Shown piece after piece: positions 1 through 64,000 of a stretch of DNA of 64,000 nt. The stretch is from Pseudomonadota bacterium (GTDB taxonomy: Bacteria > Pseudomonadota > Gammaproteobacteria > Burkholderiales > JAJZUU01). The position numbers were made by a program, and so were the translations under genes. Each line of letters begins with the position of its first letter. Position 1 is the first letter of the stretch. The notes below the pieces were generated by a model. The model ran no database searches and was not told the origin of the DNA. It saw only the letters and a list, made by a program, of their open reading frames with translations. Location: the NCBI GenBank assembly GCA_021848325.1, contig JAJZUU010000003.1, positions 1-64,000 of the forward strand. The letters are read 5' to 3'.

Positions 1-75
1 CTCCAGCAACGTCACTTTGTAAAGTTTCATCGGAAAGCCCTCGCCGTCTTGAAGAAGATAGCGAGAGTCTAACAT
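1..75 (-). CDS. 5' end of a truncated ORF running off the left edge (MLDSRYLLQDGEGFPMKLYKVTLLE...)
   Basis: Open reading from ATG at 75 (or 30) to the window edge; too short to classify. Confidence 0.25.
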   Translation of the reverse strand, partial: MLDSRYLLQDGEGFPMKLYKVTLLE

Positions 76-107
76 AATATATACGACATATCATGCGTGA
101 CGTGACA

Positions 108-145
108 CTAGCCTGAAGCGTTCACGCCCCCCACGCGCAGGCTAG
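108..145 (-). terminator. Putative stem-loop at end of nif accessory operon
   Basis: 8-bp perfect inverted repeat CTAGCCTG...CAGGCTAG overlapping the stop codon of the SIR2-like gene; no T-tract. Confidence 0.4.
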
Positions 146-1002
146 CCCGCCACCGCGGCGACCTCCGGTCGCCGGGTGGCGATGGCCTCCCCGAATGCCT
201 GCAGCGTCATGTCGATCCGCCGGACACCCTGCTCCTCCAGGAAACGCGCCTCGTTGCGCGTCAGTTCCCCCTCCAGCACGGCCCAGTGGGTGTCCGAGGA
301 ACGCTTCATGATCTGACGCGCGAAGGCCCGCTCCAGTTGGTTGCGGAAGCGGCAGCCCAGGAACAGGAAATGGCGCCCGGCGCGCAACCGTTGCACCACC
401 TCGGGGATCGGGGTTTGGATGTCGATCTCGGTCAGCACCTCCACGTAGTCGGAATCGGATACCAGAAAGTTCCCGGCCGGCGCGATGGAACCCAGCGGCT
501 GGTACAGCAAGGTGTTCCAGCCGGCCGCTTCCGCCGCCTCGGCCGGCGAGCCGTCGCTGCGATAGCAGCGGGTCCAGGTCCCGAAGTGCTCGGCCTGGCT
601 CAGTCCCTGGATCTGCCCCCAGTCCCGCCGCCCCTGCAGCGCCGCCTGCATGGCGTCGTCATACCAGGCGCCCACGATGAGAGGCTGGGCGGCGAAGGCA
701 TGATGCAGCGGGCCGGGCTGCGCCCCGTCCTGGAACGCCCCCGTCAGCAGCGCGGTGAGGGTCTTGCGGTGCTTGAAGTTCTCGATGTACTGGGCCGCCG
801 CCGTGAGGTTCTTGCGTATCTTGTGGGGCACCGTCACTTTCGCCACCATTCTCTCCGCCAGCGCCTCCGGCGAACTGGGCACCGGGCTGCCCCCCGGCGA
901 GAGGTCCAGCACCCCCGGACCGAAGTAGGGCACCAGTTGCCCGGCGGATGCCTGGGTCATGACTTCGTCCAGCAGCATATTCTCGTCCATGACGCTCTCC
1001 AT
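142..1002 (-). CDS. SIR2-like (SIR2_2-type) protein in nif cluster, probably catalytically inactive
   Basis: GQLVPYFGPGV, LIVGAWYDDAMQAAL, QPLGSIAPAGNFLVSDSDYVEVL and FLFLGCRFRNQLERAF follow SIR2-like motif order; start set at ATG 1002 (ATGA overlap with upstream gene). Confidence 0.7.
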   Translation of the reverse strand: MESVMDENMLLDEVMTQASAGQLVPYFGPGVLDLSPGGSPVPSSPEALAERMVAKVTVPHKIRKNLTAAAQYIENFKHRKTLTALLTGAFQDGAQPGPLHHAFAAQPLIVGAWYDDAMQAALQGRRDWGQIQGLSQAEHFGTWTRCYRSDGSPAEAAEAAGWNTLLYQPLGSIAPAGNFLVSDSDYVEVLTEIDIQTPIPEVVQRLRAGRHFLFLGCRFRNQLERAFARQIMKRSSDTHWAVLEGELTRNEARFLEEQGVRRIDMTLQAFGEAIATRRPEVAAVAG

Positions 1003-1217
1003 CACTCGGTAGCCGGCGCTTTGAGGGCGGCCAGTCGTTCCTCGGGTACCCTGAACACGCCGCGACCGCCGGCCAGGGCTTGATAGCAGTCCTGGGTGCT
1101 TTGGGACAACAGATTGAACCATTCCTGGGGTTTCGCCCCGGCGGGACGCTCACCGATTTCCGAAACGCTGCCGTCCGGGGCGAAGCGCACGTGGATGACC
1201 ACCTGACTGTTTTCCAT
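1002..1217 (-). CDS. Small conserved-looking hypothetical protein (71 aa) in nif operon
   Basis: ORF fits between neighbours with ATGA overlap to downstream gene. Confidence 0.65.
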   Translation of the reverse strand: MENSQVVIHVRFAPDGSVSEIGERPAGAKPQEWFNLLSQSTQDCYQALAGGRGVFRVPEERLAALKAPATE

Positions 1218-1235
1218 GGTTTGCCTCCTTCATCG

Positions 1236-2384
1236 TTAATAGATCGCCGCACCGGCGCCCACGTTGACCGAGGCGTCCTTGGCGGTCTTGACCACGAAAC
1301 CCACTTGGTCTTCGCTCAAATGGGCATGAAACGGAAGCGCGACGGCACGGTCCGCCACCTTCTCGGCCACTGGCAGATTGCCCTTGCGCCAGCCCCGTTC
1401 CATATAGAACGCCTGCAGGTGCATGGGCTGGCAGTAGGCGGCCGCCTCCGCCTTCTCGGTGCGCAGGTCGGCCACGATGGCATCGCGGCTGCTGCGGCTG
1501 AAGCGGGTCCCCAGGTGCACCAGATACAGAAACCAGTGCACCTCGTCGGCCTCGGGCGCGACATAGGGGGGTTTGATGCCCTCGAAGGACTGGACGTGCC
1601 GCAGGTAGTCCCCTTCCACCCGCTTGCGCCGCGCCAGGATCTCCTCGATGCGCGCCAGTTGCGCCAGACCCAGGGCCGCGTTCAGGTCGCTCATGGCGGC
1701 CTGGAGCGGCGGGCTTCCGGTCGCCACCAGGGAAAACCGCTCGTCCGCGCGCCGGTTGCGGTGGTGGCGCAGTCTCGCCGCCAGTTCGGGGTCGTCCGTC
1801 ACTACCATTCCCCCCTCGCCGGCCGCCAGTGCCCCGGGCTGGGAAAAGTCGAAGATGGCGCAGTCGCCGAAGCTCCCCACCGGCCTGCCGCAGTAGCGCG
1901 AACCGATGGCCTCGGTGGAATCTTCCACCAGCAGCAGACCGTGCCGCCCGGCCAGGCTGCGCAGCGCGTCCCAGGCGGCGGGATGGCCGTTGGTGTTGCC
2001 GGCCACGATGGCCCGGGTGCGCGGCGTGATCGTGGCCTCGGCCTTGTCCGGGGCCAGGGTGCCGGCCCAGTAGTCGATGTCGGCGAACACCGGCTCGGCC
2101 CCGGCCAGGGCCACCCCATGGGCGATCTGGTGCCAGGAGAAGGACGAGACGATCACCTCGTCTCCGGGCCCGATGCCCGACGCCCGCAGGCACAGCAGCA
2201 GCCCTGCGGTGCCGCTGGCCACCGCCACCCCGTGACGGCGGCCCAGATGGGCCGCCAGGGCCGCCTCGAAAGCCTCCGCCACCGGCCCGGCGGACAGCCG
2301 CGGGGACTTGAGCACCGCCGTCACCGCGTCCAGTTCGGCTAGGCTGATGTCCGGGTCGGACAGGGCGATCCAGTCTTGGCTCAC
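1236..2384 (-). CDS. DegT/DnrJ/EryC1/StrS aminotransferase-fold protein, nif-associated
   Basis: VASGTAGLLLCLRASGIGPGDEVIVSSFSW, VEDSTEAIGSRYCGRPVGSFGD, GEGGMVVTDD; likely GTG start at 2384. Confidence 0.8.
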   Translation of the reverse strand: MSQDWIALSDPDISLAELDAVTAVLKSPRLSAGPVAEAFEAALAAHLGRRHGVAVASGTAGLLLCLRASGIGPGDEVIVSSFSWHQIAHGVALAGAEPVFADIDYWAGTLAPDKAEATITPRTRAIVAGNTNGHPAAWDALRSLAGRHGLLLVEDSTEAIGSRYCGRPVGSFGDCAIFDFSQPGALAAGEGGMVVTDDPELAARLRHHRNRRADERFSLVATGSPPLQAAMSDLNAALGLAQLARIEEILARRKRVEGDYLRHVQSFEGIKPPYVAPEADEVHWFLYLVHLGTRFSRSSRDAIVADLRTEKAEAAAYCQPMHLQAFYMERGWRKGNLPVAEKVADRAVALPFHAHLSEDQVGFVVKTAKDASVNVGAGAAIY

Positions 2385-2644
2385 CGCCGGCTCGCCACCA
2401 CCACCCCGGTGGCCGCCGACGGGTCGTCGGTGATGCGCCAGCAATGGCCGCTGCCGTCCACCAGGTAGAGGTAGCAGCCGGGGTATTCGCGGAACGGCCG
2501 CTCGCCGCTCATGTCCGCCGCGTCGCAGCGGGTCAGCGACACCCCGGGGAAGCGGATGCGCCAGCCGGCAAGGATGTCCTCCGCTTCCCCGGGGGCCCCG
2601 AGAGCGGCGTCGAAACGCCGTAAGTCGTCTGCGCTCAAGGCCAT
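2381..2644 (-). CDS. Small nif-associated protein, DUF6129-like
   Basis: ORF MALSADDLRRFDAALGAPGEAEDILAGWRIRFPGVSLTRCDAADM...; position between nifT and DegT gene. Confidence 0.55.
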   Translation of the reverse strand: MALSADDLRRFDAALGAPGEAEDILAGWRIRFPGVSLTRCDAADMSGERPFREYPGCYLYLVDGSGHCWRITDDPSAATGVVVASRR

Positions 2645-2646
2645 GG

Positions 2647-2856
2647 TCACTGGCTCACCTTGCGGGCCTCGACCGTGATCGGCAGGGGCGTATCCGCCGC
2701 CAGTTCCGGCAATTCCAGTTGCCAGCCGTTGGCCAGGGTCACCAGGCCGCCCCACATCGCCGTCTTCTCCATGGAGACGATGGGCTCCTCCAGGTCCTTT
2801 TTGGCCACGTAGGCGGACAACGTGCCTGCCCCGTTCTTGCGGATCATTACCTTCAT
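2647..2856 (-). CDS. nifT: NifT/FixU family protein
   Basis: MKVMIRKNGAGTLSAYVAKKDLEEPIVSMEKTAMWGGLVTLANGWQLELPELAADTPLPITVEARKVSQ is a full-length NifT match from memory. Confidence 0.92.
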   Translation of the reverse strand: MKVMIRKNGAGTLSAYVAKKDLEEPIVSMEKTAMWGGLVTLANGWQLELPELAADTPLPITVEARKVSQ

Positions 2857-2889
2857 TGCGCTTCTCCAAGTGTCAAACACGAATCCCGA

Positions 2890-4050
2890 TCACGCCGCGA
2901 CGGCGCCTGCAACCTTCACCACCGCGGGCAGCACCTCCAGCACCCGGTCGATGTCCGCCCTGGTGGTGTAGCGGCTGAGGGAAAAACGGATGGACGCCGC
3001 GGCCCCGGAACGGTCCAGGCCCATGGCGCTCAGCACGTGGGACGGCTCGCTGCCGCCGGCGGCGCACGCCGAACCGGCGGAGGCGTAGATGCCCGCGCGA
3101 TCCAGCTTGTCCAGGATCGCCTCCGCGTCCAGCCCGGCGAACCGGATGTTGGCGGTGTTGGCCACCCGCTCGGCCCCGCCGCCGTTGACCGTGGCACAGG
3201 GTAGCCGCGCCAATATCCCCTGCTCCAGATGGTCTCGCATTGCCTCCACCCCCGCGGCCCCCCCGTCCCCCAGCCATTGGGCCGCGAGGGCACTGGCCAC
3301 CCCGAGGCCGCCGATCGCCGGGACGTTCTCGGTGCCGCCGCGCCTGCCGCGCTCCTGATGGCCGAACAACAGCGGCGGCCACCTGAGGCCCTTGCGCACG
3401 AACAGCGCCCCAATCCCCTGGGGGCCGTGCAGCTTGTGGCCGGACAGGGACAGCAGGTCCACCGGCACCCGGGCCAGGTCGATGACCACCTTGCCCGTGG
3501 CCTGCACCGCGTCGGTGTGGAACAACGCTCCCCTGGCCCGGGCCAGCGCCGCGGCCTGCTCGATGGGAAACAGCACGCCGGTCTCGTTGTTGGCCCACAT
3601 CAGGGACACCAGGGCGGTCCCGGGGGTGACCGCCCGCTCCAGATCGGCAAGGTCCAGCCGCCCCAGGCGGTCCACCGGCAACAGGGTCACCGCCGCCCTC
3701 CCCTGGGCCTCCAGATGGCGCAGCAGAAGCAGGGTGGAGGGGTGCTCCACGGCGCTGGCGACGATGTGGCGCCGCTGCGGGTCGAGGCGCACGGCCCCGA
3801 GCATGGCGGCATGGTTTGCCTCGGTGGCGCCGCCGGTGAACACGATCTCCGCCGGCTGCGCCCCCAGCAGCCGCGCCACTTGCCCGCGCGCCTCCAGCAC
3901 CCGCTGTTTGGCCCGCTGGCCGCGGCCGTGCTTGCTGGACGGGTTGCCCCAGTCCCCCTGCAGGCAGGCCGCCATGGCCGCCACGCACTCCGGGGCCGGC
4001 CGGGTGGTGGCGTTGTTGTCCAGGTAGACTTGCTGCTCGGGGACGTTCAT
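2890..4050 (-). CDS. nifS: Cysteine desulfurase NifS
   Basis: VYLDNNATTRPAPE, SLSGHKLHGPQGIGALFVRKG (PLP Lys), SAGSACAAGGSEPSHVL (active Cys); start ATG 4050. Confidence 0.93.
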   Translation of the reverse strand: MNVPEQQVYLDNNATTRPAPECVAAMAACLQGDWGNPSSKHGRGQRAKQRVLEARGQVARLLGAQPAEIVFTGGATEANHAAMLGAVRLDPQRRHIVASAVEHPSTLLLLRHLEAQGRAAVTLLPVDRLGRLDLADLERAVTPGTALVSLMWANNETGVLFPIEQAAALARARGALFHTDAVQATGKVVIDLARVPVDLLSLSGHKLHGPQGIGALFVRKGLRWPPLLFGHQERGRRGGTENVPAIGGLGVASALAAQWLGDGGAAGVEAMRDHLEQGILARLPCATVNGGGAERVANTANIRFAGLDAEAILDKLDRAGIYASAGSACAAGGSEPSHVLSAMGLDRSGAAASIRFSLSRYTTRADIDRVLEVLPAVVKVAGAVAA

Positions 4051-4394
4051 TGCCAGAATATCCGTTCCGGGTCCTGATTGAGTTGTTGCACCGACTCCGC
4101 CAGGGTGGCGAATTCGCCGCAGGCCAGCCACTGGTCGTTGCGGTGATCCTTGCGGTACAGGCGCCACAGGCGCCGGCGCAGGTCGTACTCCATGCGGGCG
4201 ATATCGATCATGCCGCCGGAGCGGTCGACATTGCGCGAACAACAGGGGCTGCGGACCCGGTAGCCGCCGGCCACGGCGCTCACCTCCGGCGCCACGTAGC
4301 GGTAGCGCTTGCGCTGCGCCAGCATGCGCTCGATGCGCTTGCGGTCCACGTCGTTGGGATGAGGGCCGATCGCCGTTGCGCTGTAGCTGCCCAT
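4047..4394 (-). CDS. Nif-cluster hypothetical protein (C-terminus resembles DUF3024)
   Basis: 115 aa ORF overlapping nifS start; C-terminal WRLYRKDHRNDQWLACGEFATLAESVQQLNQDPERIFW. Confidence 0.55.
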   Translation of the reverse strand: MGSYSATAIGPHPNDVDRKRIERMLAQRKRYRYVAPEVSAVAGGYRVRSPCCSRNVDRSGGMIDIARMEYDLRRRLWRLYRKDHRNDQWLACGEFATLAESVQQLNQDPERIFWQ

Positions 4395-4412
4395 GGTCGC
4401 ACCCGCCGCCGG

Positions 4413-4652
4413 TCAGACCCGGGCGATCTCCTGTTCCAGGCAGCCCACCACCCGCTCGCCCGCGAACTCCACCAGGTACACCGGCGTCTTGGACTCCTGG
4501 TGGCTGCCCACCCGGAGCACCTCGCCCACGGTCCCCTCCGCCACCAGCGGTTCCTCCACCCCCTTGTCCGGGTAGGAGCCGTCGTTGTACAGGTCGACCG
4601 CCGCCTGTACCCGTTCGCCCCACGCGTATTTCGGCAATCTCGGCTCCATCAT
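4413..4652 (-). CDS. nifZ: NifZ family protein (second copy)
   Basis: YAWGERVQAAVDLYNDGSYPDKGVEEPLVAEGTVGEVLRVG...VYLVEF NifZ-like pattern. Confidence 0.75.
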   Translation of the reverse strand: MMEPRLPKYAWGERVQAAVDLYNDGSYPDKGVEEPLVAEGTVGEVLRVGSHQESKTPVYLVEFAGERVVGCLEQEIARV

Positions 4653-4948
4653 GCCGCATCCTCCCTTTCCGTGCCCGCATCCACCGGATCCAGCTCCCGC
4701 GCCTTCATGCCCACCCGGTAGCCGAGCCGGTAAAAATCCACTCCGTAAATGTAGAATTGCTGCAAAAAGGTGCCGATACTGGTGACGTAACCTTCATCGC
4801 CCTTGTTCACCAGGATCTCGCCGATCTCCTTGCCGGGGAAGGTACCGTCGTTGCGCACGGTCTTGCGCGAGCGCACCTTCTGCCCGTAGCCGAAAACCGG
4901 CTCCCGGTCGATCTCCACCATGTCGCTGTCGCGGCTCAGGCCACCCAT
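4649..4948 (-). CDS. nifZ: NifZ family protein (first copy)
   Basis: FGYGQKVRSRKTVRNDGTFPGKEIGEILVNKGDEGYVTSIGTFLQQFYIYGVDF. Confidence 0.85.
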   Translation of the reverse strand: MGGLSRDSDMVEIDREPVFGYGQKVRSRKTVRNDGTFPGKEIGEILVNKGDEGYVTSIGTFLQQFYIYGVDFYRLGYRVGMKARELDPVDAGTEREDAA

Positions 4949-4961
4949 CTCGTTCTCCTCA

Positions 4962-5747
4962 TCAAACAGGCAGACCGCATTCGTTGCCGGCCGCCGGCCC
5001 TGCGGCGGCCTCGATGCGCTGCCTGGCCAACTCCCGCACCGCCGGATCGGCGTCGCCGGACAGGCGCTCCAGGTATTCCTGCCCGATGCGGCTGGCCACC
5101 TCGTAGCGCACCCGCCAGTCCGGGTCGCCCAGCAACAGGGGCAACTGCCCGGCCGCCATGCGGTTTGCCACCTCCAGGCGCACCGCGGGGTCCGGGTCCG
5201 CCATCAGCACCGACAGCCATTCCGCCGGCAGGCGCCGGGCCACGGTGGCGCGTACCTCGGAGTCCGGGTCGTGCACCATCAGGATCAATTTCCGGGGCGG
5301 CAGGCGCCGGGCCACGATCTGCCGCACGTAATAATCGGGATCGTGGATCAGAGTGCCCAGGTGTCGCTCCTCCAGCCGCGCCGCCACCCGGATCCGCACC
5401 TCCCGGTGGGGATCGTTGCGCAGCGCCATCAGGTACTTGGCGGGCAGCCGCCGGGCCGCGCTCCAGCGCACCGTCTCGTCCGGGTCCTTGAGCAACTGGG
5501 GCAGGCAAAACACCTCCACATGATTTGCCGCGACCGCCCGCACCTCGAAGTAGGGATGCGCCAGATAGTCCCTGGCCAGGCCGGGATTCTGGGCAAAAAA
5601 TCGGTCGATGCGCTTGGCGTAGCGGTCGTGCACGCAGGCATGGCCCAGGCTGCACCCCTCGCCCTTGGCCAGCGCCAGGTGCGGGCATGTCTCGCAGCGG
5701 AGCTGCGCCCCCTGCCAGTCCCTGGTCTCGCCAAGATCAGTCGTCAT
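4962..5747 (-). CDS. 4Fe4S leucine-rich-repeat-variant (LRV) protein
   Basis: N-terminal CETCPHLALAKGEGCSLGHAC Cys cluster followed by many ~24-aa repeats (DPDxxVRxxVAxRLPxxxL); resembles the Azotobacter nif-region LRV protein. Confidence 0.85.
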   Translation of the reverse strand: MTTDLGETRDWQGAQLRCETCPHLALAKGEGCSLGHACVHDRYAKRIDRFFAQNPGLARDYLAHPYFEVRAVAANHVEVFCLPQLLKDPDETVRWSAARRLPAKYLMALRNDPHREVRIRVAARLEERHLGTLIHDPDYYVRQIVARRLPPRKLILMVHDPDSEVRATVARRLPAEWLSVLMADPDPAVRLEVANRMAAGQLPLLLGDPDWRVRYEVASRIGQEYLERLSGDADPAVRELARQRIEAAAGPAAGNECGLPV

Positions 5748-6267
5748 CGTCCTGCCCCATGCGTTCAAGCACCCCCAGCAGCACCCTTCCCCCCAGTTTG
5801 TCGGAGGGGTCCAGTTCCAGCAGTTTGGCGATGGCGGCACGCCCCTTGTCCAGGTGACCCAGGCGCATCTGCAGGTAGCCGTAGGCCTTCAGGGTGAACA
5901 GGTAGAAACGGGGCAGGATGGCCTCGTACCTCCCGAAATCCGCATCCCCCTGTTGCACCGTGCGCCAATCCTGCGCCAGGCCGGCGTCCCGGGCGGCCTT
6001 CTCCAGGCATCGCCGGGACACCCGCAGCGCCTCTTCCAGCCTGCCCTTGTAGAAATAGAACCGGTAGAGCCCGATGTAGGCGGCGGCATGCCGCGGCGCC
6101 AGGGCCAGGGCCCGGTGCAGGTGTTCCTCCGCCGCGGCATCGTCATGGTAGGACTGGCCGGCCAGGCGCAGGTGGCGCTCGGCCTCCGGCGGCAGGCCCT
6201 GGCCCAGACACTCCCGCTCCAACAGAGAGATGTCCGCGCCGCCCCTGATGTCGCCGCCGGGCGCCAT
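5737..6267 (-). CDS. TPR-type nif-associated protein
   Basis: Repeats DDAAAEEHLHRALALAPRHAAAYIGLYRFYFYKGRLEEAL... and LGHLDKGRAAIAKLLELDPSD. Confidence 0.65.
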   Translation of the reverse strand: MAPGGDIRGGADISLLERECLGQGLPPEAERHLRLAGQSYHDDAAAEEHLHRALALAPRHAAAYIGLYRFYFYKGRLEEALRVSRRCLEKAARDAGLAQDWRTVQQGDADFGRYEAILPRFYLFTLKAYGYLQMRLGHLDKGRAAIAKLLELDPSDKLGGRVLLGVLERMGQDDDD

Positions 6268-6274
6268 CGATCCC

Positions 6275-6646
6275 TCAATGCTTGCGCGGGATGCTGGAGA
6301 CGGTGATGGTGGCCACCCCCGGCGCACTGCTGCTGCCGCAACTGCCGCAGGCGGCCGCGTTCGGATTGATAAAGGTCAGGCCGCTGCTCATGGGCGAGTC
6401 GCTGAAATCGATGGTGACGCCGTCCAGCAGAAGACGGCTCTCCGCCGGCAGGAACAGCTTGAGCCCGTTGCTGACGACGACGCTGTCGCCGGACCGGGGG
6501 GCGGCCTCCACCGTGAACTCCGAGGCCAACCCGGAACATCCGCCGGCGCTGACCACCAGGCGGAAGCCGGCATTCTCGTTCCCGCCGCCGAAGCGGACCA
6601 TGCGGCGCATGAATTTTTCGGCACCGGGTGTGATCGTCAGGTTCAT
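6275..6646 (-). CDS. HesB/IscA-type Fe-S carrier (nif-specific IscA)
   Basis: FRLVVSAGGCSGLASEFTVE and C-terminal NPNAAACGSCGSS Cys motifs. Confidence 0.88.
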   Translation of the reverse strand: MNLTITPGAEKFMRRMVRFGGGNENAGFRLVVSAGGCSGLASEFTVEAAPRSGDSVVVSNGLKLFLPAESRLLLDGVTIDFSDSPMSSGLTFINPNAAACGSCGSSSAPGVATITVSSIPRKH

Positions 6647-6655
6647 TTTCCCCTC

Positions 6656-6877
6656 CTATGCGGCCTGGTAGCGCGGATAGCCGTTGTCGATCACGCAGGT
6701 GTTCTCCACCGGACACACGGCCGCGCACTGGGGATCGTCGAAATAACCGATGCACTCGGTGCATTTCTTGGCGATGATGACGAAGGTGCCGTCCTTTTCC
6801 TGGATGGCCACGTTGGGGCACTCCGGCTCGCAGGCGGAGCAGGCGGTGCATTGGGAAGCGATGATCTTGTATGCCAT
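6656..6877 (-). CDS. fdxN: 2[4Fe-4S] ferredoxin adjacent to nifB
   Basis: [12 protein letters not shown] and [19 protein letters not shown] motifs. Confidence 0.88.
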
Positions 6878-6928
6878 GATTTTCTCCTGTTGCTGGTTTG
6901 GTGAAAGGTTCAACAAGGCGGCCCGGCC

Positions 6929-8488
6929 TCAGGCGGCGATGTAGGCCCCCTGGCGGATGTCCGCGTCGCCCTTGTCGATGTGGGCGATCTCGCCGCGCCT
7001 GACCTTCTCCACGTATTCCTTGAAGTAGGCAATGACGGACTGCTCGATGAACTCGTGGGCATAGCCGTCCACCGGGTCGATCCCGGCGGCCTTGAGGCTG
7101 TCTTTGGGACAGGCGCCGATCTTGGCCACGAACACCGCCACGCAGTCGTTGATGGCGCGGATTACCGTGTCCAGGGTGTCTTCCTCGCCGTAGCCGCCCT
7201 GGCAGTAATGGTCCACCCGGCGGTGACCGATGAACTTGGTGCCGGCGGCGCTCACCTCGTAGATCTGGAATTCGCCGGCGTGGCCGAAGTGCTCGTTGAT
7301 ACGCCCGCCGCCCTTGGTGGCCACCGCGGCCAGGATCTTGATGTCGCCGAAATCGGCTCCCGGTTGCGCCAGTTCCGCCTCCCTGGCCGCCACCTTTTCC
7401 TGCCGGTCCTGCTCCACCCGCTCCTGGTAGGCCTTCCTGGCGGCAGCGTCGTAGCTGACCTCCATGGCCATCACCTTCTCGGTGCTGAACTCGGCGCTGC
7501 GGTCCTCTCCCAGCAGCCCCACCGCATCGGCGCGGCACTGGCGGCAATGGCGCATCATGTTCATCTCGCCCTCGCACTGGTCCTGCAGCGCCTTCAGTTC
7601 CTGGGCGGTGGGTCCGCGCTGGCCGTTGAGGCCGAACACGGTGCCGTGCTCCGGGGCCGAGATCAGCGGCATGATGTTGTGCAGAAACGCCCCCCGCGAC
7701 TTGACCGCCCGGTTCACCTCCACCAGGTGCCGGTCGTTGACGCCGGGGATCATCACCGAATTGACCTTGCACAGGATGCCGGCGGCGGTAAGCATCTCCA
7801 GCCCTTGCAGTTGACGCTCGGACAATATGCGGGCCGCCTCCCTGCCGGTATAGCGCTTGTGCCGGTAGAAGATCCACGGGTAGATGTGCTGCCCCACCTC
7901 CGGGTCCACCACGTTGATGGTGATGGTGACATGGTCCACGTTGAAGCGCTTGATGGTTTCCACATGGTCCGGCAGGGCCAGGCCGTTGGTGGACAGGCAC
8001 AGCTTGATATCGGGGGCCTCCCGGGCCACCAGCTCGAAGGTCCGGAAGGTCTTTTCCGGATTGGCCAGGGGATCCCCCGGGCCGGCGATGCCCAGCACCG
8101 TCATCTGCGGGATGGCGGAGGCCACCGCCACCACCTTCCTGGCCGCCTGTTCCGGGGTCAGCTTCTCACTCACCACCCCCGGCCGGCTCTCGTTGGCGCA
8201 GTCGTATTTGCGGTTGCAGTAGTTGCACTGGATGTTGCAGGCCGGCGCCACCGCCACGTGCATGCGCGCATAGTGGTGGTGCGCCTCTTCGCTGTAGCAG
8301 GGATGGTTCTTCACCTTCTCCCATACCTCCGGGGGCAGGTCCCCCTGTCCGGCCGCCGAGCCGCAACTGGCCTTGCCGGCGCCACCCGAACTGCCGCAGC
8401 CCTTGTGTTCCGCGATTTTCTGCATCAGCGCGTCCAGAGGCTGAATCTCGTGGACCGTTCCGTTGTTCGCCGCCGCCTGGTCTTGCAT
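6929..8488 (-). CDS. nifB: FeMo cofactor biosynthesis radical SAM protein NifB with C-terminal NifX/NafY-like domain
   Basis: [14 protein letters not shown] radical SAM motif; [25 protein letters not shown]-terminal [20 protein letters not shown]; start ATG 8488. Confidence 0.96.
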
Positions 8489-8593
8489 GGGTCGCTCCCG
8501 TCTGGTTAAACCGCCCTGTCGCCGAGGCCAGGATCCGGGGGCGCCCCGGGATTCCCTGACACGCATCGAACAAGGCCTTCCGGGAATATTCTT

Positions 8594-8609
8594 AGCAATG
8601 ACCGTGCCA
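8594..8609 (-). promoter_or_regulatory. Sigma54 (-24/-12) promoter of nifB operon
   Basis: Minus strand TGGCAC-GGTCA-TTGCT, exact match to TGGCAC-N5-TTGCW. Confidence 0.9.
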
Positions 8610-8667
8610 AACCGGAGAGAACGCCGGATCACCGCGAAAACAGGGGTTCTGCACCAGATTGCCGGGT

Positions 8668-8683
8668 TGTCGAAATGCCTACA
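8668..8683 (-). promoter_or_regulatory. NifA upstream activator sequence 1
   Basis: TGT-CGAAATGCCT-ACA, exact TGT-N10-ACA. Confidence 0.8.
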
Positions 8684-8707
8684 AAAGACCGTCCGCTGTA
8701 GTGAATT

Positions 8708-8723
8708 TGTGGCAAACGCGACA
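8708..8723 (-). promoter_or_regulatory. NifA upstream activator sequence 2
   Basis: TGT-GGCAAACGCG-ACA, exact TGT-N10-ACA. Confidence 0.8.
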
Positions 8724-8860
8724 AGGGAAGAGGGGCGCGGCGGCGCGGGATTGAAAAACGCGAGAACAGCCTGGAAGGGATCCTTCACGCGGGCGCCGGC
8801 ACGGGGCTTTCGAAACCGAGGGTTTTCTCTATGCCTCCGCGGAAATACGCGGTTGTGGGT

Positions 8861-10501
8861 TCAAAGCCGTTTGATCTCGATGCTGTATTTCTTGAGGGCG
8901 TAGCCCATCTGGCGCGAGGTCAGGCTGAGCAGACGCGCGGCCTTGGCCTGAACCCAGCCGCATTGCTCCATTGCCCACACCAGCCGGTCGCGCTCCGAGA
9001 GGAACGCGGAGACCACCCGACCGGACGAAGACGAAGCGGTCGACTGGTCGTCGCTTCCAAAATCTTCGTCCGCCGCAGGTAGGTCGTCACGGCGGGCGCT
9101 CACCGCAATGGGATGCGTCCCTGCGTCCAGGCTGTGAAGGGCGCGGGAAAGACACTTGTTCTGCTGGCACGGCAGGTCCACCTCCCTGAGCGTGTTGCCG
9201 CGGGCCATGGTCGCGGTACGCTCGATGCAGTTCTCCAGCTCCCGCACGTTGCCCGGCCAGTAGCAGTTCATCATCACCGCCAGGGCCTCCGGGGCGATGC
9301 TGATGTGCCGCTGGTTTTCACGGTTGAACTCGTTCAGGAAATGCTCCACCAGCAGGGGAATATCCTCCTGCCGCTCCCGCAACGGCGGAAGGAAGATGCT
9401 GACCACGTTGATGCGGTAGTACAGGTCCGCGCGAAATTCCTTCTTGGCCACCGCTTCCTCCAAATTGCGGTTGGTGGCGGTAATCAGGCGCACGTCCACG
9501 CGGATCGACTTGTTTCCGCCGACGCGCTCGAATTCCTTTTCCTGCAGCACCCGCAGCAGCTTGGTCTGGAACGCGGGCGAGATGTCGCCGATCTCGTCCA
9601 GGAACAGGGTGCCGCCATGGGCCATTTCGAAGCGCCCCTTGCGCTCCTGGGTGGCGCCGGTGAACGAACCCTTCTCGTGCCCGAACAGCTCGGACTCCAG
9701 AAGAGTCTCGGATAACGCCGCGCAGTTGACCCGGATGAACGGACCGTTCTTCCTGGGGCTCAGGTAATGAATGGCACGGGCGATCACCTCCTTGCCGGTG
9801 CCGCTTTCACCGCGCAGCAACACGGTGGAACGTCCGGGGGCCGCCTGATGGACTTCGGCGAACACCTCCTGCATGCGCCTGCTCTGGCCCACCACGTTTT
9901 CCACGCTGTACTTGCCCTGCAGCTCCTTCTGCAGGCGGTGCTTCTCATGCATCAGTTGATCCCGTTCCGCCACCACGTGCCGGTGCAGCCTCACCGTCTG
10001 GCCGATCAGGTTGGCCACCATGGTCAGGAAGCGCACGTCGCTCTGAAATTTGACCGGCCCCTCCACCTCGCGGTCTACACTGATCACGCCGACGGTCTCC
10101 CGACCCACCTTGATCGGCGAGCCGATAAAGGCCACCACCGTCGCCCCGTCCATGTCGCGGGAACCGGTGCGGTTGAGAAACAGGGGCTCCTTGCTGATAT
10201 CCGGCACCACGATGGGCACGCCGGTCTGCATGATCTTGCCCGTCACCCCCTCGCCGATCTGAAAGCGGCCGCGGCTGATTTCCCCCGGGGACAGCCCGGA
10301 TGCACCAACTACGTGCAGTTCTCCGCTTTCCTGCACCAGACTGACCATGCCGCGGCGCATGTGCAAGTGGGAAGAAAGGATGTTCAAGACTTCTCTGATG
10401 GTCTGGTGCAGATCAAAGGAAGAACTCAGTACCTTGCTGATCTCGTAGATCGTCACCAGCGCGATATTGCCTTCCTGCTGCGATAGTTGGACCATTGCCA
10501 T
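8861..10501 (-). CDS. nifA: Nif-specific sigma54-dependent activator NifA (GAF-AAA-HTH)
   Basis: N-terminal [11 protein letters not shown] Walker A, GSFTGA loop, interdomain Cys motif, C-terminal HTH ([29 protein letters not shown]). Confidence 0.95.
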
Positions 10502-10534
10502 GCCTCGCCGAGTGGGTTGCCAAAGGGGTATTCA

Positions 10535-10550
10535 AGCAAGCAACGTGCCA
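10535..10550 (-). promoter_or_regulatory. Sigma54 (-24/-12) promoter of nifA
   Basis: Minus strand TGGCAC-GTTGC-TTGCT, exact consensus, 34 bp upstream of nifA ATG. Confidence 0.85.
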
Positions 10551-10571
10551 GCCCCTGGCGGATAGGCAGCG

Positions 10572-12671
10572 TTAGGGGCCGATGAGTTCCGTGATGGGCC
10601 GCGGCTGCCCCAGCAGGTGCCCCTGCACGTAGTCCACCCCCACGATGCCCAGCTTGTCCAGGGTGGTCTCATTCTCCACGAACTCGGCGATGGTCTTCAG
10701 GCCCATGACGTGGCCGACGTCGTTGATGGCCTGCACCATGGCGAAGTCGATGGAATCATGCACCATATTCTTGACAAACACGCCGTCGATCTTGAGGTAG
10801 TCCACCGGCATGTTCTTGAGGTAGGTGAAGGAGGACAGGCCGCTGCCGAAGTCGTCCAGGGAGAAGCGGCAGCCGGTCTTCTTGAGTTCCCGCATCAGTT
10901 CCACCGCCGAGGACAGGTTGACGATGGCCGCGGTTTCCGTCACCTCGAAGCAGATCGTCTGCGGGTCGACCTCGAACAGGGCGAGTTGCTCCCGGGCGAA
11001 GCCCAGAAAGTGCTCATCGCATAGCGAGGCGCCGGACAGATTGATGGTGCAGGTATCGCCGCCCTTCCTGCGGCTGAAAATCCGGCCGTGCATGGCGAAG
11101 CTGTTGCGGATCACCCACCGGTCGATGCCCTGCATCAGGTTGTAGCGCTCCGCAGCCGGAATGAACGCCATGGGCGGGATGATTTCCTTCCTCTCCTCGT
11201 CCAGCATGCGCAGCAGCACCTCGAAGTGAGTCCCCGGCAGCCCTCCCTGCCCCAACGGCACGATGGCCTGGTAATAGAGCCGGAAACGGTCCTCCTCCAA
11301 GGCGCGGGTAATGCGCGATACCCAGTGCATCTCGCCGTGGCGGCGCGCAAGCTCGCCATCGCCCGGCTGGTGCACATGAACCCGGTTGCGCCCCTTGTCC
11401 TTGGCCGCGTAGCAGGCGGCGTCGGCGGTGCTCAGCAGGGAGGCCGCGCTGTCGCTGTCCTGGGTGACGGCGACCAGCCCAAAGCTGGCGCCGATGACGA
11501 AGGACTTGTCCTGCCAAATGAAGCGGTAGTCCTGGACCGACTGGCGCACCGCCTCGGAGATGGCTTGCGCCTTGTCCAGCGCGCAGTTTTCCAGCAGCAG
11601 ACCGAACTCGTCACCGCCGAGCCGGGCCAGGGTGTCCCGCTCCCGCACATGGCTGTGGAGAAGCAGCGCGATCTGGCGCAGCAGCTCGTCGCCTGCGCTG
11701 TGGCCGCAGGTATCATTGACGATCTTGAACTGATCCAGGTCCATATAGCACAGGGCGTGCACCCGGTCCTGCTCCTTGGCGCCGAGGACCGCGCGCTCCA
11801 GCCGGACATCGAACTCATGACGATTGACCAGGCCGGTGAGGGTGTCGTGGGTGGCCTGGTAGGACAGTAGCGCGGTCGCCTCCAGTATCTTCTCCTGCAT
11901 CTTGTCGTGGGCCGATTTGAGCGCCTCCGCCATGGCATTGATCCCGTTTTCCAGGGTTTGCAGCTCGCCGCCGGCACAGGTATCGGCGCGCACGTCCAGG
12001 GCGCCCGCGCCGATATCCTCCACCACGCGCGCCAGGCGGTGGATCGGGCGCGTCACCCCCCGGCTCATGCGTAACGCGAGAAAGGCACTCGCCCCAAGCC
12101 CCAACAAGGTGATGGCCAGGCTGTTGAGCAGCAACTGGTTCTTGCGCGCCAGGGTGGACGCCCGCGACAGTTCCACCGTGACCCGCCCGAGAATCTTCCT
12201 GCCGCCGGCGTGCCGGGATCGCGCGCCATCGGTGTCGGCGGCGCCCAGGAAATAGTCCTCCACCTCGGTCTCGCTGAAGTACACGGGCGCGCTGAAGATC
12301 AGCGAGTTGCCTTTGGCCGCCATAGCCGTGCCCGGCCCGCTCCCTTTGCCGTGCGCATCGAAGGAGTGCAGCGGCCTGCCGCTTACCGCAAGCAGCTTGC
12401 CGGCGGAGTCGGCGATCGAGACCGCAGTGACGTCCGCCTCCCGGGCCGCCGAGTCGGCCAGGGCCTGCAATATTTCACGGTTCCCGGAGAACACCCCGTA
12501 TTCGCTGGCGGGCGCGAGTTGGCGGGCAACGGCGAACCCCCGGTCGTACAGCGATTGCTCCAGGTCGTCGATACGCGAGCGGGTGAAATAGAAAGCCAGC
12601 AGCGCGGCGATCACCGCTGCCGGCATGAGTGCAAGGAACATGACCCTGCCCTTGATTCCCCACTTCTTCAT
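10572..12671 (-). CDS. Membrane GGDEF-EAL protein with periplasmic sensor and HAMP
   Basis: N-terminal TM, HAMP-like region, RLGGDEFGLLL, EVLLRM plus NLSG, FEVTE, DDFGSG, YLKIDG, AEFVE, YVQGH. Confidence 0.9.
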   Translation of the reverse strand: MKKWGIKGRVMFLALMPAAVIAALLAFYFTRSRIDDLEQSLYDRGFAVARQLAPASEYGVFSGNREILQALADSAAREADVTAVSIADSAGKLLAVSGRPLHSFDAHGKGSGPGTAMAAKGNSLIFSAPVYFSETEVEDYFLGAADTDGARSRHAGGRKILGRVTVELSRASTLARKNQLLLNSLAITLLGLGASAFLALRMSRGVTRPIHRLARVVEDIGAGALDVRADTCAGGELQTLENGINAMAEALKSAHDKMQEKILEATALLSYQATHDTLTGLVNRHEFDVRLERAVLGAKEQDRVHALCYMDLDQFKIVNDTCGHSAGDELLRQIALLLHSHVRERDTLARLGGDEFGLLLENCALDKAQAISEAVRQSVQDYRFIWQDKSFVIGASFGLVAVTQDSDSAASLLSTADAACYAAKDKGRNRVHVHQPGDGELARRHGEMHWVSRITRALEEDRFRLYYQAIVPLGQGGLPGTHFEVLLRMLDEERKEIIPPMAFIPAAERYNLMQGIDRWVIRNSFAMHGRIFSRRKGGDTCTINLSGASLCDEHFLGFAREQLALFEVDPQTICFEVTETAAIVNLSSAVELMRELKKTGCRFSLDDFGSGLSSFTYLKNMPVDYLKIDGVFVKNMVHDSIDFAMVQAINDVGHVMGLKTIAEFVENETTLDKLGIVGVDYVQGHLLGQPRPITELIGP

Positions 12672-13657
12672 GGCCTTTGCTCCGCCGCTTGTCTGAGTTT
12701 TCCGTACAGCACCGTCTCGCTCCCCACCGCCAGCCCCAGGGAGCGGGCGACCTGGCGGTTTACGCTTACGGCATAATATTTGGCATATTGAGGCGGCGGC
12801 AACTGCCAGGTGCCGGTTGCCGCCATCTGCTCGATGATCTCCGCCGCCTGCACCCCGAACTGGTCAGGGAGGGTGTACACGGCGGCCAGCGCCCCCGCCC
12901 GCACGTAGGCAGGCGAAAACGCGATCACCGGATCCCGGAAGCGGTAGGTGGTGAGAAGCACCCCCTGAATGGTGTCCCGGTTGAACACCAGGGGATCGGG
13001 AAGGGCCAGCAGCACGTCGCTTTGCTCCAGCACCCTGCGCAAAACGGGCACCAGTTCCTCGACGGACTCGGCCCGCTCGTGATACACCTGCAGTCCTTGC
13101 TCCCGCGCCGCGTCAAGCAGCGGTCCGAGCGAACCCTGCGAGGCGGGGCCGAGCAACACCCCCACCCTTTCATGGCCGGGAAGGGCATATCGGATGAGGT
13201 CGAGTTGCCGGCTGAAGGGTTGATCGAGATAGATCGCGGAGAAGGTCCGGTAATCACTCGGCATTCTGGCCTCGGCCAGGCTCTCGAAGGCCTGCCTGGG
13301 AAGGAGCAGGTTGAGGACGGGCACCCTGGCGCCGGTATCCGCCACCGCCTCGGCCGCGCGCAGGCCCACCGCCACCACCAGATTGGGACGCCCTCTTTCC
13401 TTGGCGTAGCGGCCCCAATCGGACACGCCCACGGCACTTACGCCGACCTCGGCCGGACTGTGGGCAAGACGGCCGCGCAGCGCCTGCACCACCTCGGAAT
13501 AGGCGCCCGATTCCTCGCTCAGCACCACCACCACCTGCGGCGGGTCCGCCGCCCAGCCGCGCGCGACCCCCAGCAGCACCAGCACCGCCGCGAGAATCCA
13601 CGGCATGTTCCGCGTTCGCGAGCGGCAGTGCCATGGCAATAGCGGCCATCGAGCCAT
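12668..13657 (-). CDS. ABC-type periplasmic substrate-binding-like protein
   Basis: N-terminal signal sequence, periplasmic binding fold pattern (VVVVLSEESGAYSEVVQALRGRL... IAFSPAYVRAGALAAVYTLPDQFGVQAAEII); overlaps downstream GGDEF-EAL gene by 4 nt. Confidence 0.75.
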   Translation of the reverse strand: MARWPLLPWHCRSRTRNMPWILAAVLVLLGVARGWAADPPQVVVVLSEESGAYSEVVQALRGRLAHSPAEVGVSAVGVSDWGRYAKERGRPNLVVAVGLRAAEAVADTGARVPVLNLLLPRQAFESLAEARMPSDYRTFSAIYLDQPFSRQLDLIRYALPGHERVGVLLGPASQGSLGPLLDAAREQGLQVYHERAESVEELVPVLRRVLEQSDVLLALPDPLVFNRDTIQGVLLTTYRFRDPVIAFSPAYVRAGALAAVYTLPDQFGVQAAEIIEQMAATGTWQLPPPQYAKYYAVSVNRQVARSLGLAVGSETVLYGKLRQAAEQRP

Positions 13658-13666
13658 GCCGGCCCG

Positions 13667-15667
13667 CTATAGGTCGAGGTTCAGAGACACGAAGGCACGC
13701 CTCTGGAACAGATTGTCATTTCTGAACTCCTGGTAGGGGCCGAGCAGGTTTTGCACCACCAGGGCCACCTCGGCGCGCCTGCCCAGCCATTTCATCTTCT
13801 TGGCCAGGCGCACGTCCAGCCGGTGATAGGCCGGCAGCGGGTCGCCGTCGCCCTGGGGTTCCATCTCGCGCACCCCGTAAAAGCCGAGGCTTCCTTCGTA
13901 GCCCTGGCCGAAGCTATGCCAGGCGAGCAGGCTGTAGATCTGGGTCGGCGTGGAGCGCTCCAGGTCACCGCTGGGATCGGTGCTCGCCACGTGGGAATAG
14001 GAGTGGCTGAACCACACCCGCCAGCGGGACCCGGCGCGCCAGATCACTTGGGTCTCCAAGCCGTCGATGGTGGCCGAATAGGCATTGACGAACCGGTAGG
14101 GCGCAACGTCCCCGGTGGGCACGATCAGATCCCGCAGCTCATCCCGGTGAGCGCGTACGTCGAGGCTCAGCCCGAGCCGCGGGAACTCGCCCAGGTAGCC
14201 GATCTCCTTGCTGGTGATCCGCTCCGGGGCCAATCCCCCCGCGCTCAGGAAGCGCGGCACCGTCACGGTGGTGATCGTATTGTAGGACGGGGGCAGCCTG
14301 ACCTGCGCCGTGAAGCTGAAGTCCGCCTCGTCCTCCAGCAGCGTCGGCGTGCGCAACGCGCTGGAAATCCCGACCCGCACCGTCTGCCGCGGGCTTAGGT
14401 GGTAGATCAGCGCCGCCCTGGGGGAGATATCGCTGCCGGTGACGTCGTTGTGCTCCCACATCGCCCCCGCATTGAACACCCAGTCGCGGGTGACATGCCA
14501 CTCGGCGCTGCCGAACAAGCGCTGCAGGCGGCTCTCCCGGGTATCCGGCGCGCCCAGATAAAGCGGCGCCCGGATGCGGTCGATCCGCGTCGCGGCGCCC
14601 CACACCAGGCGCAAGCCGTAAGCCGGGCTCAGATTATTTTGCAGTTCGGCCTCGTAGCGCTCCCCGGTCGTGTCGTAGGAGATCGGGGTAGGGAGCACCT
14701 GGATGCCCGTAGGGTCTGTATAGGGCAGGGTGATATAGCTGTCCGCCAGGCCGTGATAGGTGTGATACAGATTGAGGCTCACCTCGTTGTCGGCGCTCAG
14801 ACTGCGCTGCCAGCGCAACTGCTCGAAGTGGCTGTCGACGTTCTCGTCACGGGCGATGTCGAAGGGATCGCCGAAAAAGCCCACCCCCCGTTTGCTGCCG
14901 TTATAGCCCACTTGAGCCTGGAGGGTGTCCGTCAGGTTCAACTGATAGTCGCCGCGCGCGGTGAACAGGGTGACGCGCTTTCCGTCGTGCTTGCCGTCGA
15001 AACCGTCGTCGCTGCGGGTGCCCAGGGTCACCCGGTAGCTCAACTCCCCCAGGCGCCCGCCATGCCGCAACAAGGTGTCCGTCATCCCCGGCTGCCCGGC
15101 CGCCGCCGAGACCGTGGTACCGCGATCCTCCTGGGCATGCCGGGTGATGATGTTGATCACGCCGAGGAAGGCGTTGGCCCCGTAGTTCGCCGCGTTCGGC
15201 CCCCGTACCACCTCGATGCGCTCGATGTCCTCCAGGGCGAGCGGAAGACCGGTCCAGTCAACCGTCCCCCATAACGGCGAATACACCGAGCGACCGTCCA
15301 CCAACACCTGCACCCGCCCGAAATAGCGGTTTGCCGGGCCATGGGCCACCACCGGATCATGGCCGTTGAAATAGCCCACGTAGAAACCCGGCACCAAACG
15401 GAACAGATCGGCGATCTCGCGGAAACCGGAGGCCCTGATCATTTCCCGGTCGATCACCGTCACCGGGTCGGGCACCTCGGACACGGGCTGCGACATGCGC
15501 GACGCGGACAATACCACCGGCACCTCCCCCAGGTACGCCTGCTCGGAAACCATATCGTCCGCCAGCGGCCCGGCCGCCGCGGCGAAAGCGAGCAGCGTGC
15601 CGAACGGGACCCAAAGCGCGGCCAGCGCCCCGTTTGGCAATTTTCCCGATACTCCCCTCTTGTGCAT
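13667..15667 (-). CDS. TonB-dependent outer membrane receptor
   Basis: Plug domain (VTVIDREMIRASGFREIADLFRLVPGFYVGYF..., VRGPNAANYGANAFLGVINIITR) and C-terminal beta-barrel; signal peptide. Confidence 0.92.
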   Translation of the reverse strand: MHKRGVSGKLPNGALAALWVPFGTLLAFAAAAGPLADDMVSEQAYLGEVPVVLSASRMSQPVSEVPDPVTVIDREMIRASGFREIADLFRLVPGFYVGYFNGHDPVVAHGPANRYFGRVQVLVDGRSVYSPLWGTVDWTGLPLALEDIERIEVVRGPNAANYGANAFLGVINIITRHAQEDRGTTVSAAAGQPGMTDTLLRHGGRLGELSYRVTLGTRSDDGFDGKHDGKRVTLFTARGDYQLNLTDTLQAQVGYNGSKRGVGFFGDPFDIARDENVDSHFEQLRWQRSLSADNEVSLNLYHTYHGLADSYITLPYTDPTGIQVLPTPISYDTTGERYEAELQNNLSPAYGLRLVWGAATRIDRIRAPLYLGAPDTRESRLQRLFGSAEWHVTRDWVFNAGAMWEHNDVTGSDISPRAALIYHLSPRQTVRVGISSALRTPTLLEDEADFSFTAQVRLPPSYNTITTVTVPRFLSAGGLAPERITSKEIGYLGEFPRLGLSLDVRAHRDELRDLIVPTGDVAPYRFVNAYSATIDGLETQVIWRAGSRWRVWFSHSYSHVASTDPSGDLERSTPTQIYSLLAWHSFGQGYEGSLGFYGVREMEPQGDGDPLPAYHRLDVRLAKKMKWLGRRAEVALVVQNLLGPYQEFRNDNLFQRRAFVSLNLDL

Positions 15668-15669
15668 TG

Positions 15670-15683
15670 CCCCCCCCCCGGGG
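15670..15683. repeat. Homopolymer tract C10 followed by G4 (G10 on coding strand, 2 nt before TonB receptor ATG)
   Basis: Direct reading: gcattgCCCCCCCCCCggggttagg. Confidence 0.9.
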
Positions 15684-15735
15684 TTAGGACCTGTTAAGTA
15701 TTAAGTGTTATATTTAATATTTAATAGGTCCTTAA
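15684..15735. repeat. 52-bp imperfect palindrome (AGGACCTG element, long form)
   Basis: TTAGGACCTGTTAAGTATTAAG...TTAATATTTAATAGGTCCTTAA. Confidence 0.85.
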
Positions 15736-15752
15736 TTCCGCTTCGCGCCGCG

Positions 15753-16460
15753 TCAGGTTTGCGCGTCCGGCTGTCTGTCCCAGAGACAAGCACCCCGGTT
15801 TGCCTGGGCCAGTTGTTCCAGGTAGCGGCCGTGCTCTTCCAGTTCCTGCGGTGTCGCCCGCAGGATCATCAGTTCCAGCGGCCCGGCGCCGTCGTCGGAA
15901 CCGTATTCCGCCGCCGCCTCCCCCGTTTCCATGTCGAGCGTTTCCTGCCCCCTGGTCATGGCCAGGTAGACCTCGGCCAGCAGTTCCGCGTCCAACAGGG
16001 CACCGTGCAGAGTGCGCGCCGAGTTGTCCACCTGGTAGCGCTTGCACAAGGCGTCGAGGTTGTTTCTTTGGCCCGGGTGCAGTTCCTTGGCCATTCTCAG
16101 GGTGTCCACCACGCTCGGGCAGTACTGGTGGATGCCCGAGCACTCCAGCAGGCCGAACTCGTGATTGAGGAAGCCCACATCGAACGAAGCGTTGTGGATG
16201 ATCAATTCCGCACCGTCCAGGTAAGTGACGAACTCCTCCACAATATCGCGGAAACGCGGCTTGTCCTGGAGAAATTCCGCGCTGATGCCGTGCACCTGCA
16301 AAGCGCCGGCATCGATGTCCCGTTCGGGGTTAAGGTAGCGGTGGAAGTGATTGCCGGTCAAGCGCCGGTTCACCATCTCCACCGCGGCGATCTCTATCAC
16401 GCGGTGTCCCAGCGCCGGGTCCAGGCCGGTGGTCTCCGTATCCAGCACGATCTGTCGCAC
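15753..16460 (-). CDS. dnaQ: DNA polymerase III epsilon subunit
   Basis: RQIVLDTETTGLDP exonuclease motif and DnaQ-type sequence. Confidence 0.93.
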   Translation of the reverse strand: MRQIVLDTETTGLDPALGHRVIEIAAVEMVNRRLTGNHFHRYLNPERDIDAGALQVHGISAEFLQDKPRFRDIVEEFVTYLDGAELIIHNASFDVGFLNHEFGLLECSGIHQYCPSVVDTLRMAKELHPGQRNNLDALCKRYQVDNSARTLHGALLDAELLAEVYLAMTRGQETLDMETGEAAAEYGSDDGAGPLELMILRATPQELEEHGRYLEQLAQANRGACLWDRQPDAQT

Positions 16461-16478
16461 GATAGGTTCCTCCTCCCC

Positions 16479-16973
16479 TCAGCAGCCGGAAGGCCCGGCT
16501 TCCGCCACCGAACGCGCACCGCGGTTGGCGAGCTGGTCGGCGCGCTCGTTTTCGTCATGGCCGGCGTGGCCCCTGACCCAGACCCATTCGATGTCGTGGC
16601 CGCCGGCCAACTCGTCCAGCCGCTTCCACAGGTCCACGTTTTTTACCGGCTGGTTGCCGCTGGTGCGCCAGTTGCGCCTCTTCCAACCGTCGATCCACTC
16701 GCTGATGCCCTTCTGCACGTACTGGGAATCGGTGTGAACCCTGACCCGACAGCGGCGCTTCAGGGCCTCCAGGGAGCGGATGACCGCGGTCAGCTCCATC
16801 CGGTTGTTGGTGGTCGCCGGCTCCCCGCCGAGCAGTTCCTTTTCCTTGCCGTTGAAGCGCAGCAGCACGCCCCAGCCGCCCGGCCCGGGGTTGCCCTTGC
16901 AGGCCCCGTCGGTGAATATCTCCACGATCCCCTTGTCTTGATCCGGCATGTGCTGATCACTTCCACTCGTCAC
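16479..16973 (-). CDS. rnhA: Ribonuclease HI
   Basis: [41 protein letters not shown]. Confidence 0.95.
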
Positions 16974-17722
16974 TTCGCGCGATAGGGTCCCAGGTTGCCG
17001 ACCTTCTGTGCGGCCGCCGCCAGCGCCTTCTCCCTGGCTATTTTCTCATTCCAACTGGGTGTGAGCAAACGCATGCCGGCCACCCGTTTCTTGGCCTGCA
17101 CCAGGTAGACCCCGCCGGCCATGGCACACCAGCGGTCGCCGGCGTGCTCGGTAAAGCGGAACCTCTGCAGCCAGGTTTCTCCGTTGACCGGGGGCATATA
17201 ACAGCACATCCGCCCGGCGGTAATCTCGAAACCCAACAGCGCCAGCCAGTCCTTGAGGCGCGGCAGGGAAATGAATCTGCCGCACCAGGGAAATTCCCTT
17301 TCCGTGCGCCGCAGCACCCGCCACAGTCCCCATAGGCTCCAGGGGTTGAATCCCGCGATAACGACGTGGCCCTCGGGCATCAACACCCGTTCCGCCTCGC
17401 GCAGGATCTGGTGGGGATGCCGGCTGAATTCCAGCACATGGGGCAATATCAGGAGGTCCAGGCACTGCCCGCACAGCGGCAGGTGGCGGGCATCGGTACG
17501 CAGCTTCGCCTGCGCCTGGTCGTCGGCCGCAAAACGCAGGGGGATGCGGCTCATGCGCAGGAAATCGAACTGCGCCAGCCCCAGTTGCATGGCATTGAAG
17601 CCGAAAACGTCGCTCACCATCTGGTCCACCAGGGCCTGCTCGCGGGCCAGGAGGTAGCCGCCCAACGGCGTCTCGAACCAGTCGCGCAGGCTAGGCATTG
17701 ACTTTTGCATCAGATCGACCAA
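16970..17722 (-). CDS. SAM-dependent methyltransferase
   Basis: [42 protein letters not shown]; conserved rnhA-adjacent methyltransferase. Confidence 0.8.
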
Positions 17723-17733
17723 CCATATGACTC

Positions 17734-18498
17734 ATGATAAATGTTATCCCAATACCCGCCTTCGAAGACAATTACATCTGGGTCATACGCAACGGACGAT
17801 GCGCCGCGGCGGTGGACCCCGGCGACGCCGCCCCGCTGCTGGATTACCTGGGGCGCGAAGGACTTCGCCTGGTGGCTGTCCTCAACACCCACCACCACGG
17901 CGACCATGTGGCGGGAAACGCCGATCTGCTTGCGCGCTTCGAGGTGCCCGTGTACGGGCCGAAGCGGGAACACATCGCCACCGTGTCCGAACCGCTGGAG
18001 GAAGGAGACCGGGTGAGACTGCCCGAGATCTCCCTGGAACTCGCCGTGCTGGACATCCCCGGCCACACCGCCGGCCACATCGCCTATTATGGGGCAAACG
18101 CCCTGTTCTGTGGCGATACCCTGTTCGGTTGCGGCTGCGGCAGATTGTTCGAAGGCAGCCCGGCCCAGATGCACGCGTCCCTGCAGAAGCTCGCGCGCCT
18201 GCCGGATGACACCCTGGTCTACTGCGCCCATGAATACACCCTGGCAAATATCCGCTTCGCCAAGTCCGTCGAGCCCTGCAACGGCGATCTTGCCCAACGG
18301 GAGGAGACCGACCGCAGGGCGAGGAGCGAAAACCGCCCCACCCTTCCCTCCACCATCGGGCTGGAGAGGCGTACCAATCCCTTCCTGCGCTGCGATCAAC
18401 CCGAGATCATTCGGGCCGCAAGCGCGCACGCGGGGATGGATCTGCCGGACACCGTAGCGGTATTCCGCGCCGTCCGGGAATGGAAGGACCGTGCCTGA
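17734..18498 (+). CDS. gloB: Hydroxyacylglutathione hydrolase (glyoxalase II)
   Basis: NTHHHGDHVAGN metal-binding motif, FCGDTLFGCGCGRLFEG. Confidence 0.94.
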   Translation: MINVIPIPAFEDNYIWVIRNGRCAAAVDPGDAAPLLDYLGREGLRLVAVLNTHHHGDHVAGNADLLARFEVPVYGPKREHIATVSEPLEEGDRVRLPEISLELAVLDIPGHTAGHIAYYGANALFCGDTLFGCGCGRLFEGSPAQMHASLQKLARLPDDTLVYCAHEYTLANIRFAKSVEPCNGDLAQREETDRRARSENRPTLPSTIGLERRTNPFLRCDQPEIIRAASAHAGMDLPDTVAVFRAVREWKDRA

Positions 18499-18802
18499 AC
18501 CTCCTGCAAGCAATAGGCTTTTATACGTTTAATCAATATGATGCATCCATCCGTCACGCCCCTGCCCTAAAGAAGCCGTCGGCCGTGCCGTTTCCTTTTC
18601 TTGACGTGACGGCACCACCTTGGTTACCATCGCAACAAAATTCAAAGCCTGGGCAGCCGGCGCCACGCCCGCGGGCAATGCGCGCCACGGCCGGATACAA
18701 CGGATTGGCCGCAAGGCGCGTGCCGGGCCGGGATCGCATCTGGGGGTGTTCCAGCCTCCAAACAAGACGAATCACGAGGGATTATAAAAACATGATTTCG
18801 GC

Positions 18803-20479
18803 ATGAAGCTGACAAGATTTGCCCTCTCCTTGCTAGCGCTATCACTGCTGGGCGCCTGCGCAGGCGTGCCTTCGCATCCCCCGCAAAGCACCGGGGTCGC
18901 CCCCCCGATAGCCGAAACCCCGGCCCCGACGGGAGAACCCCGCCTGTCCCAGGACATCCAACACCAAGAGGCAGCAATCGGCGCCCCCGACGCCTCCTCT
19001 CCGCAAACAGCGGCCACCGCCGACGCAGCGACTGAAGATGCCGCCACCGACGCGCCGGTGCATCTTGCCACCAGCCCCGCGATACCCGCGCCGCCGGCCG
19101 ATCTTTGGCAGCGCATCCGCGACGGCTTCGCGCTGCCGGAAATAGACACCCCCCTGGTGCGCGATAACGAAGAATGGTACGCGCAGCGGCCGGATTACGT
19201 GCAGCGCATGGTGGAACGCAGCAAGCGCTACCTGTACTACGTAGTGCATGAGGTCGAAAAACGCGGGATGCCCACCGAGATCGCCTTGTTGCCCATGGTA
19301 GAAAGCGCTTACAATCCAAAGGCCTATTCCCGCAGCCACGCCTCCGGCATCTGGCAATTCACCGCCGACACGGGGCGGCATTACGGCCTGCAACAGAACT
19401 GGTGGTATGACGGCAGGCGGGACATCCTGGCAGCCACCGACGCCGCGCTGGACTATCTGGAGAACCTGCACAAAATGTTCGGCAGTTGGGACCTCGCGCT
19501 GGCCGCCTACAACTGGGGGGAAGGCGCCGTGTCCCGAGCCATTGCCCGCAACCAAGCCAGGGGGGAACCTACCGACTACCTGAGCCTGCGGCTGCCCACG
19601 GAAACCCGGAATTACGTGCCGCGCCTGATCGCCCTCAAAAACATCGTCACCGATCCCGGCAAATTCGGATTGAGGCTGGCATCCATCCCGAACCACCCCT
19701 ACTTCACCACAGTGACCGTGGACCGCCCGGTAGACGTGAAGGTAGCGGCCCGCCTGGCGGAAGTTCCGGTGAGCGAGTTTGTCTCCCTCAACCCCGCCTA
19801 CAACCGCCCTGTCGTCACCTCTCCCGGTGGCGCAACCTTGCTGCTACCGGTGGAAAAGGCGGACACCTTCAACGAAAATCTGGAGAGCTATTCCGATGCG
19901 CTGGTTTCCTGGCGAAGCTATACCGCGACCAGGCGCGAGCGACTGGAAAGGATCGCCCACCATTTCGGCATCGGCCTTGCCCGCCTGAGAGAAATCAACG
20001 ACATCTCGCCCAGAAAAAGGCTGGCGGCGCGAGGGGAAACCCTGTTGGTTCCCACCCTGGGCCACAAGGCTGGCACCAGGGAGGCCGCGGCGGATTTCCG
20101 CCCCACGGTGCAGGAAAGATTTGCCTCTTCGCGGGAAATCCGCCACATTGTCAAGAAGGGTGAGACGCTGTTTGGCATCGCCCGGCACCATCGGGTCACC
20201 ACCGCCCAGATCAAGGCCTGGAACGGGCTCAAGTCCAACCACATCGCCCGGGGGCAAAGACTTGTCATCCGCATCGCGGCCTCCGGCAAGCACGAACCGC
20301 TGGTGGCAAAGAACCGCCACCAGGAAAGGAAACGGACCCTGTACACCGTCCGCCGCGGAGACACCTTGCACAGCATCGCGCGCCGCTTCAAGGTGGCGGT
20401 CAACGACATCCAGCGCTGGAACAACCTGCACCGCGGGCATACGCTCCATCCGGGGCAGAGGGTCACCGTCTACCTGTAA
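18803..20479 (+). CDS. mltD: Membrane-bound lytic murein transglycosylase D with LysM repeats
   Basis: Lipobox LLGACAG, MVESAYNPKAYSRSHASGIWQF, C-terminal LysM repeats. Confidence 0.93.
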   Translation: MKLTRFALSLLALSLLGACAGVPSHPPQSTGVAPPIAETPAPTGEPRLSQDIQHQEAAIGAPDASSPQTAATADAATEDAATDAPVHLATSPAIPAPPADLWQRIRDGFALPEIDTPLVRDNEEWYAQRPDYVQRMVERSKRYLYYVVHEVEKRGMPTEIALLPMVESAYNPKAYSRSHASGIWQFTADTGRHYGLQQNWWYDGRRDILAATDAALDYLENLHKMFGSWDLALAAYNWGEGAVSRAIARNQARGEPTDYLSLRLPTETRNYVPRLIALKNIVTDPGKFGLRLASIPNHPYFTTVTVDRPVDVKVAARLAEVPVSEFVSLNPAYNRPVVTSPGGATLLLPVEKADTFNENLESYSDALVSWRSYTATRRERLERIAHHFGIGLARLREINDISPRKRLAARGETLLVPTLGHKAGTREAAADFRPTVQERFASSREIRHIVKKGETLFGIARHHRVTTAQIKAWNGLKSNHIARGQRLVIRIAASGKHEPLVAKNRHQERKRTLYTVRRGDTLHSIARRFKVAVNDIQRWNNLHRGHTLHPGQRVTVYL

Positions 20480-20547
20480 ACCCGCTTGATTCTCGGCATC
20501 TCCGCGGTGAAGTGCGGCAATCAGGGGACATCTCCCCGGTATACCGC

Positions 20548-22572
20548 TCACGATATTCCCGGCCCGTGCAGGTGGCAGCGGGTCCCGTGGGTGGGGCTGA
20601 TTTGCACCAGCGGCGGTTCCGTCCCGCTGCATATGGGCAGGGCCTCGGGACAGCGCGGGTGGAAATGGCAGCCCGGGGGGGGAGCGAGCGGCGAAGGGGG
20701 GTCCCCCTGGAGCCGCATCACCGGGCGCCCTGCGGCCCGCTCAATTACCGGCACCGCGGACAGCAGTGCCCGGGTATAGGGATGGGCGGGACGTCCCAGT
20801 ACCTCCGGGGCACTGCCCTGTTCCACGATCCGCCCCAGATACATGACCGCCACATCATGGGCCAGGTATTCCACTACCGACAGGTTGTGGGTGATGAACA
20901 GATAGGTCAGGCCAAGTTCGTCCTGCAGCCTCTTCAGCAGGTTCAGTATCTGCGCCTGAACCGAGACATCCAGGGCGCTGGTGGGCTCGTCGCAGATGAT
21001 CAGCTTGGGTCCCACCGCCAGCGCCCGGGCGATGGCGACGCGCTGGCGCTGGCCGCCGGAGAACTCGTGGGGGTAGCGCTGCCTGGCCTCCGCCGACAGC
21101 CCCACCTGGGCGAGGATGTCGTCTATGCGCCGATGGCGCTCCTCTTTGCTTGCGCCCACCCCTAAGGCAACCATCCCCTCCTCGATGATGTCCGCGATCG
21201 GCATGCGGGGGTTGAGGGAAGCGTAAGGGTCCTGAAAAATGAATTGGAATTCCCCGCGGCGGCGGCGCAAGGTGGAGCGTTTCAGGGTGGTGAGTTCCGT
21301 CCCCGCGAAATAAACCCGCCCGCCGCTGGGGCGGATCAGTTGCAGAATCCCCTTGGCCACGGTGGTCTTGCCGCAGCCGGATTCCCCCACCAGGGCCAGG
21401 GTCCTGCCCCGCTGAATGCTCAGGCTTACCCCGTCCACCGCCTTGACCAGCGCCGCAACGCGTTTGAACACCCCCTTGTGCACCGGGAAATGGACCCGCA
21501 GGTCTTCCACCCGCAACAGCGCCTCCCCGGCCGCTGCGACAGGGACGGGAGCCGCTTCCCGCAGCCCCGCCGGGGCAACCGCGGGCGCCGCCCTCCGGCC
21601 CTCCGTCAGGTGGCAGCGCGCCCATTGGCCGGGGGACACCTCGCGCCAGGGAGGTACCGCCTCATGGCACAGGCCCCAAACCAGATCGCAACGCGGCGCA
21701 AAACGGCAGCCCCGGAATGTTCCGGTGAGAGACGGCACGCTCCCGCCGATCACCTCCAGTTTCTGTGTCCGTTTGCCCCATCCCGGCAACGCGGCGAACA
21801 GCTTCCTGGAATAGGGATGGAAGGGGGCCCCGAAGAAACGTTCCCGATCCGCCAACTCCACGATCTCGCCGGCATACATCACCGCGACCCGGTGCGCCAT
21901 TTCGGCCACCACCCCCAGGTCGTGGGTGATCAGCAGGATGGACATGCCACTCGCGGCCTGGAGGTCGCGCATCAACTGCAGAACCTGGGCCTGGATGGTC
22001 ACGTCCAGGGCGGTGGTGGGCTCGTCGGCGATCAACAGGTCGGGCTTGCCCGCCAGGGACATGGCGATCATTACCCGCTGTTTCATGCCGCCGGAGAGCT
22101 GGAACGGATAGGCATCGAAACGGTGCGCCGCATCGGGTATGCCCACCGCCCGGAGCAGTTCCGCCACCCGGCCGCGCACGGCACGGCGGCCTTCGACCGG
22201 ACCATGCCTGTGCAGCACCTCGGCGATCTGCTCCCCCACCGGCATTACGGGATTCAGGCTGAGCATCGGTTCCTGGAAGATCATCCCGATTTGCCTGCCG
22301 CGGACACCGCGCATGGCCACTTCCGGCAAGGCCGTCAGGTCCTGGCCGTGCAGGCGCACCGAGCCCGAGACGATGCGGCCGTTTTCCGGCAGCAGCCGCA
22401 TCAGGGACAAGGCGGTCATGGACTTGCCGCACCCGGATTCCCCCAGCAGGGCGAAGGTCTGGTTCTGTTCCAGGGAAAAGCTCACCCCGTCCACCGCCCG
22501 CACCACCGCGTCACCGGAGGCAAGCCAGGTCCTGAGGCGTTCCACCTGCAGCAAGTGTCCGCCGTCAGCCAT
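20548..22572 (-). CDS. yejF: Dual-ATPase peptide ABC transporter ATP-binding protein (YejF-type)
   Basis: Two Walker A motifs ([28 protein letters not shown]) and two ABC signatures. Confidence 0.88.
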
Positions 22573-24043
22573 GGGACTCCCCGTCGGGGCGTCTTCCGAA
22601 CAATCTCGACAGCACGGCCGAGGGTATCCGGCGCGCCTCGGCGTGGGGATCGAAGGCGTCGCGCACCACGTCGGCGAAGACGTTGGCCGCCAGCACCAGC
22701 CCGAACATGAACACGAAAGCCGCCAGCAACGACCACCATACCATGGGCTCGCGCGCCATCTCCAGCCGCGCGCTGTTGATCATGTTGCCCCAGCTCTGGG
22801 TGGAGGGGTCGACCCCCACCCCGACGTAAGACAGCACCGCCTCCGCCAGCACCAGGCCGCTGAAGTCCATCACCACCGAGATCAGCACGATGTGCATCAC
22901 GTTGGGCAGGATATGGCGGCTGATGATGCGCCAGTGACCGACACCGAAGGCCTGGGCCGCCTGCACGTAATCCAGTTCGCGCAGCTTCAGGGCCTCGCCG
23001 CGCAGCAGGCGGCACAGCCCGGTCCAACTGGTGACGCCGAGGATGATGCAGAGGAACAGCAGGCGGATGTCCGCCCGCGCCGCCACCGTGTCGAACAGAT
23101 CCGGGTTGCTCTCGATGTATACCTGCATGATCAGCACCGCCGCGGCGATCAGCAGTACGCTGGGAATGGAATTGAGCGTGGTGTAGATATACTGGATCAC
23201 GTCGTCCGCCCATCCGCGCAGATAGCCCGCCATGATGCCCAGCAGCAGCGCGAAGGGCAGCATCACCAGGGTGGTCAGGGTGCCGATCACCAGGCCGGTG
23301 CGTATGCTCTTCAAGGCCTGGTAAAACACGTCCTGCCCCACCTTGTCGGTGCCGAGCACGTGGTATTTTGGCCCCAGGCCGATGGCCAGAAAGACCAGCA
23401 ACAGGATGGCCCCCAGGGTCGCCAGCAGGGACCGCCAGGGGATCTCGCCGCCTCCGCGCCACATCGCGGCCCAGACGGCAGCCGCCGACCGGCGCTGCCG
23501 CCGCGCCAGCCACTGCACCAGCCCATAGCCCAGCAGCGCCCACAGCAGCGCCGCCTTGCCCGCCGCGGCCAGCGCCGTGTACAGGATATCCGGTCCGCGC
23601 TCGCGCTCGGGATGGGCTAGCTGGGCGCCGCCGTACTTAAGCCGGGGATATCCCCTGATACGCCTGCCGTCGGGCAGCACGATGGCCTCCTTGGCGTACA
23701 GGTGGGTGGCGAAAGGCGCGGAATAGGTCTTCTCCACGTGCTCCCTGAGCGGGCTCGCCACCACGTCCAGCAGGCTCAGCACCTCCGCCGAATAGTAGCG
23801 TCCGGTCTCCCCGCCGTGGTTCGCCAGGGGCAACCGGAAATGCACCGAATCCATCAACCCGATCGCCACGTAGGCCACTAGCACGACCAGCGCCGCCATC
23901 CCTGCCGGGTCTCTCACCACCCTGCGCCAGGATGCGGCCAGGTGCTCGTGGCGGCGGACATACAGGGCGAAAGCCGCCACCCCGGCGAACAGCAGGAAAA
24001 TCAGCAGATCGGTCCACAGGAGGACGGGCTTGAATGGCATCAT
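22565..24043 (-). CDS. yejE: Peptide ABC transporter permease (YejE-type)
   Basis: BPD transport pattern FHVLGTDKVGQDVFYQALKSIRTGLVIG; operon context. Confidence 0.87.
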   Translation of the reverse strand: MMPFKPVLLWTDLLIFLLFAGVAAFALYVRRHEHLAASWRRVVRDPAGMAALVVLVAYVAIGLMDSVHFRLPLANHGGETGRYYSAEVLSLLDVVASPLREHVEKTYSAPFATHLYAKEAIVLPDGRRIRGYPRLKYGGAQLAHPERERGPDILYTALAAAGKAALLWALLGYGLVQWLARRQRRSAAAVWAAMWRGGGEIPWRSLLATLGAILLLVFLAIGLGPKYHVLGTDKVGQDVFYQALKSIRTGLVIGTLTTLVMLPFALLLGIMAGYLRGWADDVIQYIYTTLNSIPSVLLIAAAVLIMQVYIESNPDLFDTVAARADIRLLFLCIILGVTSWTGLCRLLRGEALKLRELDYVQAAQAFGVGHWRIISRHILPNVMHIVLISVVMDFSGLVLAEAVLSYVGVGVDPSTQSWGNMINSARLEMAREPMVWWSLLAAFVFMFGLVLAANVFADVVRDAFDPHAEARRIPSAVLSRLFGRRPDGESHG

Positions 24044-25017
24044 TCCAGCCTGACCCGGGGGTCGACCAGGGTATAGGAGATATCCGTCAACACCAGGCCG
24101 ATGATGTACAGCACCGAACCGAGGAACACCATGGCACGCACGATGGCGAAATCCTGGGCGTTGATGGCGTCGATGGTGTAGCTGCCCAGGCCCGGGATGC
24201 CGAAAAAGGATTCCGTGATGAGGCTGCCCATGAACAGCAGCGGGATCACCACCACCGAGCCGGTCAGGATCGGGATCATGGCGTTGGCGAGCACGTGCCG
24301 GAACAGCACCCGCGGTTCCGACAGCCCCTTGGCGCGGGCGGTGCGCACGTAGTCCTTGCCCGCTTCCTCGAGGAAGATGGTGCGGTACCAGCGCGCACCG
24401 CTGCCGATGCCGCTCACCACCCCGATCGCAATCGGCAGGATCACGAACTTGAAGGCGCTAAGGCCGCCCGCGAACCCGGAAATGGGCACCAGGTGCCATA
24501 GCTTGCTGAACAGGTATTGCCCGGCGATGATATAGAACAGGCCGGAGATGGACATCAGGGCGACGCACAGCACCACCCCCCAGAAATCCAGGTAGGTGCC
24601 GCGGAAGAACACCATGAGCAGGGCGAAACTCACGTTCACCAGCAGCCCCAGCATGAATACCGGCACGGCGATGGCCAGGCTCGGCCCCATGCGGGTGCGG
24701 ATGTCGTAGCCGATGTCCCGGCCGTCGTCCGATCTGCCGAAGCGAAAGGCGAACATGCCTACCGACTTCTCATAGAAGATGGTGTCCGTGAACCTTTCCA
24801 GCCCGCGCCTTCCGGGGTTAAGCAGCAGCGGCTTGTCATAGCCGTGCTCCCGCTTCCACTTGGCGATGGCCTGCGGGGTCACGTGCTTGACGCCGAGGTG
24901 GATGCGCGCCATATCATCCGGGGTGTTGACTACGAAGAACAGGGCGAAGGTGAGCAGGTTCACCCCGATCAGGATGGGAATGGCGTAAAGGATGCGGCGA
25001 ACGATATAGCCGGTCAC
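24040..25017 (-). CDS. yejB: Peptide ABC transporter permease (YejB-type)
   Basis: GYIVRRILYAIPILIGVNLLTFALFFVVNTP; GTG start at 25017 overlapping upstream stop. Confidence 0.87.
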   Translation of the reverse strand: MTGYIVRRILYAIPILIGVNLLTFALFFVVNTPDDMARIHLGVKHVTPQAIAKWKREHGYDKPLLLNPGRRGLERFTDTIFYEKSVGMFAFRFGRSDDGRDIGYDIRTRMGPSLAIAVPVFMLGLLVNVSFALLMVFFRGTYLDFWGVVLCVALMSISGLFYIIAGQYLFSKLWHLVPISGFAGGLSAFKFVILPIAIGVVSGIGSGARWYRTIFLEEAGKDYVRTARAKGLSEPRVLFRHVLANAMIPILTGSVVVIPLLFMGSLITESFFGIPGLGSYTIDAINAQDFAIVRAMVFLGSVLYIIGLVLTDISYTLVDPRVRLE

Positions 25018-27185
25018 TTGGCCGCCATCCTTTCCTTGCGCCGGTACGCGAGCGCCGCGGGCAGCACCAGCGCCACCAGCCCCGCCCCGAGCAGGCCGAG
25101 GGGCCAGACGATGGGCTCGTTCCACTGGCGGCGCAGGCGTGCGCGCAGAACAGGGTCGATGCGCAGATACTTGAGCCCGTTGTTGGCCATCAGGTTGGGT
25201 TTGGCGTTATGGTACCAGGCATGGTACAGGGTGAACTGCTTGGGGTAGTAGCCCCACACCCAGGGCGCGTCCCGCCGCGCGATCGCCACCATGGCATCGA
25301 TGACCGCCTGGCGCCGGGGACCATCGTCCATGTCCTTCATCTCATCGAACAGGCGATTGAACTCCGAGTTGTCGTAGTTTGCGGCGTTCTCCCCCCCGTG
25401 TTTCGCCTTGCTGTTGGGCCCGTACAGCAGAAACAGGAAATTTTCCGGGTCCGGGTAGTCGGCGTTCCAGCCCCATTCGAACACCTGGGTATTGCCCTTC
25501 GACATCTTTTCCTGAAAGCGGTTGTAGTCGGTACTGCGGATCACCAACTGGATGTTCAGTTTCTGAAACTGCTTATGCAGCCACTCCAGGCGCGCCTTGC
25601 TGTCCGGGCCGGTGGCCATGGTGTCGAAATAAATCACCAGCGGCTTGCCGCTGCCGGCGTCGCGCCCATCCGGGTAACCCGCCTCGGCAAGCAGCCGCCT
25701 GGCCGTTGCGATGGACTTGCGCCGGGGGCTGCCGTCCACCCAGTCGTAGACGAAGGGATCGATGCCCGCCCGTCCCGCCACGTAGCCGAAAATCCCGGGC
25801 GGGATCGGCCCCTGGGCCGCGATCCCCCGCCCGTTGGCGAAAATGGAAATGAATTCGTCGTAATCCACGGCGATGGAGATGGCCTGCCGCAACTTTTCCG
25901 CCCGCGGGGAATAGCCTCCCACCACCGGGTCCAGCATGTTGAAACCCATGTACCAGATGGAGGCATCCACCGCGGTGGCCAAGCGGATGCCCTTGGCGCG
26001 CATGGCCGGGGTCAGGGTGGGATCGCCCTGGGCGCTCATCTGCACCGCCTGGTCGAAGCTGTCCGAGGATATCCCCGAGGCGTCGTAGTAGCCCTGCAGG
26101 AACTTGCTCCAGTAGGGAATGCTCTCCTTCTCCAGGCTGAACACCACCTGGTCCACGAACGGCAGGGGCTTGCCCGCATCCTTCAGCAATCCCGCCGCGG
26201 CGTCCCCCGGCTCGCCTTCACGGGGATAGACCTCGCCGTGGAAGTTGGGGTTGCGCGTCAGCACCATGCGGCGATTGGGATCATTCACGGTCAGCATGTA
26301 CGGACCGGTGCCGACCGGATACCAGTCCAGGGTGATGTTCTTCTGCTGCAGACCGGGCTGGGAATAGAAGCGATCCGCCTCGGCCGGCATCGGCGCGAAA
26401 AAGGCCATGGCCAGCCAGTAGATGAATTGGGGATACTTGCCCCGCAGCTTGATGCGGTAGGTATAGCGGTCCACCACCTCCGCCCCCGGCAGCGGATAGC
26501 GCTCCAGATCGAGATAACCCCGCCCCCCCGCCCGGGCCATCTTGTCGTACGCCTGCTGCAGGGTGGCCGCATACGCGGAGAGCCCCAGGATGTGTTCGCT
26601 CATCAGCCCGAAAATCGGCGAATTCAAGCGCGGGTCCGCCAATCTCTTGATCTGGTATACATAGTCGGCGGCGGTGAGTTCCCTTGTGCCTTGCTGCGAA
26701 AAGTCGGACAGGGTGTGGACCCGGTCCAGTTGGGCGCGGGACAGATGCTGATAGAGAAAATGCCCCCGCCCGTCGCGGGCAAAGGCAGGATGGGGCTGAT
26801 AATATATCCCCGGCTTGATGTGTATCTCGTACACGCTATAGCTGATCCGTCCCGTCGGCGCATTATCCGGAAGCCGGCGCCATTCGCTGTCGTAATAGGT
26901 GAGCTTTGGCATCTCCCTCGCAGTGAGGGGGATCAATGTGTAGGGACGCTTGAGAAAATGGTACTGCAACGGGGGCTCATAAATCTGCCCGGTAAACGGC
27001 ACCTCGTTGGCGCTGTAGGAACGGGCCGGATCCAGATGCTTCGGGCGCTCGCTGAATGCCGTATACAGGATATTCTTATCCTGGTCGGCGCCGGGATAAG
27101 GGTCGTTCCAGGGCGCCCCGCCACACGCTGCCAGCAGCAGCGGCAACATCAGGGCCAACAGATATCCGGCAACGGTGTTCATCGG
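25014..27185 (-). CDS. Peptide ABC transporter substrate-binding lipoprotein
   Basis: Lipobox LLLAAC, SBP family 5 pattern (LYTAFSERPKHLDPARSYSANE... VLTRNPNFHGE). Confidence 0.87.
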   Translation of the reverse strand, partial: PMNTVAGYLLALMLPLLLAACGGAPWNDPYPGADQDKNILYTAFSERPKHLDPARSYSANEVPFTGQIYEPPLQYHFLKRPYTLIPLTAREMPKLTYYDSEWRRLPDNAPTGRISYSVYEIHIKPGIYYQPHPAFARDGRGHFLYQHLSRAQLDRVHTLSDFSQQGTRELTAADYVYQIKRLADPRLNSPIFGLMSEHILGLSAYAATLQQAYDKMARAGGRGYLDLERYPLPGAEVVDRYTYRIKLRGKYPQFIYWLAMAFFAPMPAEADRFYSQPGLQQKNITLDWYPVGTGPYMLTVNDPNRRMVLTRNPNFHGEVYPREGEPGDAAAGLLKDAGKPLPFVDQVVFSLEKESIPYWSKFLQGYYDASGISSDSFDQAVQMSAQGDPTLTPAMRAKGIRLATAVDASIWYMGFNMLDPVVGGYSPRAEKLRQAISIAVDYDEFISIFANGRGIAAQGPIPPGIFGYVAGRAGIDPFVYDWVDGSPRRKSIATARRLLAEAGYPDGRDAGSGKPLVIYFDTMATGPDSKARLEWLHKQFQKLNIQLVIRSTDYNRFQEKMSKGNTQVFEWGWNADYPDPENFLFLLYGPNSKAKHGGENAANYDNSEFNRLFDEMKDMDDGPRRQAVIDAMVAIARRDAPWVWGYYPKQFTLYHAWYHNAKPNLMANNGLKYLRIDPVLRARLRRQWNEPIVWPLGLLGAGLVALVLPAALAYRRKERMAAK

Positions 27186-27312
27186 CCCCACAGTGTAGCG
27201 TAAAGCGTGCGCGGCCGTCATCCATGACCGCTGCGGGTGGGCTGCAAGCCGGGAAATTGGGTTATAATGCGCGGCTGGGCCACCACCTTAAACACCAGAA
27301 AAGGGAACTGCA

Positions 27313-28113
27313 ATGGGATTCTTGGCAAACAAGCGCGTCCTGATTACGGGGTTGATCAGCAATCGTTCCATCGCCTACGGGATTGCCGCCGCCATGAAGC
27401 GTGAAGGCGCGGAACTCGCCTTCACCTACCAGAACGACAAGGTGAAGGACCGGGTGATGGAACTGGCACGGGAACTCGGCTCCGATCTCGCCTTCCCCTG
27501 CGACGTGGCCAGCGATGAACAAATCGCCCAACTGTTCCGCGACTTGGGCCGTCATTGGGATGGGCTCGACTGCATCGTCCACTCCATCGCCTTTGTGCCT
27601 AAATCCGCCCTCGCCGGAGACTACATCGACGCTGTCACCCGGGAGAATTTCCAGGTCGCCCACGACATCAGTTCCTACAGCTTCGTCGCCCTGGCCAAGG
27701 CGGGCCTGCCGATGATGGAGGGGAGAAACGCCAGCCTGCTGACCATCTCCTATCTGGGCGCGGTGCGCGCGGTTCCCCACTACAATGTGATGGGCCTGGC
27801 CAAGGCCAGCCTGGAGGCCAATGTGCGCTACATGGCGCAAAGCCTCGGGCCCAAGGGCATCCGCGTCAATGCCGTTTCCGCCGGCCCGATCAAGACCCTG
27901 GCAGCGAGCGGCATCGCCGATTTCGGCAAGTTACTGTCTTACAACGAGAAAAATGCCCCGCTGCGGCGCAACGTCACGATCCACGAGGTGGGCAATGTCG
28001 CCGCATTCCTGTGCAGCGATCTGGCCAGCGGCGTCACCGGAGAGATCAGTTACGTGGACGGAGGCTTCAACACCAGCGCGCTGGGAAATGCCGACGAGGC
28101 CGGCGGCAATTGA
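27313..28113 (+). CDS. fabI: Enoyl-[acyl-carrier-protein] reductase (NADH)
   Basis: [69 protein letters not shown]. Confidence 0.96.
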
Positions 28114-28164
28114 CGCGCCGGCAAGGCCGGTCCGCCATGGGCGGCAGAGCGGCCCCGGAAAGTC

Positions 28165-30066
28165 TCATTGCTCCTTGTTGGCCAACTGCCGCTTGATCTC
28201 GATCTTGGCCCCCTGCTTGAGGCTGGCCAGATAGGCGACTGCGTACTGCTCGCCCAGCAGACGGCTGACCGCCTGTTGGTAGCCCTTCATCTTCGCCTCA
28301 TCCATTGCGCCCGCCTCAACCACCCGCTCGATCTGGAACAGGGTGAAACCTCCCTGGGAATTCACCACCCCCGCATAAGCGGGAAGCTTGCGGACATCCG
28401 CCTTGAACACCTGTTCCAGCGCCTCGGGGCCAAGCCCCTGGGCCTGTTGCCTGCCCACGGTCTTGGCCTCGCCCCAGGATGGATGAACCGGTTTGCCTTG
28501 CTGCAACTGTGCGAGCAGTTCCCGGCCCTGTTTCCGCGCCAGGGCGTCGGCCTGCTCATTCTGCAGGCGCGTGGTGATGTCGGCGCTGACTTCCGCGAAC
28601 GGCCTGAGGGCCTCGGCCTGATGGGCCACCACCCGGGCCGATACCAGGATGTTGGGCGCCACTTCGATCGCCTCCGTGTTGTGTCCGTTCTTCAGGGTAT
28701 CGTCGGAGAAAATGGCGTCCAGCAATTTCTTGTTATTCAGCACCGCAATCTCGCCACCCTTCCTGCTGATCCAGGGGCTGGTCTTAACGGTAAGCTTGAG
28801 GGCATCGGCGGCCGGCTTCAGACTGTCCGCCTGTTCGTACACCGTATTGCTGAAGTTGTCCGCCACCTCGGCAAATTTCCTGGCGGCCTTTTCCTTCCTG
28901 ATCTGGGCGGCGATCTCGTCCTTCACCTGGGCAAAGTCTTTCACCAGCGCCGGCTTGATCGCATTCAGCTTGATGATGTGAAAGCCGAAATCCGAGCGCA
29001 CCGGGCCCCTGATCTCGCCTACGGACATCTCGAAGGCCGCGTCGGAGAACGGTTTCACCATGTCGCCCCGCCCGAAAAATCCCAGGTCGCCCCCATTCTG
29101 CGCGGAACCGGGGTCCTGGGAAAATTTCCTCGCCAGCTCCGCAAATGCGGCCGGATGCTGGTTGACCTGGCGCAGGATTTCCTCGGCCTTCTTCTGCGCC
29201 GCGGCGACCTGTGCCGGGCTGGCATTCGGCGCCAGCGTGACAAGGATGTGCGAGGCGTCCCGCTGCTCCGGCACACGATACTGGGAAGCGTGGTCGTCGT
29301 AGTACTTCTTCAATTCCGCCTCGCTTATCTGTATCTGGGGCGCCAGCACGTCGGGCGAGAGCACCAAGTATTCCACTTGCACCCGTTCCGGGATCACGAA
29401 CTGGTCGCGGTGTCCGTCGTAGTACGCCTTCACGGCGGCCGGGTCCACTTTCACCTGGCCCAGCAACTGCGCCGGAGAGACCACCGCCTCGCGGATGACC
29501 CGCTGCTCGCCGCTCAACCGGGCCACGCGCCGCACCGTGGCATGGGAGGCAAAGGCACCCTCGGTCAATGCGTCCGTTAATTGCTGGGTCAGAAGCTCCT
29601 GCCTGACCCGGGACTCGAACATGACCGGAGTCATATTCTGGCCGCGCAACAGGGCACGGTATTGCTCGTCCGAAAAGCGCCCGTCCTTCTGGAACGCCGG
29701 GATATCGGCAATAACCCGCGCCAGTTGGGCATCGGGCACCACCAGCCCGGCTTGCTTGGCGGCGCGCACCAGCAGCGCCTGGTTCACCAGATCGTCCAAG
29801 ACCGCCTGCTTGAAGCGGGGGCTGTCCAGCATGCCCGGGGCCAGTGACGCCCCGAGGGTTGCCCGCAACCGGTCGCGCTGGCTGTTCAGGGCCTGGTCGA
29901 ATTGCTGGACGGTGATATCCTGGCCGCCCACGCTGGCGACCACATCCGTGCCGTTGCCGTGATGGAGATAGGAATCCACCCCCCACAGCGCGAAAGGCAC
30001 GATCAACAATGCCAGGATGATTTTCGCGAACCAGCCCTGGGCGCGGTCACGGATAGCTTCTAGCAT
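28165..30066 (-). CDS. ppiD: SurA N-terminal domain / peptidyl-prolyl isomerase PpiD
   Basis: [35 protein letters not shown] anchor; parvulin domain [14 protein letters not shown]. Confidence 0.9.
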
Positions 30067-30159
30067 TTTCGGTCCACCTGATCAAAGCACAAGACGAAGG
30101 GTAATGGTTAAACGGGCGCCAGTAAAGGCCAAGACGCCAAGCGGGCGGCCCCGTGACAA

Positions 30160-30189
30160 ATAGAAAAGGGCGAACTCGCGTTCGCCCTT
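30160..30189 (-). terminator. Rho-independent terminator after tRNA-Asp
   Basis: Minus strand AAGGGCGAAC-GCGA-GTTCGCCCTT followed by TTCTATTT. Confidence 0.75.
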
Positions 30190-30192
30190 GTC

Positions 30193-30269
30193 TGGCGGAG
30201 TGGACGGGACTCGAACCCGCGACCCCCGGCGTGACAGGCCGGTATTCTAACCGACTGAACTACCACTCC
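30193..30269 (-). tRNA. tRNA-Asp(GTC)
   Basis: GGAGTGGTAGTTCAGTCGGTTAGAATACCGGCCTGTCACGCCGGGGGTCGCGGGTTCGAGTCCCGTCCACTCCGCCA; anticodon GTC. Confidence 0.96.
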
Positions 30270-30288
30270 AAAACCGTCGGCAACCTAC

Positions 30289-30364
30289 TGGTGGGTGCTG
30301 AGGGGATCGAACCCCCGACATTCGCCTTGTAAGGGCGACGCTCTACCAGCTGAGCTAAGCACCC
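30289..30364 (-). tRNA. tRNA-Val(TAC)
   Basis: GGGTGCTTAGCTCAGCTGGTAGAGCGTCGCCCTTACAAGGCGAATGTCGGGGGTTCGATCCCCTCAGCACCCACCA; anticodon TAC. Confidence 0.96.
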
Positions 30365-30435
30365 GCGATCTCTTTAAAGAAGCCAGGCGCAAGATGCCAA
30401 GCAGCAGTCTGCTCTGCCATACTGCCTAAAACGCG

Positions 30436-30708
30436 CTATTGTACGCTATCCTTCAGTGCTTTGCCAGCACGGAACTTCGGAACTTTTGCCGCCTTGATCT
30501 TGATCGTGGCACCGGTGCGGGGATTACGGCCGTTGCGGGCTGCGCGCTTTCCGAGGTAAAACGTGCCAAACCCTACCAAGGTCACCATCTCGCCTTTCTT
30601 GAGCGCAACCTTGACCGCCCCGATAGCGCCGTCCAAAGCACGGGCCGCGGCGGCCTTGGAAATATCGGCGGATTTAGCGATTGCATCAATCAGTTCAGAT
30701 TTGTTCAC
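30436..30708 (-). CDS. hupB: DNA-binding protein HU-beta
   Basis: [33 protein letters not shown]...[27 protein letters not shown]. Confidence 0.96.
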
Positions 30709-30804
30709 GTAAGTCCCCTTTCATCGGTTGTGGATACAGGAAAAACCTGCAGTCCGCTTTATAACAAGCCGCAAAAGCTTGTGTCAAGCGCTTCCGCGAA
30801 AATT

Positions 30805-33222
30805 TTAATGTTTCATGAGGGGGGCCTTGGGCTTCTCTTCCACCGGCGCCGGGACCGGGGCAACTTGCCCCCGTTGTTGCTCCAATGGCTCGGGTTTGCG
30901 CTCCAAAGCAAGGTCCAGCACCTGGTCTATCCATTTGACCGGGTGTATCTCCAGCCGGTTCTTGATGTTGTCCGGGATCTCCACCAGGTCCTTGGTATTC
31001 TCCTGCGGGATCAGCACGGTCTTGATCCCTCCCCGATGGGCGGCCAGCAGCTTTTCCTTGAGCCCGCCAATCGGCAGCACTTCGCCGCGCAGCGTGATCT
31101 CACCCGTCATGGCCACGTCGGCCCGCACCGGGATGCCGGTCAGGACCGACACCATGGCCGTGCAGATGGCAATGCCCGCACTCGGACCGTCCTTGGGCGT
31201 AGCGCCTTCCGGCAGGTGGATGTGGATGTCGTTTTTCTGATAGAAGTCCTCCGCGATGCCCAGCACCACGGAGCGGGCCCTCACCACGCTCAGCGCGGCC
31301 TGAATGGACTCCTGCATCACCTCGCCCAGCTTGCCGGTGGTGATCATCTTGCCCTTGCCCGGGAGAAGCGCGCTTTCTATGGTCAGCAGTTCACCGCCCA
31401 CCTCGGTCCACGCCAAACCGGTAACCTGCCCCACCTGGTTGTTTTTCTCCGCCATGCCGTAGCTGTAACGCTGCACGCCCAGATACTTGTCCAGGTTGCG
31501 CGCGGTGATGGACAGCCTGCGCTGTTCCTTCTTCAGCAGCAGCGATTTCACCACCTTGCGGCAGATCTTGGCAATTTCCCGCTCCAGGCTGCGCACGCCC
31601 GCCTCCCGGGTGTAGTAACGCACGACGTCGCGAATGGCACTCTCGGAGACGGCGAGTTCTTCCTCCTTAAGTCCATGGTTTTTCATCTGCTTCGGAAGCA
31701 GGTAGCGCATGGCGATATGGATCTTTTCGTCTTCCGTATAACCCGAAAGCCGGATTACCTCCAGACGGTCCAGGAGCGGCCCGGGGATATTCATGGTATT
31801 GGCCGTAGCCACGAACATCACGTCCGACAGGTCATACTCCACTTCGACGTAATGGTCCACGAAGGTATGGTTCTGTTCCGGGTCCAGCACCTCCAGCAGC
31901 GCGGAAGACGGATCGCCGCGGAAATCCATCCCCATCTTGTCCACTTCGTCCAACAGGAACAGGGGATTGCGCACGCCCACCTTGGACATGTTCTGCAGCA
32001 CCTTGCCCGGCATGGAACCGATGTAGGTACGGCGATGCCCGCGGATTTCCGCTTCGTCCCGCACCCCGCCCAGGGACATGCGCGCGAACTTGCGGTTGGT
32101 CGCCTTGGCGATGGATTGTCCGAGGGAGGTCTTGCCCACGCCGGGAGGGCCCACCAGGCACAGAATGGGGGCCTTCAGCTTATCCACCCGCTGCTGCACG
32201 GCCAGGTATTCGATGATGCGCTCCTTGACCCGCTCCAGGCCGTAGTGGTCCCGATCCAGAACCTCCTCGGCCACCGCCAGATCCTTGCTGATCTTGGTCT
32301 TCTTTTTCCACGGCAAGCCGGTCAGGGTCTCGATGTAGTTGCGCACCACGGTCGCCTCTGCCGACATGGGAGACATCAGGCGCAGCTTCTTCAGTTCGGC
32401 CTCGGCCTTGGCGCGCGCCTCCTTTGGCATGTATGCACCTTTGATCTTCTTGTCCAGTTCGTCCAGGTCGGCCCCTTCCTCCATGTCGCCCAGTTCCTTC
32501 TGGATCGCCTTCACCTGCTCGTTGAGGTAGTACTCGCGCTGGCTTTTTTCCATCTGGCGCTTGACACGGCCACGGATGCGCTTCTCCACCTGGAGAATGT
32601 CGATCTCCGTCTCCATCAGGCTCATCAGGTGCTCCAGCCGGTGGCGCACCTCCATCATCTCCAGGATTTCCTGCTTCTGCTCCAGTTTGAGGGGAAGATG
32701 GGCGGCAATGGTGTCCGCCAGACGCCCGGCCTCGTCGATGCCCGCCAGGGAGGTCAGTATCTCCGGCGGAATCTTCTTGTTGAGCTTGACGTACTGATCG
32801 AACTGGGCGATCAGCGCCCGTCTCATCGCCTCGACTTCGTGGTCCTCTTTCGCGTCGGCAGGAAGCACATTAGCGCGCGCGGCGAAATGGGTCTTCTCGT
32901 CGATAAACTCCACGACGCTGGCCCGTTGCTCGCCCTCCACCAGCACCTTCACCGTACCGTCCGGCAGCTTCAGCATCTGCAGGATGCTGGCGACGCTGCC
33001 CATCTGGTACAGGTCTTCCGGGGACGGCTCGTCCTTGGCGGCTGACTTCTGGGCCGCCAGGAGGATGTTTTTGCCTGTTTCCATGGCCAGTTCCAGGGCC
33101 TTGATGGATTTCGGGCGCCCGACGAACAAGGGAATGACCATGTGCGGGAATACCACCACGTCGCGCAAGGGCAGCAGCGGCAAGGTGATTTGTTCGGTTA
33201 GGGGGTCTTGAGAATAGGCCAT
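30805..33222 (-). CDS. lon: ATP-dependent protease Lon
   Basis: [15 protein letters not shown] Walker A, DGPSAGIA catalytic Ser region. Confidence 0.97.
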
Positions 33223-33257
33223 GTCATTCCACCTGAAATAAGAATTATGGATTTACC

Positions 33258-33288
33258 TAGAATGGGGGACGACGGGGAACAATTCAAG
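33258..33288 (-). promoter_or_regulatory. Candidate sigma32 heat-shock promoter of lon
   Basis: Minus strand CTTGAA-N15-CCCCATTCTA, close to the sigma32 consensus. Confidence 0.65.
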
Positions 33289-33329
33289 GGGCGCCGGCGC
33301 GGGCGGGCAAGAAACCGCGCCGGCGCCCC
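33288..33329 (-). terminator. Strong GC hairpin after clpX
   Basis: Perfect 15-bp inverted repeat GGGGCGCCGGCGCGG...CCGCGCCGGCGCCCC followed by TTGAATTGTT. Confidence 0.65.
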
Positions 33330-33372
33330 AACCATCGCAGGCGCCGCTACCCGCAGCCGCCGTGCTCGGATG

Positions 33373-34641
33373 TCAGGCCGATTCCGCCGCCTTGGGCTGA
33401 TCGGCGTATATGAGGATGGGCTTGCCCTCCCCCTCGATCACGCCCTCGTCGATCACGACTTTGGCGACATCGGTCTGGGAGGGCAAATCGAACATGGTAT
33501 CCAGCAGCGCCTGCTCCATGATGGAACGCAGTCCGCGGGCGCCGGTCTTGCGCGCCAGGGCCTTCTTGGCGATGGCGTGGAGCGCCGGTTCGCGCAGTTC
33601 CAGCTCCACGCCTTCCATGCTGAACAGCTTGACGAATTGCTTGGTAAGCGCATTCTTGGGCTCGGTCAAGATCTGCATCAGGGCCGACTCGTCCAGCTCT
33701 TCCAGCGTCGCCACCACCGGCAACCGGCCGACGAATTCCGGGATCAGCCCGTACCTGATCAGGTCTTCCGGCTGTACGTCCCGCAGGACCGCGCCCAGGT
33801 CCTTGCGATTGTCACGGCTTTTCACCTCGGCCCCGAAACCGATGCCGCCCTTTTCCGAGCGGTTGCGGATGACCTTGTCCAGACCGCCGAAGGCGCCGCC
33901 GCAAATGAACAGGATATTGGTGGTGTCCACTTGCACGAATTCCTGGTTCGGATGCTTGCGCCCGCCTTGAGGGGGTACCGAGGCCACGGTCCCTTCGATC
34001 AGTTTCAGCAGTGCCTGCTGCACCCCCTCGCCGGACACGTCGCGGGTAATGGAAGGATTGTCCGACTTGCGTGATATCTTGTCGATTTCGTCGATGTAAA
34101 CGATGCCCTGCTGCGCCTTTTCCACATCGTAGTCGCATTTCTGCAACAGCTTCTGGATGATGTTCTCGACATCCTCGCCGACATAGCCCGCTTCCGTCAG
34201 GGTAGTCGCGTCGGCGATCACGAACGGCACGTTCAGCAGTCTGGCCAGCGTCTGCGCCAACAGGGTCTTGCCGGAGCCGGTGGGGCCGATGAGCAGGATA
34301 TTGCTCTTGGCCAGTTCCACTTCATCGGCGTTCTTGCCGTGCACCCTCAGCCGCTTGTAATGGTTGTAGACCGCAACCGACAGGATCCTCTTCGCCTGTT
34401 GCTGACCAATCACGTACTGGTCGAGAATCTGGCAGATATCCTTGGGCACGGGCAACTCCGACTTGCCCGATTTGGCCGACTGATCTCCCTGTATCTCCTC
34501 CCGGATGATGTCATTGCACAATTCCACGCATTCATCGCAAATGAACACGGAAGGGCCGGCGATGAGTTTTCTCACCTCATGCTGACTTTTGCCGCAGAAG
34601 GAGCAATAGAGCAGTTTTTCACCACCGATCTTGTCAGCCAT
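33373..34641 (-). CDS. clpX: ATP-dependent Clp protease ATP-binding subunit ClpX
   Basis: N-terminal zinc finger [11 protein letters not shown]...[23 protein letters not shown]. Confidence 0.97.
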
Positions 34642-34774
34642 AATGACGATTTCCTTGCTTTGCCTCTAAAACTTCACCTAAGACACGCTGCCGCGAGACT
34701 CGGAACACAGGACTTACTTGAACACGAAGTTCCAGCGGAAGTCAAGCCCAGGCTGCGCCGCGACGCTACGCAGA

Positions 34775-35401
34775 TCAGATGCCCTCGCTCCTGCTCACCA
34801 GGACTTTGTCTACCAAGCCGTACTGCACCGACTGTTCCGCACTCATAAAGTAATCACGGTCGGTGTCTTTTTCAATGGCCTCGACCGGCTGCCCGCTGTG
34901 CATGGCCATCAACTCGTTGAGGCGCTGCCGCAAATACAGGATCTCCTTGGCGTGGATTTCGATGTCCGACGCCTGCCCCTGGAAGCCGCTAGAAGGCTGG
35001 TGAATCATGGTGCGCGAATTCGGCAGGCAATAGCGCTTGCCCTTGGCGCCGGCGGTGAGCAGGAACGCCCCCATGCTGGCCGCCTGCCCGATGCATAGCG
35101 TGCTCACGTCAGGCTTGATGAATTGCATGGTGTCGTAGATGGCCAACCCCGCGGAGACCGAGCCGCCCGGAGAATTGATATAGAGGGAAATATCCTTGTC
35201 CGGATTTTCCGACTCGAGGAACAGAAGCTGCGCCACGATCAAGTTGGCGGAAATCTCGTTCACCGGGCCCACCAGAAACACCAACCGCTCCTTCAGCAGA
35301 CGCGAGTAGATGTCGTAAGCACGTTCGCCGCGCCCGCTTTGCTCCACCACCATCGGGACCAAACCCAATCCCTGCGGCTCCCCATTCCGATTTTGTGTCA
35401 C
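34775..35401 (-). CDS. clpP: ATP-dependent Clp protease proteolytic subunit
   Basis: [14 protein letters not shown] (Ser) and [22 protein letters not shown] (His). Confidence 0.97.
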
Positions 35402-36709
35402 TTATGCGTTCCCCATCAGTTCATCAAAGCTGGCCGACTTTTCTTCAACTTTAGCACGGTCGAGGATCCAGGCAACCACATTGTCTTCCAAGGCGAGCGA
35501 CTCGAGTTCCGCCAACCGGCTCGGGTCGGAGTGATACCAGTTGATCACTTCCTGCGGCTGATCGTAGCTTTGCGCCTGCTCTTCCACCAGGGCACGCACC
35601 TGCTCGGGCTTCGCTTCGAGGCCGTTGGCCTTGACCAGTTCGGCCAGGACAAGTCCAAGGCGCACGCGGCGCGCCGCCTGCGCCTCGAACATCCCGGGAG
35701 AGAGCGCGACGCCCTTCGGTTCCACGCCGCGCCTCACCAGGTCTTCCCGTGCCTGGTGCATCAGGCGTTCCACCTCCAGGGCGACCAGGGCTTGGGGCAA
35801 CTCGACCTTGGTTACGTCCAGCAGGGCCTGCATTGCCTGTTCCTTCACCTTGGCCTGGACGCGCCTTTTCACCTCGCGTTCCAGGTTGGCGCGGATCTCG
35901 CCCCGCATTTTGTCGAGATCGCCGTCTTCCACGCCCAGGGCGCGGGCGAAGTCGCCATCCACCTCGGGCAGTTCGGCCTGCGCGACCCGGTTCAGCGTAA
36001 CCGCAAAGGACACGGTTTTCCCGGCCAATTCCCCCCCATGATAATCTTCCGGGAAGGTTAATTCAAATGTCTTGCTTTGCCCTGCCTGCATGCCCGCCAA
36101 CTGGTCCTCGAAGCCCTCGAGCAGGCGGCCTTCCCCCAGCACCACCAGATAGCCGTTGGCCTTGCCGCCGGGGAATTCCTCTCCATTCAAGGTGCCCACA
36201 TAATCGATGTTCACCTGGTCCCCGGACGCAGCCGATCTTTCCACGGGCCGGTAACGCACACGTTGCTTGCGCAGGATATCGATGGTCTTATCGACATCGG
36301 CGTCGCCCACTTGAACGACCAACCGCTCGATCGTCCGGGAGCTGACATCGCCCACGGCGATTTCCGGATAGACCTCAAAAGTGGCGGTAAATTCGTAATG
36401 CCCCTTCTCCTCGCCGGCCAGTTGCTTGACCTCGAACCGGGGGTAGCCGACGACCCGGTAATCCTGTTCCTTCACGGCATCGGCGAAACGTCGTTGCAGG
36501 ACATCCCCCACCACCTCCTGGTGCACCTGACCGCCATACTGCTGTTCGACGATTTTCATCGGTACCTTGCCCGGACGAAAACCGTGCACCTTCACCGTAC
36601 GCGCCAGCCGCTTCAGGCGATTTGCCACCTCCGCCGCCACCTGCTCGTAGGGCACCGCGACGTCGAGACGACGCTCCAGGGGATTCAGATTTTCAGGGTT
36701 AGTCTGCAT
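35402..36709 (-). CDS. tig: Trigger factor
   Basis: VHGFRPGKVPMKIVEQQYG and FKBP domain; upstream of clpP. Confidence 0.96.
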   Translation of the reverse strand: MQTNPENLNPLERRLDVAVPYEQVAAEVANRLKRLARTVKVHGFRPGKVPMKIVEQQYGGQVHQEVVGDVLQRRFADAVKEQDYRVVGYPRFEVKQLAGEEKGHYEFTATFEVYPEIAVGDVSSRTIERLVVQVGDADVDKTIDILRKQRVRYRPVERSAASGDQVNIDYVGTLNGEEFPGGKANGYLVVLGEGRLLEGFEDQLAGMQAGQSKTFELTFPEDYHGGELAGKTVSFAVTLNRVAQAELPEVDGDFARALGVEDGDLDKMRGEIRANLEREVKRRVQAKVKEQAMQALLDVTKVELPQALVALEVERLMHQAREDLVRRGVEPKGVALSPGMFEAQAARRVRLGLVLAELVKANGLEAKPEQVRALVEEQAQSYDQPQEVINWYHSDPSRLAELESLALEDNVVAWILDRAKVEEKSASFDELMGNA

Positions 36710-36781
36710 TGCGTTTCCTCAAGACATTTATCGTTCCGGCCCGGCCGAAGGCCGCAAAACCCCATCCGGGCACGGCTTTCC

Positions 36782-36866
<85 letters not shown>

Positions 36867-36979
36867 AAACTTGTTAGTGTAATATAATAAGTCCCGTATT
36901 GTCAGCTTCAGACTGCCGCCATTCAACACAACCTATTGATATATTACCATCATTTTAAACTGGCCAGCACCCTGGTCCG

Positions 36980-37819
36980 TTGCGCCTCCAACCCATGCCC
37001 GGCCCTTACGCCATCGATCATTACGAGAACTTTCCGGTTGCCTCGATCCTGCTGCCGCAGCGGCTGCGGCGGCCAATCAGCGTCATTTACCGCTTCGCGC
37101 GACAGGCGGACGATTTCGCCGATGAGGGCGATTTCGCGGACGCCTCCCGCCTCCAGTCGCTGGCCGACTTCCGCCGGGAACTGGACGACATCGCGAACGG
37201 TTCCCCCTTATCAACGCCGCTGTTCCGCGACCTGGCGGATGTGGTCAGGCAGCACGGCCTGCCCTTACGGCCATTTTACGACCTGCTGGACGCCTTTTCC
37301 CAGGACGTCGCCAAGAAGCGCTACGCCCATTTCGGCGAGGTCATGACCTACTGCCGCCGCTCCGCGAATCCGGTGGGCCGGTTGCTGCTGCACCTTTACG
37401 GGGAGGCCTCGCCGCGCAACCTGGCCTACTCTAATGCCATCTGCTCCGCGCTGCAGTTGATCAATTTTCTGCAGGACGTGGCGATCGATTACGGCAAGGG
37501 GCGCATCTACCTGCCCCAGGACGAAATGGCAAGATACGGGATCGACGAGGCGCAGATCGCCCGCGGCGACAGCGGCGGGCTGTGGCGGCCCTTCATGCAG
37601 TTCCAGGTGGCGCGCAGCCACCGGCTGCTGCGCGCGGGCGCGCCCCTTGGGAAGGCGCTGCGCGGCCGGATCGGCCTGGAGATGCGCATGATTATTGCCG
37701 GCGGCGAGACCATCCTGCGCAAGCTGCGCCATTGCGGCGGGGATGTTTTCCGCCAGCGCCCGGTGCTGCGGCCCGCCGACTGGCTGGCCATGGCCTACCG
37801 CGCCGTGCGCGCCGCCTGA
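36980..37819 (+). CDS. hpnC: Squalene synthase-type protein HpnC
   Basis: DHYENFPVASILLPQRLRRPISVIYRFARQADDFADEG; INFLQDVAIDYGKGRIYLPQDE. Confidence 0.92.
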   Translation: MRLQPMPGPYAIDHYENFPVASILLPQRLRRPISVIYRFARQADDFADEGDFADASRLQSLADFRRELDDIANGSPLSTPLFRDLADVVRQHGLPLRPFYDLLDAFSQDVAKKRYAHFGEVMTYCRRSANPVGRLLLHLYGEASPRNLAYSNAICSALQLINFLQDVAIDYGKGRIYLPQDEMARYGIDEAQIARGDSGGLWRPFMQFQVARSHRLLRAGAPLGKALRGRIGLEMRMIIAGGETILRKLRHCGGDVFRQRPVLRPADWLAMAYRAVRAA

Positions 37820-37841
37820 CGCCGCAGCCCAGGGAACGCCC

Positions 37842-38675
37842 GTGACCCCGGACGAATATTGCCAAGACATGGCCGCCAGAAGCGGCTCCAGCTTCTACTA
37901 CAGCTTCCTGTTCCTGCCCCGGAACAGGCGCCGCGCCATCACCGCCCTGTACGCCTTCTGCCGCGAGGTGGACGACATCGTGGACGAATGCAGCGACCCC
38001 TTCGTGGCCCGCGCCAAGCTGGCGTGGTGGCGCGATGAAACCGCCGCCATCTTCGACGGCCGTCCCAGCCATCCGGTAGGCCATGCCCTGGTGCCGGCGA
38101 TCCAGCGCTACGGCCTGGCCGCCGAGCAGTTCCGGGAGATCATCGACGGCATGGAAATGGACCTGGAGCACAACCGCTACCCGGATTTCAGGGCGCTCCA
38201 GCTCTACTGCCACCGTGTAGCCGGGGTGGTAGGCCAGATCTCCGCCACGATCTTCGGCTACCACGACCACCGGACACTGAAATACGCCCACCACCTGGGG
38301 CTGGCCTTCCAGTTGACCAACATCATCCGCGACGTGGGAGAGGATGCCCGGCGCAACCGCATCTATCTGCCCCTGGACGAACTCGCCCGCTACGGGGTCT
38401 CCGTGGAGGACATCCTGCAACGCCGGGAATCCGACCGCTTCAGGCGGCTCATGGAATTTCAGATCGATCGCGCCCAGGGCTTCTATGGGCAGGCGCTGGC
38501 GGAATTGCCGGCGGGCGACCGCAAGGCCCAGCGGGCGGGGCTGGCCATGGCCGCCATCTACCGCACCCTGCTGGAAGAGATCAGGCGCGACGGCTGCCGG
38601 GTGCTGGACCGGCGCACGGCGCTCACCCCGGTGCGCAAGCTGTGGCTCGCCGGAAAGACCTGGGCGCGGGGCTGA
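37842..38675 (+). CDS. hpnD: Presqualene diphosphate synthase HpnD
   Basis: GSSFYYSFLFLPRNRRRAITALYAFCREVDDIVDE; QLTNIIRDVGEDARRNRIYLP; GTG start. Confidence 0.92.
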   Translation: MTPDEYCQDMAARSGSSFYYSFLFLPRNRRRAITALYAFCREVDDIVDECSDPFVARAKLAWWRDETAAIFDGRPSHPVGHALVPAIQRYGLAAEQFREIIDGMEMDLEHNRYPDFRALQLYCHRVAGVVGQISATIFGYHDHRTLKYAHHLGLAFQLTNIIRDVGEDARRNRIYLPLDELARYGVSVEDILQRRESDRFRRLMEFQIDRAQGFYGQALAELPAGDRKAQRAGLAMAAIYRTLLEEIRRDGCRVLDRRTALTPVRKLWLAGKTWARG

Positions 38676-38681
38676 CGGGCC

Positions 38682-40001
38682 ATGGAGCGGCAGGTCGCAG
38701 TCATCGGCGGCGGCTACGCAGGGCTGGCCGCCGCCGTGACCCTTGCTCGGCATGGTATGGCGGTGACCGTTTTCGAAGCGGCGCGGCGGCTCGGCGGCCG
38801 GGCGCGAGGGGTGGATCACCGCGGCCTGGTGCTGGACAACGGCCAGCATCTCCTGCTCGGCGCCTACCGCCAGACCCTGGGCCTGATCGACCTGGTAGCC
38901 CCGGAGGATGCGGCATGCCGGGGCTCGCCCTACCTCAGGCTGCCCCTGGGACTCGAGGTGCCCGGGCAGTTCCGGTTGAAGATATGGCCCCTGCCCGGGC
39001 CTCTCGGGCTGGCGCTGGGACTGCTTGCGGCCGGCGGTCTGAGCTTGGGCGATCGGGTGCGGGCGCTGGGTTTCATGGCGCAAATGCGCCGCCGCAAATT
39101 CTCCCTGGCGGCGGACATGAGCGTCGCCGCCCTGCTGGCGGCCCAGCGTCAGGGCGAGCGCGCCCGGCGCCTGTTGTGGCAACCGCTCTGCCTGGCCGCC
39201 CTCAACACCCCGCCCGAGGCGGCATCGGCCCAGGTGTTCCTGAACGTGCTGCGGGATACGCTGAATGGCCGGCACGATGCCAGCGACATGATCCTGCCGC
39301 GCATCGACCTCGGCCGGCTGTTCCCGGAGCGAGCCGCGCGCTACCTGGAAAGACGCGGTGGCTGCGTGAGGACTTCCGCGGCGGTGCGGGCCGTGCTCAG
39401 CCATCCCGCCGGTTTCGAAATCGCCGCCGATGCGGGCAGCGAGCGCTTCCCCCAGGTGGTGTGTGCCGTCGCACCCCAGCACCTGGCGCGCGTCGTCGCC
39501 CATTTACCCGAGCTTTCGGGAGCGGTCGAGATGGTGCGCGGATTCGAATACGAACCGATCTACACCGTCTACCTGCAATACCCGGAACACGTCGGCCTGG
39601 CCAGCCCGATACTCGGGTTGACAGGCGGGATCGGGCAATGGGTGTTCGACCGGGGGCGAGTCAACCAGACCCCGGGGCTGCTGGCCGTGGTGATCAGCGC
39701 CCGCGGCGCACACCAGGCCCTGTCCCGGGAGGCATTGGCGCAGCGGGTGCATGAAGAGCTTGCGGCCGCCGTGGGCGGGCTTCCGCCCCCGCGCTGGCAG
39801 ATGGTGATCGCGGAAAAGCGCAGCACCTTTTCTTGTCGGGCGGGTATCCGGCGGCCGGGGCAGCTCACGCCCCTGCGGGGTTTTTACCTGGCCGGCGACT
39901 ATACCGCCGGCGACTATCCGGCAACCCTCGAAGCGGCGGTGCAAAGCGGGGTAAAATGCGCGCACCATCTCTTGACCCAGGACCGCGGCGACCAGCCATG
40001 A
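38682..40001 (+). CDS. hpnE: Hydroxysqualene dehydroxylase HpnE
   Basis: VAVIGGGYAGLAAAVTLARHGMAVTVFEAARRLGGRA FAD motif; third in hpnCDE. Confidence 0.92.
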   Translation: MERQVAVIGGGYAGLAAAVTLARHGMAVTVFEAARRLGGRARGVDHRGLVLDNGQHLLLGAYRQTLGLIDLVAPEDAACRGSPYLRLPLGLEVPGQFRLKIWPLPGPLGLALGLLAAGGLSLGDRVRALGFMAQMRRRKFSLAADMSVAALLAAQRQGERARRLLWQPLCLAALNTPPEAASAQVFLNVLRDTLNGRHDASDMILPRIDLGRLFPERAARYLERRGGCVRTSAAVRAVLSHPAGFEIAADAGSERFPQVVCAVAPQHLARVVAHLPELSGAVEMVRGFEYEPIYTVYLQYPEHVGLASPILGLTGGIGQWVFDRGRVNQTPGLLAVVISARGAHQALSREALAQRVHEELAAAVGGLPPPRWQMVIAEKRSTFSCRAGIRRPGQLTPLRGFYLAGDYTAGDYPATLEAAVQSGVKCAHHLLTQDRGDQP

Positions 40002-40735
40002 AGAACTATCAGCCCCCCCCGAGCCTGCTCGATGACAGAATCATCCTGGTAACCGGCGCCGGACAGGGCATCGGCCGGGCGGCCGCGCTCGCCTTCGCCG
40101 CCCATGGCGCCACGGTGATCCTGCACGGGCGCAAGGTAGCCAAACTGGAGGCGGTGTACGACGAGATCGAAACGGCCGGCCACCCCACCCCCGCCATCTT
40201 CCCCTTGGACCTGGAGCAGGCGGGAGACCAGGAGTTCGCGGGGCTGGCCGAGGCCATCGGCCGCCAACTGGGCGCACTGCACGGCATTCTGCACAATGCG
40301 GCCCACCTCATCCCCCCCAGCCCCCTGGAATACCAGACCCTGGACCAATGGCTGACCCTGCTGCGGGTCAACCTGGCCGCCCCCTTTGCCCTGACTCGCG
40401 CCTGTCTGCCGCTGCTCAAGGCGACCGGGGACGCCGCGGTCGTCATGACCTCCGAAAGCCACGCGCACCCGCCCGCCGCCTATTGGGGAGGGTTCGCGGT
40501 GTCCAAGAGCGGGCTGGAAACCCTGGTGAAAATCTGGTCCCAGGAGTGGGAGATATTCCCCGGCCTGCGCATCAATGCCGTCGTTCCGGGGCCCGTCCGC
40601 TCGCCTCAGCGCGCCCGGACGCACCCCGGCGAGGCGAAGGACCGTCTCCCCGGCGCCGAGTCCCTCATGCCCACCTATCTCTATCTGATGGGCAAGGACG
40701 GCCGGGAAACCCGGGGGCAAATTCTGCAATGCTGA
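39998..40735 (+). CDS. Short-chain dehydrogenase (YciK-type)
   Basis: RIILVTGAGQGIGRAAALAFAAHGATVILHGR; ATGA overlap with hpnE. Confidence 0.85.
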   Translation: MKNYQPPPSLLDDRIILVTGAGQGIGRAAALAFAAHGATVILHGRKVAKLEAVYDEIETAGHPTPAIFPLDLEQAGDQEFAGLAEAIGRQLGALHGILHNAAHLIPPSPLEYQTLDQWLTLLRVNLAAPFALTRACLPLLKATGDAAVVMTSESHAHPPAAYWGGFAVSKSGLETLVKIWSQEWEIFPGLRINAVVPGPVRSPQRARTHPGEAKDRLPGAESLMPTYLYLMGKDGRETRGQILQC

Positions 40736-41431
40736 TCACTTGAGAAAAAATATCAGCTTATCGTCCCCCAGCTCGATGAGATCGCCTTCCTGAAGGGGGT
40801 GCGGCTGGGTTCCGATGGACTTGCCATTGACCCGCGGATATTTCTTGCCTTCCACGTGGGTCACGTAGTAGCCGTGAGGGCGCCGGGTAATCACGGCGAC
40901 CCGTTCCCCGGGCCGCCCGAAGGTCTTCAGGGCCCGGTTCAGCGCCACTTCGCGCCCGGCATGGGGCCCCTTGACCCCCTTTACCCCGCCCAGGGGAAAG
41001 GTCGCCTTGACCGACCTGGCCGCGGACAGCGCGGTAGCGAGCCGCGAACCGGCCTGCTCCTCGGCACGTTCCCCGGGTACCCCATGAAACTCCGGCTGCG
41101 GCGCTATTATCAGTGTCTTGTCGAAGTCCATGTCCCGGCTGGCCCGTTGACTCACGTATTTTAGCTGGAACCCGCCGATCTCTATCACGTCGTTGTTCTG
41201 CAGGATATGGCGCTCCACCTTGGCTCCGTTGAGCAGGGTGCCGTTGGTGCTGCCGGAATCCTCCAGTACCTGGTCGTTGCCCACGGTGAGGATGGCGGCG
41301 TGCTCCTTGCTGACCCCCTGTTCGTCCAATTGGATGTCGTTCCCCGCCTTGCGTCCGATGGTGAAACGATCCTTGTCCAGGAAGTAGTGCCCCACCACGG
41401 CGCCATCCCGGCTTACCACCAGTTTCGCCAT
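40736..41431 (-). CDS. Double FHA-domain protein A
   Basis: FTIGRKAGNDIQLDEQGVSKEHAAIL...SGSTNGTLLNG; second FHA-like half without Arg/Ser core. Confidence 0.88.
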   Translation of the reverse strand: MAKLVVSRDGAVVGHYFLDKDRFTIGRKAGNDIQLDEQGVSKEHAAILTVGNDQVLEDSGSTNGTLLNGAKVERHILQNNDVIEIGGFQLKYVSQRASRDMDFDKTLIIAPQPEFHGVPGERAEEQAGSRLATALSAARSVKATFPLGGVKGVKGPHAGREVALNRALKTFGRPGERVAVITRRPHGYYVTHVEGKKYPRVNGKSIGTQPHPLQEGDLIELGDDKLIFFLK

Positions 41432-41439
41432 CTCGCCTC

Positions 41440-42270
41440 CTAGAACATCCTGAGCCAGCCGAACAACCGGTCGGCCAGGCTGCGCGCTGCGGCTGCCTGG
41501 TCCACGACCTTCACGACAAGCACCGAGATGTTGTCGTGGCCCCCGTTATCGTTGGCCATTTGCACCAATTGATTCGCCGTCAGCGGCAGATTGGCGTTGA
41601 GTTCGGCCACCGCCAGATCGATATCCGCTTCATCCACCATGTCGTTCAGGCCGTCCGAGCAGAGCAGGTACACGTCGCCGGGGACCGCCGCCTCCTCCCT
41701 GACATCCACGTCGACTTCCTGCGCGACCCCAAGAGCGCGAGTCACCAGATTGCGGTTGTGGGAGATCTTGGCCTCGTCCGAGGTGATGAGCCCCAGTTCC
41801 ACCTGCTCTTGCAGCAGCGAATGATCGTGGGTCAGCAGTTCGAACCGCCCGTGGCGCAGCCGGTATAGCCGGGAATCCCCGACATGGGCGACGGTCGCCC
41901 GGCCCTCGTGCAGGAGCAGGGCCACCACCGTGGTCCCCATGCCGTGGCAGCCGCTGTCGGACTGCGCGGTACGATAAATGGCGCGGTTTGCCCTCTCCAC
42001 CGCGTTCCTGAGCGCCTGTCCCTGCCGGGAAAGCCCGCTCCCGGCAGGAATCGGGGCGCCGCTATCCTCGGCCAAGACCCGCTTGAGGTCTTCGACGATG
42101 GCCGCGCTGGCCATCTTGCTGGCGATGTCGCCCGCCTTGTAGCCGCCCATGCCGTCAGCCAGGACAAACAGCCCCAGGCTGTCGTCGCTTACCACGCTGT
42201 CCTCGTTGAACGAGCGGACCACGCCGGGGTCGGTCAGACTGGCGCTTTCCAGCCGAATGGGTGATGTCAT
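41440..42270 (-). CDS. PP2C-family Ser/Thr phosphatase A
   Basis: VVRSFNEDSVV, VLADGMGGYKAGDIAS, HVGDSRLYRL, CSDGLNDMV, GGHDNISVLVV. Confidence 0.92.
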   Translation of the reverse strand: MTSPIRLESASLTDPGVVRSFNEDSVVSDDSLGLFVLADGMGGYKAGDIASKMASAAIVEDLKRVLAEDSGAPIPAGSGLSRQGQALRNAVERANRAIYRTAQSDSGCHGMGTTVVALLLHEGRATVAHVGDSRLYRLRHGRFELLTHDHSLLQEQVELGLITSDEAKISHNRNLVTRALGVAQEVDVDVREEAAVPGDVYLLCSDGLNDMVDEADIDLAVAELNANLPLTANQLVQMANDNGGHDNISVLVVKVVDQAAAARSLADRLFGWLRMF

Positions 42271-42445
42271 GCCATGCTACTCCGAACGTCTTGCGAAGCC
42301 TTTTCCAAACCCGACCTGCCAGCCACGCAGCAAGTCCTTGCGTGGGCTACATTCTCTCATCAGCCCCACCGAAAAAGCAAGGCAAGCGGAGCCGCCGGAC
42401 ACAGGCGTAAACCCATGGGAATAAAAACATTTTCGTCCGGCGGCC

Positions 42446-42474
42446 TTGACATCCCTTCACGAAAAAACTACTGT
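42446..42474 (+). promoter_or_regulatory. Candidate sigma70 promoter of kinase gene
   Basis: TTGACA-N17-TACTGT; perfect -35, weak -10. Confidence 0.35.
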
Positions 42475-42536
42475 TATGGCAATCCGCAGCGCCACCCCTT
42501 TTCCCGGACATCCCCGGATTCCAACAGCAGTCTTTC

Positions 42537-44117
42537 ATGGCAATCGAAAAATTAGGACGCTATAGAATCACCTCCGAACTGGGGCAGGGTGCCATGGGCG
42601 TGGTCTACAAGGCCGAAGACCCGGTCATCGAGCGTCCCGTGGCCATCAAGACCATCAAACTCGACCTGTCCAAGGCGGAGCTGGCCAATTTCGAGGCACG
42701 TTTCTACCGGGAGGCGAAATCCGCAGGGCGCCTCAACCATCCCAACATCGTGACCATCTACGATGTCGGCAAGAGCGACAACATGGCCTACATGGCGATG
42801 GAGTTCCTCGAAGGCCAGGCCCTGCGCGACATTCTCGACGCCCACACCGCGCTTGCCATCGACAAGATCGCCGACATCGCCGCCCAGGTGGCCGACGGCC
42901 TGGCCTACGCCCACGAAAACGGGATCGTCCATCGGGACATCAAGCCCGCCAACATCATGATCGTCCGCGACGGGGTGGCCAAGATCACCGATTTCGGGAT
43001 CGCGCAGATGCCCACGGGCTCCAGGACCCTGGCCGGCACGGTGCTGGGCTCGCCGAAGTACATGGCCCCGGAGCAGGTGGTGGGGCAACAGGTGGACGGC
43101 CGCTCGGACATCTTCTCCCTGGGCGTGGTGATGTATGAAATGCTGACGGGCGAGTCCCCTTTTGACGGGGACAATATCAGCGCCATCATGTACCGCATCA
43201 TCAACGAGACGCCCCCGTCCCCCAAGACGCTCAATCCTCGGGTTCCGGATGGATTCGACTATATCGTCGCCAAGGCCCTGGCCAAGCACCCGGATGACCG
43301 GTATCAGGATGCAGCCGAACTGGCGCACGACCTCAGAAACTGTCAAAATCTGTCCGTACCCCAGCCTGTCGGCGCCGCGGATGGTCCCGTAAGGACCCTG
43401 GAACGGCGGGCCAGGCCCAGGCTCGACATGGGCGAGGAAACCCTGTTCCTGAACCAGATCACCGGCGGCATGATCGGCAGCCGGGACGGCGAGAAATCCG
43501 CCGAGACGGACCAGGGCATCGCCGCTATCGTACGCTGGCCCGCCGGCCTCGAGGGTATAAGGAAGCTCTTGCTGTGGCTCACCCCGGTGCTGTTGGTGGC
43601 CTTTGCCGCAACCGTCATCTGGGGCACGCGGGAACACACCGAGGCAACGCCACAGCCGCAAACCTTGGCGGTGGCCCCGCAGCAGCCGGCCGTCGGGGCT
43701 CCGGTACCTCCCGTGGCAGAGACGCCGATTAGCCCGCCGGCGCCGTCCGCCGAAGCCGTCCCGCAAGAACAGGAGAGGAAGGTCGAAGTCGAAGCCGACG
43801 CCCTCCCCCCGCGCCCTATGAGCGCGCGCCGCCAAGAGGTGCAAAAATCCAAGGGCGACGCCCTGGCAAAGGCTGGGGATCAGCAACAGCAGGCCGCCCC
43901 CGCGGCGGGCCAGGCGCTGATCACTTTCGCCATCACCCCGTGGGGAGAGATTTACATCGACGGGAACAAGGTCGGCGCTTCGCCCCCCCTCAAAGAACTA
44001 CACGTTCCGGCCGGCAAGCACAGGATAGAGATCAGGAACCTGAACTTCACCGCCTATTCGGAAACGGTGGATCTTAGACCGGACACCACAAAAAAGATAA
44101 AATACCTATTCAAATAG
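42537..44117 (+). CDS. Membrane Ser/Thr protein kinase with C-terminal PEGA-like domain
   Basis: GQGAMGVVYKAED, VAIKTIK, IVHRDIKPANIMI, ITDFGIAQ, SPKYMAPEQ; TM near aa 340; C-terminal ITPWGEIYIDGNKVGASPPL. Confidence 0.93.
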   Translation: MAIEKLGRYRITSELGQGAMGVVYKAEDPVIERPVAIKTIKLDLSKAELANFEARFYREAKSAGRLNHPNIVTIYDVGKSDNMAYMAMEFLEGQALRDILDAHTALAIDKIADIAAQVADGLAYAHENGIVHRDIKPANIMIVRDGVAKITDFGIAQMPTGSRTLAGTVLGSPKYMAPEQVVGQQVDGRSDIFSLGVVMYEMLTGESPFDGDNISAIMYRIINETPPSPKTLNPRVPDGFDYIVAKALAKHPDDRYQDAAELAHDLRNCQNLSVPQPVGAADGPVRTLERRARPRLDMGEETLFLNQITGGMIGSRDGEKSAETDQGIAAIVRWPAGLEGIRKLLLWLTPVLLVAFAATVIWGTREHTEATPQPQTLAVAPQQPAVGAPVPPVAETPISPPAPSAEAVPQEQERKVEVEADALPPRPMSARRQEVQKSKGDALAKAGDQQQQAAPAAGQALITFAITPWGEIYIDGNKVGASPPLKELHVPAGKHRIEIRNLNFTAYSETVDLRPDTTKKIKYLFK

Positions 44118-44126
44118 GGAGGGGCC

Positions 44127-44543
44127 GTGTCTTACATCCGAACGCTGGTGGCACTCGTTTTCGTCGCAATCTGGCTTGCCGGCTGCTCTTCCGCCCCGGT
44201 ACGGGAATTGGGCCTGGGCAAATATGCGCCGCGCAAGGCGGAACGGGATCTGTCCGCCGGTATCAGCAGCTACGAGAACGGCAACTACCAACTGGCGGCG
44301 AAACGGCTGCAGGGCGCCCTCGACGCCGGACTGACCTTCAAGAGCGACCAGATCAGCGCGCACAAGTACTTGGCGTTCATCTACTGCACCTCCGAGCGCG
44401 TAAAGCAATGCCGCGAGGAATTCAAGAAGGCCCTGGAGATCGATCCGAACTTCGAACTGTCCACCGCCGAGGCGGGACACCCCATCTGGGGACCGGTCTT
44501 CAGCGGTCTCAAGGCCGAGCAGCCTCCGGCCAGCAGGCGCTAG
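44127..44543 (+). CDS. TPR lipoprotein, TssQ-like
   Basis: Lipobox IWLAGCSS, single TPR (CREEFKKALEIDPNFELSTAEAGHPIWGPVFSGLK). Confidence 0.7.
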   Translation: MSYIRTLVALVFVAIWLAGCSSAPVRELGLGKYAPRKAERDLSAGISSYENGNYQLAAKRLQGALDAGLTFKSDQISAHKYLAFIYCTSERVKQCREEFKKALEIDPNFELSTAEAGHPIWGPVFSGLKAEQPPASRR

Positions 44544-45284
44544 TCAGTCGAAGTAGAATTCCATCTTGGTGCCAGCCACCTCGATGATATCGCGATCATT
44601 GAGCGCGCGGGAGTGGGGCCCGATCGGCAAACCGTTCAGCATGGGGAAGTCGTTCCCGTCCACGTGGGTCAGGAAATAGCCGCGGGGACGCCGCGTAATC
44701 ACCGCCATCTGCACCCCGGGTTTTCCCAGCGTCGTCAGGGTCTTGCTGAGTTCCATCTCCTTGCCGGCCCCGGGGCCCGACAAGATGTGCACCCCGGCGG
44801 GTCGCACGGCCGCCGGGTCGTCGGCCCCGTGGCTCGGCACCGCCTCCATGCCCGCCGTCGGACCGCTCATCGCCTGGGTCCTGGTGGATTCGCGGTCGGC
44901 ATCGGGCGCCGCACCCGCGGACCGCGTTCCCCGGTTCACCTCTTCCGGCTCCATCGGCAAGGTAAAGTCGTCATCCCCGTGGGAGGAGTGCAAAGCCGGC
45001 TCATAGACATACCTGAGCAGATATTTGGCGATCCTGATTTCATCGCCGTCCTGCAGCACGCACTTCTTCACCCGCCTGTTGTTGACCCTGACGCCATTGG
45101 TGCTGTGCAGGTCTTCCAGGAAAGAGTCGTTGCGGATGGTGATAATGAGGGCATGGTCGCCGCTCACGGCGTTATGGCGCAGTTGGATATCGTTGTGGCT
45201 TTTTCGGCCGATTCTGATACGTTCCTTGTCGAGGACGTATTCGGCTTCCTGCTTCCCTTCGTTGTATACGACCAGCTTTGACAT
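44544..45284 (-). CDS. Double FHA-domain protein B
   Basis: IRIGRKSHNDIQLRHNAVSGDHALII...LHSTNGVRVNN; second degenerate FHA-like half. Confidence 0.88.
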   Translation of the reverse strand: MSKLVVYNEGKQEAEYVLDKERIRIGRKSHNDIQLRHNAVSGDHALIITIRNDSFLEDLHSTNGVRVNNRRVKKCVLQDGDEIRIAKYLLRYVYEPALHSSHGDDDFTLPMEPEEVNRGTRSAGAAPDADRESTRTQAMSGPTAGMEAVPSHGADDPAAVRPAGVHILSGPGAGKEMELSKTLTTLGKPGVQMAVITRRPRGYFLTHVDGNDFPMLNGLPIGPHSRALNDRDIIEVAGTKMEFYFD

Positions 45285-45336
45285 GGCGGACGACCTTGCG
45301 GATTCCGCCGTTGGCAGCCGGCGGACTCTATTTCGA

Positions 45337-45365
45337 TTAAGGACCTGTTAAGCATCAGGTCCTAA
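45337..45365. repeat. 29-bp palindrome (AGGACCTG element, short form)
   Basis: TTAAGGACCTGTTAAGCATCAGGTCCTAA. Confidence 0.85.
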
Positions 45366-45390
45366 GATGTATCAAAAGCGCAGGCGACCG

Positions 45391-46203
45391 TCAACAATCT
45401 CCCGTGGCCTGCGCCAGGATCAGCGTGATATTGTCTAGGCCGCCCCTGTCGTTCGCCCGCCTCACCAGTTCCGCCGCGGCCTGCTCGAGATCATCGGCAA
45501 GGGCGGTCAGGATATCGCAAATTTCCCCGTCCTCCAACATATCGAACAGGCCGTCCGAGCACAGGAGGTACAGGTCGCCCGGCTCCACGGTTTGCTCGAA
45601 CACGTCCGCCGAGACTTCCGCTTCCGCCCCCAGTGCCCGCGTGAGCATCCCCCTGCCCATGTGACCGCGGGCCTGTTGCGGTGACACCCATCCTCGGACG
45701 ATCTGCTCCTGCACCACGGTGTGGTCGACGGTAAGCTGCTGCAGCTCGTGGCCGCGCAGCCGGTAAAGCCGCGAATCGCCAACGCTGGCAATCGTCACCG
45801 ACCGGTCATGGAACCAGGCCAGCACCACGGTCGATCCCATGCCTGCATACCGGGGGAGTTGGCGCGCCGCTTCGAGAATTTGCCGGTTGGCCCCGGCCAC
45901 CGCGGCATGCGCCCGTGCCACGGTAGGAGACACCCCTTCCGCTAGAGGATCAGTGCACCACGAGGAAGAGCCGGCGCCCCCCTTGAATTCGTCGACGATG
46001 GCGCTGACCGCGATGGCACTGGCCACCTCGCCGCCGCTGTACCCGCCCAGCCCGTCCGCCACAAGCAGCAGCCCGAGGCCGGGATGGCAGGCAAAACTGT
46101 CTTCGTTATGGCTGCGCACCCGCCCGGTATCGCTCGCCCAGGCGAGTTGCCAGCCCATGGGACGGATGCGCCTGCCGAACACGTGGGTCCCGGTTTGATC
46201 CAT
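45391..46203 (-). CDS. PP2C-family Ser/Thr phosphatase B
   Basis: RVRSHNEDSF, LVADGLGGYSGGEVAS, SVGDSRLYRL, CSDGLFDML, GGLDNITLILA; start chosen at MDQTG. Confidence 0.9.
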   Translation of the reverse strand: MDQTGTHVFGRRIRPMGWQLAWASDTGRVRSHNEDSFACHPGLGLLLVADGLGGYSGGEVASAIAVSAIVDEFKGGAGSSSWCTDPLAEGVSPTVARAHAAVAGANRQILEAARQLPRYAGMGSTVVLAWFHDRSVTIASVGDSRLYRLRGHELQQLTVDHTVVQEQIVRGWVSPQQARGHMGRGMLTRALGAEAEVSADVFEQTVEPGDLYLLCSDGLFDMLEDGEICDILTALADDLEQAAAELVRRANDRGGLDNITLILAQATGDC

Positions 46204-46333
46204 GCGCACCCCCATTCCACCACGCTGCTACGTTCAGAACGCGGCGAGCGGAAACCGCCGCGCGGAATAGGCCATCCGCACGGGGCGCCAACATCCGCCA
46301 CCCGCGCCGAAACATTACGTTGTCATTCTATCG

Positions 46334-47686
46334 TCATGCCCGGCAATAGGCAACCGCATCCTCCAGACGCGCCACCGCGACCACTTCCATCCCCTGGATG
46401 ACCTGTTTGGGTTTGTTGGCGGCGGGGATCAGGGCGCGCTCAAAGCCCAGCTTGGCGGCCTCCTTGAGCCGTTCCTGGCCGCGCTGGACCGGGCGGATTT
46501 CGCCTGCCAGGCCGACCTCGCCGAACACCACCAGTTTTTCCGGCACGGGCCGGTTGCGCAGGCTGGACACGATGGCCAGCAGCACCGCCAGGTCCGCCGC
46601 CGGCTCGCTGATCTTCACCCCGCCCACGGCGTTGACGAACACGTCCTGGTCGAGGCAGGAGATGCCCGCGTGCCGGTGCAGCACCGCCAGCAGCATGGCC
46701 AGCCGGTTCTGTTCCAGCCCCACCGACAACCGGCGCGGATTGGGGGCGTGGGATTGGTCCACCAGCGCCTGCACTTCCACCAGCAGCGGCCGGGTCCCTT
46801 CCTGGGTCACCATGACGCAGGAGCCCGCCACCCGTTGCGCGTGGTGCGACAGGAACAGGGCCGAAGGATTGGTCACGCCGCGCAGGCCCTTGTCCGTCAT
46901 GGCAAACACGCCCAGTTCGTTGCCCGGGCCGAAGCGGTTTTTGAAGGCGCGCAATAGGCGGAAGGCGGAGCCGCTGTCCCCCTCGAAATAGAGCACCGTA
47001 TCCACGATGTGCTCCAGCACCCGGGGACCGGCCAGGGCACCCTCCTTGGTCACGTGCCCCACCAGGATCACCGTGGTGCCGCTTTGCTTGGCGATGCGGG
47101 TAAGTTGCGCGGCGCACTCGCGCACCTGGGCCACGCTCCCCGGGGCGGACTGCAGGGCCTCCGAGTACACGGTCTGGATGGAATCGATCACCGCCACCTC
47201 GGGGCGGTGGGCCGCCAGGGTGGACTGAATCTTTTCCAACTGGATCTCCGCCAGCAACTGGACGCGGGTCGCGTTCACCGACAGGCGGCGGGCACGCAGG
47301 GCGATCTGCTGGGCCGACTCTTCCCCGCTCACGTACAGCACCTGGCGCGCCCCGCTCATGTGGCACAGCGACTGCAACAGCAAAGTCGACTTGCCGATGC
47401 CGGGGTCGCCGCCGATCAGCACCACCGCACCGGTCACCAGACCACCGCCCAGCACCCGGTCCAGCTCATCCACGCCGGTGGGGTAGCGGGGTGCCTCCGC
47501 CGCATCCACCTCCCCCAGCGATTGCACCCGGCTGGTCACGGAAAGCGCATTGAAGCGCGTCCCGGCCGGCTCGCACACGCTCTCCACCAGGGTGTTCCAT
47601 GCCAGGCAGTGGGGGCACTGCCCCTGCCACTTGGCGGTCTGGCCGCCGCATTCGGTACAGGTATACGCGGTTTTCGCCTTGGCCAT
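46334..47686 (-). CDS. radA: DNA repair protein RadA
   Basis: CTECGGQTAKWQGQCPHC zinc finger, GGDPGIGKSTLLLQ, FKNRFGPGNELGVF; start at MAKAKTAY. Confidence 0.95.
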   Translation of the reverse strand: MAKAKTAYTCTECGGQTAKWQGQCPHCLAWNTLVESVCEPAGTRFNALSVTSRVQSLGEVDAAEAPRYPTGVDELDRVLGGGLVTGAVVLIGGDPGIGKSTLLLQSLCHMSGARQVLYVSGEESAQQIALRARRLSVNATRVQLLAEIQLEKIQSTLAAHRPEVAVIDSIQTVYSEALQSAPGSVAQVRECAAQLTRIAKQSGTTVILVGHVTKEGALAGPRVLEHIVDTVLYFEGDSGSAFRLLRAFKNRFGPGNELGVFAMTDKGLRGVTNPSALFLSHHAQRVAGSCVMVTQEGTRPLLVEVQALVDQSHAPNPRRLSVGLEQNRLAMLLAVLHRHAGISCLDQDVFVNAVGGVKISEPAADLAVLLAIVSSLRNRPVPEKLVVFGEVGLAGEIRPVQRGQERLKEAAKLGFERALIPAANKPKQVIQGMEVVAVARLEDAVAYCRA

Positions 47687-47721
47687 CGCGGCCCTCTTAA
47701 TGAGATCGGAAAAATCGCTGT

Positions 47722-48792
47722 TCAGGGAATTTCGCGCAGCGGCACCCGCGGTGCCAGCGCACACAGCAACTCATAGCTGATGGTGCCGGCAACGCGCGCC
47801 AGCTCTTCCACCGGCAGCCCTTCGCCCCACAGGACGACCGGGCTGCCCACCCCGGCTTGGGGGAGATGGCTCAGATCGACGCACAGCATGTCCATGGAGA
47901 CCCGACCCAGGGTGCGGCTGGCGCTCCCTTCCACCAGGATCGGGCTGCCGGTGGGGGCGTGGCGCGGATAGCCGTCCGCATAGCCGCAGGCCACCACCCC
48001 GACCCGCATGGGGCGCTCCGCCACGAAGGTGCCGCCGTAGCCCACCCGGTCGCCGGGGCGCAGATGCTGCACGGCGATGACCTCGCTCATCAGGGTCATG
48101 GCCGGGCGCAACCCCAGTTCCGCCGCCGATCGGTCGGCAAAGGGAGAGGCGCCGTAGAGCATGATGCCGGGACGCACCCAATCTGCGTGCGCCTGCGGAT
48201 AGCGCAGCACGGCGGCCGAATTCGCCAGGCTGCGGGGATAGGCAAGCCCCTCCGTGAGCGCCTCGAACACGGCCATTTGGGCGGCGATCCCGGCCTCCTC
48301 GTCGGCGCCGGCAAAGTGCGTCATCAAACCGATGCTTGCGACGGAGGGGCAATCCTGCAAGCGGCCCAGCGCGGCGCCGAACTGTTCCGGGTTGAAGCCC
48401 AGCCGGTTCATGCCGGTATTGACCTTGAGAAATACGTCCACCCTTGCCGGAAGCCGGGCATGGGCCAGGGCATCGAGCTGGTCCCGGCTGTGGATGACCA
48501 CGGTCAGGCCGTGCTGCGCGATCGCCGGAAGCTCCGCTGCGCCGAAAAACCCCTCCAACAGCAATATGGCCTGGCGCATACCGGCGCCGCGCAGGGCGGC
48601 GGCTTCCTCCACGGTCAGCACCGCGAAGCCGTCCGCACCCCGCAGCGCGCGGGCCACACGCAATATGCCGTGGCCGTAGCCGTTTGCCTTGATCACCGCC
48701 ATCACCCGGGACGAAGGCGCCCTGCGCCGCGCCACCGCCAGATTGTCGTTCAATGCGGACAGGTCGATGCGGGCATGTAGCGGACGGGGCAT
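47722..48792 (-). CDS. alr: Alanine racemase
   Basis: [16 protein letters not shown] motif; [11 protein letters not shown]; start ATG 48792. Confidence 0.94.
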
Positions 48793-48848
48793 GTACGGGT
48801 TTTCTGCGTTTGAAGTCGCGGTCCTGGCGCCGCGCCGGGCGGCGGGAC

Positions 48849-50237
48849 TTAGTATTGACCGGGATGGGCAAAGCTCTCGAAGCGCGTGTATTCCCCCAGG
48901 AAGGTGAGCTTCACGCTGCCGATCGGGCCGTTGCGCTGCTTGCCGATAATGATCTCGGCCACCCCCTTGTCCGCGGTATCCGGGTTGTATACCTCGTCGC
49001 GGTAGATGAACAGGATCAGGTCCGCGTCCTGTTCGATGGCGCCGGACTCGCGCAGGTCGGACATCACCGGGCGCTTGTTGGGCCGCTGCTCCAGACTGCG
49101 GTTGAGCTGGGACAGGGCGACCACCGGCACGTTCAGCTCCTTGGCCAGCGCCTTGAGGGAGCGGGAGATCTCCGAGATCTCGGTGGCGCGGTTTTCGCCG
49201 TGGCTGCTCGCGGACATCAGTTGCAGATAGTCGATCACGATCAGCCCCAGCTTTCCGTATTGGCGGTGTAGCCGCCGCGCCCGGGCGCGCACTTCCAGCG
49301 CCGTCAGCGCGGCCGTCTCGTCGATATGGATCGGCGCATCGTTGAGCTTCCCCACCGCGTAGGTGAGCTTCTGCCAATCGTCGTCCTGCAGGCGGCCGGT
49401 ACGCACCTTGTGCTGATCCAGCCGGCCCACGGAACCCATCATGCGCATGACCAGTTGCGTCCCCGCCATCTCCATGCTGAATACCGCCACCGGCGCGCCG
49501 TAATCGATGGCCACGTTCTCCGCGATGTTCAGGGAAAAAGCGGTCTTGCCCATGGAAGGCCGCCCTGCCACGATAATCAGGTCGCCCGGCTGCAACCCGG
49601 AGGTCTTCTGATCCAGATCGCCAAAACCGGTGGGAATGCCCGTTATATCGCTTGGATTGTCGCTTTGGAACAGGTCGTCGATGCGCTCCACCACCTTGGT
49701 GAGCAGCGGCTGGATGCCGATAAAGCCCTGCTGACCGCGCGCGCCGGCCTCGGCAATCTCGAACACCTTTGCCTCGGCCTCGTCCAGCAAGTCCTTCGCA
49801 TTGCGCCCCCGCGGGCTGAAGGCGCTTTCGGCAATCCCGTTGCCCACCTCCACCAGCTTGCGCAACACCGCGCGCTCCCGCACGATCTCCGCATAGCGCC
49901 GGATGTTGGCCGCGCTCGGGGTGTTTTGCGCTAGCGTGCCGAGGTAGGCCAGCCCCCCCACATTCTGCAGCTCGCCGCCGGTTTCCAGCGACTCCGCCAC
50001 CGTGATCGCGTCGGCGGGCTTGCTATTTTCGATCAGTTTCGAGATGTGCCGGTAGATCAGGCGGTGGTCGTGGCGGTAGAAGTCCGTCTCGGTCACGAGG
50101 TCGCCGATCTTGTCCCATGCGCTGTTATCCAGCAGCAGCCCGCCCAGCACCGACTGCTCCGCCTCCACCGAATGGGGCGGCAGCTTGATGGCTTCCAGTT
50201 GCTGGTCAACCGCTATCTGGGAAATGCTCTGGACCAT
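48849..50237 (-). CDS. dnaB: Replicative DNA helicase
   Basis: [39 protein letters not shown]. Confidence 0.96.
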
Positions 50238-50343
50238 GGGAAACCCTGGGAAAATGTGCCTTGCTACATGACGGCTCTATTCAAACGCCGGCCGCGACGG
50301 GCTCATCGCATATGGTACCAACTTGGACCGTTCCCAACAAATG

Positions 50344-50369
50344 ATAAAGGGCTGTCGCCAGCCCTTTAT
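50344..50369 (-). terminator. Hairpin between rplI and dnaB
   Basis: ATAAAGGGCTG-GCGA-CAGCCCTTTAT on minus strand. Confidence 0.6.
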
Positions 50370-50399
50370 TCCCGGGTCCGTATCGCGCCGCCCGGAAGT

Positions 50400-50849
50400 C
50401 TAGCCCTCACCCAGCACGGAAACGGTAATGTGGGCGACCACGTCGGTGTGCAGGGCGATGTCGACCGGGTAATCCCCGATCTGCTTGAACGGGCCCTGTG
50501 GCAAGCGGATATGGGACTTGGGAACATCGAAACCCTGGGCCTTCAGCGCAGCCGCGATATCGCCGTTGGTAACGGAGCCGAAAAGCCTGCCGTCCACACC
50601 CGCCTTCTGGCTGATCTGCAACATCAGCCCCTCCATCTTCTCCAACTGCTCCTGGGCAGCGGCCAGGCTGCCCGCCTGGGCCTTTTCCAACTCGGCCCGC
50701 CTGGCTTCGAACTGAGCCAGATTCGCCTCGGTCGCCCGTTTGGCCTTGCCTTGCGGGATCAGGAAGTTGCGGGCGTAGCCATCCTTGACCTTCACCACTT
50801 CCCCCAACTGGCCCAGGTTGACCACCTTTTCCATCAAAATCACTTGCAT
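50400..50849 (-). CDS. rplI: 50S ribosomal protein L9
   Basis: [36 protein letters not shown]. Confidence 0.97.
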
Positions 50850-50860
50850 GGGACGGCTCC

Positions 50861-51088
50861 TCAGTGCAGATCGGTGTAAGGCAGCAGGGCCAGGAACCGG
50901 GCACGCTTGATCGCGGTGCCTAGCTGGCGCTGGTAACGTGCCTTGGTGCCGGTGATGCGGGATGGGATGATCTTGCCGTTCTCGCCGATAAAGTCCTTCA
51001 GCAAGTCGACATCCTTGTAATCGATCTCCTTGATGCCTTCCGCGGTAAAGCGGCAGTACCTTCTACGCCTAAACAGTTGACGCGACAT
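50861..51088 (-). CDS. rpsR: 30S ribosomal protein S18
   Basis: [50 protein letters not shown]. Confidence 0.97.
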
Positions 51089-51156
51089 AATTCACCTCTT
51101 TTCGTCAGATTCGCCGCAAGCCCGGAACGCCCCGCACCGGGCGCATCGGTTCTTGC

Positions 51157-51456
51157 CTAAGCGAGATTTTCACACTTGTCCACATGCAACACCAGTTGCA
51201 CGCTCATGCGGCTCTTGCGGGCCAGGAAGCCTTCCAGCCTCAGCCGGCTCCCGATTTCCAGCCGGCTCACGCTGATCGCGGTTTCCGCCAGGGCCAGGCA
51301 GTTGACCTCGCACTGCACCTGGCGCCTGATCCCCGCCTCCGTCTGTTCGGAGGCATGGCCGACCTTGAAATTCACTGCCGGAATGCCGGCCGGGGTGTGG
51401 CGCAGGAGGTCCCGTTCGATCATCTGGCCGCACAGCACAACCCGGTTGCAATCCAC
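51157..51456 (-). CDS. priB: Primosomal replication protein N
   Basis: OB-fold single-strand-binding-like ORF between rpsF and rpsR. Confidence 0.88.
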   Translation of the reverse strand: MDCNRVVLCGQMIERDLLRHTPAGIPAVNFKVGHASEQTEAGIRRQVQCEVNCLALAETAISVSRLEIGSRLRLEGFLARKSRMSVQLVLHVDKCENLA

Positions 51457-51861
51457 TTAGGATGCTACGGGTTCCGCAGGGGCCTCGCTCGCGGCCTCGT
51501 CCTTCCTGGTCTCGTCGCCGCCCCTGGGCGCCGGCCTGGCCCGCTCCTCCCTCATCATCGGGGAAGGTTCCGTCACCGCCGCTTTCATCTGCACCGTCAG
51601 GTGCCGCAATACGGCGTCGTTGAATCTGAAGGCATGCTCCAGTTCGGCCAGGGTTTCCTGGCCGCACTCGATGTTCATCAGCACGTAGTGCGCCTTGTGG
51701 ACCTTCTGGATCGGATAGGCGAGCTGGCGACGGCCCCAGTCTTCCAGCCGATGGATGTTTCCGCCGTTGGCGGTAATGGTACCCCGGTAACGCTCGACCA
51801 TGGCGCCGACCTGCTCGCTCTGATCGGGATGAACCACGAAAACAATCTCGTAATGTCGCAT
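51457..51861 (-). CDS. rpsF: 30S ribosomal protein S6
   Basis: [29 protein letters not shown]...[22 protein letters not shown]. Confidence 0.96.
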
Positions 51862-52034
51862 GTACGCTCCTTGTGGATTAAAGCCTTCCGCCATGCGAAG
51901 CCGGTAAGGCAAGGGTGACAACAAGCCGGTGCCCGCCCGCAGGCGGTGCAACCCGACGGAAAACGGGGCATTGTACAGGAAAACGCGGAATTTTACCAAG
52001 GACCCCGGCCGCCACGCTTCGGCCGCGGCGCCGT

Positions 52035-52787
52035 CTACCCGCTCCCCGCTTTCGTCGCGCGCTGGCGGCGCGTCTCGTAGATGCAAACACCGGCGGCGAC
52101 CGAGACGTTGAGACTTTCCACGGTGCCGAACATGGGAATGCTCACCAGGAAATCGCACAGTTCCCGGGTCAGCCTGCGCATGCCCGTGCCCTCCGCCCCG
52201 AGCACCCAGGCCAGCGGCCCGTCCAGCCGGGCGGAAAACAGGTCCTGCTCGGCCGCGGCGGCGGTACCCACGACCCACACCCCCCTCTCCTTGAGATCGC
52301 GCAAGGTGCGGGCGAGATTGGTGACGGAAATGTACGGCACGGTTTCCGCCGCCCCGCACGCCACCTTGCTCACGGTCTCGGTGAGCCCCACGGCACGGTC
52401 CTTGGGCGCGATCACCGCGTGCACCCCGAAGGCGTCCGCCACCCGCAGGCAAGCCCCCAAATTATGGGGGTCCTGCACACCGTCCAGCACCAGCAGCAGC
52501 GCGGGTTCCCGCAACGCCTCCAGCACGTCGTCCAGGAAACGATGCCGGGGCGGCGGCACCACCTTCGCCACCGCGCCCTGGTGCTTGTCGCTGCCCGCCA
52601 GCCCGTCCAGGCGGCTGGAATCGACCAACGCCACGCGCACGGCGTGGGCCTCGGCCAGTTGCAGCAGCTCCCGGGCGCGGTGATCGTTACGGCCGCTGGC
52701 CAGATAGAGTTCCAGAACGCTTTCCGGCCGTTGCCGGATGCGGCTGGAGATGGCATGGAAGCCGAAGATGATCGAGTGCGTGGCCAC
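52035..52787 (-). CDS. rlmB: 23S rRNA 2'-O-methyltransferase RlmB
   Basis: [57 protein letters not shown] motifs; GTG start likely. Confidence 0.92.
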
Positions 52788-52842
52788 TACCGACGGGCTC
52801 CATGGCGCAACACGCCCCCTATGACGCGACCTGCCGAGTGTT

Positions 52843-55167
52843 TCATCGCGGATTTTCGCTGCGCCTGCGCCGTTTCGGCTTGCCGCTTGCGTCGACCGTC
52901 CCTCCTTCCCGCTTGGCGGAGTCCTTGGCCGATCTCCTGTCAGGCGCCTTGGCAGCAGGCTTGGCTTCGGCGAGTGACGGCTCCATGGCCTCCAGCACAA
53001 AATCGATGCGGGTGGTGTCCATATCCACCCGCACCACCTTGACCCGCGCCCGGTCCCCGAGCCGGAAGCGCTTGCCGGTACGCTCGCCGATCATTTGGTG
53101 TTTGGCCGCCTCGAAATGGAAATAATCGCTCCCCAGTTCCGAGACGTGTACCAGGCCCTCCACGTAGATATCGTCCAGGGCCACGAAAATGCCGAAACCG
53201 GTGACGCCGCTGATGGTGCCGTGGAAGGACTCGTTGACCTTGTCCTGCATGAAATAGCACTTGAGCCAGGACTCCACGTCGCGGGTCGCCTCGTCGGCGC
53301 GCCGTTCGGTCGTGGAGCAGTGCTCGCCCAGCTTGCCCCAGTCACCGGGCCGATAGGTCTTCTTGTCGAGCACGGCCTTGATGGCGCGGTGCACCAGCAG
53401 GTCGGGATAGCGCCGGATGGGCGAGGTGAAATGGGTATAGGACTCGTAGGCCAGGCCGAAATGGCCCACGTTCTCGGGGCTGTAGACGGCCTGGCGCAGG
53501 GAGCGCAGCATCACCGTCTGCAGCAACTGGGCGTCGGGGCGCTCCCTGATCTGGCCCAGCAGCTTGGCGTAGTCCTTGGCATGGGGATCGTCCCCGCCCC
53601 CCAGGCGCAGCCCGAATTCCCGCAGGAACTCGTGCAGGGCTTCCAGCTTTTCCGGGGTGGGGCCCTCGTGCACCCGGTACAGCGCGGGATGGGCGTAGCC
53701 CTGCAGAAAATCCGAGGCGCACACGTTGGCCGCCAGCATGCACTCCTCGATCAGGCGGTGGGCATCGTTGCGCCGCACCGGCACGATGCGTTCGATCTTG
53801 CCCTGCTCGTTGAAGATCATCTGGGTCTCGATGGTCTCGAAATCGATGGCGCCCCGTTTCGCCCGCGCCTTCACCAGCAGCTTGAACAGGGCCTGCAGGT
53901 CTTGAATGTGCGGCAGCAGCTTCTTGTAGGCCCGCGCCTCCGTGCCCTGCGGGCTTTCCAGCATGGCGGCCACCTGGTTATAGGTCAGGCGGGCGTGGGA
54001 AAACATCACCCCGGGGTAAAAACGGTATTCCTCAATGTCGCCGCGGCTGTCGATGCCCATCTCGCACACCATGCACAGCCGCTCCACTTCGGGATTGATG
54101 GAACACAGGCCGTTGGAGAGCACCTCCGGCAGCATGGGAATAACCCGCCGCGGAAAATAGACGGAGTTGCCCCGGTTCAGCGCCTCTTGGTCCAGGGCAT
54201 CGCCCCCCTCGACATAGTGGCTGACATCGGCAATCGCCACCAACAGCCGGAAACCCTTGCCGTCGGGCGCGCAATAGACCGCGTCGTCGAAATCCCGGGC
54301 GGTCTCGCCGTCTATGGTCACCAGGGGCAGATGACGGATATCCTCGCGCCCGGCGAAATCCTTCTTCAGCACCTTCTTGGGGAGCTTCTTGCACAGCCCC
54401 TCGACCTCGGCGGAAAACTGGTGGGGCAGGTCGTGCTTGCGCAGCGCGATCTCAATCTCCATCCCAGGATCGCCGTAGTCCCCCAGCACCTCCACCACCC
54501 GGCCCATCGGTTTGACGTGCAAGCTGGGCTGTTCGATGATCTCCACCATCACCACCTGCCCCGGCCTGGCGCCCATATCCGCCCCCTGGGGCAGCATGAT
54601 GTCCTGGCTGATGCGCTTGTTTTCGGCCACCACGAACAGGATGCCGTGCTCCACCAGCAGCCGGCCTACCAGGCGGATATTGACGTGTTCCAGCACCTCC
54701 ACCAGCACGGCCTCGCGCCGGCCGCGACGGGCGGGCATGATCTCCCGCGCCATGGCCCGGTCGCCGTGCAGCACCTTCTGCATTTCCTTCGGGCCCAGGA
54801 ACAGGTCCGGACTGCCGTCGTCCGGGATCAGGAAACCGAAGCCGTCCGGATGCCCTTCCACCCGCCCCTTGATCAGGTCGAGCTTTTCCACCACGCACAG
54901 CGCGCCCCTGCGGTTGCGCATGATCTGGCCTTCGCGCTCCATGGCGCGCAGGCGCCGGGCGAAGATGTCCGTTTCGTCCTCGGTGATGTCCAGGAGCTTG
55001 GCAAGAACTTCCGGAGCCAAGGGGGCGCCTTGCTCCGCCATGACTTCCAGCACGAACTCCCGGCTGGGCAACGGGTGCGCGTATTTTTCGCGCTCGCGCT
55101 CCAGATGAGGGTCGCGCAACCGGACACTTCTTGCAGCGGGTTTCTTTTCAGTGCGGATCTTGCTCAT
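52843..55167 (-). CDS. rnr: Ribonuclease R
   Basis: [19 protein letters not shown] motif; C-terminal S1 domain and basic tail. Confidence 0.95.
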
Positions 55168-55210
55168 TGACAGTACTCTCGATTCGTATTAAATTTGTAG
55201 CCCTTCGCAG

Positions 55211-55294
55211 GCCGAGATGGCGGAATTTGGTAGGTGCATTTAGGTTCTTAGGCGCACTTGGGTTCTGGTTCGACTTGAATTGTAACACCTACCA
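55211..55294 (+). pseudogene. Degenerate tRNA-Leu-like sequence
   Basis: GCCGAGATGGCGGAATTTGGTAGGTGCATTTAGGTTCTTAGGCGCACTTGGGTTCTGGTTCGACT resembles tRNA-Leu 5' half and T-loop, but the 3' acceptor strand does not pair. Confidence 0.45.
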
Positions 55295-55428
55295 GCGGGC
55301 CATTGAAACCAGCGTTTTTATCGGTTTTTGCGAAAAATCAGCAAGATAGAATCAACCTGCGTATTCATTAGCAGTGCATCCTGATTCAGCAACAGTTTTG
55401 GGAAGAAATGCCTCCCAAAGCACGCATT

Positions 55429-55513
55429 GCCCGGATGGCGGAATTGGTAGACGCGCACGGTTCAGGTCCGTGTGCCGCAAGGTGTGGAGGTTCGAGTCCT
55501 CTTCCGGGCACCA
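55429..55513 (+). tRNA. tRNA-Leu(CAG)
   Basis: GCCCGGATGGCGGAATTGGTAGACGCGCACGGTTCAGGTCCGTGTGCC...TTCCGGGCACCA; anticodon CAG. Confidence 0.96.
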
Positions 55514-55595
55514 ACATCAAGATAATGAGGGACAAGTCCGTCGTTATCGGATAGAAGGCTCTCTTGCGGGGTTTTTTGTCCTACCACCGAAGCTC

Positions 55596-55625
55596 GGGGC
55601 GGCTCACTGAACCGCCCCTTTTTTT
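55596..55625 (+). terminator. Rho-independent terminator
   Basis: GGGGCGG-CTCACTGAA-CCGCCCC followed by T7. Confidence 0.8.
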
Positions 55626-55633
55626 GCCCCCGG

Positions 55634-56932
<1,299 letters not shown>

Positions 56933-56977
56933 CTACCCTTGTGAAAATCCAGGCCGACTCGCGCAGACCTTGCCCAG

Positions 56978-58153
56978 TCAAATCCTCACCACTTCCCAGG
57001 CACCGTTTCGCCACTGCAGCACGCGGTCGCAGTTGAGCTCGGACCGGTGTTCCTCGTGCCCGGGCAGGTCCACCACCACCACTTCGCCCGCCTCGCGCAA
57101 GCCGTCGACCTTGAGCCGTAACGCCTGCGTCTGAGGGTCTTCCGAATCCGGCGGCACATGGGGCGCCAGGATACCGGGTGCCAGACCCGGCGTGGACAGC
57201 CCGGCGCGCACCTCGCGCAGATCCATGCTGAAGCCGGTGGCGGGGCGGGCGCGGCCAAACGCCTTGCCCACTTCGTCGTAGCGCCCGCCGAAGGCAAGGG
57301 CATTGGCCCAGCCCGGCGCGTACGCGGCAAACACCATTCCGCTGTGATAATGGTAACCGCGCAATTCGCCGAGATCGAAGCACTGGCTCTGCAGCATGCC
57401 GTCCAGTTGAGCGGCGACGCTTGCCAGCTCCGCCAGGGCCTTGACGATCTCAGGGTGATCCGGAAGGTGCCGCCGCGCGGCCTCCAGCACCTCGGCACCG
57501 CCATAGAGTTCCGGCAGCAGCATGATGGCCTTTCGGGCTTGGTCCGGGAGCGGCGCGACAAGCTCGCGCAGGGCGGGGAGGTCTTTGGACTGCAACGCCC
57601 GGAACAGTTCCGATTCCTGCTCCCCGGTCACTTCCGCGCCCCTCATCAGGCTGCGGAATACCGCCACGTGCCCGAGATCCAGATGGACCTTGTCGATACC
57701 CGCAAGACGCAGGGCCTTCAGCATCAGTTGCTGGATCTCCACGTCGCTTTCCAAGCCCCCGTGGCCGTAAAGCTCGGCGCCGATCTGCAGCGGCTCCCGG
57801 GTGCCGGTCAGACCGGCGGGCAGGGTATGCAACACGCTGCCCGCGTAGCATAGCCGGGTGACCCCGCTCCGGTTGAGCAGATGGGCATCGATGCGCGCCA
57901 CCTGGGGGGTGATGTCGGCGCGCAGGCCCATGAGCCTGCCGCTCAACTGGTCCACCACCTTGAACGTGCGCAATTCCATGTCGTGACCGGTCCCGGTCAG
58001 AAGCGACTCGGTGTACTCCAGCAACGGCGGGAACACGAGCAGATAGCCGTGCAACCGGAACAGGTCCAGCAGCTTTCTGCGTGCCTGCTCGGTGGCCAGT
58101 GCCTCGGGAGGAAGGATGTCCTCAATGTATTCGGGAAGCAGCCAGTTGTGCAT
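56978..58153 (-). CDS. hisZ: ATP phosphoribosyltransferase regulatory subunit
   Basis: MHNWLLPEYIEDILPPEA; class II HisRS-like sequence; upstream of purA. Confidence 0.92.
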   Translation of the reverse strand: MHNWLLPEYIEDILPPEALATEQARRKLLDLFRLHGYLLVFPPLLEYTESLLTGTGHDMELRTFKVVDQLSGRLMGLRADITPQVARIDAHLLNRSGVTRLCYAGSVLHTLPAGLTGTREPLQIGAELYGHGGLESDVEIQQLMLKALRLAGIDKVHLDLGHVAVFRSLMRGAEVTGEQESELFRALQSKDLPALRELVAPLPDQARKAIMLLPELYGGAEVLEAARRHLPDHPEIVKALAELASVAAQLDGMLQSQCFDLGELRGYHYHSGMVFAAYAPGWANALAFGGRYDEVGKAFGRARPATGFSMDLREVRAGLSTPGLAPGILAPHVPPDSEDPQTQALRLKVDGLREAGEVVVVDLPGHEEHRSELNCDRVLQWRNGAWEVVRI

Positions 58154-58291
58154 GGATATCGACATTGTTCGACAAAGACGCGAAGCGGCCCGGTCAGCTC
58201 CGCGACACGCCCACGGTGAGGAACTTCCTCTCCGTGCAGTGCGGATCGGCGGTTGCGGCATCCCTCAGGGAGAGGCCAAGGTCGGTCCTCG

Positions 58292-58480
58292 TCATTTGAT
58301 CAGATAGATAATGAGTATGCCGCCCAGCATGAAGACCAGCCCGATGAAGCGCATCTGGCCGTCCGTCATCTCGATCATTTTGCGGAAGGTGTCGCGCCAC
58401 ACGCGCGGCGCGACCAGCGGCAAGATCCCCTCCAGCACCAGCACCAGCCCCAAGGCGGAAAACAGATCGGAAAAGGACAC
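58292..58480 (-). CDS. DUF2065 family small membrane protein
   Basis: 62 aa, LGLVLVLEGILPLVAPRVWRDTFRKM...MRFIGLVFMLGGILIIYLI; between hflC and hisZ. Confidence 0.87.
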   Translation of the reverse strand: MSFSDLFSALGLVLVLEGILPLVAPRVWRDTFRKMIEMTDGQMRFIGLVFMLGGILIIYLIK

Positions 58481-58483
58481 CGC

Positions 58484-59359
58484 TCACTTCCCGTTCTTGC
58501 CCGGGCCCTTCAGGTACTTGAAAAACTCCGTGTTGGGCTCAAGCAGCAATACATCGGACTTGCTGCGGAAGCTCTGCCGGTAGGCCTCGAGGGTCCTGTA
58601 AAAGGCGTAGAATTCCGGATTTTTGCTGTACGCCGCGGCATAGATGGCGGCCGCCTTGGCGTCACCCTGCCCCTTCGTCTGCTGCGCCTGACGATAGGCC
58701 TCGGCCAGGATCACCACGCGTTGCCGGTCGGCGTCCGCGCGGATCTTCTCCGCCTCGGCGGCGCCGGTGGAGCGCAGTTCGTTGGCCACCCGCTTGCGTT
58801 CGGCTTCCATGCGGCCGTATACCGAGTCGCTCACCTTCGACGGCAGGTCCACCCGCTTGAGACGCACGTCGAGTACCTGCACCCCGATCTTGCTGGCGTC
58901 CTGATCCGCGTTCTGGCGCAGGATATCCATAATCTTGTCGCGCTCGCCGGATACTACGTCGTGCACCGTACGCTTGCCGAATTCCGCCCGCAACGCGTCA
59001 TTGATGGTCTGCAGCAGCCGGGTCTGGGCCCGCGCCTCGTCTCCGCCCACGCTCACGTAATATTGCTGGACGTCTGAAACGCGCCACTTGATGAAATAGT
59101 CCACCAGGACATTTTTCTTCTCGGAGGTGATGAAACGCTCCGGCTCCGGCGTATCGATGGTACGAATGCGCACGTCGAAATCGCGCACGTTCTGAACCAG
59201 AGGAATCTTGAAGTATAGCCCCGGTTTCTTGATCACCCGGATCACTTCCCCGAGTTGGAATACGATGGCGTTCTGCCACTGACCCACCGTGAACATGCTG
59301 AGGGAAAGCACCAGCAGGACAAGGATCAACCCCGCCAGGATCGCGCCAATACTCTTCAT
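58484..59359 (-). CDS. hflC: Membrane protease subunit HflC
   Basis: SPFH-domain sequence downstream of hflK. Confidence 0.95.
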   Translation of the reverse strand: MKSIGAILAGLILVLLVLSLSMFTVGQWQNAIVFQLGEVIRVIKKPGLYFKIPLVQNVRDFDVRIRTIDTPEPERFITSEKKNVLVDYFIKWRVSDVQQYYVSVGGDEARAQTRLLQTINDALRAEFGKRTVHDVVSGERDKIMDILRQNADQDASKIGVQVLDVRLKRVDLPSKVSDSVYGRMEAERKRVANELRSTGAAEAEKIRADADRQRVVILAEAYRQAQQTKGQGDAKAAAIYAAAYSKNPEFYAFYRTLEAYRQSFRSKSDVLLLEPNTEFFKYLKGPGKNGK

Positions 59360-60549
59360 GGCCGCTCCTCCCGCTCCCGACTGCGGAACGCTTCCCGCGA
59401 ACGCCAGGTGCTGTCGCTGGAGGAAGTGGGCTGGGGCGTTTCAGGCGCCGCCGGCTTGTGCGCGGCACCCTCCTGCTGCGGCCGTGCCGCCTGGGTCGAC
59501 TGGATCAGCTTGTCCAGAGGCAGATACAGCAGGTTAGTGCCGCCGGCCTTCTGGTCAACCAGGATCTTGGTGGTATTGGCAAGCATCTGCTGGATGGTGT
59601 CGACGTACAAGCGCTGGCGGGTAACCCCCGGCGCCTTGTCGTACTCGACCAGGATCTGGTTGAAGCGGCTGACGTCGCCTTCTGCGGTGTCAATCACGCT
59701 CTGCTTGTAGCCACTGGCCTCTTCCAGCAGGCGCGCAGCGGCGCCGCTGGCCCTGGGAATCACGTCGTTGGCGTAGGCCTGTCCTTCGTTCTTCAGGCGC
59801 TCCCTGTCCTGCCCGGCCTTGACCGCGTCATCGAACGCCGCCTGTACTTGCTCCGGCGGCTGGGCGTTTTGCATGGTCACCTTGCTGATACTGATACCCG
59901 TCCGGTAGCGGTCCAGAATTTCCTGCATCAGCTTGGCGGCCTGGGCGGCCACTTCCGAGCGGCCTTCGTACAGCACGAAATCCATCTTGCTCTTGCCCAC
60001 CACTTCGCGAATGGAGGTCTCCGCCACCTGCCGCACCGCTTCGTCCGGCGAGCGGTTGTTGAACAGGTAGTCCTCGGGATTCTTGACGGTGTATTGGACG
60101 GCGAATTGAATATCGATGATGTTCTCGTCGTCGGTAAGCATGAGCGACTCTTTCGGCATCTTGTTCCTGACGCTGCCGCGGTAACCCACCTCGACCGTCC
60201 TGTTCTGATCCACATTCACGATTTGCCTGCTTTCGATGGGGTAGGGAAGGTGCCAGTGGGGGCCCGGCAGGGTAGTCTCGATGTACTTGCCGAAACGCAG
60301 CACCACCCCCCGTTCGCCCGCATCCACGATATAGAAGCCGCTGGCGATCCAGACCAGGAGCAGCAGCACGACGATAACGCCGATCCCTCCGGCGGGCTTG
60401 ATCTGAGGGCCGCGCGGGGCACCCCCGGGAGCGCCGCGCCTGCCGCCGAACAGGGCACTCAGCTTTTGGTTGAGCTTGCGCCAAAGTTCGTCAAGATCAG
60501 GTGGGCCCTCGTTTCCTTTCCTGCCCCATCGGGGTTCATTCGATGCCAT
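59356..60549 (-). CDS. hflK: Membrane protease subunit HflK
   Basis: ASGFYIVDAGERGVVLRFGKYIETTLPGPHWHLPYPIE; start ATG 60549. Confidence 0.95.
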   Translation of the reverse strand: MASNEPRWGRKGNEGPPDLDELWRKLNQKLSALFGGRRGAPGGAPRGPQIKPAGGIGVIVVLLLLVWIASGFYIVDAGERGVVLRFGKYIETTLPGPHWHLPYPIESRQIVNVDQNRTVEVGYRGSVRNKMPKESLMLTDDENIIDIQFAVQYTVKNPEDYLFNNRSPDEAVRQVAETSIREVVGKSKMDFVLYEGRSEVAAQAAKLMQEILDRYRTGISISKVTMQNAQPPEQVQAAFDDAVKAGQDRERLKNEGQAYANDVIPRASGAAARLLEEASGYKQSVIDTAEGDVSRFNQILVEYDKAPGVTRQRLYVDTIQQMLANTTKILVDQKAGGTNLLYLPLDKLIQSTQAARPQQEGAAHKPAAPETPQPTSSSDSTWRSREAFRSREREERP

Positions 60550-60674
60550 GTATTTCCCAGTTCTAAGTCCCGCCCCGGGAACCGCAAGGGATTTCTCGGG
60601 ACTGGTACGCCATTGCCTCTTTCGGCGGGGCAAGCGGGCGTCGTTGAAATCCGCCGGCGACGGTCAAGCGGCGC

Positions 60675-61850
60675 CTATGCGGGGGGCTCTGTCTCGCGAG
60701 GCACAGCATCCACCCACGCCTGAGCCCCGTCCGCGCGACCGCCGAAACCCGATTCCGCCAGTCTTGACGCGGTCTCCGCCAATGCCAGCCGCAGCAGTTC
60801 CACGCCCTCGCCGCTCGCAGCGCTCAGCCTGATGCGGGCAATTCTACCATACTCGTCCCGTTCCAGACCGGCGGGCAAGCCTTTCGCATCGATCTTGTTG
60901 AGGATCAGAACTTGGGGGATGCGGTCCGCACCGATTTCCGCCAGCACCTTGTTCACCTCGGCGATCTGCCGCTCCCGGTCGGGGCTGCTGTAGTCGACCA
61001 CGTGCAGGAGCAGATCGGCACGCACCGTCTCTTCCAGGGTGGCACGGAAGGCGTCGATCAGGGTATGAGGCAAGTGCCTGATGAAGCCCACCGTATCAGA
61101 CAGGACCATGGATCCCCCCCCGGCCAGGAACAGCCGCCGGGTGGTGGTGTCCAGGGTGGCGAACAGTTGATCGGCGGCGTAGCTGTCGGCGTGGGCAAGG
61201 CGGTTGAACAGCGTCGATTTCCCGGCATTGGTATACCCCACCAGGGACACCGTCACAATGCTCGCCCGGCTCCTGGCGCGGCGCTGGACATCGCGCTGGC
61301 GCCGCAGCTTGCGCAGCTTCTCCTTGAGCAGCTTCACCCTCTTGCCCAATAGGCGACGGTCGGTTTCCAACTGGGTTTCGCCCGGGCCGCGCAAACCGAT
61401 GCCGCCCTTTTGCCGTTCCAGATGGGTCCAGCCGCGCACCAGGCGGGTGGAGAGGTGCTCCAGTTGCGCCAGCTCCACCTGGAGTTTTCCCTCGTGGCTG
61501 CGCGCGCGCTGGGCGAAGATGTCCAAAATCAGGCTGGTGCGGTCGACAACCCGGCACCGGAGCCGTTGCTCCAGGTTGCGCTCCTGGGCAGCGGACAGTT
61601 CGTGGTTGAACACCACCAGCGAGGCCCCGGTCTGCCTGACCGCCTGGGCAATCTCCTCCACCTTGCCGGTACCGGCGAACCATGCCGGATCCGGTCTCGA
61701 GCGCCTCCCCTGAACCATGGCCAGGGACCTTACGTTGGCGCTGGCCGCCAGGTGGTGCAATTCGCCCTCGCTCTCCGCGCAATACGGATCGCCGAAGTCC
61801 AAGCTCACCAGCACAGCCGAGTCGCCGCTGTCTGGGCGGTCGAACATCAA
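60675..61850 (-). CDS. hflX: GTPase HflX
   Basis: [37 protein letters not shown]. Confidence 0.95.
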
Positions 61851-62086
61851 GCGTCAGCGGAAACGTCAACCGGGATGGTCACCGGTCGCGAGGGCACCAC
61901 GGTGGAAATGGCATGCTTATATACCATCTGGGTCACGGTGTTTTTCAGCAGGACGACATACTGGTCGAACGAGTCGATCTGGCCTTGCAATTTGATGCCG
62001 TTCACCAGGTAGATTGAAACGGGGACGTGCTCTTTTCTCAAGGTGTTCAAGAAGGGGTCTTGTAATAATTGCCCTTTTGCGCTCAT
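61847..62086 (-). CDS. hfq: RNA chaperone Hfq
   Basis: [59 protein letters not shown]. Confidence 0.97.
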
Positions 62087-62449
62087 GTTTTCTCCATTTT
62101 TGTATGCAACGGCATGTTACTTTACTTGATTCTTCATGCTATCGCCATCTTTAAAAGATCCTGCCGGCAACGGCGATTGCACCTCAAGCGCGTTCCCGCC
62201 GGGGAACAATCCGCAACGTACGGCGGGCGACCCGCTGTGCGCGGCCTGCCGTCCTGTCCCGGATCCACCAGCGGCGTGGCCCGGGTCCGGCCCAGGGCGG
62301 GTTCGGTTACATTCTAGAACAATTCCAGAATGTTTTCCCAATAAATCTACCGCCGCCGCATACAGGAAATGGGGGCGCATCGGTGGAATTCAAGCCCCGG
62401 GGGAAATCGGCGGCAGTATGGGGGCTGTGCCGCTAGCCCCGCCAGGCTC

Positions 62450-64000
62450 TCAGGAATGCTGCTCGCCAGGGGCCGGCGGGTCGCATTCCGGATAACTGAA
62501 AAAGTAGCCTTGCCCCCAATCGACGCCCATCTGCCGCAGGATTTCGGCCGTAGCCCCATCCTCGATGCATTCGGCAATGGTGGTAATGCCCTGCCGCTTG
62601 GCCACCAGGACAATGCTCTGCACCATGTCGCGGACTTTTTCATTGCCTCGCATGTTGCGCACCATCCAGCCCTCTATCTTGAGGAAGCTGATGGGGAGCT
62701 CCGCCAAATAGAGAAAGGAAGAATAGCCGCTGCCGAAGTCGTCCAGGGCCAGCCGGAAGCCAAAGTCCAGCAAGGGCCCCAGGTCCCGCACCAGTTCGCC
62801 GAGATCGCCCACGAGCTGCCGTTCGGTGATCTCGAACACCACCGGCTTGACCGCCCCGAGGTCCCCTTGGCATGCGTTGCAGTACTCCCGCGCCTTGTCG
62901 ATCAACTCCCGCACCAGTTCCTTGCGCGCCAGAAACTGCGGCGACAGGTTGATGAAGTGGGCCAGGCCCGGACCGCTCTTGCCGGCATTGATCAGCGCGG
63001 CGCAACGCTTCATCGCTTCGCGGGAGATGGTCTGGTCCACCGCATGGATCAGATTGATGCCTTCGGCCGCCTGGACGAATTCGCCGGCGGGAATGATCGT
63101 GCCGTCGGGTTGGACCAGCCGCGCCAGGGCCTCGTCCGCCACCACCCGGTTGCTGGCCAAATCGACCATGGTTTGGTAGGCCGGGACGACGCGGTTCTCC
63201 TGCAACGCCTTTTGCAACATGCCGGCCTTCCACAGAGTGCCTCTCTGGGCGTTCTCGCTGACCACCACGCAGTCCCGGCCGCGCTTTTTCGCCTCGTAGA
63301 GGCAGCCATCGGCCTCCGACAATACCCGGGATACGTCTTCCTCCCTATTGCGCAATACCCCGATGCCGATGCTGGCGGCGACGTCGAGTGCCCCCTGCCT
63401 GGTGGCCAGGGGACGCGACCGGATCGCGAGCCGCATCCGCTCCATGGCGGCGAACGCCTCAAGGCTGTCCGATCGGTGCAGGAACACAAGGAACTCCTCC
63501 CCTCCCCAGCGCGCCACCCAGTCCCCTTCCCGCAGTTCCCTGCGCATGACGCCGGCCACCTGCAGCAATACCTCGTCACCCGTATCGTGGCCGTAATGGT
63601 CGTTGATGAGCTTGAAGCGGTCCAGGTCGCAGATGGCAAGGGCAAAGAATTCTCCGGTTCTCCTCGCGCGGGCGATTTCCTCGGCAAAGCGGGCCTCCGC
63701 GGCACGCCGGTTGGGAAGGAGCGTAAGGCTGTCGGTCATGGCCATGTTCTCCAGTACCTCGCGCTGCCTCTGCTCCAGCAGGGTCTGCCCGAACCACGAT
63801 CCCAGGAGTTCCATGAAGGCCTTGTCGTCCTCGCCGAAGCCTTCCGCTAGCGGTTTGCGGCGCATGAAAACCAGGGTTCCGTAGATATGCTGCCCCACCC
63901 AGATGGGTACGCTGGCATACCCGCGGATGCCTTTCTGGGTGGCCAGACGGTGATCCCGGAACCGGCTGTCTGCCGTGAGATCGAGCGAGAACAGGCTGCC
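62450..64000 (-). CDS. GAF-GGDEF-EAL protein, 5' end beyond window
   Basis: Frame continues to 64000 (GSLFSLDLTADSRFRDHRLATQKGIRGYASVPIWVGQH); RWGGEEFLVFL; DEALARL, DDFGSG, GQGYFFS. Confidence 0.9.
   Translation of the reverse strand, partial: GSLFSLDLTADSRFRDHRLATQKGIRGYASVPIWVGQHIYGTLVFMRRKPLAEGFGEDDKAFMELLGSWFGQTLLEQRQREVLENMAMTDSLTLLPNRRAAEARFAEEIARARRTGEFFALAICDLDRFKLINDHYGHDTGDEVLLQVAGVMRRELREGDWVARWGGEEFLVFLHRSDSLEAFAAMERMRLAIRSRPLATRQGALDVAASIGIGVLRNREEDVSRVLSEADGCLYEAKKRGRDCVVVSENAQRGTLWKAGMLQKALQENRVVPAYQTMVDLASNRVVADEALARLVQPDGTIIPAGEFVQAAEGINLIHAVDQTISREAMKRCAALINAGKSGPGLAHFINLSPQFLARKELVRELIDKAREYCNACQGDLGAVKPVVFEITERQLVGDLGELVRDLGPLLDFGFRLALDDFGSGYSSFLYLAELPISFLKIEGWMVRNMRGNEKVRDMVQSIVLVAKRQGITTIAECIEDGATAEILRQMGVDWGQGYFFSYPECDPPAPGEQHS

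Follow-up and report, generated by a model that had tools for sequence, protein, structure and literature searches.

A DegT-family protein of a nifB operon lacks the PLP-binding lysine and is probably a dedicated nitrogen-fixation pseudoenzyme

What does a protein with the fold of a DegT/DnrJ/EryC1/StrS sugar aminotransferase do in a nitrogen-fixation operon if it lacks the lysine on which the PLP internal aldimine is formed? The question is raised by a gene close to one end of the 64,000-nucleotide stretch of DNA analysed here (‘the window’), for which a preliminary description had suggested a nif-linked pseudoenzyme or a PLP-independent role. The gene and the features of its product that bear on this are as follows:

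1236–2384, minus strand: GTG-initiated gene of a nif-linked, 382-aa DegT-fold protein that lacks the PLP lysine
1833–1835, minus strand: codon of Gly184, at the PLP aldimine lysine position of sugar aminotransferases
1848–1850, minus strand: codon of Asp179, replacing the PLP phosphate-binding Ser
1239–1265, minus strand: family-specific C-terminal tail NVGAGAAIY (residues 374–382)

By profile and by fold, the protein belongs to the DegT/DnrJ/EryC1/StrS aminotransferases. The Pfam match (PF01041, DegT_DnrJ_EryC1, 305 bits) spans its full length, and the AlphaFold2 monomer model, computed from an input of 58 sequences, is confident (pLDDT 91, pTM 0.91). The closest solved folds (Foldseek E 1e-34) are those of GDP-perosamine synthase from C. 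crescentus (3BN1/3DR7; K186A mutant 3DR4) and ArnB (1MDO, 8SNG, 4OCA), with which it shares the fold over its whole length (TM-score 0.85–0.87, 32–35% identity).

Alignment with nif-cluster relatives and solved references, which the preliminary description had proposed as a check on its claim of a missing PLP lysine with Gly in its place, bore that claim out. The protein reads ...VEDSTEAIGS...GDCAIFDFSQPGALAAGEGGMVV..., and in HMMER alignments Gly184 takes the place of the catalytic lysine both in GDP-perosamine synthase (‘FSFFGNKIITTGEGG’, 3BN1/3DR7) and in ArnB (‘FSFHAIKNMTCAEGG’); in the deposited K186A mutant, 3DR4, the substituted Ala falls exactly in the Gly184 column. Position 184 was then compared in 85 relatives from alpha-, beta- and gammaproteobacteria (the best 80 of 247 loci matched in a genome scan, supplemented by members found on plasmids and in whole genomes). 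Lys was present in 0/85, against 37/37 ordinary DegT proteins, a control set picked by best Pfam score in which the His-bearing 3-dehydratase branch is therefore under-represented. These controls included paralogues from the window’s genome, from other carriers and from other genomes, ordinary Lys-bearing DegT paralogues being present both in the window’s genome and in other carriers. Such a difference indicates that the loss is family-wide, and neither chance nor error.

The residue found instead is variable: Ser in 40 of the 85 relatives, Gly in 33, Leu in 5, Phe in 4, and a few others including Ala. The 3-dehydratase branch (ColD/E1) carries His at the aldimine lysine position; none of the 85 relatives does, which rules out identity as a His-type 3-dehydratase. 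Nor was a replacement lysine found. As the preliminary description had said of the surroundings, the window’s protein has no lysine between K114 and K254, and the nearly invariant K114, K271, K342 and K369 all align outside the cofactor-binding segments of solved homologues (a placement by alignment, not by coordinates), leaving no candidate for another lysine at PLP C4′, which would have counted against the claim.

The phosphate-binding side of the pocket is also broken, since the phosphate-anchoring Ser five residues before the lysine position is Asp179 in 85/85 sampled relatives (Ser in 37/37 controls). Furthermore, the His of ‘HLYG’ is Asn130 in 85/85, compared with His in 31/37 ordinary DegT proteins. 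Other parts of the cofactor site are retained in common with GDP-perosamine synthase and ArnB, in keeping with the earlier observation of intact SGTA, E-D and GEGG segments: the pyridine-nitrogen aspartate D155 is kept in 85/85 sampled relatives, the SGT loop is kept, and the GEGG turn is mostly kept. Ser, Thr and Asp contacts that hold PLP have been described for Spr1654 (PMC5936713). Within the old cofactor segments D155, E158, D179 and N130 are invariant, and H134, W138, Q182 and P183 nearly so. Glu158 was considered as a unique mark of the family and dropped; its conservation is not unusual by itself, because perosamine synthases have Glu there too.

A feature that does set the family apart lies at the C-terminus, where the consensus N-[VIL]-G-A-G-[ASTV]-A-I-Y, with an optional final Leu, was found in 84/84 complete sampled members and was absent from the ordinary DegT proteins compared. 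Thus, relative to GDP-perosamine synthase and ArnB, the nif protein lacks the aldimine lysine, has Asp for the phosphate Ser and Asn for the conserved His, and has an additional tail and a nif operon setting.

Phylogenetically, the nif DegT proteins fall into one clade, supported at 100/100, whose stem is long at 1.74 changes per column, and the tree implies a single change of state for the loss of lysine. Values of dN/dS in ten close pairs were 0.03–0.16, and the protein is therefore under purifying selection. Median identity to the window copy was 66%, versus 80% for NifB and 71% for NifT, with 45–61% for the other operon neighbours measured. A divergent copy (51% identity, FDFSTPQAITMGDGA) occurs in a compact nif cluster of a 2.1 Mb genome (L122, G013:C3:1-11000), which keeps nifB, HesB-like and NifS-like genes; a DUF6129 gene was not detected beside this copy.

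The operon runs in the order nifB, ferredoxin, HesB-like, TPR, LRV, (NifZ), DUF3024, NifS-like, nifT, DUF6129, DegT, small ORF, SIR2_2, the ferredoxin and NifZ positions having been set by comparison with an annotated plasmid locus. Neighbours in the window are:

142–990, minus strand: SIR2_2-domain protein, downstream of DegT
1003–1221, minus strand: small conserved ORF, about 72 aa
2381–2644, minus strand: DUF6129-like protein, 87 aa, directly upstream, 4-base overlap
2644–2859, minus strand: nifT, matching annotated NifT
2887–4047, minus strand: NifS-like class V aminotransferase/cysteine desulfurase, PLP lysine present (SGHK)
4047–4394, minus strand: DUF3024 protein
4962–5747, minus strand: LRV 4Fe-4S leucine-rich-repeat-variant protein
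5737–6237, minus strand: TPR protein
6275–6646, minus strand: HesB/IscA-like Fe-S assembly protein
6929–8488, minus strand: nifB

The setting is conserved. Among the best 80 of 247 loci, the DUF6129 gene, whose stop is overlapped by the 5′ end of the DegT gene by 4 bases (GTGA), adjoins the latter in 80/80; a SIR2_2 gene lies close by in 74/80, the small ORF is present in 54/80, and nifB, HesB, TPR and LRV genes are found in most. In many alphaproteobacteria the SIR2_2 gene lies beyond nifB, on the opposite side, and the nif cluster of Zymomonas mobilis also contains a SIR2-like gene, ZMO1821 (PMC8594446). On the Methylococcus sp. EFPC2 plasmid a 2Fe-2S ferredoxin gene follows DegT (L087:16164-16496); it is missing at window positions 1222–1235, where the small ORF comes directly next.

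DUF6129 genes also occur near nifH in nif clusters without a DegT gene (G713, G735, G421, G369), and none was detected beside the divergent G013 copy, which weakens the case for the DUF6129-like protein as an exclusive partner. Its model is confident (pLDDT 89), and comparison with solved folds gave no match (best E 1.0), so that structure offers no hint of mechanism. Conserved Cys40, Asp44, His67 and Cys68 in this protein may form a metal site.

Sequence elements expected of nif regulation lie upstream of nifB:

8595–8609, minus strand: perfect sigma-54 −24/−12 element, TGGCACGGTCATTGC
8668–8723, no strand assigned: two NifA upstream activator boxes TGT-N10-ACA (8668–8683 and 8708–8723)

As searched, sigma-54 and NifA motifs are no commoner than chance across the whole window, and the putative promoter assignment consequently depends on their joint placement upstream of nifB. 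A second perfect sigma-54 consensus site lies upstream of nifA (10536–10550, minus strand).

Linkage to nitrogenase extends beyond the operon. On another contig, the window’s genome carries nifH together with four nifDKEN-type genes. Among 369 genomes of the class, 31 of which passed the nifH family cut-off, nifH was present in 8/8 DegT carriers (hypergeometric P 1e-9, shared ancestry ignored); among 399 genomes of the phylum, 38 of which passed, it was present in 6/6 nif-clade carriers (P 5e-7, shared ancestry likewise ignored). A seventh, weaker match in the phylum comes from G700, which has no nifH; it is a perosamine synthetase of the ordinary kind, with the lysine in place. In the sampled genomes the protein is therefore encoded in nif clusters and confined to nifH-bearing genomes. 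About three quarters of the sampled nifH-bearing genomes have no nif DegT gene, however, and it is thus not a universal nitrogenase factor.

Taken with purifying selection, strict nif linkage and co-occurrence with nifH, the family-wide loss of lysine without gain of His and the loss of the phosphate Ser uphold the idea of a nif-linked pseudoenzyme or PLP-independent role. The facts support a pseudoenzyme unable to form the internal aldimine; the lost residues and the operon further suggest that it does not bind PLP, is non-catalytic and takes part in nitrogenase maturation. Because lysine has been lost across the family while fixed features of its own were gained, the protein is probably a conserved non-enzymatic nitrogenase helper. 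The reading judged best, and held to be somewhat better than an even bet, is a dedicated nif pseudoenzyme derived from a perosamine-synthase/ArnB-type aminotransferase, which most likely serves nitrogenase maturation as a dimeric, non-catalytic scaffold or assembly factor, the scaffold role being proposed from operon membership.

On this reading, a perosamine-synthase/ArnB-type sugar aminotransferase would have been recruited into the nifB operon, would have lost the lysine and phosphate anchor needed for PLP, and would then have become fixed in a new role, with the former cofactor cavity remodelled around the invariant and nearly invariant residues given above. The working form would be a dimer. 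Confidence in the tail is low in the monomer model (about 55–69), as might be seen if it packed against a second chain; the tail probably docks into a cavity of the second subunit or a partner, for example the DUF6129 protein. A bolder version, which we regard as possible and rather doubtful, is that the PLP cavity, once emptied, was turned into a site that now takes up the tail NVGAGAAIY or a metal or cofactor intermediate. The protein, acting alongside the DUF6129 protein, would then be a nitrogenase maturation factor of a new kind, built on an aminotransferase fold.

The main rival to a non-catalytic scaffold is a repurposed pocket with new chemistry, unlikely on present evidence yet the strongest of the alternatives: a true enzyme whose D155, E158, D179, N130 and H134 would bind a metal or small ligand and catalyse, independently of PLP, a step in cofactor or Fe-S maturation. 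In its favour are the acidic and polar residues that stay invariant in the former cofactor segments, together with strong purifying selection, and a merely structural scaffold would not require so tight a conservation of the cavity; against this, no metal-binding motif was recognised, and the residue positions are alignment-based.

Less probable again is a PLP- or PMP-dependent enzyme that dispenses with the internal aldimine and uses another residue as base, in the manner of the ColD/E1 3-dehydratases with their His. Lys-less dehydratases do exist in the DegT superfamily (3BB8, 2GMS and 3GR9 were among the sequence matches), and ColD, or CDP-6-deoxy-glucose 3-dehydratase (E1), resembles the nif protein in having a DegT fold without the aldimine lysine. 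With D155, the SGT loop and the GEGG turn retained, the site could yet accept a PLP- or PMP-like ligand non-covalently, and E158 is shared with perosamine synthases. ColD/E1, however, has His and binds PMP, whereas the nif family has a variable small or hydrophobic residue at position 184 (Ser, Gly, Leu, Phe, Ala) and has lost the phosphate site, the Asp found there in every member being expected to repel phosphate. Moreover, its closest relatives are not ColD-type dehydratases, and a non-covalent PLP/PMP role is accordingly considered unlikely.

Improbable, too, is a regulatory pseudoenzyme that would pair with the NifS-like desulfurase of the same operon as the non-catalytic half of a fold-type I couple. 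The two proteins belong to the same fold-type I PLP superfamily, the NifS-like gene stands two to three genes upstream of DegT in the gamma/betaproteobacterial arrangement, and in the compact G013 cluster the two genes adjoin. Nonetheless, the NifS-like protein keeps its PLP lysine and is of another subfamily, whose desulfurases act as homodimers, and a NifS gene was present at only 41/80 loci (best 80 of 247), not being near in many alphaproteobacteria. Finally, a decaying gene or a sequencing or assembly error at 1830–1850, a natural first suspicion where one codon could be wrong, can be dismissed, as the relatives, drawn from independent genomes, all show the same Lys-less motif, the reading frame is uninterrupted and dN/dS is well below 1.

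The gene itself has been noted before. In photosynthetic bradyrhizobia, BRADO5411 and its orthologues are listed in the nif region as ‘putative aminotransferase, DegT/DnrJ/EryC1/StrS family’ (PMC3899966); BRADO5411 is equated with the window’s gene on the strength of its annotation and its neighbours (2Fe-2S ferredoxin, NifZ domain, LRV, TPR, SufA-like), not by sequence. Several genes of its cluster are reported to form an operon that every nod-independent strain shares with A. caulinodans, that is absent from B. japonicum and that is up-regulated in A. caulinodans bacteroids (PMC3899966). That publication gives BRADO5411 as an annotation only, with no mention of lysine loss. The passages found in an Azoarcus BH72 Tn-Seq study (PMC9769520) and in a Zymomonas nif proteome (PMC8594446) contain no statement on the nif DegT gene, and no paper on the lost lysine or on a nif DegT pseudoenzyme was found in the open-access literature. 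Annotation as a DegT aminotransferase is therefore known, while recognition of the lysine loss appears, within that literature, to be new.

Since annotation pipelines label the gene an aminotransferase, hunts for its sugar or amino substrate would be misdirected. What the family offers instead is a clean, conserved candidate pseudoenzyme among the uncharacterised nif accessory genes, tied to a small DUF6129 protein and to a SIR2-like one, and whether the DegT, DUF6129 and SIR2-like genes matter for nitrogenase bears on the gene set to be used in transferring nitrogen fixation.
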